From contig CALUPJ010000065.1 of the NCBI GenBank assembly GCA_944322555.1, positions 1-44,483 of the forward strand: 44,483 nucleotides of DNA, read 5' to 3'. Source of the DNA: Candidatus Gastranaerophilales bacterium. GTDB lineage: Bacteria > Cyanobacteriota > Vampirovibrionia > Gastranaerophilales > Gastranaerophilaceae. Shown one piece after another: positions 1 to 44,483 of this stretch. The position numbers and the translations under genes were made by a program. Under the pieces are notes generated by a model, which saw only the letters and a list, made by a program, of their open reading frames with translations, was not told where the DNA came from and did not search any database. Each line of letters opens with the position of its first letter. The first letter of the stretch is position 1.

Positions 1-8265: not shown

Positions 8266-8295
8266 TTGACTTTTAATTGTTACTTGTTGTACAAT
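8266..8295 (+). promoter_or_regulatory. sigma-70-type promoter for the 8332 gene
   Basis: TTGACT (8266-8271) and TACAAT (8290-8295) are separated by 18 bases, 36 bases before the chosen start codon. Both boxes match the consensus at five of six positions. The gap between tRNA-Leu and this promoter shows nothing else. Confidence 0.65.
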
Positions 8296-8331
8296 TCTGT
8301 TAACTATCATTTGAATAATATGGAGCAGAAC

Positions 8332-8931
8332 ATGAATTCACAACAATATGTTATATACGGTTTAATGAACGACCTTGAGGATGCTTTGGATAATAAAGGT
8401 TTCCCTTTTTTAGGGTATTCGATAGTAAAAAAAGAAGCTGTAACTAACATTCTTGACAAGTTATATGCGGCATTGCCGGATGAGATAAAAGAAGCCCGTG
8501 CTTTATTAAGGCGTAAGGATGAATTGCAGTATGAAGCACAGCAAAGGGCTGAAAAAACTGTCGCAGATGCTCAGGCTGAGGCAAATAGACTTTTGAGCGA
8601 ATCAGATTTACTTCGGGCGGTTCAAAGAGAAGCTGAAAAAATAAAAGAGCAGGTTATAACTGATTGTGAAGATATTAAGCATAAGGCTTTGGATGAAGCG
8701 GAAAATATAAGAGCTTTAGCCGCAGATGAAGCTGCAAGAACAAAAGACGGAGCAACTGTTTATGCGGAACAAGTTCTGGTAAATTTAGAACAAAATCTGG
8801 CCCAATTGCAGGAAATTGTAAAAAATGGTCAGTTACAGCTGGAAAGAAGAAGAGCTGAGTCCGATGAACAAATGAGTTCTAATTACGTTAACCAGCGCCG
8901 TGAATTTGCACAAGATTTTAAAATGCAATAA
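8332..8931 (+). CDS. coiled-coil protein resembling V-ATPase subunit H / DivIVA-like helical proteins
   Basis: The start is the ATG at 8332, preceded by GGAG at good spacing; the upstream in-frame ATG at 8320 lacks a site. The product is 199 residues. Residues 1-50 are a compact head (YVIYGLMNDLEDALDN). Residues 60-185 are an almost uninterrupted Ala/Glu/Arg/Gln-rich helix, like ATP synthase b/E/H stalk proteins and cyanobacterial DivIVA-like proteins. There is no signal or membrane segment. A stalk, scaffold or division role is possible, but no partner genes are adjacent. It stands alone between tRNA-Leu and the pilin-like gene, with its own promoter. Confidence 0.6.
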   Translation: MNSQQYVIYGLMNDLEDALDNKGFPFLGYSIVKKEAVTNILDKLYAALPDEIKEARALLRRKDELQYEAQQRAEKTVADAQAEANRLLSESDLLRAVQREAEKIKEQVITDCEDIKHKALDEAENIRALAADEAARTKDGATVYAEQVLVNLEQNLAQLQEIVKNGQLQLERRRAESDEQMSSNYVNQRREFAQDFKMQ

Positions 8932-9015
8932 CCCTTGATTTAATTTCCGATATAAAATTGTTTTAGTGTTGTATTTATTACAGTGCTTGTTTTCTGCTTA
9001 AAAAATCTTAATAAA

Positions 9016-9045
9016 TTGGCTTTAAGACTCAATATATATTACTAT
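9016..9045 (+). promoter_or_regulatory. possible promoter of the pilin-like / bamA / skp transcript
   Basis: TTGGCT (9016-9021) and TACTAT (9040-9045) are 18 bases apart and lie about 55 bases before the start at 9101. The region is AT-rich, so chance matches are likely. Confidence 0.4.
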
Positions 9046-9100
9046 AAACAAGGGGAGTATTGTTTTATTTACAAGCCTGAATTATAACGAGGGAATGCCA

Positions 9101-9697
9101 GTGAATATTTTCAGAATCGTATTGTCGTTTTTGTTATGTTTTATATCTGTTTCGGCTTCTTTTGCCGAATGTGCAAGTATGGATTTTAATATAAATTTAC
9201 CGGGTTATGTCAGGATAGAGCCTGTTACAAGTCCGGTTTTGACAGCAAATATTACGGATAGGACAGGAAATCTGTATGCGCCGATTTCCAGTAAATTTAA
9301 AATTATTTCAAATTCAAAAGAGACAAAAACTCTTTACTTGAAAGCTAATACCGTGACTGACGGAGGATATGAAGATGCAATGTTTGAGCAAGGCGGAAGG
9401 GTTTATATTGCCTTTGCAAATCTGGCTAAAATACCTAAAACCCAATCTCTTGCTAATTGCAAGCTTGGAGGTCCGTCAAAAGACAGTCCCGGAGTAGTTG
9501 CCTACCCGATTACTTCTATTGTCGGAGCAGAGACAAAATTTATTCCGTATAAAAATAAATACGAAGTCTATGCAGGTAACGGCACGACTTATGTTACGGT
9601 CAATGTAGGTTCAAACGTATTAAGCAGTTCTTTTGCCTCTAATGATCCAAAGGGTTTTTATCAAGCGGTTCTGTCTTTGACGGAAGCTGATATCTAA
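9101..9697 (+). CDS. exported pilin-like subunit, paralogue of the subunits at 31349 and 31968
   Basis: The product is 198 residues from GTG 9101, which has GAGGG seven bases upstream; the ATG at 9095 is only one base from that site. A signal peptide ends near SFAEC. The mature part aligns by eye with two subunits of the chaperone-usher operon at 31349-32576. All three share TLYLKA-like and VYIAFANL-like strands, an (I/V)AYP(I/V) motif, and a C-terminal G(V/F)Y(E/Q)A strand. That fits a secreted beta-sandwich of the SCPU/archaic-pilin type. It lies 34 bases upstream of bamA in the same direction, so it may use or monitor outer-membrane assembly. Confidence 0.65.
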   Translation: MNIFRIVLSFLLCFISVSASFAECASMDFNINLPGYVRIEPVTSPVLTANITDRTGNLYAPISSKFKIISNSKETKTLYLKANTVTDGGYEDAMFEQGGRVYIAFANLAKIPKTQSLANCKLGGPSKDSPGVVAYPITSIVGAETKFIPYKNKYEVYAGNGTTYVTVNVGSNVLSSSFASNDPKGFYQAVLSLTEADI

Positions 9698-9731
9698 AAT
9701 TAATTTACGGGTAATCTGATAATAGGGAGGT

Positions 9732-11981
9732 ATGTTTAATAAAATAAAGAGGAGAGTTTTTTTAACGTCGCTTATGGCGTCATTTGTTTTGGCGTTTATT
9801 TTGGTGTGTACTTCCGTTAATGCGGAGGCTGATTTCTCCTGCCTTGAACTTGCCCGTACAAAACCTGTAAAGTTGATTAATCCCTTGTATTTGGATAGTA
9901 CGAAACTGGAAAAACCCGTTATAAAACTGACAACCCCATATAAAGGCGGTGAATTTGATGAATCCGATTATTTCTCCTCTGAGATTCAGGATTCTCCGCC
10001 TCCTCCCGTCGATTTACCCGCAAAACAAAATGCTCCGCCTGAAATTAATCAGGATATTCCGCCTGCCGGGAACGTTATTGATAATGTGCAGGAATTTAAT
10101 GTGGTGCCTGTAAATGATTTCTTTGCGCCGCCCGGGTCTCCTCAAAAATTTGAAGAGACATATTCTGCAGGAATAAATTCGGTAGAAGAAGGGCTGAATT
10201 TTGAAGAAGCTCCGAATCTGGAAGGCAAAATAATAAGCAATGTCCGTATTGAAGGATTGAAACTTATAAAGTCCGATGTTGTTCAATCAAATATCAAAAC
10301 CGGTTCTTTATTTAATGAAGAATTAATTCAGCAGGATTTGCAAAGAATTTATTCAACAGGATTTTTTACGGACAGAATGAATGTGGAGCCGATATTGAAA
10401 GATGACGATACGGTGGAACTTGTATTTAAGCTTCAGGAGAATGTCCCCGTAACGGATGTTTCGGTTCTCGGTAATACTGTAATTTCATCAATGGAACTAA
10501 TGCCGTTTATTATACCTTTGAAAGGTTTGCCGCAAAACATTTCGCATATAAACGATGCCATTGAAAAAATGACAGGCTATTATCACAACAAAGGATATAT
10601 TCTTGCTTCCGTAAGCTCGGTTGATGATGACGAGAACGGTAATCTTTCGTTCAGTATTAATGAAGGTGTAATTGACAAAATAGTTATTGAAGGCAATGAG
10701 AAAACAAAGGATTACGTAATTGAGCGTAATATTATGACTCAGCCGGGTACTGTTTATAACGAAAATTATCTTAAAGAAGATTTATCCCGAATTTATTCTA
10801 CAAAAATATTTAAAGAAGTGAACAGAGAAATTTTTCCGAGTGACACGGCGGACGGAGCATATAACGTAAAAGTGGTTGTTAAAGAGGACAGCCCGAACAG
10901 TCTTGCACTCGGCGGCGGTATTGATAATGCGCTTGGTGCTTTTGGCTCGGTAAGCTACAGTGAAAACAATTTCCTCGGAAGAGGGCAAAGACTTACATTA
11001 TCCGGTATATTAGGTTCGGGTATTCTGTTGAGCGATGCTTCCATAAAAAACAGAATGAATTATCAGCTGGAATTAAGCTTTTTTGAACCGTATTTTTTGA
11101 ACGCGGATAATTCTTTAATGAGTAAGCTTTATTATCGTGATATGGGGAGCTGGCAGGTTCCTCTGGCAATAGAAAGACGCTTTGGTATTAATGCGGGTGT
11201 AGAACATAAGGTTAAAGGATATGACAATTTAACGACAAACTTTACTGCAGGTATTGAGCATATAAGTTTGAGTGAAGGAGATTTTAATAAAATTTCCCAG
11301 CTTTACGCATTGCGAAATCTTGATATTTCACAGAGAGCAAAACAGCTTACAGGCGGAACATTTATAAATCTTGCACCGGGTGTAAGATATTCTACACTTG
11401 ATGCCGATGAAAATCCGAGGAGCGGTATTATTGCGGATGCCAAATTTATTGAGGCTTTTGGTATAAGTGATATTAATCATACAAACGGAAGGCTGGCCGG
11501 CGGTGTTACCAAATATTTCCCTGTGAGAAAGAAATCATCCTTCTCTTTGACAGCGAGGGGCGGTATTAAGGTGCATGGCAACGATATGCCGGAAGTTATG
11601 GCATTTCGTTTGGGCGGCCCATATTCAGTAAGAGGTTTCAGAATGAGCGGAGTCGGCTCGGGGGATGCTTTCTTAATGGGCTCTGCCGAGCTTGCTACAC
11701 CTTTACCCTTTGTAGACAGGCTAAAATGGGATTTTTTGCAAAAAATACGTTTGACGTTCTTTGTTGACGCGGGCAAAATTTTCGATCCGACGGTTTCCAG
11801 TGTCTTATATGACAGACCGTTGGGTGCTATTTCCGCAGGTATCGGACTCAGGGTGTTTATCCCGGGGGTAGGTCCGATATCTGTTGATTATGGTATTCCG
11901 CTCACAAATCCCGGAGATTACGGCTCGAAAAACGGTTACTTTACTTTTGGTACGGGAGGTATGAATTATTATGGATATTAA
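9732..11981 (+). CDS. bamA: outer membrane assembly protein BamA (cyanobacterial-type Omp85)
   Basis: This 749-residue protein inserts beta-barrel proteins into the outer membrane. It has a signal peptide (1-31) and a proline-rich linker (about 85-140, with PPPPVDLP and PPEINQDIPP). Three POTRA domains lie near 167-238, 239-312 and 313-386, each closing with a VFKLQE/VVVKED-like strand. A 16-strand-type barrel follows from about 390, with the VRGF motif in the loop-6 region (about 634). The three-POTRA layout is that of cyanobacterial Omp85 and Toc75, not the five-POTRA proteobacterial form. GGGAGG sits very close (2-3 bases) to the ATG. The last 11 bases overlap skp. Confidence 0.93.
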   Translation: MFNKIKRRVFLTSLMASFVLAFILVCTSVNAEADFSCLELARTKPVKLINPLYLDSTKLEKPVIKLTTPYKGGEFDESDYFSSEIQDSPPPPVDLPAKQNAPPEINQDIPPAGNVIDNVQEFNVVPVNDFFAPPGSPQKFEETYSAGINSVEEGLNFEEAPNLEGKIISNVRIEGLKLIKSDVVQSNIKTGSLFNEELIQQDLQRIYSTGFFTDRMNVEPILKDDDTVELVFKLQENVPVTDVSVLGNTVISSMELMPFIIPLKGLPQNISHINDAIEKMTGYYHNKGYILASVSSVDDDENGNLSFSINEGVIDKIVIEGNEKTKDYVIERNIMTQPGTVYNENYLKEDLSRIYSTKIFKEVNREIFPSDTADGAYNVKVVVKEDSPNSLALGGGIDNALGAFGSVSYSENNFLGRGQRLTLSGILGSGILLSDASIKNRMNYQLELSFFEPYFLNADNSLMSKLYYRDMGSWQVPLAIERRFGINAGVEHKVKGYDNLTTNFTAGIEHISLSEGDFNKISQLYALRNLDISQRAKQLTGGTFINLAPGVRYSTLDADENPRSGIIADAKFIEAFGISDINHTNGRLAGGVTKYFPVRKKSSFSLTARGGIKVHGNDMPEVMAFRLGGPYSVRGFRMSGVGSGDAFLMGSAELATPLPFVDRLKWDFLQKIRLTFFVDAGKIFDPTVSSVLYDRPLGAISAGIGLRVFIPGVGPISVDYGIPLTNPGDYGSKNGYFTFGTGGMNYYGY

Positions 11982-12426
11982 AAAATTGCTTACGGTTTTG
12001 GCATTATCTGCTGTGTTACCCTGTTTTGCAGGGGGCGTCGGCTATATTAATTATGAAAAAGTTGTGCAAAATTATCAGTTTGCCAAAAATTCGCTTAGAG
12101 AAATTGAAACTAAAAGTAATGAAATTCAACAATATTTGATGATGAAGGAAAAAGAATTCAATCAGATTGAATCCGCGGTGCAAAAAAAGAAGTTTGAAGA
12201 AACCGTGCGTGCGGAATTACAGACAAAGGAGCGTGCATTTAACGCTTTTCGTGATAAAAAAGAGGAAGAAGTTTACACAAGAATTCATGCTGTAACGGAA
12301 AAAATTAGGCTAGAGAAGGGTTTGGACGCAATTATTGATGCAAGAAGCGTTTTTTCGGGCGGAGTTGATATAACCGATACTTTAATCCAGCAGCTTAATA
12401 ATCCGCAGTCTGTGCGCCGGCAATAA
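11971..12426 (+). CDS. skp: OmpH/Skp family periplasmic chaperone
   Basis: This 151-residue protein has a signal peptide ending near CFAGG. The mature start VGYINYEKVVQNYQFA is the typical OmpH opening. A long charged helical hairpin (about 45-115) forms the tentacle arms, and LDAIIDARSVFSGGVDITD is the conserved closing strand. Skp holds unfolded outer-membrane proteins for BamA, and the start codon lies inside the bamA 3' end (11-base overlap), so the two are translationally coupled. No lpx or fab genes follow, unlike in many Gram-negative genomes. Confidence 0.92.
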   Translation: MDIKKLLTVLALSAVLPCFAGGVGYINYEKVVQNYQFAKNSLREIETKSNEIQQYLMMKEKEFNQIESAVQKKKFEETVRAELQTKERAFNAFRDKKEEEVYTRIHAVTEKIRLEKGLDAIIDARSVFSGGVDITDTLIQQLNNPQSVRRQ

Positions 12427-12562
12427 TTTTTATATTTTGTAAATATAATAGCATGTGAGGCTTGATTTTAGGGCTTGTCCGTTTATAATTATATATGACG
12501 GAATGCAATTTGGTATATATACTGCTGAAGAGCTTTTCGGGTTTGATAATTAAATAATGCGT

Positions 12563-12639
12563 CGGGATGTAGCGCAGTTTGGTAGCGCACTGTGTTCGGG
12601 TCGCAGGGGTCGCAAGTTCGAATCTTGTCATCCCGACCA
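12563..12639 (+). tRNA. tRNA-Pro (anticodon CGG)
   Basis: A 77-nt tRNA with acceptor CGGGATG/CATCCCG, discriminator A and an encoded CCA. The anticodon loop TTCGGGT gives CGG on the stem CTGTG/CGCAG (one G-U pair). The T-arm is GCAAG TTCGAAT CTTGT. Confidence 0.95.
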
Positions 12640-12649
12640 TTTTTAAAAA

Positions 12650-12821
12650 TGACAATAGAATATTAAATCGGGACGTGGCAAGGACTCCGCGCGAAACGAT
12701 TGAGTATCGTTTCGGGTGGACGGTAGGCGAGTCAAAACTAAAGAGTTTTGCGAGCCGTATGGAAGATATCTACCAAACTGCGTTCCGGATGTGACAATAG
12801 AATATTAAATCGGGACGTGGC
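12650..12821 (+). repeat. 30-bp direct repeat enclosing hairpins and an inverted tRNA-Pro fragment
   Basis: The same 30 bases occur at 12650-12679 and 12792-12821. The second copy includes the first 11 bases of the next tRNA gene (CGGGACGTGGC). The 112 bases between hold a perfect 8-bp hairpin (GAAACGAT/ATCGTTTC, about 12693-12713), a 6-bp hairpin (AAAACT/AGTTTT, about 12734-12749), and CTACCAAACTGCG at 12770-12782. That last string is the exact reverse complement of the tRNA-Pro D-arm sequence at 12821-12833. It looks like a palindromic element captured next to, or built from, the tRNA genes. Confidence 0.75.
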
Positions 12822-12884
12822 GCAGTTTGGTAGCGTGCTACCTTGGGGTGGTAGAGGCCGCAGGTTCAAATCCTGTCGTTCCGA
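12811..12884 (+). tRNA. tRNA-Pro (anticodon GGG)
   Basis: The acceptor CGGGACG pairs with CGTTCCG, with discriminator A and no encoded CCA. The anticodon loop TTGGGGT on the perfect stem CTACC/GGTAG gives GGG. The T-arm is GCAGG TTCAAAT CCTGT. A run of seven T follows directly. It is related to the upstream tRNA-Pro(CGG) and shares its D-arm string. Confidence 0.92.
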
Positions 12885-12925
12885 TTTTTTTGTTGTGTAT
12901 ACAGATTTGTCGGACAGGATTTGAA
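12865..12925 (+). repeat. inverted copy of the tRNA-Pro(GGG) T-arm
   Basis: TTCAAATCCTGTC in the tRNA (12865-12877) recurs as its exact reverse complement at 12913-12925. The 35-base spacer holds the tRNA end and its T-run. A third, direct, imperfect copy of the tRNA end (CCTGTCATTCAGATTTTTTT) is at 12984-13003. Confidence 0.75.
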
Positions 12926-12948
12926 CTTTTATATCTGTATTTTCGAGC

Positions 12949-13000
12949 TATCCTTACTCCCGTTCGGTTTACGCTCAAAAAGTCCTGTCATTCAGATTTT
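12949..13000 (+). repeat. 52-bp repeat, left copy flanking the zeta-toxin-like cassette
   Basis: It matches 13839-13890 in 47 of 52 bases, in direct orientation. The shared core is CTCCCGTTCGGTTTACGCT, followed by AAAAAGTCCTG. The right end resembles the 3' end of tRNA-Pro(GGG), so the element may derive from tRNA-end duplication. Both copies bracket 13064-13797. Confidence 0.85.
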
Positions 13001-13063
13001 TTTGTTATATTTGCAATTTATTGAATTCTTACAAAAATTAATTTTTTATGCTAATCTGATTTT

Positions 13064-13633
13064 ATGCAAGAGAAGATTTTGTATATAATTGCAGGAGCAA
13101 ACGGCAGTGGTAAAAGTACATTAGCAAGTGAGTTGTTGCCATCGGAAAATTTAGAATTTTTGAATGCAGATGAAGTTGCAAAAGAGATTTGTCCTGAAAA
13201 TATTGAAAGTGTGAAAATCAAAGCAGGCAAGATTGTATTACGAAGGCTTGAAAAACTTTTGGATAACCTGAACTCTTTTGCAATAGAAACGACTTTAGCC
13301 GGCAAAAATCATATAAAAACAATTAGAAAAGCTCAAAAATTGGGTTATTATATTGTTTTAATTTATTCTTATCTTGATACTCCAATTCTATGCGAAAACA
13401 GAATTAAAATCAGAGTATTAAACGGTGGTCATGATATTCCAAAAGATGATATTAAAAGACGGTTTTATAGAAGTAAAGAAAATTTTTGGAATATATATAA
13501 AGACTTGGCCGATGAATGGAATTTGTTTTATAACGGGACATCGGAATATATTTTAGTTGCACAATCAAACGATAGTGAGATTGAAATATTTAATGAGAAT
13601 TTGTATAATGAGTTTATAAAGGATTTTGAATAA
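13064..13633 (+). CDS. zeta-toxin-like P-loop kinase
   Basis: This 189-residue protein has the Walker A motif AGANGSGKST (9-18), the helix NADEVAKEICPEN, the strand AIETTLAGK with the conserved Thr pair, and GYYIVLIYSYLDTP. After these comes an Arg-rich lid (RIKIRVLNGGHDIPKDDIKRR), the pattern of zeta toxin/UNAG-kinase relatives. Zeta toxins phosphorylate UDP-GlcNAc; many chromosomal homologues are of unproven activity. No ribosome site is visible before the ATG. Its stop overlaps the start of the 54-residue gene by one base. The pair is flanked by the 52-bp repeats and sits beside tRNA-Pro, suggesting a mobile cassette. Confidence 0.8.
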   Translation: MQEKILYIIAGANGSGKSTLASELLPSENLEFLNADEVAKEICPENIESVKIKAGKIVLRRLEKLLDNLNSFAIETTLAGKNHIKTIRKAQKLGYYIVLIYSYLDTPILCENRIKIRVLNGGHDIPKDDIKRRFYRSKENFWNIYKDLADEWNLFYNGTSEYILVAQSNDSEIEIFNENLYNEFIKDFE

Positions 13634-13797
13634 TGACGAAATTATCTGAAAAACTTTTAAAACTTGGTAATAGAGCTATAAAAAAAGCTCAGGAAAATAA
13701 TCGTAAAAAAGGCATTCCGAATGTTTACTGTATAAACGGTAAAATTATTTTTGAACTGCCGAATGGTGAAATCACAACCCAATACAGCTTTTCATAA
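13633..13797 (+). CDS. 54-residue partner of the zeta-toxin-like kinase, possible antitoxin
   Basis: The start codon shares a base with the kinase stop codon (TAATG), giving strict translational coupling. The 54-residue product begins MTKLSEKLLKLGNRAIKKAQ and has the core NVYCINGKIIFELPNGEIT. Small proteins with a similar INGKI.(Y/F)ELPNG core often accompany zeta-like kinases, usually upstream; here the order is reversed. No known antitoxin fold is recognised. An antitoxin or substrate-adaptor role is inferred from pairing alone. Confidence 0.7.
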   Translation: MTKLSEKLLKLGNRAIKKAQENNRKKGIPNVYCINGKIIFELPNGEITTQYSFS

Positions 13798-13838
13798 ATA
13801 ATTTTTTTGTTATTAACTCTTAATTTAATATTATACAT

Positions 13839-13890
13839 TATCCTCACTCCCGTTCGGTTTACGCTAAAAAAGTCCTGTTATTTCGATTTT
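13839..13890 (+). repeat. 52-bp repeat, right copy flanking the zeta-toxin-like cassette
   Basis: Direct copy of 12949-13000 with five differences, four of them at or near the right end. The string ATTTTTTTGTTAT follows the left copy (12996-13008) and also occurs at 13801-13813 inside the cassette. Downstream, the promoter of the PanE-like gene begins within 15 bases. Confidence 0.85.
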
Positions 13891-13902
13891 CATTACGTAT
13901 CA

Positions 13903-13931
13903 TTGAAGATTTTCTTTTCTTTATTTAAAAT
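13903..13931 (+). promoter_or_regulatory. promoter placing the start of transcription at the PanE-like ATG
   Basis: TTGAAG (13903-13908), 17 bases, TAAAAT (13926-13931), then six bases to the ATG at 13938. No Shine-Dalgarno sequence fits in between, so the mRNA is probably leaderless. Confidence 0.55.
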
Positions 13932-13937
13932 AAAAAT

Positions 13938-14843
13938 ATGAAAAAAGTTTTAATATGCGGACTTGGTGCTGTCGGCATGACCTACGCAATAAAATTCAGA
14001 AAAAAATGTGAGCTAAAAGTTCTTGTTGATAAAATAAGGCTGGACAGGTATACAAAAAACAAACCTGTATTTAACGGTGTTGAGCAGTTTTTTGATTATG
14101 TATTACCATCAGATTCTTTCAAACCTGATTTGATTTTAATTGCTACAAAAGCACAAGGTTTAGATAATGCAATCGAAAATATTAAAAATTTTACAGGGGA
14201 AGAGACAATTATAATTTCTCTTCTTAACGGAATATCTTCAGAGGAAAAAATTAAATCGGCCTATCCGTATGCAACAGTCCTTAAGTCTTATTTTATCGGA
14301 CACAGTGCTGTAAGAAACGGAAATTCCGTGACGCAGGATGGTGTCGGAAAAATTGTCTTTGAAAAAAATGAAACACTTGAGAGTTTGTTAAGAGAAGCCG
14401 GTGTTGCTTACGAATGTCCCGAAGATATTGACTATTCGATGTGGCTTAAATTTACGTTTAATGTTTTTTCAAATCAAACCTCTGCAATTCTTAATATGAC
14501 ATTTGGAGATTTAAAGCGAAATAATACATTTAAAGAATTTGCAAAAAAAATTGTGGCAGAAGTCTGTGCGGTGGCTGAAAAGAAGGGAGTGAAAAATCTT
14601 CAAAATTTAGAAAAAGATGCTCTCCATTCATTAGCATTAATGTGTGATGAAGGAAAAACTTCAATGCATCAGGATATTTTAGCCGGCAGAAAAACGGAAG
14701 TTGATATTTTTGCCGGCGAAGTCATAAGATTGGGTAAAGAATTCGGAATACCAACTCCTTATAATCAGGTTTTGTATGATTTAATTAAAGTGAAAGAAGA
14801 AGATAATGAACATTGCATTCATTCCGGTGAGAGGCGGCAGTAA
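13938..14843 (+). CDS. ketopantoate reductase (PanE/ApbA) family protein
   Basis: This 301-residue protein has the N-terminal Rossmann loop GLGAVG (8-13), LILIATKAQGLDNA carrying the conserved Lys, SLLNGI, and SMWLKFTFNV at the start of the helical C-terminal domain. The pattern DEGKTSMHQDILAGRKTEVD is the substrate-site signature SS..QD...G+.TEID with the second Ser replaced by Met. The family reduces 2-dehydropantoate to pantoate with NADPH for coenzyme A. Here the last 38 bases overlap a CMP-sugar synthetase, which suggests a reductase for another 2-oxo or keto compound in a sugar pathway. Function beyond the family is inference. Confidence 0.8.
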   Translation: MKKVLICGLGAVGMTYAIKFRKKCELKVLVDKIRLDRYTKNKPVFNGVEQFFDYVLPSDSFKPDLILIATKAQGLDNAIENIKNFTGEETIIISLLNGISSEEKIKSAYPYATVLKSYFIGHSAVRNGNSVTQDGVGKIVFEKNETLESLLREAGVAYECPEDIDYSMWLKFTFNVFSNQTSAILNMTFGDLKRNNTFKEFAKKIVAEVCAVAEKKGVKNLQNLEKDALHSLALMCDEGKTSMHQDILAGRKTEVDIFAGEVIRLGKEFGIPTPYNQVLYDLIKVKEEDNEHCIHSGERRQ

Positions 14844-15483
14844 ATCCATTCCGCTTAAAAACATAAAAGAAATTAACGGAAAGCCTCTTGTTTATTGGAC
14901 GGCAAGAGCCGCTAACAATGCCGGATGTATAGATAAAGTTGTTATTGCAACGGATAGCGGAGAAATAAAAAAGGTGGTTTCAGGTTTCGGACTTGAAAAA
15001 TTGGAGATTTTCGACAGAAATTCCGGGAATGCTTCTGATACGGCATCGACCGAAAGTGTAATGGTTGAGTATTTAACCCGCTCAAATCTAAATGACGGGG
15101 ATAATTTCTTTTTAATTCAAGCGACATCACCTCTTTTAAAATCAGAACATATTGAGGGGATGTACGAAAAATATCTTTCAGGCGGAGCTGATTCAATATT
15201 TTCTGCTGTTGTAGAAAAACAATTTAAATGGTTTATAAAACCTGACGGGAGCGTAAACCCCGTTAATTATGACTACCGTAATCGCCCTCGCAGACAGGAA
15301 TTTGAAGGTCTTGTTGCGGAAACGGGAGCTTGTTATATTAACTCGGTTGCAAATATATTAAGAGACAAATGCCGCCTGTCCGGGAAGATAACATTTTACG
15401 AGCTTCCCGCGTATACTGCTTATGAACTTGATGAAGAAGCGGATTGGATTATTGTTGAGCAGCTGTTGAAAATTTATTCTTAA
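14806..15483 (+). CDS. acylneuraminate cytidylyltransferase family protein (CMP-sugar synthetase)
   Basis: In this 225-residue protein, IAFIPVRGGSKSIPLKNIKEINGKPL is the nucleotide-binding start (shown in part as RGGSKSIPLKN, residues 9-19). CIDKVVIATDS, QATSPLL and FEGLVAETGACYI follow, all typical of NeuA/PseF/LegF-like enzymes that couple a nine-carbon acid sugar to CMP. It lacks extra C-terminal domains and is of normal length. The ATG is preceded by AGAAGA. No sialic-, legionaminic- or pseudaminic-acid synthase gene is adjacent, so the exact sugar is unknown. The 3' end overlaps the convergent acyltransferase by 35 bases. Confidence 0.88.
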   Translation: MNIAFIPVRGGSKSIPLKNIKEINGKPLVYWTARAANNAGCIDKVVIATDSGEIKKVVSGFGLEKLEIFDRNSGNASDTASTESVMVEYLTRSNLNDGDNFFLIQATSPLLKSEHIEGMYEKYLSGGADSIFSAVVEKQFKWFIKPDGSVNPVNYDYRNRPRRQEFEGLVAETGACYINSVANILRDKCRLSGKITFYELPAYTAYELDEEADWIIVEQLLKIYS

Positions 15484-16525
15484 TTTTTCGAGTGATGTAA
15501 CTTATAGTCTCTCCAATATATGTACAGATAACCAAACTGCCGAAAGTATATAAGAATTTGTATTTATTAATTTTATAATATTGGAAGAGTAATCCTTTGG
15601 GTAATTCGCTGTATGATTTACCGTCCAGAGCAAAAATGCATAGTTCAATCAGAAAAATAACAAATGCGTGATTTGCCATTATATGTAAAGTATTTTTCCC
15701 TATTTTATCAATAATACTTCCTTCTTTAACCAGAGGTTCAAGAAGTTTTGACATGAATAAAACAAGATAGATACCTGTAAATGGTACTATGAGTGGTGAC
15801 ATATTATGAAATAATTTTGCTTGATTAACATCAAGATGGTATCCGTTTGAAAAGATTCGTAACAAAATAACTTGTGCGGCAAGAACAATGCATAACCATT
15901 TTGCATTGAATTGAACCTTGGTTTCAAGTTTATTTCTGTATAACCAACCTGAATAAATGTAAAACAATGTAATAAGTGTTTTAATTATTACTTTCATAAC
16001 GCCGTGTGAAGCCTGAAAATTATCTTTTGCAAGCAAGACGGCAGTTACTCCGCAAATAATAAAAAATAATGTCATAATTATATATTTATATTTTTCTTTA
16101 ATTTTTTTCAGGAAAAACATTATTATTGCAAATCCAACCAATGATATTGCAAGTTGATACAAAAACCAGTTGGGGACGTTAAACCAGAAAGGGGTCGAAT
16201 CTATAGGAGATATGGTTAATGTTTTTAAAGACGGCATCTTTCCGTATAATCTGTCAAACCACAAATAAACCAGAACTGTCATTCCGCCAAAGAAGAAATG
16301 GTAACTGTAAAACCAGCCTAAATACTTGCAAATACTTTTCTTTATAACGCTTAATAACTCTTTATTTATATTAAAAAAGTAGCCTGCTATAAAAAAGAAC
16401 AAAGGAACATGCCAGGTGTAATTTCTAAACAAATCTCCAAAAATTTCCCAGCGGACATGCCCGCCTACAATTGCCGTAATACCTATTGCTTTGGCAATAT
16501 TCATCTGCATATTAAACGATTTCAA
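15449..16525 (-). CDS. acyltransferase 3 family membrane protein
   Basis: This multi-pass membrane protein has the start region NIAKAIGITAIVGGH, where the family's catalytic His lies, and TWHVPLFFFIAGYFF in the second segment. About ten hydrophobic helices follow. Such proteins O-acetylate surface sugars from the cytoplasmic side. The TTG at 16525 has GGGGAG seven bases upstream and gives 358 residues. An ATG at 16540 (363 residues) has no ribosome site and lies inside a palindrome. The gene is convergent with the CMP-sugar synthetase and divergent from an XRE regulator, so regulation by that protein is plausible. Confidence 0.85.
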   Translation of the reverse strand: MKSFNMQMNIAKAIGITAIVGGHVRWEIFGDLFRNYTWHVPLFFFIAGYFFNINKELLSVIKKSICKYLGWFYSYHFFFGGMTVLVYLWFDRLYGKMPSLKTLTISPIDSTPFWFNVPNWFLYQLAISLVGFAIIMFFLKKIKEKYKYIIMTLFFIICGVTAVLLAKDNFQASHGVMKVIIKTLITLFYIYSGWLYRNKLETKVQFNAKWLCIVLAAQVILLRIFSNGYHLDVNQAKLFHNMSPLIVPFTGIYLVLFMSKLLEPLVKEGSIIDKIGKNTLHIMANHAFVIFLIELCIFALDGKSYSELPKGLLFQYYKINKYKFLYTFGSLVICTYIGETISYITRKIKNKFSTAAQQ

Positions 16526-16538
16526 ATTACATCTCCCC

Positions 16539-16567
16539 ATATAGTAAATTTTAACAATTTACTATAT
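16539..16567. promoter_or_regulatory. perfect 12-bp palindrome between acyltransferase and XRE regulator; candidate operator
   Basis: ATATAGTAAATT (16539-16550), a 5-base spacer, then AATTTACTATAT (16556-16567), an exact inverted repeat. It lies directly before the acyltransferase start and 92 bases before the divergent regulator. The size and symmetry fit a dimeric helix-turn-helix site; it could also fold as an RNA hairpin in the acyltransferase leader. Confidence 0.6.
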
Positions 16568-16658
16568 ATAAAATCATAAATAATACGTTTTTACAATATG
16601 CGATAACATTCCTTATGTGTTTTAAAGACATTATAATAAATTAATCGGAGTTTTGGCA

Positions 16659-16988
16659 GTGAATGATACAGAGATTAAACAGCTTGTAGGACAGAATATA
16701 AAAAAGTACAGACGTAAGAATAATTTTACGCAGTTCAAGCTTGGGGAACTGGCAGATATTAATCAACGGCAGATTGCACTTATTGAAAGCGGCAAATCTT
16801 TTCCTTCACTGACGACTTTAATAAAATTTTCCAATGTTTTTAATTGCAAAATATCCGACTTTTTTGATATGGAATACACTGCTCCCGAGCAGGATTTGAA
16901 AGAATCGTTGAAACGGGAAATCGACAAAGCCGATTACAACGATTGTAAACGGCTTTATGCGGTAATAAAAAGTTTTATGAGTATTTAG
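16659..16988 (+). CDS. XRE-family helix-turn-helix regulator
   Basis: This 109-residue protein has one Cro/CI-type DNA-binding domain near residues 7-64 (IKKYRRKNNFTQFKLGELA, then NQRQIALIESGKSFPS and TLIKFSNVFNCKISDFF). A 40-residue acidic/basic helical tail may dimerise. The start is GTG at 16659 with CGGAG eight bases upstream; a TTG at 16653 is worse placed. A TATAAT lies at 16632-16637. It probably controls the divergent acyltransferase and itself through the palindrome at 16539-16567. Its stop codon overlaps the AsmA stop by four bases on opposite strands. Confidence 0.85.
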   Translation: MNDTEIKQLVGQNIKKYRRKNNFTQFKLGELADINQRQIALIESGKSFPSLTTLIKFSNVFNCKISDFFDMEYTAPEQDLKESLKREIDKADYNDCKRLYAVIKSFMSI

Positions 16989-19900
16989 GGTTTTTCTTCT
17001 TTTTTAAAGTTAAACAGATTTTTTAATTCTTCCGCACTGTTTTTCAACTGGTCTTTTGTTATATTCCATTGTTCTTTTGAGTTTTGAACGGCATCGGAAA
17101 CCGCTTGTATGGTATTTGTCACATCTTCATTAACTGACTGTTTGATATTTTCAACAGTTTCTTTTATCGTTTTGGTTTCAATTGCACTTGTATCTACATC
17201 GGTTAACCACTTAAATGATTTTATGGATTTTGGTTTCCCTAAAACTCCGTTGTGGACGACTTTAAAATCTTTATAACTCGTACTTCCGCTTGAAAGTACC
17301 GGAATAGCGTCAATATTTTCATTCTTTGGACTGGCAGTTAATGCGTTTATTGCACTTACCGTATTTGTTCCGAATTTCGGAATATAACCCAGCAGTTTGC
17401 TTGCGGACAAATCTCCGAGCGGACCGAGTTTGGCTACAACCGTGGCATCAAGACGTCCCAAAATCGTCAAAATAGTGTTTGCATTTATTAAATTATATTT
17501 ACCTTTTATGTAATAAGCAAGCAGAGGACCGGAGCTTTTTATCGGTTTTAATTCCGCCCAGCCGTCCGAGAAAGCAAGTTCGCCGTTTATGTAGCTGAAT
17601 TTTGCGGTATCGGCAATACCGATTGCTTTTGTTATAGCAGTAACTGTTGATTTAAGCAGGGTATTATTTACAATATTATCTGCCTGAAGCAGGTTTTCAA
17701 TTCTGCCTATTGTGCCGAAAGCTCCGTCTTTTACACTAAAATTCAGAGCTCCTTTCATTGAGTGCATCATTTCATTATAGTCTGCAACCGTAAGAGATAA
17801 TTTTGTATTGAAATTTAAAGTTCCGGAAAGAGCGTTCTTAATTCCCGCCGCACCTGAAACTGCTTTTTCAGCGTTCATGTTTTCGCCCGTAAAAACAATC
17901 TCTGTTCCGGCATTGGTTAAATTATATATAATATTGCCGCCGATTTTTCCGTCAAAGGCAGTTCCTTTGAGGTTGTTTAGGCAGAAGTCATTACCCTTTA
18001 GAGAAAAATCACTTGTGATATTTTCCGCTTCAATACCTCCGGACGCAAATTTTGCTAAAGAAGCGTGCCCGTTAAGGACATGTCCGTTAAGTTTAATATT
18101 CAAATCGGTCATATTTACCGGAATTTCGGGTATACTTAAAGCAGGAACATCTATATTTCCTTTAAGAACAGGGTTTATAAAGCTGCCGGAAATTCCGACA
18201 TTGCCGGAAAAAGTCATATTTGATTTATCAAAGCCGGGAATTATTATGGTTGACTGTGCTGTTGTCGAATACAGCAAATCCATGGTTTGTTTTGCAACAT
18301 TCAAATTTCCTGCAAGTGTAGATTTTATATCTCCTGTTGAAGTAAAATCAAGATTAATTTTTTCTTGGAGATAATTTTTAATCATTCCTGATATTGTTGT
18401 ATTAATTTTGTTAATGCTTACCGGAGTTTGTGTTATTTCAATATTTTCTTTGCCTATATTCAATTTTATTTTAGGTATTGAAACCGTTGCGGCAGGGTTA
18501 GTAATCATAATATTTGAGCTTTCCGCACAACCCGTAAATGTCTGACCTGCTATGTTAAGGTTTGCCAACGGAATTTTCAATGAAGTATTTGACGGTATAT
18601 TGTTTATATTAAGGTTATCAAGATTAATTTTAATAACGGGGTTTATTTTATTAAGCCGACCCGTGATATCAGCATTAACTCCTGCTGTACCGCTTTTGAT
18701 ATTATTATCTTTTAATAATGCGGTTTGCCCGAGTGCAAGCAAAAGACCTTTAATATTAAGCTGTTGAGCGGTGAGATGCAGATCGCAATTACCGCTTTCT
18801 TTAATTGTTCCGTAGAATTTGAGAGGGTGATTGAGAATTGAAAATCCGATATTGTTAATATTAACATTGTTATTATCAAGCTTTATGTCTGCATTAATAT
18901 CATTCACACCAATTTTATACAAACCGTAATACAGTTTTGCGGAAGGAATTTTTAAGTAGCCGTTTGATTTTACTTTTTTTAAGTCTGATTTAATATTGAA
19001 ATCGGCATCAATTTTACCGGCGGCGCTGATTGTCTGTAAATCTTTAATATTAAATATAAGAGCCGTTTCTTTAATAATTTTTACTATATTTGAAAGTTCT
19101 GCTTTGGATTTAAAATACAAATCAATATTTGGATGTTTTCCCGTTTTTATGTTTCCGTTAATTTTTGAGAGTTCGTTCTGTGCCGTATAAATATCAGAAA
19201 GAATATCTATATTTTCTCCTTTAAACTTTAGATGTGCATTGCTCGGGGGCAAACCTATTATTGAAAGATTTGTCACATCGGCATATCCGTTAATACTGTT
19301 TCTTGTAATGACCAAATCCGCTTCCGTATTCAATGTAAATTTATTTTTGTACAATCCGTCCAGGACAGCCATAATATCAATCGGTTCGGAATTTTGAGAA
19401 TCCCCGGTTTGGGGCGGATTGGTAACAAGTTCGTTAAGCTCGATTTCCGGCATAATTTTATTATAGAGTTTCAGACTGTATTTCAACTGTTCTTTGCCTT
19501 TAAAAACAGCTTTGCCGGAGGCTTTTACTTTAACATGCTTATTCAGAATAAAATCTGTAATTTCCGTACAATCTCCGGAAAATACGTAGTTGTCTCTACC
19601 GTCCGTAAGGTTAATATTATATTTTTCTATTCTTATATCTGGAAGTCTGTTTGAAAATTTTAGCGGGAGTTCAACCGGCGTTTTTGTTTGTTCCGACTGC
19701 GGCATGTTTTGAAGTGCATCTAAAGAGCCGTCTTTATTGATTTTAATATGTGCATCAGCATTTTTAAGTTGTACGGTATCAATTTCAATCCTGCCGGCAA
19801 GAAGCGGAATCAATGACATTTTTATCCGAAAATCATCTGCTGAAAAAAACGGCATATTATCTTGTTCCGTCAGCGTAAACTTGTTTATGCCGAGTCCCGC

Positions 19901-20104
19901 CGTTAGTTTTGGTGTTGTTACAAGCCTTACACCGTCGAGTCTTGAAACAAGACCCGTCGCTTTATTAATTTCCGCTTCAATTTGCGGAGTATATCCGTTT
20001 ACAATCGGATTGACAATAAGAGGAAGCGCAAGAAATATTATATATAAACTTCCGGCTGCAGCTAAAAGTGCAATACCGAATTTTTTCAAAATTTTTTTAT
20101 TCAT
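16985..20104 (-). CDS. AsmA-family inner-membrane-anchored lipid-bridge-like protein
   Basis: This 1039-residue protein starts with a single N-terminal membrane segment (about 9-32), followed by the AsmA start signature: NPIVNGYTPQIEAEINKATG and LTAGLGINKFTLTE, then ADDFRIKMSLIPLLAGRIEIDTVQ. The long middle is repetitive beta-strand with Asn, Ile and Lys, as in TamB/YhdP/AsmA bridge proteins. The AsmA C-terminal region is recognisable at about 760-900 (GALNFSVKDGAFGTIGRIENLL). The last 80 residues are charged helix. Such proteins cross the periplasm and move phospholipid to, or support assembly of, the outer membrane. AGGAGG precedes the ATG. Confidence 0.88.
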   Translation of the reverse strand: MNKKILKKFGIALLAAAGSLYIIFLALPLIVNPIVNGYTPQIEAEINKATGLVSRLDGVRLVTTPKLTAGLGINKFTLTEQDNMPFFSADDFRIKMSLIPLLAGRIEIDTVQLKNADAHIKINKDGSLDALQNMPQSEQTKTPVELPLKFSNRLPDIRIEKYNINLTDGRDNYVFSGDCTEITDFILNKHVKVKASGKAVFKGKEQLKYSLKLYNKIMPEIELNELVTNPPQTGDSQNSEPIDIMAVLDGLYKNKFTLNTEADLVITRNSINGYADVTNLSIIGLPPSNAHLKFKGENIDILSDIYTAQNELSKINGNIKTGKHPNIDLYFKSKAELSNIVKIIKETALIFNIKDLQTISAAGKIDADFNIKSDLKKVKSNGYLKIPSAKLYYGLYKIGVNDINADIKLDNNNVNINNIGFSILNHPLKFYGTIKESGNCDLHLTAQQLNIKGLLLALGQTALLKDNNIKSGTAGVNADITGRLNKINPVIKINLDNLNINNIPSNTSLKIPLANLNIAGQTFTGCAESSNIMITNPAATVSIPKIKLNIGKENIEITQTPVSINKINTTISGMIKNYLQEKINLDFTSTGDIKSTLAGNLNVAKQTMDLLYSTTAQSTIIIPGFDKSNMTFSGNVGISGSFINPVLKGNIDVPALSIPEIPVNMTDLNIKLNGHVLNGHASLAKFASGGIEAENITSDFSLKGNDFCLNNLKGTAFDGKIGGNIIYNLTNAGTEIVFTGENMNAEKAVSGAAGIKNALSGTLNFNTKLSLTVADYNEMMHSMKGALNFSVKDGAFGTIGRIENLLQADNIVNNTLLKSTVTAITKAIGIADTAKFSYINGELAFSDGWAELKPIKSSGPLLAYYIKGKYNLINANTILTILGRLDATVVAKLGPLGDLSASKLLGYIPKFGTNTVSAINALTASPKNENIDAIPVLSSGSTSYKDFKVVHNGVLGKPKSIKSFKWLTDVDTSAIETKTIKETVENIKQSVNEDVTNTIQAVSDAVQNSKEQWNITKDQLKNSAEELKNLFNFKKEEKP

Positions 20105-20310
20105 AAAACCCCTCCTCTTTTTTATTATTATATTAAAAAAAATAATATTTAAAATAGCCTTTGCGGTGAATAGTGGCTTTGGGACATATTAGAATGAAGA
20201 TTTGTAAATAATTATTTAGTTTTGTAACAATCTTCAGATTTTCCCTAAAGTTTTTTGAAAAATATCCGTAAACACTAATATACCAAATAAGTTGATTAGG
20301 AGCTTTAGTC

Positions 20311-20871
20311 GTGAAAAAAGTAGTATTAGTGTTTGTGGCATTTTTATTTTTAACAATGAATCAGGCATTCGCCTACAGATTAACAACATTTTCATCCGAT
20401 GCAAAAATAATTTCCGCAATGAAACTGTTGGAAAGATCCGGCGAGTATGATGTATTCAGAAATTTGCAGAAATACGGAATGCGCGTAAAATTCAGCGACT
20501 TGTCAGGAGTAACATATAACAGCAAAAAAGCTTTTGCCGTAAGCACATATAACAAATACGGTACAAGAGTTATTTTAATTAATTCTATTTACAAAAATGC
20601 TCCCGCGGAACAAATAGCTTGTCTTATAGCTCACGAAAGTTTCCATACCGGCTATAGCGCAGACCTGGAAGAAGAAACTCTTGCTACACAGAAAGAAGCT
20701 GCTTGCTGGATAAGATTAAAGGTTGCGTCTAAAGCTTATCCTGACAGCAAATTGACCAGAAGATTAGATAAATTAAGCGGTTTATATATGGCATCCGACA
20801 GCAACAATAATCTTGTTGAACAAAAGATTGCAAGCAGCGGATTTTACAGAAACCAATTAGGGATTAATTAA
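20311..20871 (+). CDS. exported HExxH putative metallopeptidase
   Basis: This 186-residue protein begins at GTG 20311, with TTAGGAG upstream. A signal peptide ends near residue 21 (NQAFA). The motif HESFH at 108-112, preceded by QIACLIA, is a zincin site. ADLEEETLATQKEAACW (about 117-133) could give the third Glu ligand. The protein is short, with Lys-rich helices around it, and looks like a small periplasmic or secreted metallopeptidase of an uncharacterised family. Similar HE..H domains occur in eukaryote-directed and cell-wall proteins, but no specific substrate can be named. Confidence 0.65.
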   Translation: MKKVVLVFVAFLFLTMNQAFAYRLTTFSSDAKIISAMKLLERSGEYDVFRNLQKYGMRVKFSDLSGVTYNSKKAFAVSTYNKYGTRVILINSIYKNAPAEQIACLIAHESFHTGYSADLEEETLATQKEAACWIRLKVASKAYPDSKLTRRLDKLSGLYMASDSNNNLVEQKIASSGFYRNQLGIN

Positions 20872-20905
20872 AACAGCCTGTACTGAATATTTTAAATAAA
20901 ATAAA

Positions 20906-20931
20906 AGCGATAATTTAAAGGAATTATCGCT
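20906..20931. terminator. bidirectional terminator hairpin
   Basis: A perfect 10-bp stem AGCGATAATT/AATTATCGCT with loop TAAAGG between two convergent genes. The minus-strand side is followed by TTTTATTTTATTT, the plus side by a weaker AT-rich run, so it best ends the 20986 gene and can also end the HExxH gene. Confidence 0.75.
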
Positions 20932-20985
20932 AAATTATGTGTGTGTATTATATTATAGAATTTATGATTATAAAACTCTTAAAAC

Positions 20986-21252
20986 TTACGCAATAGCATT
21001 GAGCTGTTTTTCCTGAGAGTTTTGCTCGTTATTGCGGATCATGCTGAAAGTTCTGTACAGCTTGTATCCGAGAGCTTTTAAAGGATTTGTATCAACAGAA
21101 TCGGCATTTTGTGCAAACTCCTGATTTTGTTGAAACTTTATGGTAGCATTCGGGTCTCTCAACATAAGTATAGCATTTTGAGAATCCGCTGTTTTAACTT
21201 TTTGTGTGTTTTCTCTAAAGTTGGTTATATTATAAATTTTATTTACTTGCAT
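20986..21252 (-). CDS. small unknown protein with N-terminal NF motif
   Basis: The ATG at 21252 has GAGGTG upstream and gives 88 residues starting MQVNKIYNITNFRENTQ. The beginning follows the same pattern (hydrophobic residue at 3, Ile near 6, NF/SF at 10-12) as the unknown proteins at 6017 and 6917. The rest is polar, Asn/Gln-rich and without membrane segments. Function unknown. Confidence 0.55.
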   Translation of the reverse strand: MQVNKIYNITNFRENTQKVKTADSQNAILMLRDPNATIKFQQNQEFAQNADSVDTNPLKALGYKLYRTFSMIRNNEQNSQEKQLNAIA

Positions 21253-21514
21253 AATAATCACCTCTGTGACCTTTCTGTTATAATTAAGTGTTTTGTTTAC
21301 ACTTCATCTAACAATTTCATTATGCACTATATCAAAAAAAAAGTCAAGTGGGTTTGTATCTTTTTGTAAACTTTTGTGAAACGTAGTAAATATAGGTAAT
21401 AGGGGATAAAATGTCAAAAATACACTTAAAAAATAGTCCGATTGGTTATTAGACAGTTGATGTATTTATAAAATGTATTCTCCGGCATGCCTGTATTATT
21501 TATAAAAAACTCTA

Positions 21515-21543
21515 TTGACCATATTTTAGTCAAATGAGATAAT
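21515..21543 (+). promoter_or_regulatory. promoter of the ABC permease, leaderless geometry
   Basis: TTGACC (21515-21520), 17 bases, GATAAT (21538-21543), then six bases to the ATG at 21550 and no Shine-Dalgarno site. A 5-bp inverted repeat TTGAC/GTCAA lies over the -35 box and spacer and could be an operator. The rest of the gap 21253-21514 shows nothing. Confidence 0.6.
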
Positions 21544-21549
21544 CAATAT

Positions 21550-22422
21550 ATGAATTATTATAAAAAATATACTCCGTATTTGTTTTTGCTCCCTGCGGGT
21601 GCTGTTTTAACCGTATTCTTTTTTATACCTTTTTTCCAAACGTTCGGATTGAGTTTTTCTGATTATTCTTCAAGCATATATCATCCTTCTTTTAACGGGA
21701 TTGATAATTATATAAAGCTTTTTAAAGAACCTGTTTTTTATAAAGTCATGTTTAATACTTTTATGTATCTTGTAATTGCCGTTCCGTTTTTAGTTACATT
21801 CCCCCTGTTTCTGGCTGTTTTAATAAACCAGAAAATAAGGGGAATTACGCTGTATAAGATTTTGCTATATTTCCCTGTAATCGTTTCTATAGTTGTTGCT
21901 GCAATTGCTTTTAAATGGCTTTATGCAACTCAGGGAATTTTGAATTTTATTCTTGAACAATTTAATTTTGAACCGGTCGGCTGGCTTGTGGATACAAAAT
22001 GGGCATTGTTTTCTGTCGCTGTTGTTACGATTTGGAAAGGTATCGGATATTATATGATGATATATCTTGCGGCCTTGATGAGTGTTCCGCAGGATTTATA
22101 TGAAGCTTGCGATATTGACGGTGCAAATTTTTTAACCAAACATCTTACGGTTACGATTCCTCATATTATGCCGACCATTGCTCTCGTTTCTACCATAAGT
22201 ACCATTTCTGCAATGAAAGTCTTTGCCGAAATATATGTTATGACAAAAGGCGGGCCTCTTAACTCTACAAAAACCATTGTTTATTACATTTATGAAAGAG
22301 CGTTTGAAAATCTTGATTTGGGTTACGCATCAGCCCTTTCCGTTGTGCTTTTAATTGTTGTCATGGTATTTTCACTCATCAATATTTTGTGTTTTGAAAA
22401 AAACAAATACGGTGATATATAA
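21550..22422 (+). CDS. ABC sugar-type transporter permease (MalF/UgpA-like family)
   Basis: This 290-residue protein has six predicted membrane segments and the EAA loop YEACDIDGANFLTKHLTVTIP near residue 190, where the ATPase docks. The end carries TKGGPLNSTKT, typical of CUT1 permeases such as UgpA/MalF. It imports sugars or glycerol phosphates with a partner permease, an ATPase and a binding protein, none of which lies beside it. The stop shares a base with the glycosyltransferase start (TAATG), an unusual coupling. The partners must be elsewhere in the genome if it is functional. Confidence 0.88.
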   Translation: MNYYKKYTPYLFLLPAGAVLTVFFFIPFFQTFGLSFSDYSSSIYHPSFNGIDNYIKLFKEPVFYKVMFNTFMYLVIAVPFLVTFPLFLAVLINQKIRGITLYKILLYFPVIVSIVVAAIAFKWLYATQGILNFILEQFNFEPVGWLVDTKWALFSVAVVTIWKGIGYYMMIYLAALMSVPQDLYEACDIDGANFLTKHLTVTIPHIMPTIALVSTISTISAMKVFAEIYVMTKGGPLNSTKTIVYYIYERAFENLDLGYASALSVVLLIVVMVFSLINILCFEKNKYGDI

Positions 22423-23444
22423 TGAAAATCCTTGTTATAACGGATCTTTATCCGGTGAAAGATAATGAAAAACATACACCGCTTACAATTAAAAGTTTTG
22501 CCTGCGGCTGGAAAAAGCTTGGCCATGATGTCAGCGTAATACGGCCGAATTTTCTTTTCAATTCTTTTTTGCGGGGTAAAACATTTTATAAGAGCGGAAT
22601 ATATGAGGATGTCGAAAATATTAATTTTTTTCTGCCGTTTGTCGGAAATATTAAAAATAAAATTAAAACATCATTGCATTCATTTGATATTATTATTGCT
22701 CACATGCCGAGCGGGGTAATTTTTGCTGACAAACTCGGACTGCCATTTATTGCGGGAGTCCACGTTTCGGATTTAGAGGTTTTGACAAATCCGCTCTATT
22801 CAATATATTTTAAAAGCGAGCTTGAAAAAGCTCACAAAAACGCTAAAAAAATAGCTTGCCGCTCCGAAGTTATAAAACAAAAATTCTTAAAACAGTATCC
22901 GCAATATAAGGATAAAACATTTGTCTGCTATTCCGGCATTAATTTTGAGCCGATAAAACGGGAGTGGAAGCCTAAAAGAAAAGTTTTGACCTGTGCAAAT
23001 CTGATAAAGCGCAAAAATATTGATAAGGTTATTAGGGAATGCGAAAGGCTTGACGTTGAATTAGAAATAATCGGAGAAGGCAAAGAGTACAAAAATCTCA
23101 AAAAATTGTCGGCAAAGCCGTATTTTACAGGCCAGCTCCCTCATGCCGCGGTTTTAGAAAAAATGAAAGAGTCTGATATTTTTGTCCTCCCGAGTATCAA
23201 TGAGACCTTCGGAATGGTTTATCTAGAAGCAATGGCTTCGGGATGTATTACGGTATGTACAGCAAATGACGGAATTGCAGGAATTATACAGAACGGAATT
23301 AACGGATATTTTTGGCGTGAAGGAATTATAAAGCAGATTTATGAGTCTGAAAATCAGAATGAAATTCTTCAAAACAGCTATGAGACAATATTAAATTATA
23401 CGGAAGAAAATGCCTGTCTGAATTACCTGCGGGAGATTAACTGA
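22422..23444 (+). CDS. GT4-family glycosyltransferase
   Basis: This 340-residue protein has a GT-B fold: an N-terminal acceptor domain (VITDLYPVKDN), then NLIKRKNIDKVIREC and LEIIGEGKEYKNL. The motif PSINETFGMVYLEAMASG contains the EX7E donor-site signature, with GIAGIIQNGINGYFW after it. It is likely cytoplasmic and builds a surface polysaccharide or glycolipid. It is translationally coupled to a lone ABC permease, which is uncommon; the neighbouring surface-sugar genes lie more than 10 kb away. Confidence 0.88.
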   Translation: MKILVITDLYPVKDNEKHTPLTIKSFACGWKKLGHDVSVIRPNFLFNSFLRGKTFYKSGIYEDVENINFFLPFVGNIKNKIKTSLHSFDIIIAHMPSGVIFADKLGLPFIAGVHVSDLEVLTNPLYSIYFKSELEKAHKNAKKIACRSEVIKQKFLKQYPQYKDKTFVCYSGINFEPIKREWKPKRKVLTCANLIKRKNIDKVIRECERLDVELEIIGEGKEYKNLKKLSAKPYFTGQLPHAAVLEKMKESDIFVLPSINETFGMVYLEAMASGCITVCTANDGIAGIIQNGINGYFWREGIIKQIYESENQNEILQNSYETILNYTEENACLNYLREIN

Positions 23445-23508
23445 AACTATAATAGACATAATCATAACACTTAACCCCCAAAAACTAAACTAACAGGTAA
23501 TTTATGTT

Positions 23509-23537
23509 CATACAGAAACCTTTACAATTTCTGTATG
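23509..23537 (+). promoter_or_regulatory. perfect hairpin in the leader of the 23551 gene
   Basis: CATACAGAAA (23509-23518) pairs exactly with TTTCTGTATG (23528-23537) across a 9-base loop. The last base of the stem is the first G of GGAG, the likely ribosome site ten bases before the ATG at 23551. It may end the glycosyltransferase transcript or modulate translation. Confidence 0.55.
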
Positions 23538-23550
23538 GAGATATGTTGCT

Positions 23551-23862
23551 ATGGAAAAAATGCAAAATAAATATTTGGAAATCAAAAATATAAACAAAGA
23601 TATCGTAAACTGGGTAGAAGATGTTGCGGAAGAAAACAATTGCCGTATAGAACGCAAAGAATGGAAAAGCAAATATAACAGCTATGTGGTATACGATTAT
23701 GAACCGTTTTGCTCGGAGGGGTTTGAGATAAATATTTTGTTAAGCTCATATGATATATCTTATCTTAATTTCATAAAATACTTATATAACGAAAAGCTGA
23801 GTACTATAGAATATTTGGACAATTGTGTTAAGATTCCCGCAATAAAAAACTATTCATTTTAA
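23551..23862 (+). CDS. small unknown cytoplasmic protein
   Basis: This 103-residue protein has no signal peptide or membrane segment and begins MEKMQNKYLEIKNINKDIVN. It mixes acidic and aromatic residues (WVEDVAEENNC, then YDYEPFCSEGFEI). No family recognised. The leader and the following intergenic space both contain long hairpins, so it appears to be an independent, regulated unit. Confidence 0.55.
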   Translation: MEKMQNKYLEIKNINKDIVNWVEDVAEENNCRIERKEWKSKYNSYVVYDYEPFCSEGFEINILLSSYDISYLNFIKYLYNEKLSTIEYLDNCVKIPAIKNYSF

Positions 23863-23876
23863 GAAAATTGGTATAT

Positions 23877-23908
23877 AATATTCCTTATCCGACAAGATGA
23901 GGAATATT
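23877..23908 (+). promoter_or_regulatory. 12-bp hairpin masking the aminotransferase ribosome site
   Basis: AATATTCCTTAT (23877-23888) pairs with ATGAGGAATATT (23897-23908), one pair being G-U, across an 8-base loop. GAGGA in the 3' arm is the Shine-Dalgarno site for the ATG at 23913. It has the same layout as the hairpin before thioredoxin. Confidence 0.65.
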
Positions 23909-23912
23909 TATT

Positions 23913-25151
23913 ATGAAAGAATTTTTTAATGATTATGTACAATCTCTTGAAACTTATATAATGTTTCGTATTAAAGAAACAGTGGCCAGAATTACGCCGG
24001 AATTAACGGCAAAAGGAAGAGCCCCGATTAATTTATCTATGGGGGCTCCGACTGCAACTCCGCCTAAATTGTTAATTGACAGTCTTAAGCAGGCGCTGGA
24101 CGAGCAGGGTATTCATACATATTCAACTCCGAAAGGTGAAGCTTATTTCCGTGAAGCTGTTGCCAAACGTATGAAAAGCAGGTTTAATGTGAATTTAAAT
24201 CCGGCAACAGAAATATTCTCTCTTATAGGTTCAAAAGAAGGGCTTGCAAATTTTATAAGAGTAATTATCAATCCTTCAACTGATATAAAAGAAAAAGAAA
24301 TTGTAATGGTGCCTGACCCGGGCTACGCTTCGTACGGAGAAATGGTGAAAGTTTCCGGCGGGCTTGCATATCCTGTGCCGTTAACACCCGAAAATAATTT
24401 TATGCCTGACCTGGAAGAGGTTTGGAATGAATTTTTAAAGAAAGGTTACAACCCTAAAAAAGTAAAGGCATTGCTTATAAACTATCCGAACAATCCGCTC
24501 GGAGCAACTGCAACGAGAGAATATTTGCAAAGTGTTGTGGATTTTTGCAAAAAACATCATATTCTTTTAATGTCAGATGCCGCTTATACTGAGATGTATT
24601 TCAAGCCGGAGTTGAAACCTATGAGTATTTTGGAACTTGAAGGCGCAAAGGATATCGCTGTTGAGTTTTTCAGTTTTTCAAAACCGTATGCAATGACAGG
24701 TTGGCGTTTGGGCTGGATTTGCGGAAACGAAGAAGCCGTAAAAATATTCGGAAAACTTAAATCCACCCTTGATTCAGGCTTGTTTAAGGCTTTGCAGAAA
24801 GCAGGCTCTGTAATACTAAACTCTAAAGAGGGTGATGAATATATAGAGAATGCAAATAAAGTGTTTAAGAAAAATCAGGAAATACTTGTTAAAGGCCTTA
24901 AAGAAGAACTTGGCTGGGGAGATTTTAACGTACCTGATGCAACGTTCTATCTCTGGCTTCCGATACCTCCGAGATATAAATCTTCGGTAGAGTTTACGGA
25001 CGAGCTTATGGAAAAGTCTGGTATCGTTGTTGTTCCGGGTGATGCATTTGGTGAATACGGCAAAGGATATTTCCGTGTATCAATTGTATGTCCTGAAGAA
25101 CAAATTAGAGAAGCAATTCAGCGAATGAAAAAAGACGGCTTTTGCTACTAG
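23913..25151 (+). CDS. class I/II PLP-dependent aminotransferase
   Basis: In this 412-residue protein the PLP site is SFSKPYAMTGWRLGW, with Lys257 forming the Schiff base. INYPNNPLGA (about 189-198), SDAAYTEMY (221-229) and PDPGYASYGE (135-143) give the Asn, Asp/Tyr and Tyr cofactor contacts. This is the fold of aspartate-type and LL-diaminopimelate aminotransferases. The length fits DapL as well as AspC, and I cannot decide between them by eye. It is preceded by a Shine-Dalgarno-masking hairpin, so translation may respond to a signal or temperature. Confidence 0.88.
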   Translation: MKEFFNDYVQSLETYIMFRIKETVARITPELTAKGRAPINLSMGAPTATPPKLLIDSLKQALDEQGIHTYSTPKGEAYFREAVAKRMKSRFNVNLNPATEIFSLIGSKEGLANFIRVIINPSTDIKEKEIVMVPDPGYASYGEMVKVSGGLAYPVPLTPENNFMPDLEEVWNEFLKKGYNPKKVKALLINYPNNPLGATATREYLQSVVDFCKKHHILLMSDAAYTEMYFKPELKPMSILELEGAKDIAVEFFSFSKPYAMTGWRLGWICGNEEAVKIFGKLKSTLDSGLFKALQKAGSVILNSKEGDEYIENANKVFKKNQEILVKGLKEELGWGDFNVPDATFYLWLPIPPRYKSSVEFTDELMEKSGIVVVPGDAFGEYGKGYFRVSIVCPEEQIREAIQRMKKDGFCY

Positions 25152-25184
25152 CAAAAAAAAATATTTTTGGGTTTATAAATCAAT

Positions 25185-25850
25185 ATGAATATAAATCCGA
25201 TTTTTAGTGAACAATCAAGAGTTAATTTTCAGTCGACGTATCCTGTAGTACATTGGGTTGCAGAAACAAACGGGAGTTATGCGCCGGTTGTAACCAATGA
25301 TTTAATACGAAAACTGCAGCAAAAGCTGGTGCGGGCATTAAATAAACGTAATGATGTGCAATCTGATACAATAACCGGAGTAAAAGAGTATTTAAAGCAT
25401 TCAGATACGGACTTTTCCAATATACCCCGTGTACGCTCTTTTTATGACAGATTGGCGTCAGGTTTTTTTACACCCTCTGCATATATGATTACGGGTAAAG
25501 ATGTGGCCTTATTTGAAGATACGCTGGGGCGGGAGATTGGGCGTGAGAAAGGTTATGCGCGTGATATATTGGGAACCCCATATTCTGCAGAAGCATTGAG
25601 TGCGATACAGACATATAAGATAAAAGGTCTGCAGTTTGTAAAAGAAAAAAAACGTTTAATAAAAGATAAAACCGGGGAACCTTGCTCTTTACATACGAAA
25701 TTTGAAACGGTTCGCAGTAAGAGCGGAAAAATTAAAGACTATCGGTTGGTAGATGTAAGATTTATGCCGGACAAGGGAGATAACAGTCCGTTGGAAAGAT
25801 ATCGCAAATACATGACAAATACTAATATGAAATCGAAAGATAAAAAATAG
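25185..25850 (+). CDS. unknown protein with N-terminal VNFQ motif
   Basis: This 221-residue protein starts MNINPIFSEQSRVNFQSTY. It has alternating charged helices, DNLIRKLQQKLVRALNKRN-like stretches near 40-60 and basic C-terminal residues ending in KSKDKK. There is no signal peptide, membrane span or recognised domain. It lies 33 bases after the aminotransferase and may share its transcript; the ribosome site is weak. The start resembles those of the 6017, 6917 and 26290 proteins. Confidence 0.55.
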   Translation: MNINPIFSEQSRVNFQSTYPVVHWVAETNGSYAPVVTNDLIRKLQQKLVRALNKRNDVQSDTITGVKEYLKHSDTDFSNIPRVRSFYDRLASGFFTPSAYMITGKDVALFEDTLGREIGREKGYARDILGTPYSAEALSAIQTYKIKGLQFVKEKKRLIKDKTGEPCSLHTKFETVRSKSGKIKDYRLVDVRFMPDKGDNSPLERYRKYMTNTNMKSKDKK

Positions 25851-25926
25851 TTTTGCAGTTAATATATTTAAAATTTTACCCACTTGCAATAAAAAAATCA
25901 GCATGTATCATGAGAATATCGCATAT

Positions 25927-26001
25927 GCGGGGGTAATTCAGTGGTAGAATGCCTCCTTGCCAAGGAGGATGTCGCGAGTTCGAGCCTCGTCTCCCGCTCC
26001 A
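25927..26001 (+). tRNA. tRNA-Gly (anticodon GCC)
   Basis: A 75-nt tRNA. The acceptor GCGGGGG pairs with CTCCCGC (one G-U pair), followed by discriminator T and an encoded CCA. The anticodon loop TTGCCAA on the perfect stem CCTCC/GGAGG gives GCC. The T-arm is GCGAG TTCGAGC CTCGT. Confidence 0.95.
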
Positions 26002-26014
26002 TTTAAAAAAACAG

Positions 26015-26052
26015 TATCCACAGACCATTTAGGAAAGTGGATAATTTTTTTT
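26015..26052 (+). terminator. Rho-independent terminator of tRNA-Gly
   Basis: TATCCAC (26015-26021) pairs with GTGGATA (26037-26043), followed by a run of eight T. The rest of the 26053-26289 gap is AT-rich; a TTGACA at 26243-26248 lacks a well-spaced -10 box. Confidence 0.75.
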
Positions 26053-26289
26053 ATCAGGCAGTGTTTTTTCTGTTCTCACATTTTGCTCACATTTTTAGAA
26101 AAACTATAAAAAATGTAAAAGATATAAAATATTCAAAATTAGAAGGTTTGGCTAAAACTCCTTAATATTAAATATTTTTAGCAAATTTGTAAAAAATAAG
26201 CTAGGGTATTTGTTGTATGGTATCAGAGAAAAAATATTTTTTTTGACAGGATTACCGCAAAAAATTTTTTTATATGTTTTATTAAGATT

Positions 26290-27396
26290 ATGTATAGCAA
26301 TGCAACGAATAATATAAATTTCGGACTAAGAATCAGGCTTTCAGATAAAGGTCTTTTGAATCTTCCGCAAAAGACTGATATCTTATATTCTTCAACCCCA
26401 TTTGATTTTTTCTATAAAGAATCAAAAAGCAAAAAGGGGCTGGATATTTTATCCGGAAAAATCAGAGCACTAATTCGTAAAGAATTAGCGAATAATACTA
26501 ATTCGGAGCTAAAGAAAAATTTACTGAGATTCAGTTATAAGTGTGCTAATAAACTAAGAACACTGGCGACCAAACTTTTAATATTAGAACATTTAAAGCC
26601 TTTTTATGATTCTTTTAGGCTTATTAGAAGTATAACGCCTTCTTCTTCTAAATATATTGAAGAATGGGCTAAAATGGGTAATTCAATACACAACAAATTT
26701 ATTGATATGAATATAGAAAATGGCAGCATTGAGAAAATTGCTAAGTCTTGCGAACCGCATATTTTTCTTATGAACCATGAAAATCCCGAGAAAGATAAGT
26801 TTATTTATCCGATTTTTAATTCTTTTTTGAATTATGCATATACAGCGTACGGCAAGCAATATGAATGTCCGCGCCCTAACATTATAGTAAGTAAAAATGT
26901 TTTAAAATTAGTAAATAAAAAATTTAGAGCGATATATCAAAAAATGGGACTTATATCAGTCGATGCATCTCCGGATAGAAGGAATTTTAAAGAAAATGTA
27001 ATGCCTATAAAGTACGTTATAGAGAAATTTATTCAAAAACGTTGTAATTTGTTTGTTTTTCCGGAGGGTAATAATTCTATTTATAAAAATAAATCGTTGA
27101 AAGAAAAATTTCAGCCTGGTGTTGCCAAAATAATAAAAAGTATTTTAGATATTAACGGAACTGTACGAATAGTTCCGTTGGGCTTATCTTATAAACAAGA
27201 GAAGGGTAATATGGGGTCTATATATATAGGTAAAACAATAACAATGTATCAAAAGGAGAATAAGATATATTATTTATTGGGAGAAAGTGAAGAACAAGTT
27301 TTATGTAATTCTAATACAAGAGAAGTAACGCCGAATATTAAAAAAATTTTATGCGGAGAGCTAGAAAATAATATAATATTAAGTCAGTTGGAATAA
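26290..27396 (+). CDS. PlsC-like acyltransferase with N-terminal NFG motif
   Basis: This 368-residue protein has the lysophosphatidate acyltransferase-like core: an MNHENPEKD block with His163 and Asp169 spaced by five rather than the usual four residues, FPEGNNS at 257-263, and VPLGLSY near 295-301. The residues 1-110 ahead of it are extra helical sequence with no membrane segment. The protein starts MYSNATNNINFGLRI, like the unknown motif-bearing proteins. It likely acylates a glycerol- or sugar-phosphate lipid at the inner membrane; the altered H-D spacing leaves catalysis uncertain. No Shine-Dalgarno sequence is visible. Confidence 0.75.
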   Translation: MYSNATNNINFGLRIRLSDKGLLNLPQKTDILYSSTPFDFFYKESKSKKGLDILSGKIRALIRKELANNTNSELKKNLLRFSYKCANKLRTLATKLLILEHLKPFYDSFRLIRSITPSSSKYIEEWAKMGNSIHNKFIDMNIENGSIEKIAKSCEPHIFLMNHENPEKDKFIYPIFNSFLNYAYTAYGKQYECPRPNIIVSKNVLKLVNKKFRAIYQKMGLISVDASPDRRNFKENVMPIKYVIEKFIQKRCNLFVFPEGNNSIYKNKSLKEKFQPGVAKIIKSILDINGTVRIVPLGLSYKQEKGNMGSIYIGKTITMYQKENKIYYLLGESEEQVLCNSNTREVTPNIKKILCGELENNIILSQLE

Positions 27397-27519
27397 TAAG
27401 TTATTATAACTTAGATTAGTATATGAAATAAGTGTGTTTATAATATCCATATATTGAAAAAACTTAATTGATAGTTTATACTGTGTTTACGCACATTGAT
27501 AAAATTTAAATACAAGGAT

Positions 27520-27660
27520 GTACCGGTCTTTGCCGTCTGCTTGGCGAGGATAATGCGCAAGCCGAACGCACAGAAGTGCGTGAGGTGCTGACGGGAAAAA
27601 CAGAGTCGTGTTGTTTTAGCAATACGGGCAGGTTTTTCGGGCGGAGCCGTCTTCACAAAA
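27520..27660. other. GC-richer unexplained segment before tmRNA
   Basis: The gap 27397-27673 contains no gene that I can support. About 27520-27660 is visibly richer in G and C than its surroundings and has a small hairpin CGCAC AGAA GTGCG. It may be an interspersed repeat or part of the tmRNA promoter region. Upstream, a short palindrome AAGTTAT/ATAACTT follows the PlsC-like gene. Confidence 0.4.
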
Positions 27661-27673
27661 ATATAAACGATAT

Positions 27674-28065
27674 GGGGATGTACTGGTTTTGACGCCGTGA
27701 TTGGTAGGTTCGGATTGCGAGTACGGGCGCTGTTCCCGTTTATCAACGAGCAAATAAATTAGACGCTAACAACGTTGTATCAATGGCTGATTACAGAGCA
27801 CAAAGACTCGCTGCTTAATAATAGCAGTTCAGCCCGTTCAGTCTGACCAGCTTGCCGTTTGGCTGAACGATAGTATGCAAGATGCAGTACGCAAATGATG
27901 GTATGCGTATCAAGATTTACCATTAAAGGTTAGGCTTCCGAAAAAAGTCTCTGGATTAATTCAGGTTATGTAACTTTCCATGTTAATCCGAGCCAATAAG
28001 TTACTAAACTCGTAGAAGTTCGCATTTATCCACGATGGACGCGGGTTCGACTCCCGCCATCTCCA
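27674..28065 (+). ncRNA. ssrA: tmRNA (tag ANNVVSMADYRAQRLAA)
   Basis: This 392-nt transfer-messenger RNA rescues stalled ribosomes. The acceptor GGGGATG (27674-27680) pairs with CATCTCC (28058-28064), with A at 28065 and no encoded CCA. The T-arm GCGGG TTCGACT CCCGC is perfect. The tag frame begins at GCT 27765 and ends with two stop codons at 27816-27821. The encoded 17-residue tag starts like cyanobacterial tags (ANN followed by hydrophobic residues) and ends LAA, the protease-recognised tail. Pseudoknot-type segments follow. Confidence 0.95.
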
Positions 28066-28072
28066 GTTTATG

Positions 28073-28099
28073 ACTTTTTCTTTTTAGCAAAGAAAAAGT
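28073..28099. repeat. perfect 11-bp hairpin after tmRNA
   Basis: ACTTTTTCTTT (28073-28083) and AAAGAAAAAGT (28089-28099) with loop TTAGC. It starts eight bases after the tmRNA end and likely acts as its terminator or 3' stabiliser, although the T-run after the stem is missing. Confidence 0.6.
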
Positions 28100-28280
28100 A
28101 ATCAAAAAGAAAATAACATATTGTCGGGTGACGTAAAAGACATTACACATTTTAATATAAACTTATTGTCACCCTCATAATTAAACTACCTGTTTGTTGC
28201 TAAAAAGGTTAGAGAATTTATTAATTACTTTTAGTTTGGCAGGGTATTTCATAAAGTCTGATTAAATAATTACATTTATA

Positions 28281-28432
28281 GAGATAGCCAAGGTGCAGGT
28301 CTTGCGCACTACCAAAACTACAAAATATGTGGTAGAATAAAAAAGTAGCGTTAGCGCAGTTGACTGTGCCGAAAAAATCCGAACCGTTGAGGATTTTTGA
28401 GAGGTAGCCAAAACGGAGGTTTTGCGCGCTAC
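28281..28432. repeat. two copies of a 32-bp repeat upstream of tRNA-Ala
   Basis: Copies at 28281-28312 and 28401-28432 match in 25 of 32 bases, mostly differing by transitions, and share TAGCCA and TTGCGC. Each is a weak hairpin. Between them lie the tRNA-Ala fragment (28348-28362) and an 8-bp hairpin AAAAATCC/GGATTTTT (28373-28380 with 28391-28398). The other bases of the 28100-28468 gap are AT-rich and hold no gene that I can see. Confidence 0.65.
28348..28362 (+). repeat. 15-base copy of the tRNA-Ala 5' region
   Basis: GCGTTAGCGCAGTTG here is identical to 28472-28486, bases 4-18 of the intact tRNA-Ala. It continues into unrelated sequence. CAACTGC at 28434-28440 repeats its end in inverted orientation, so the fragment bounds a hairpin-bearing element. 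Confidence 0.7.
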
Positions 28433-28468
28433 GCAACTGCATACAATTGAAAATCGAATATATACTAA

Positions 28469-28541
28469 GGGGCGTTAGCGCAGTTGGTAGCGCACGACAC
28501 TGGCAGTGTCGGGGTCAGGGGTTCGAATCCCCTACGCTCCA
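28469..28541 (+). tRNA. tRNA-Ala (anticodon GGC)
   Basis: A 73-nt tRNA with acceptor GGGGCGT/ACGCTCC, discriminator A and no encoded CCA. The anticodon loop CTGGCAG on the stem CGACA/TGTCG gives GGC. The T-arm AGGGG TTCGAAT CCCCT is perfect. Confidence 0.95.
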
Positions 28542-28552
28542 AATTTTACAAC

Positions 28553-28574
28553 AAGAGCCGTAAAGGCTCTTTTT
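28553..28574 (+). terminator. Rho-independent terminator of tRNA-Ala
   Basis: AAGAGCC (28553-28559), loop GTAAA, GGCTCTT (28565-28571), then TTT. It also separates the tRNA from the convergent usher gene. Confidence 0.85.
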
Positions 28575-28613
28575 AGTGGCTTTTTTTAATATTTATTTTG
28601 CTAATAGAAGATT

Positions 28614-31349
28614 TTAATAGCATTTATAAATCAGGTCCTGATTTTGAAACTCCGCAAATTCTTTATAAATATAGGGAATATCAATTGTAATTTCACCTTT
28701 TTCGTTGTCGGGTGTCAGGTTATAATCATTGATAAAACTTTTGTCAAGAGCAATTTTGTATCTGCCGGGAGAAATCCCCGAAAAATAATAATTTCCCAAA
28801 TTATCGACCGTAGAATATGCAATTTCGCAGCCTTCTTCATCAAATAAACTGACAATAAAATCATTAACTGGCATTTTCCTTTCAAAATCATCCTCAATTA
28901 GCAGTTTGCCGGAGATATTACCGACGGTACTTTTGAGCGGGAATTCGACACGGGTTGTTTTCCCAGATTCTACAAAAATAGCTTGTTTCAAATCTGTTTC
29001 GGGTGACAGATTTGCATGAAGATTATCACCGTCAAGTTTTACTTCATGATATCCTTTTTCCACATTTTGAAGCGGACAAAATCCGCTTCTTTTGGTTTTT
29101 ATGGAATGGCTTTTCCAGGAAACGGTTATAGGAACATTGGCTACTTTTATATCATCTTTATCAAAGATTTTATTTTTGTTTTTGTCTATATAGGCCGCTA
29201 TTTCAACAAAACCTTCATTAGGTGAAATTGTACCTATTGATTGCAGTCCGTTATCAGAAAAAGCAAATGTATCGTTAAATGTAAAATTAATTGAGTGGCG
29301 TGCATTGGACGGTATGTACATGTTGTTGAACATATAACCCATGGCGGTATTATATTGGTAATTAAGACTTATAATCATTCCCGTTTTAGTACGGTAACCC
29401 AGAGCTATGTTGTATGTAAAGCCTCCGTCAAGTCCCTGATACTTATATCCGGTACCGAGTGCAAGAAGTATTCTTTTAAACTCCGGAAATTTATAGTTCA
29501 CTTTTACCATATTGTAATCATTTTTTGCACTGCCGGTTTCATAATTGACCGTTTCGTGTCCGAGAGATAAAACTCCTTTATTTTGGGAAAGTCTCAGATT
29601 TGAGTTAACATATATTGTATTATATGTACTTTTATAACCGTTTGAATAGCTTGAAGAGGAATTGTATTCGGTATTATAAGCATTACCCATGTATCCGGCT
29701 TCCAGAGAAAGTTTTGAATTAATGTTTTTAGACGCGTTCAAGTTGTAATAATAGTTAAGATTATGTCCCGTGCTGTTTTCTCCGTATCTAAGATTACCGT
29801 TAAATCTTAGTTTTGCGAAATCGAAAAGATTGGCTCCCGCATTTAAGTGAGCTTCGTCGAAAGTTGTTATTCCTCCGGCATATCTTTGGTCAAGGTTAGA
29901 AAGGTAACGCGTATAGCGTATATTTGTATTAAATTTTTCTCTTGAATAGTTATATACGGTTTCGGCACCGAGCCTGTCACAAATAAACCCCGAGTCGGAG
30001 CCTGCAACGTAATAATCGGGAGACTGCTGATAGAGTCTCATTTTAAGAGTCGAGTTTTTGTAATCAAAAATATTTTCGAGAGACAATGAGTATCCGGGGG
30101 AATAGTTTGCGGTATTATAGTTGAAATCACGCATCAGAGAGACTCCGGCGAGTGCATTTAATTTATAAAACTCGTTTTTATAAAGGCTGAGTGTATTAAT
30201 AAAACTCACACCTTCCATTGTATTAGGGTTTCGGTAAACTCCGGAGGAGAGGATTGAGTAATCAAAATTTGTAAAAATTGCATTGTTATTTTTTTGAATA
30301 ATTTTGTCGTAAATGATTTTTGTATCAAGACTCATTTTGTCTGTAAGTCCGTATTCTCTGCGTCCTCCTGCAACTAATTTTTTAGACGTCATTTGATAAA
30401 TATATCCGTTCGAGCTGAAAAGACGGTTGTTAAATCCAGAAATTCCGGCAAAAATACGCTTTCTGCTTTCTCCTTTTTTAAGCTCATATTTATTTTCTCT
30501 CTTTTCGTATTCGTTATAGTCGGAAAGCTGTGCTCCTATAAGCATTGTTCCTATAGAATTGTAATTGTCTCTGAATCCTGATACCTGACCGAGTTCGTAA
30601 AAATATTTATCACGCAATTTGTTTTTGTATGTAAAACTTAAGCCTCCAAAGGAGAAAAACTGTTGTGTATAGTTATTTGTATTAAAATTCAGTGCGTAAT
30701 CTCCACCGTATAATTTCCCTTTGAGACTCATTCTTGTATTGTTATTAAACATTACATTGTTTTGGATTGAATTCAGATAAACCTGTTTCGTGGAATCATT
30801 CATCATAGAATTATTGAGTTCCAGAGTATCAAAAGAGATTTTGCCTTTTTCTTTCGGCTGTAGAATATTTTTATCTTCCTTTTTTTTCTCTGAAATATTT
30901 TCAGATTTTTGATTTATATATTTGTTAAAAATATTTACGCATAAGGAACTTGTATCAATTGCTACAATTGAATTAAAAATGTTTTCTGCCGCATCTTTGT
31001 CAATAAAAAATTCATCGGCTTCAATAATTCCATCTTTTTGAAATTTTACACTTTCGGTTATTTTTTTATTATTTGAAAATACTCCTTTTTTGTTAACAAT
31101 TATATTTTGGTTTTCAAAATTTAAAAAATCGGCTTCTTTTTTTGAATGATTTACATTTACGGGTAAATTAAAGATTTTAGCAATCTGTTTAACCGGAATA
31201 TATATATTGTCGGAAACGGTTAGGATTTCGATATCATACTGCTCGTTTTCATTAAGACAGAGATTTGTTATTGTAGTTTGTTCAGTACGGGCAAATGCGG
31301 TGCAAAAACTGTTGATAATTAAAAATACCAATATGATAAAAATTCGCAT
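28614..31349 (-). CDS. usher-like outer-membrane beta-barrel protein
   Basis: This 911-residue protein has a signal peptide (1-20). Residues 30-120 form a small domain (YDIEILTVSDNIYIPVKQIAKIF) like the N-terminal part of archaic or CS1-type ushers. Residues about 180-700 are a long run of amphipathic strands with Tyr, Asn and Gly, typical of a large barrel. The C-terminus carries two Ig-like/SdrD-B-like domains (VANVPITVSWKSHSIKTKR, then VEFPLKST and GISPGRYKIALDKS). By context it secretes and assembles the two subunits. Its ATG overlaps the stop of the preceding subunit (ATGA). Family membership is inferred from architecture, not from a diagnostic motif. Confidence 0.65.
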   Translation of the reverse strand: MRIFIILVFLIINSFCTAFARTEQTTITNLCLNENEQYDIEILTVSDNIYIPVKQIAKIFNLPVNVNHSKKEADFLNFENQNIIVNKKGVFSNNKKITESVKFQKDGIIEADEFFIDKDAAENIFNSIVAIDTSSLCVNIFNKYINQKSENISEKKKEDKNILQPKEKGKISFDTLELNNSMMNDSTKQVYLNSIQNNVMFNNNTRMSLKGKLYGGDYALNFNTNNYTQQFFSFGGLSFTYKNKLRDKYFYELGQVSGFRDNYNSIGTMLIGAQLSDYNEYEKRENKYELKKGESRKRIFAGISGFNNRLFSSNGYIYQMTSKKLVAGGRREYGLTDKMSLDTKIIYDKIIQKNNNAIFTNFDYSILSSGVYRNPNTMEGVSFINTLSLYKNEFYKLNALAGVSLMRDFNYNTANYSPGYSLSLENIFDYKNSTLKMRLYQQSPDYYVAGSDSGFICDRLGAETVYNYSREKFNTNIRYTRYLSNLDQRYAGGITTFDEAHLNAGANLFDFAKLRFNGNLRYGENSTGHNLNYYYNLNASKNINSKLSLEAGYMGNAYNTEYNSSSSYSNGYKSTYNTIYVNSNLRLSQNKGVLSLGHETVNYETGSAKNDYNMVKVNYKFPEFKRILLALGTGYKYQGLDGGFTYNIALGYRTKTGMIISLNYQYNTAMGYMFNNMYIPSNARHSINFTFNDTFAFSDNGLQSIGTISPNEGFVEIAAYIDKNKNKIFDKDDIKVANVPITVSWKSHSIKTKRSGFCPLQNVEKGYHEVKLDGDNLHANLSPETDLKQAIFVESGKTTRVEFPLKSTVGNISGKLLIEDDFERKMPVNDFIVSLFDEEGCEIAYSTVDNLGNYYFSGISPGRYKIALDKSFINDYNLTPDNEKGEITIDIPYIYKEFAEFQNQDLIYKCY

Positions 31350-31957
31350 CAGGGTTTCCTGTAAATATTCAGAGTGACTGCGGCTTCATAAACACCTGCG
31401 TTGTCTTCGCTTACGGAATATGTATTTCTGAGCGGAGTATTGCCGATGGTCTGAATTATGTTCATATCCTGTTCCCCTCCGCTTAAAATCTGACAACAGA
31501 GTCCGCCGTTATAATTTATTGGTTTAATATCAAACGGGGAGTTGTTTATTACGGGATATGCAATAATATTTGGATTTGCATCCGGAGTTCCGGATTCTAT
31601 ATCAGCAGCAGCGGTAGTATCGGGCAAATGTTCTTTATTTCCAAGCATCAGGTATAAATTGTCATTGTTCAAAACATAAGCATTTTTTATTCCGCCGAGA
31701 GTTTCTAAACTGCTTGAGAGTATAAAATCATAGGTATTGTCATCGCCGTTCGTCTTGATGTTAAATATGGCTTCTAAGCCCGATTGATATCCATTTTGCG
31801 GGTTGATTCCGCTGTTGTTTTTAGATGAAGTCATGGTTTTTACGACAGCGGATGAAGGCACTATGAGTGTTAAGCGGCTTTCCATTACGGCAGTACCGAA
31901 ACAAATCGGTACTTGCAGTAATGTTAAGAAAAAAGTAAAGATAAGTTTATTTTTCAT
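31349..31957 (-). CDS. pilin-like subunit 2 of the chaperone-usher-like operon
   Basis: The product is 202 residues from the ATG at 31957; upstream in-frame codons read back into the preceding gene and lack a ribosome site. A signal peptide precedes ICFGTAV. The mature part shares AADIESG, IIAYPVI and the C-terminal DNAGVYEAAVTLNI with the 31968 protein, so the two are paralogues. A Cys-Cys pair (CCQIL) is unique to this copy. Likely a structural or tip subunit with a beta-sandwich fold. Confidence 0.7.
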   Translation of the reverse strand: MKNKLIFTFFLTLLQVPICFGTAVMESRLTLIVPSSAVVKTMTSSKNNSGINPQNGYQSGLEAIFNIKTNGDDNTYDFILSSSLETLGGIKNAYVLNNDNLYLMLGNKEHLPDTTAAADIESGTPDANPNIIAYPVINNSPFDIKPINYNGGLCCQILSGGEQDMNIIQTIGNTPLRNTYSVSEDNAGVYEAAVTLNIYRKP

Positions 31958-31967
31958 CTGGAATAAC

Positions 31968-32576
31968 CTATGTTGTTGTATCCGTAAGTGTAACGTGGGC
32001 TTCATAAACGCCTGCATTGTCATCAAAAGAATATGTTGTCGAATCTACGGATGATGAAATAGTTGTTGTTGCAGTGGTTATACCGGGGCTGACCTTAAAT
32101 TCATATTGATTTTTACCGTCGTTATATTGCGGTTCAACTGTTGTTGCTCCCGTAATTTCAACGCCGGAAACAGGATATGCGATTGCATTTGCGTTATTTG
32201 ACGGAATAGCCGTTCCCGTTCTTATATCTGCCAGAGCGGAGCTTGTCGGTTTTTTTGTTGTGTTGGTTAAAATAACATATACTGTCCCGGCTTTTTTAAA
32301 GAAGGCTTTTTCCGGTCCGTTTTCGGTATCGGCTTTAGCTGTCAAATATAAATCTACATTATCATTTGCCCTTATTGTAAATACCGAGGAAAATCCCGTA
32401 TCAAGATTACCTGTTGCAGGATCGATTGTTTTTGTCTGAATATCTGTTTCTGCTTTGATATCGACAAAAGGTGCAAGAGTTGCACGCAAAATCTGCGTGT
32501 CGAAAGTTTCTGCATGTGCGCAGATACAGGAAGCGCACAGAACCAGCATTGAAGTGAAAAATTTTGTTTTGTTCAT
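31968..32576 (-). CDS. pilin-like subunit 1 of the chaperone-usher-like operon
   Basis: This 202-residue protein has AAGGAGA before the ATG. A signal peptide ends near CAHAE. The mature protein is Thr-rich with LYLTAKADT, VYVILTNTTKKP, NAIAYPVSG and DNAGVYEAHVTLTDTT, the features shared with the 31349 and 9101 proteins. It has the strand pattern expected of an SCPU/CS1-like fibre subunit. It lies 9 bases after the chaperone gene. Probably the major subunit, but this is inference. Confidence 0.7.
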   Translation of the reverse strand: MNKTKFFTSMLVLCASCICAHAETFDTQILRATLAPFVDIKAETDIQTKTIDPATGNLDTGFSSVFTIRANDNVDLYLTAKADTENGPEKAFFKKAGTVYVILTNTTKKPTSSALADIRTGTAIPSNNANAIAYPVSGVEITGATTVEPQYNDGKNQYEFKVSPGITTATTTISSSVDSTTYSFDDNAGVYEAHVTLTDTTT

Positions 32577-32585
32577 GGTTTCTCC

Positions 32586-33413
32586 TTAAATAGAATTAGT
32601 AATATTAAACGGCACCTCTTTGATGAGGTTTTTATTTTCTCCTTTTTCGTTTTTATACGTTAGTATGACTTTTAAAATGTAATTTCCCGTTTCAAGATTT
32701 TCAGGGAGTTTTCCGGTTTCTTCAAAAATTCCGTCAGCCCGTATTGTATTGCTGTTCATATTAAATTCTCGTATAAGGGTTTTATCCTTTATAATTTGGG
32801 CTTTACCTCGATATCGGACTTTGCTGTTTCCCTGTGAACTTAGTTTCATCTTATATACAAGATTTCCGTTTTCTTTATCAACTGTTAAATCGTTAAATGT
32901 ACCTGTTTTGACAAACCGCCCTTTATCTATATAAATCGGAATACCGAGTCTTGTTTTTACAACAAGTCTTGTATTTACGTTTTTATTTTTGTTGGGGAGT
33001 ATGATTTCTTTCGCCGCAACATCTTCGATGAACATAACCATTCTTGATTCTCCGTCAGGCAGGCTTTTTAGGTCTGTAAAAGTGACTCTGACAAGCTGCG
33101 GGATTCCGTTTTTGAGCGTAAATTCATTAGGAACAAATCTGGCATGTGGAATTAAATTGTCCTGATTTGCAGAAACAGGTTCTGAGTGCATTTTGCCGCG
33201 GTCGGTTATTGTGAAGTATTCGGGATAGAGTTTATATCTTATAGTTTCATTCTTATCTGCCTGAATACTGAATGATGTTGTAAGGTAATTTCCGTTTCCT
33301 TTATTTGCGTTTAACTCTATCAGTGTGGGGGATACTTTAACGGCAGCAAATGACTGAAGGACTGTAATGAGCGTAAAATATAGGAATAAAGCTATTTTAA
33401 GCAGGCTTTTCAT
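32586..33413 (-). CDS. PapD-like periplasmic fimbrial chaperone
   Basis: This 275-residue protein has a signal peptide (1-23). Its N-terminal domain, starting AVKVSPTLIELNANKGN and with RFVPNEFTLKNGIPQLVRVTF and LPDGESRMVMFIED, matches the G1-strand and subunit-binding region of pilus chaperones. The second Ig-like domain runs from about 165. It would hold subunits in the periplasm until the usher receives them. The start is one base after the preceding stop, within a single packed transcript. Confidence 0.85.
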   Translation of the reverse strand: MKSLLKIALFLYFTLITVLQSFAAVKVSPTLIELNANKGNGNYLTTSFSIQADKNETIRYKLYPEYFTITDRGKMHSEPVSANQDNLIPHARFVPNEFTLKNGIPQLVRVTFTDLKSLPDGESRMVMFIEDVAAKEIILPNKNKNVNTRLVVKTRLGIPIYIDKGRFVKTGTFNDLTVDKENGNLVYKMKLSSQGNSKVRYRGKAQIIKDKTLIREFNMNSNTIRADGIFEETGKLPENLETGNYILKVILTYKNEKGENKNLIKEVPFNITNSI

Positions 33414-33414
33414 G

Positions 33415-34320
33415 TTATTTTCTCTCCATTATGTAAGTCAAAGGGTATTGTCGTATTCCTTCTTTTATATATTTATCCGTATCGGAATTATTGAACGAAT
33501 ATTCGATAATAATGCTTGTCGGCACGTTATTTCCGCTTTCAAATCCGTCAAGAGTTGAAGAACCTTCGGCTAAGAGATAGCGTTTGTTCGGAAAAATGCG
33601 TGTAAGATTTTGTTCGCAATTTGTTATATTGCCTGTATAACTTTTTATTAAAAATGAGTATTCGCCTTCAAGGTTTGTTATATTTGAGGTGTCAAGCCAA
33701 AGGCTCCAGTTCGTATTGGAGTATAAATCAAGTTTTATTTCTTTTTTATTTTTTATTGAGATTTTTTTGTTAAAAACATCCTCTTCACTCAGGATTATTA
33801 AAGGTTCACCGCTGAAAGACGATATGTTTTGTTTTTCGTATATAATAAAACTGAATAAGAAATCACATTCGTATTGCTGAATTAAACTTGTTCTGTTTAC
33901 AAATTTTAGCGGTATTGTATATGTTCCTGCGGGAAGCTCTCCGATATTTTCGAGACGTAATGTGATGTTTTTTTGTGCTGTTCTTGTGAAATCGATATCC
34001 CCGAGGCTGTCAATATAAAACAGCTGCATACCGATATTGCTTAGCTGGTATGATTCTCCATCGCAAATCAGATATAAATTATTTACGGGGATTTTAATTC
34101 CGGGGTTTTCATTATTGGTAATATATGATTCCATAGCACTTGCCAAAAGCCTTGAAATACCAATCTGCGGATAAGTAAGATTTATATTTGCCGTAATTGA
34201 TGAGGATGTAATTACAGGCAGCCCGACCTGTTCTGCCCGCATAAAAATATCAGCTTTTACCCCGGGTTGTACGAGTAAAATAAATAATAAAGCCAGAATA
34301 TAACTGATTATTTTTTTCAT
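33415..34320 (-). CDS. exported protein, first gene of the chaperone-usher-like operon; possible adhesin or tip subunit
   Basis: This 301-residue protein has GAGGA upstream of the ATG. A signal peptide ends near PGVKAD. Two beta-rich parts are seen: residues 30-160 with LPAGTYTIPLKFVN, and 165-300 ending SIIIEYSFNNSDTDKY. There is no catalytic motif and no membrane anchor. As the first gene before the chaperone it may be the tip adhesin, but it lacks the AYP and VYEA motifs of the subunits. Confidence 0.6.
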   Translation of the reverse strand: MKKIISYILALLFILLVQPGVKADIFMRAEQVGLPVITSSSITANINLTYPQIGISRLLASAMESYITNNENPGIKIPVNNLYLICDGESYQLSNIGMQLFYIDSLGDIDFTRTAQKNITLRLENIGELPAGTYTIPLKFVNRTSLIQQYECDFLFSFIIYEKQNISSFSGEPLIILSEEDVFNKKISIKNKKEIKLDLYSNTNWSLWLDTSNITNLEGEYSFLIKSYTGNITNCEQNLTRIFPNKRYLLAEGSSTLDGFESGNNVPTSIIIEYSFNNSDTDKYIKEGIRQYPLTYIMERK

Positions 34321-34460
34321 TTTGTATAAATCCTCAAATCATTTTTTAAGGTATTTTCAGAATAAAAATAATAACCTGTTGTGGAAAACTGTCGAGGGAT
34401 TTTGGATATATCTCGATGGGTAATTTTAATTTTATTTTTTATTAATATAGTTTTATTGAG

Positions 34461-34940
34461 ATGAGAAAAAAAATCTTTTTAATAATATCAGGCATATTTT
34501 TCCCCGCATATGCATTTGCGGGAAATCAGGCATCCCAGACGCTGCAGAGTACGGTGCCTGAGGTTTTGCATATAGATAAAATAATTGTGGAAAATGTGGA
34601 ATATGAAAAAGATGAAGAGCTTAAAAATGTTCAGATAAGACAAACCGAACTTATTGACGAGCATTGCTGCTGCCTTTCTCTGACCCCTTTTTCCGTCAGG
34701 ATTACGACAAATTTATCCGAGCCGATACAGGTTAGTGCAAAAATGGAAAGCTGCTGTAGCACCTGCGGCAGATATCCTTTAGATAATGAAGATTTAATGG
34801 TTACACCGTCATCGTATACTATTAATAATCCGCATGACAAAATAGAAACGGATTTTTTTACACCAAAAGTACATGCACATGATGATACTGTTTGTACAAC
34901 ATACAGAGCGCATTTAACGGTTACACTCGGGCGGGTATAG
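34461..34940 (+). CDS. exported Cys-rich protein, possibly a divergent subunit
   Basis: This 159-residue protein has a signal peptide ending near AYAFAG. The mature protein starts NQASQTLQSTVPEVLHIDK and contains CCC (about 67-69) and CCSTC (about 96-100). It ends TTYRAHLTVTLG, similar to the last strand of fibre subunits. Divergently transcribed from the chaperone-usher operon across 140 bases. Its six or more Cys suggest disulfides or metal binding. Confidence 0.6.
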   Translation: MRKKIFLIISGIFFPAYAFAGNQASQTLQSTVPEVLHIDKIIVENVEYEKDEELKNVQIRQTELIDEHCCCLSLTPFSVRITTNLSEPIQVSAKMESCCSTCGRYPLDNEDLMVTPSSYTINNPHDKIETDFFTPKVHAHDDTVCTTYRAHLTVTLGRV

Positions 34941-34942
34941 TT

Positions 34943-35581
34943 ATGATAAAAAAAATAATTGCACTGTTTATTCTTATAATGTCGGTAGTTCCCGTATCAT
35001 ACGCAAGAGTCGGGCAGCCCTCGTTTGTTTTTGCTATTAATGAAAACCCCGCAGCAGACTCTTCATCCCCTGCGGGAAAAGACAACGGGCTTTCGGGCGG
35101 TGCCGTTACCGCTATAACATTAGGTTCAATTGGCGGTGCGGCACTTTTAGGTTTGGGGGGCTGGCTTTATAAAAGAAAAACGGCACAATGTCTTACTGCA
35201 GGATGTATAAGAGGTTCGGCAGAACCGCTTGTTCCATTTTGTATTGAACAAAATCCGAATGCGGAATTTTATGCACGGATAAATAACAACTATCCTTATC
35301 TGAAAAAGGCTTTAAGCCTGAATGAAATTCATTATTGCCCGCATTCCAAATATCTTTTGGTGTACGATACTTCTATTGAAAAAAGAGTTTTTGATTCCGT
35401 TAAATTCAATCTGCCTGCAGGAGTAAAATCAATAAAAATAACACATGTAACGGATGCGTTTAAGAACGGGGAGTTTACGGCAGAGCTTTTTTATACGAAA
35501 AATTTAAATCCGCGGATAATCAAGCAGAGCCTGATATTCTTGCCGGGATTAAAAATGAAACGGATATTGCCGGAGTCATAA
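34943..35581 (+). CDS. exported membrane-anchored protein of unknown function
   Basis: The product is 212 residues from the ATG at 34943, two bases after the preceding stop. A signal peptide (1-22) precedes a Ser/Pro/Asn-rich segment. A second hydrophobic segment of about 19 residues (AITLGSIGGAALLGLGGWL, around 55-73) is followed by KRK. The rest is a soluble alpha/beta domain with several Cys. Function unknown; it is coupled with the Cys-rich gene and divergent from the pilus-like operon. Confidence 0.6.
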   Translation: MIKKIIALFILIMSVVPVSYARVGQPSFVFAINENPAADSSSPAGKDNGLSGGAVTAITLGSIGGAALLGLGGWLYKRKTAQCLTAGCIRGSAEPLVPFCIEQNPNAEFYARINNNYPYLKKALSLNEIHYCPHSKYLLVYDTSIEKRVFDSVKFNLPAGVKSIKITHVTDAFKNGEFTAELFYTKNLNPRIIKQSLIFLPGLKMKRILPES

Positions 35582-35688
35582 TGAAAACGGTTTCTATAGA
35601 CGCTTCTCAATACGAATCCGCAGTTTATGTAATATCAAACTATTCATCAAAGAGAATATATGCAGTAGTATTTGAATTTATTTTTTAG
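35581..35688 (+). CDS. possible 35-residue protein coupled to the 34943 gene
   Basis: An ATG shares its first base with the stop of the preceding gene (TAATG). The frame runs 35 codons to TAG at 35686, with a hydrophobic, aromatic C-terminus. Its end overlaps the convergent pyruvyltransferase stop by four bases. It has no recognised family and may be a chance frame. Confidence 0.35.
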   Translation: MKTVSIDASQYESAVYVISNYSSKRIYAVVFEFIF

Positions 35689-36722
35689 TAGTCAAAATCG
35701 TATTTTTCTTTTCGGAGCAGGAATTTTTTCAAAAATATAGTAAACAAAATGTGAGGCGGAAGAAAATATGCTGATTTTTTGTTTACTGCGGGGGAATATT
35801 TGAGAAGTTTTATAAATTCTGCAAGCGGTTCAATATTTTCATTCAATAAAGATGCGGTGTTATTATACCCTGTAAAATCACTGCATTTTTTAATAAGCTC
35901 TTCTTTTACTTTTAAATGTTCTTTCGGGTTTTGGGGCGGGTTTTCAAAATCATAAATTTTCTTATTTGCAAAGAAATCTCGTTCATTCACTATATTGTAA
36001 TAACTTTCGGCTCCTTGATATCTGGAAGTTGCAATTTCGTTTTTGTCAATTGTATTAAAAAATAAAAAAGGTGTATCAAAAGCAAGGGCCGGATTTGCGA
36101 CGTGTAAACGCGGGGAGATGATGCAATGCGCTTTATGATATAAATGCAGCATCAGTTTTGCAATCTCCAATCTCTGTTCAGCTGAAAATGCCGGTGAAAG
36201 CAATCTTGAGATATGATATACCGGGCGGCTTGTTCGGCTCTCGATTTCTCTCTGAATATATTCGGGCAGGTCTACGGTAAGTATGAAATCTCCGCGTTTA
36301 ATTTTAGGGTTTTTCTCTAAGGTCAACGTAAGACAGCCTGAATAATATGCCGGAATTCCGTTTTCCAGCAGATATTTTTCTGTATTCTTGTCTCTGCACC
36401 CGACAGGACCGTGCTTAATTAAAAATTCACGTGTTTTTTTATTCATTAATTCTTTTCTTGCGGGAGGACAAAAGTGCATAGAAATAAGCAGCGGTTCAAT
36501 ATTTTTATCAGGAACAAAATATTTAGGACTGTGAGTCCACCAGGCGTTCATTATTAACTTTGTATGCTTTGGAGGAGTATGTTTGCTAAGACGTTCCCGA
36601 TAAAAAGAATAATCAACCCTCGGCAGGAATCGCATCTGGGCAATACTCTGAATTTCATCTCCTATATTTATTGATTGATATTTAATAATACCGTAATTAA
36701 CTTTATCTGCATTTTTTGTCAT
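35685..36722 (-). CDS. polysaccharide pyruvyl transferase family protein
   Basis: This 345-residue protein has NYGIIKYQSINIGDEIQS at the start, HGPVGCRDKNTEKYLLENG (about 110-128), and HCIISPRLHVANPALAFDTP, which carries the conserved RLH near 205 of CsaB/WcaK-like enzymes. The family adds ketal pyruvate to sugars of surface polymers, although some members do other transfers. AGGAGAG precedes the ATG. It is divergent from the plus-strand sugar operon that starts at 36837 and shares its promoter region. Confidence 0.85.
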   Translation of the reverse strand: MTKNADKVNYGIIKYQSINIGDEIQSIAQMRFLPRVDYSFYRERLSKHTPPKHTKLIMNAWWTHSPKYFVPDKNIEPLLISMHFCPPARKELMNKKTREFLIKHGPVGCRDKNTEKYLLENGIPAYYSGCLTLTLEKNPKIKRGDFILTVDLPEYIQREIESRTSRPVYHISRLLSPAFSAEQRLEIAKLMLHLYHKAHCIISPRLHVANPALAFDTPFLFFNTIDKNEIATSRYQGAESYYNIVNERDFFANKKIYDFENPPQNPKEHLKVKEELIKKCSDFTGYNNTASLLNENIEPLAEFIKLLKYSPAVNKKSAYFLPPHILFTIFLKKFLLRKEKYDFDY

Positions 36723-36787
36723 TTATAACTCTCTCCTTTTTGATGTTATCATAATTAATTTCCTTTTGGCAAGGTCTTTTATATATC

Positions 36788-36816
36788 TTGATTTAGTAAC
36801 CTTATTATACTATAAT
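36788..36816 (+). promoter_or_regulatory. promoter of the surface-polysaccharide operon
   Basis: TTGATT (36788-36793), 17 bases and a perfect TATAAT (36811-36816). The ATG at 36837 is 20 bases further, preceded by GGGG. Confidence 0.75.
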
Positions 36817-36836
36817 TTACAAAAAAGGGGCTTTAT

Positions 36837-37232
36837 ATGGACAAGGAACTGGAATATTTAAAAAGCGTTAATTTTGCAAAGCAGCTAAAGAAGCTGAATA
36901 AAAAACTTAAAGGAAAAACCGTTGTTATATATGGAGCCGGAATTTTATTCGAAAAATTAAAAAACAATTATGATTTATCCGGTTTGAATATTATAGGAAT
37001 TTCCGACAGAAAATATACGGAAGAAGCAGAGGGACAGGAACATTTAGGTTACAAAATTATTCCGCTTGACAGGATTGCAGATTACAAACCCGATTATGTT
37101 TTGATTTCGACATTAAAATTTCTGAGTATAATGGATGATTTTAAAAACAATGTTTTTAAGGGGACTAAAATTAAGGTGTTACCACTGGTTGATAAACCGT
37201 TTTTTACATTGTTAAAAGAGATTTTCGAGTAA
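36837..37232 (+). CDS. Rossmann-like protein of the polysaccharide operon
   Basis: This 131-residue protein has the nucleotide-binding-like segment KTVVIYGAGILFEKL near 28-42 and a second strand NIIGISDRKY. The layout resembles the N-terminal domain of PglD-type sugar acetyltransferases or the C-terminal part of sugar C-methyltransferases. It is too short to be either in full. First gene of the plus-strand operon. A role in binding a sugar nucleotide or CoA is inference. Confidence 0.65.
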   Translation: MDKELEYLKSVNFAKQLKKLNKKLKGKTVVIYGAGILFEKLKNNYDLSGLNIIGISDRKYTEEAEGQEHLGYKIIPLDRIADYKPDYVLISTLKFLSIMDDFKNNVFKGTKIKVLPLVDKPFFTLLKEIFE

Positions 37233-37236
37233 TAAA

Positions 37237-37962
37237 ATGAATATTGCAATAATTTTTGCCGGCGGAAAAGGTGAAAGACTTAATAATTCTTTTGCTTTGC
37301 CAAAACAATTTTTGAAAATTGATGGAAAAGAAATTTTGGTTCATACTTTGCTAAAGTTTGCTTTGCATCCGGAAATTGATAAAATTTATATATCGGTTTT
37401 AAAAGATTATAAGGATTTTACCAAAAAGCTGATTGAAAAGTACGATATTCCTAAAGTGTGCGGCGTTACAGACGGCGGAGATTCCGCACAGGAATCAATA
37501 TATAATGCATTGGTATGTGCTGAAAAAGAAAATTCATCTGATTCGATTGTTCTTATTCATGACGGTGTAAGACCGATAATTACAGATAAAGTTATTTCGG
37601 ATAACATTGTAAGTGTCAGGTCTTACGGTACGGCAATAACGGTTGTTCCTTGTTATGAAACAATTATAGTAACAAAAGACGGCAAGAATACAGATGAAGT
37701 TCCCATAAGAAAAGAAACATTCAAAGCTCAGGCCCCGCAGAGTTTTAGGCTCGGAGATATTATAGAAGTGCATAAAGAGTTTAGAAAGAAGGATAATCCT
37801 TATGAGAATATGGTAGATTCCTGTACTTTGTTTCATACTCTTGGTAAAAAAACTCATCTTGTTGCAGGTAATTTTGGGAATATAAAGGTAACAACACCGG
37901 AGGATGTATATATTCTAAGAGGGATTTTGGAATATAACAAAGATTTCGGAAACAGGAAATAA
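37237..37962 (+). CDS. IspD/TarI-family cytidylyltransferase, probably for a polyol phosphate
   Basis: In this 241-residue protein, IIFAGGKGERLN is the CTP loop, ALPKQFLKI follows, and HTLLKFALHPEIDKIYI, HDGVRPIIT, VPIRKETFKAQAPQSF and NIKVTTPEDV match TarI-type ribitol-5-phosphate cytidylyltransferases better than IspD. It would make a CDP-polyol donor for the TagB/TagF-like gene two genes downstream. A housekeeping IspD role cannot be excluded. It lies four bases after the preceding stop and three before the epimerase gene. Confidence 0.85.
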   Translation: MNIAIIFAGGKGERLNNSFALPKQFLKIDGKEILVHTLLKFALHPEIDKIYISVLKDYKDFTKKLIEKYDIPKVCGVTDGGDSAQESIYNALVCAEKENSSDSIVLIHDGVRPIITDKVISDNIVSVRSYGTAITVVPCYETIIVTKDGKNTDEVPIRKETFKAQAPQSFRLGDIIEVHKEFRKKDNPYENMVDSCTLFHTLGKKTHLVAGNFGNIKVTTPEDVYILRGILEYNKDFGNRK

Positions 37963-37964
37963 TA

Positions 37965-39005
37965 ATGGAAACTGATAATAAAATAAGGCAAAGAGATTTG
38001 GAAGAACTGGCATTGTCGGATATTTTTGACAGACTGTCGGGTGAAACCATTATGGTAACAGGAGCTGCCGGACTCATCGGGAGCGAAATTGTACTGGGTA
38101 TTTTGTGTGCAAACAGATTGAGAAATCTTGATATTAAAGTTGTAGCATCGGTTCGGAATAAGGAGAAAGCGCAGTCTGTTTTTAAATCCGTTTTATCAAA
38201 TCCGAACTTTGAAATATTTGTACAGGATATAACAGAACCCGTAAATTATCCCGGAACGATTGATTATATAATTCATTGTGCCGCAAATACATCCTCCTTA
38301 GATTTTGTGGAAAAACCCGTTGAAACTATTCTGACTACAGTTTCCGGTATAAGAAATATTTTGGATTTCGCGCGAAAGAATTTGGTAAAAAGTACGGTTT
38401 ATATTTCTTCTCTTGAGGTTTACGGGAATTTGAAAAGCGATAATTTCATAAAAGAAGAAGATTACGGAGTCTTGGATATTCTTAATCCCCGCAGCAGCTA
38501 TCCCCAGAGCAAAAGATTGGCGGAAACTTTATGTGCCTCTTATTTTAGGGAATATAATACGGATGTTAAAATTGCCAGACTGGCACAAACATTTGGTGCC
38601 GGTATTTTAGAGGATGATAGGCGTGTATTTGCGGAATTTGCAAAGTGTGCGCTGAAAGGTGAAGATATTGTTTTGCATACCAAAGGTGAGACGGTAAGAA
38701 ACTACTGTTATTTGTCGGATGCCGTAAGCGCAATATTAACGATACTTATAAAAGGAAATGCACCGGAAGCCTATAATGTCGCCAACAAAACAACCGGTAT
38801 TTCCATAAGAGATATGGCGGAACTGCTTGGAGGGATGTATAATATAAATGTTGAATATGCACCCGACGGCAAAGAGCACGGATATAATCCGACAGTTAAA
38901 ATCTGTTTGGATACGGAAAAAACGGAGACTCTCGGCTGGAGTGCAAATGTCGGGTTAAAAGAGATGTTCCAAAGGACAATAGACGGGCTGAAAGGAAGTT
39001 TTTAA
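37965..39005 (+). CDS. NAD-dependent sugar epimerase/dehydratase (extended SDR)
   Basis: This 346-residue protein has GAAGLIG (about 33-39) as the dinucleotide loop, IDYIIHCAANTSS, YISSLEVYG with the catalytic Ser/Thr region, SYPQSK as the YxxxK pair near 178-183, and a C-terminal RNYCYLSDAVSAI. It has the layout of UDP/CDP-sugar 4-epimerases or 4,6-dehydratases. In TarI-containing operons the usual partner is the reductase TarJ, which is absent here. The epimerase may therefore act on a CDP- or UDP-sugar of the same polymer. Confidence 0.88.
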   Translation: METDNKIRQRDLEELALSDIFDRLSGETIMVTGAAGLIGSEIVLGILCANRLRNLDIKVVASVRNKEKAQSVFKSVLSNPNFEIFVQDITEPVNYPGTIDYIIHCAANTSSLDFVEKPVETILTTVSGIRNILDFARKNLVKSTVYISSLEVYGNLKSDNFIKEEDYGVLDILNPRSSYPQSKRLAETLCASYFREYNTDVKIARLAQTFGAGILEDDRRVFAEFAKCALKGEDIVLHTKGETVRNYCYLSDAVSAILTILIKGNAPEAYNVANKTTGISIRDMAELLGGMYNINVEYAPDGKEHGYNPTVKICLDTEKTETLGWSANVGLKEMFQRTIDGLKGSF

Positions 39006-39008
39006 CTA

Positions 39009-40181
39009 ATGCTTAAATTTTCCGTATTGTTATTTATTATGAATTTTAAAAGCTCTTTTTTTAAACGGCTTCCGTTCAAATATTTTCCGATAAGCGGTAA
39101 AAAAATAGTGTTTTCAAACTATGTCGGTATGGGGTACGGGTGTAATCCAAAATATATAGCCGAATTGTTATTAAAAAAACATCCTGATATAAAAATAATA
39201 TGGCTGGTGAATGAAAAAGACCGTAAATTTAAATTTCCTCCGCAAATAAAAAAAGTTAAAAATCTTTCAATAAGAGCATTTTATGAAATGAATACCGCGA
39301 AAATCTGGATTGATAATTTTCATAAAGTCGGCTATATAAAAGAGGGTTTAAAAAAAAGAAAAGGGCAGTATTATATACAAACCTGGCATGGCTCTCTCGG
39401 AATAAAGAAAATAGAAGCAGATGTACATGCGCTTACGAATACAAAGTCCTGGGAAAATACAGCTGTCGAGAATGCAAAGATGCAGGATTATTTGCTTTCA
39501 AACAGTTCTTTTGAAGACAGGGTTTATCGTTCCGCATTCTGGGGATACGGAGAAATTTTAAGAACTGGGCATGCAAGAAATGATATTTTTTTTAAAGATA
39601 ATAAGGATTTAAGAATTAAGATATTAGATGAACTCAAACTTTCTTCCGATACAAAATTTGCACTGTATGTTCCGACATTCAGACAGGGATATTCTACCAA
39701 AATATATAATGTGGATTATGAAAGATTAAAGAAATCTCTGGAAGAAAGGTTTGGCGGTGAATGGGTGATATTTGTACGTTTACACAGGAATATAAAAACG
39801 GGGCCGGATTTGAGAAATTTTGGTTTTGTATATAACTTGTCCGCTTATGATGATGTACAGGAGCTTCTGGCTTCTGCTGACTGTGCAATAACTGATTATT
39901 CCAGCTGTATCTTTGATTTTGTACTGACGCGGAAACCGGGATTTATATATGCACCGGACATAGAAAAATATAATCAGGAGAGAGGTTTTTATTATTCCTT
40001 GTATGATACTCCTTTTCCGGTTGCGCGAGATAACGATGAACTTGTTTTTAATATTAAAACTTTTGATAACAATCTTTATTTGTCAAAAGTCGGGGAGTTT
40101 CTTAAAGAAAAAGGCTGTGTTGATGATGGCAGCGCAGCTTTAAGAACTGTAAATCTGGTAGAGAAACTTTTGGATAAATAG
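39009..40181 (+). CDS. TagB/TagF-like CDP-glycerol glycerophosphotransferase family protein
   Basis: This 390-residue protein has QTWHGSLGIKK (about 125-135), LRTGHARNDIFF, ALYVPTFRQGY, FVRLHRN, CAITDYSSCIFDF and ERGFYYSLYDTPFP, which together are diagnostic of the CDP-glycerol/ribitol:poly(polyol phosphate) transferase family. These enzymes add glycerol- or ribitol-phosphate units to teichoic acids and to phosphopolyol capsules of some Gram-negatives. An AGGAAG sits about eleven bases before the ATG at 39009; an ATG at 39039 lacks any site. The upstream TarI-like gene could supply the donor. Confidence 0.9.
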   Translation: MLKFSVLLFIMNFKSSFFKRLPFKYFPISGKKIVFSNYVGMGYGCNPKYIAELLLKKHPDIKIIWLVNEKDRKFKFPPQIKKVKNLSIRAFYEMNTAKIWIDNFHKVGYIKEGLKKRKGQYYIQTWHGSLGIKKIEADVHALTNTKSWENTAVENAKMQDYLLSNSSFEDRVYRSAFWGYGEILRTGHARNDIFFKDNKDLRIKILDELKLSSDTKFALYVPTFRQGYSTKIYNVDYERLKKSLEERFGGEWVIFVRLHRNIKTGPDLRNFGFVYNLSAYDDVQELLASADCAITDYSSCIFDFVLTRKPGFIYAPDIEKYNQERGFYYSLYDTPFPVARDNDELVFNIKTFDNNLYLSKVGEFLKEKGCVDDGSAALRTVNLVEKLLDK

Positions 40182-40188
40182 GTAGTTT

Positions 40189-41406
40189 ATGTTGAAAATA
40201 ATTTCGTTTTATGCTCAATACAAGGATTCTCCGGCAGATGAATTAATCTGTGATACATTTAATTATCTTTTACGACATATTGCCGGAGACAAAGGGATAG
40301 AAATAGAAATCCAAAAGGCAAATTTGTCTCCTCCTGACGGGGTGAAGCTTCTTCCGAAAGAATTTCAAAAGAAGCTCAGGTATTTTCTAAATGTAATTTC
40401 GTATAAATTTTATATTCCGCTTATCGTCAGAATATTTTTTGATAATTTGATTTTTTTCTTAACTGCAGCTTACTGGGCTTTTGAGGTAAAAAATAATAAA
40501 ATTATAAAAAATTATTATGAGCCGTTAATAAAAAATGCAGATTTGATATGTTTTGCAGGCGGCGGAATTTTGCAAAGTACATATCTTCAATTTTGGACGG
40601 GAATTTATGCGATTTTGAAATACAGTGATAAATATAAGAAAAAAGTATATTTTAATGCTGTCGGAATTGAAAAACCAAAAATATTTGCAGAGCATATTTT
40701 TTATAAATATTTATTGAATAAAAAATGTGTTAGGGCCGTTACGACGAGAGATAATATTGATTATTTAAAATCAATTATGAACAAATCAAAAATGTGCTTA
40801 AGAATTTTAGATTCAGCCTGCTGGACCGGAGAGTGTTACCAAATCAAACCTCAGAGTCCGGAGACAATTGGGATAGGGGTTATAAGACCGAAGATATTTC
40901 CTGCAAACGGCTTGAATATATGCGAGCATGATGTATTAAAAATGTATGTTAACATAATAGAGGAAGCGGAAAAACGCGGCTACAGATGCCGGCTGTTTTG
41001 TAACGGAAATATAAAAGATTATGAGTTCGGAGAGTTGATTCTGAACAAAATGGGGCGGGAAAAATCTTTTCTTGCACCAATTCCCGGGACTCCCGCACAA
41101 ATGGTTAGTACAATTAACGGTTACAAAGCTTTAATAGCTGCCAGGCTGCATGCAAATATTACTGCTGTTTCTCTCGGAATTCCGACCGTCGGAATTGTCT
41201 GGCATGAAAAAGTTTTATTCTTTGCAAAATTTATGAATTTGAAATGGAATTTTATTACACCTGATAAATTTAATGATGCGGTTTATATTGTTAATCAGCT
41301 TGAAAAGGCTATAAGTACGGGTATTGACACGGAAGCTTTTGAAAGTATGAAGAAAAATACTTATGATATGATTAAAAGGTTTTTGTATGAAAATTTTGAT
41401 AATTAG
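40189..41406 (+). CDS. second polysaccharide pyruvyl transferase family protein
   Basis: In this 405-residue protein, ICFAGGGILQSTYLQFW and KKVYFNAVGIEKP lie in the N-terminal part. CVRAVTTRDNIDYLKS follows, and YKALIAARLHANITAVSLGIPTVGIVW near 300-325 carries the RLH motif of the family. It differs clearly from the 35685 paralogue and is longer. The start is at AGG-tttATG. The last 20 bases overlap the radical SAM gene, so translation is coupled. Confidence 0.85.
   Translation: MLKIISFYAQYKDSPADELICDTFNYLLRHIAGDKGIEIEIQKANLSPPDGVKLLPKEFQKKLRYFLNVISYKFYIPLIVRIFFDNLIFFLTAAYWAFEVKNNKIIKNYYEPLIKNADLICFAGGGILQSTYLQFWTGIYAILKYSDKYKKKVYFNAVGIEKPKIFAEHIFYKYLLNKKCVRAVTTRDNIDYLKSIMNKSKMCLRILDSACWTGECYQIKPQSPETIGIGVIRPKIFPANGLNICEHDVLKMYVNIIEEAEKRGYRCRLFCNGNIKDYEFGELILNKMGREKSFLAPIPGTPAQMVSTINGYKALIAARLHANITAVSLGIPTVGIVWHEKVLFFAKFMNLKWNFITPDKFNDAVYIVNQLEKAISTGIDTEAFESMKKNTYDMIKRFLYENFDN

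Positions 41407-44483: not shown

Follow-up and report, generated by a model that had tools for sequence, protein, structure and literature searches.

Organization of the operon and its neighbors

The window (the whole 44,483-nucleotide stretch of DNA that was analyzed) is contig C65 of a draft genome of ~1.8 Mb (G000) whose host, Candidatus Gastranaerophilales, is a non-photosynthetic relative of the cyanobacteria. Relatives of this genome are other Candidatus Gastranaerophilales assemblies, often derived from animal guts, and every genome used was metagenome-assembled. A compact operon of five genes is located on the minus strand between positions 28614 and 34320. The first gene (33415 to 34320), conserved as gene 1 of the operon, encodes an exported protein of 301 aa, probably with two domains and with a putative tip or adhesin role. 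It is followed by a PapD-like periplasmic chaperone of 275 aa (32586 to 33413), pilin subunit A (202 aa; 31968 to 32576), the paralogous pilin subunit B (202 aa; 31349 to 31957) and an usher of 911 aa (28614 to 31349). The junctions are tight, with spacers of 1 nt, ~9 nt and ~10 nt and then a TGATG overlap ahead of the usher. The start of subunit B is most likely the ATG at 31957, a TTG at 32026 given by the open reading frame tool being an unlikely start. All five packed reading frames were found where the initial annotation had placed them. Promoter-like sites were present at no more than the chance level.

An identical five-gene order was detected in ~20 related genomes and in most of the complete related loci. 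The same genome contains a second operon with this gene order on a different contig (L031, G000:C129). This recurrence, together with the second copy, excludes chance or mis-assembly as the origin of the operon.

Two further genes diverge from the operon on the plus strand. The first, div (34461 to 34940), encodes a minor subunit-like protein of 159 aa that shares the N-terminal extension motif of the subunits; the match between the div profile and the subunits was confined to the signal peptide and this extension (E = 1.6e-7). The second, div2 (34892 to 35581), encodes a protein that is putatively exported and has a single transmembrane-like segment. Both genes adjoin the window version of the operon in every locus for which there is sequence at this place; the five genes described initially are, hence, an operon within a larger unit. 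Compared with its closest relative, L077, the div2 gene of the window carries a one-base frameshift near 35490 that alters the C terminus and is due either to an assembly error or to real decay.

Identity of the usher, chaperone and subunits

Chaperones of chaperone-usher (CU) pathways complete the incomplete Ig folds of pilus subunits, and ushers accept the chaperone-subunit complexes and polymerize the subunits by donor-strand exchange. In FimD and PapC, the lumen of the usher is blocked by a plug until activation, and models of usher action assume that such a plug closes off the barrel and is displaced on activation. None of the usher, chaperone or pilin models of Pfam matched a protein of the window, and NCBIfam likewise yielded nothing. 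For the usher, PF00577 matched neither this protein nor anything else in its genome, so that the usher family search suggested in the initial annotation returned no match. Across a phylum sample, PF00577 was detected in 18 of 339 genomes, none of which was from the class of the window. Searches of PDB sequences with profiles of the usher, chaperone, subunits and tip protein were also without matches. The link to known ushers, therefore, comes from structure and profile comparison.

The initial annotation had inferred an usher from indirect features of the 911-residue protein, and this assignment was borne out by structure prediction. An AF2 model was built on an alignment of 37 relatives and had a pLDDT of 80.8 and a pTM of only 0.56. 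In a Foldseek search of the PDB with this model, the 13 best matches were all to FimD or PapC (E = 1.9e-21 to 4.4e-11), and the best non-usher beta-barrel was FecA; the barrel is, hence, not of a plain TonB, LptD or porin type, the best such match having an E value of 1.4e-6 versus 1.9e-21 for FimD. A profile of plugged relatives was aligned by hhalign with seven K-12 ushers over 685 columns (probability, 96.7; E = 3.2e-10), with the plugs in register. Against FimD as a single sequence, just the plug and its flanks were aligned (E = 0.017), while the single sequence of EcpC gave no signal and those of EcpB, FimC and EcpA gave nothing informative. The usher HMM of the window family also detected PF00577 ushers of photosynthetic cyanobacteria.

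The usher (28614 to 31349, minus strand) consists of a signal peptide, a periplasmic N-terminal domain, the barrel and C-terminal prealbumin- or SdrD_B-like domains, with the plug absent. Both terminal domains that flank the barrel of a usher are thus present but are of unusual types. The N-terminal domain (residues 38 to 134; 30948 to 31238) weakly resembles PF07833, the copper amine oxidase N-terminal or stalk domain, with an E value of 0.027 in the window usher and matches in 9 of 16 family members (best, 8.2e-5). By analogy with FimD, this domain would be expected to dock the chaperone-subunit complex. The C-terminal domains (residues 709 to 911; 28617 to 29225) occupy the place of CTD1 and CTD2 in FimD and include the only part of the usher recognized by Pfam, an SdrD_B match (PF17210) at residues 826 to 888 (E = 1.3e-8) that was found in all 16 family members. 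These domains had been described as Ig-like; their presence was correct, while the label is amended to SdrD_B or prealbumin-like.

For the chaperone, comparison of the family profile with eight K-12 chaperones by hhalign indicated similarity to pilus chaperones (E = 8.2e-6). PF00345 matched 6 of 17 members of the chaperone family weakly (best, 0.004) and was without a match in the window protein. In a photosynthetic cyanobacterium, the chaperone HMM detected a PF00345 chaperone encoded beside a PF00577 usher that was itself matched by the usher HMM. The AF2 model of subunit A (pLDDT, 89.8) has the CU-pilin fold: its best PDB match by Foldseek was CfaB of CFA/I (E = 1.9e-4), followed by the pilin domain of PapG, with FimA and MyfA weaker. 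This fold was examined for subunit A, the N-terminal extension of which has no strand in the model. Neither outcome named in the initial annotation as refuting it, a plain TonB- or LptD-type barrel or subunits without the pilus-type fold, was thus obtained. Subunit B has an alternating N-terminal extension and a C-terminal AGxYxA motif, and its paralogy with subunit A was also detected by HMM; the tip-like protein is without the extension motif of the subunits. The matches of usher, subunit and chaperone support the proposal that the window operon encodes a CU pathway, albeit a divergent one and with a usher that has no plug.

An orphan CU-pilin-like gene of 200 aa is present elsewhere in the window (9095 to 9697, plus strand), directly upstream of a BamA/Omp85 gene (9732 to 11981) and an OmpH/Skp gene (11971 to 12426). 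Relatives of this orphan gene occur in plugged operons, divergent beside the tip gene (e.g., L043, L089 and L105).

The window operon resembles the FimD and PapC systems (PF00577) in the N-terminal domain, barrel and C-terminal domains of its usher, in the chaperone and subunit partners and in the best fold matches, but differs from them in having no plug between strands 6 and 7, SdrD_B-type C-terminal domains and an N-terminal domain weakly like PF07833. With CFA/I (CfaABCE; alternative chaperone-usher pathway, class 5 fimbriae) it shares a single chaperone, a tip-like protein and a subunit A similar to the major pilin CfaB; unlike CFA/I, it has two subunits, two extra divergent genes and a plugless usher, and there is no direct sequence match. 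The CFA/I usher, CfaC, has been modeled with a displaceable plug (PMC7531860). The initial annotation regarded the operon as lying outside the Proteobacteria, which is true but less new than was claimed, as photosynthetic cyanobacteria have CU genes of the CccS/CccP/Slr0019 type, with SCPU (PF05229) subunits and Pfam-recognizable ushers (PMC4390875). These systems are from the same phylum, and their PF00577 ushers and a PF00345 chaperone are reached by profiles of the window family, but those of their ushers that were examined carry a plug. In open-access papers, the scope of our literature search, there was no report of CU pili for Gastranaerophilales or Vampirovibrionia and none of a natural plugless usher.

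Absence of the plug

In PapC, beta6 and beta7 flank the inserted plug (PMC4356140). Alignments, model strands and pLDDT place the corresponding site of the window usher at residues 277 to 294 (30468 to 30521, minus strand), where the model has a linker between strand 6 (residues 269 to 276) and strand 7 (residues 295 to 305) with a low-confidence core at residues 283 to 287. The usher of the second operon, L031, is 37% identical, has 1,014 aa and is plugged, and the L031 operon, unlike that of the window, does not adjoin div or div2. When these two paralogues were aligned, a single large gap opened within the barrel, following residue 284 of the window usher, and the extra segment of the L031 protein aligned with the plug of FimD and its flanks. 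In PF00577 ushers of photosynthetic cyanobacteria, too, the plug HMM matched at the equivalent position (E = 2e-6 to 2e-5). A departure from the classical plug-and-CTD layout had been noted in the initial annotation and was upheld; its real content, loss of a plug that the relatives keep, had gone unseen.

The length of the plug site was determined for 68 ushers. A stretch of 82 to 111 residues, comprising the plug plus linkers, was present in 44 ushers, while 23 had 16 to 21 residues and one (L046) had 42. The 23 plugless ushers are those of the window and 22 related loci, from independent assemblies and with 63 to 96% identity to the window, and the gap is always in-frame and at the same place. 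In a usher tree made without the plug columns, the plugless rows grouped in a single clade (SH-aLRT, 100) that lies within the plugged rows, indicative of a single loss of the plug. The economical reading of this tree is that the plug was lost once in the window clade and that L046 represents a separate reduction. Family f3 ushers at L046 (4953 to 7871) and L047 (6126 to 9044) both have ~42 residues at the plug site, an apparently independent reduction.

Values of dN/dS were similar for plugless and plugged ushers. The dN/dS of the plugless usher was 0.05 to 0.08, with several pairs near dS saturation; the closest pair, window and L077, was not saturated and had a value of 0.052. Judged by these ratios, the plugless usher gene is under strong purifying selection. 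Broken related operons do exist (L084, L109, L111, L167, L108 and L117), and the gap could have been attributed to an assembly error or to recent decay of a single gene; this explanation is excluded by the occurrence of the same in-frame gap in all 23 loci and by the dN/dS near 0.05.

Of 14 genomes examined, 13 contain no usher of the family other than the plugless one. A plug-domain profile recovered the plugged ushers of control genomes at 2.6e-26 or better but had no match with E < 0.05 in any of these 13, indicating that there is no recognizable plug in trans. Absence of an HMM match to the plug is weak evidence at the distance of the photosynthetic cyanobacteria; in the window clade, absence rests on alignment. 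Alignment revealed no compensating insertion in the barrel of the plugless usher. The div and div2 genes are already present beside related plugged operons (L079, L082, L083, L164 to L166 and others), indicating that these neighbors did not arrive with the loss of the plug. In the plugless clade only, div is cysteine-rich and has a conserved cysteine pattern.

Usher-like proteins of 850 to 920 aa without a recognizable plug, mostly encoded near chaperone-like genes, were observed in two other families of the class (f8 and f12; L153 to L157, L171 and L172). These were left out of the plugless count as their matches are mainly in the C-terminal domains and their identity as ushers is unproven; they are possibly an older plugless lineage.

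Probable fiber assembly by the plugless usher and occurrence of the family

Our main reading, to which we assign a probability of about 0.8, is that the window encodes a highly divergent CU pilus operon whose plugless usher still builds fibers, with a pore that is not gated by a plug. Fiber formation, donor-strand exchange and the manner of sealing are inferred for this operon. Subunits exported by Sec would be received in the periplasm by the chaperone, which would supply the missing strand. The outer-membrane barrel would then take the chaperone-subunit complexes and move the fiber to the outside; the tip protein would emerge first, and subunits A and B would be added behind it by donor-strand exchange. 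In the window clade, a single deletion between strands 6 and 7 of the barrel removed the plug, which closes the lumen in FimD, PapC and the paralogues of this usher, and plug displacement cannot be the activation step of such a usher. The pore is most likely either ungated or sealed in another manner, possibly by the terminal domains, tip or engaged fiber. Since a pore that never closes would be expected to carry a cost, a seal that has escaped notice is likely. Somewhat favored is the wider proposal that a natural clade of ushers in gut Gastranaerophilales exports and assembles fibers without a plug, that the plug is dispensable for fiber assembly and that the resting pore is sealed by the terminal domains, tip or fiber.

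A natural plugless usher is surprising because engineered removal of the plug from PapC produces a large open pore, with openings of ~3 nS per monomer and a very large conductance (PMC10418385). The same observation means that a plugless barrel could serve as a pore, and the protein might have given up fiber building to become an open channel for export or a porin-like pore, its neighbors being retained for another reason. We consider this improbable: almost every complete plugless locus has an intact chaperone, tip-like protein and pair of subunits in unchanged order, the usher retains the N-terminal and C-terminal domains required for handling subunits, and selection on the plugless usher is as strong as on plugged ushers. 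Closure of the lumen by other means, either a separate plug protein such as a divergent neighbor or a newly grown lumenal loop, is a less remote but still unlikely explanation. Gain of the div cysteine pattern coincides with loss of the plug, yet this is a single event; div and div2 adjoin plugged ushers as well and are, hence, not specific replacements, and neither the search of 13 genomes for a free-standing plug nor the alignment of the barrel provided a candidate. The fiber-building usher is also preferred over placement of the operon within the archaic or alternative CU clades already known, as one of their ordinary members. The similarity of subunit A to CfaB of the alternative CFA/I system agrees with such an assignment, and a two-domain first protein would suit a CfaE-like tip, but the failure of the Pfam and NCBIfam models to match the window proteins, the SdrD_B-like C-terminal domains and the missing plug render it doubtful.

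The plugless clade, with the rest of the usher kept under strong selection, constitutes a natural experiment on the need for gating and on what else could seal the ~24-strand pore. The family profile matched 49 of 240 genomes across the class, some of these matches being confined to the C-terminal domains. CU pili appear to be common in gut Gastranaerophilales yet invisible to current family models, so that the adhesive surface biology of these bacteria in animal guts has escaped notice. In photosynthetic cyanobacteria, loci L189 to L196 contain SdrD_B-ended usher-like proteins and chaperones of the window family that were missed by PF00577 and PF00345 in those scanned; these proteins look plugged by eye but were mostly missed by the plug HMM. 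A locus from Lysobacterales (L122) was rejected as a relative because only SdrD repeats were in common.

Decayed remnants of usher operons were observed at six loci (L108, L112, L117, L121, L029 and L033), some consisting of just div2 and a C-terminal fragment of the usher, indicative of frequent loss of these operons. Two loci from assemblies titled 'uncultured Acinetobacter sp.' (L105 and L121) contain operon sequence of the Gastranaerophilales type, and the names of these metagenome-assembled genomes are probably wrong.
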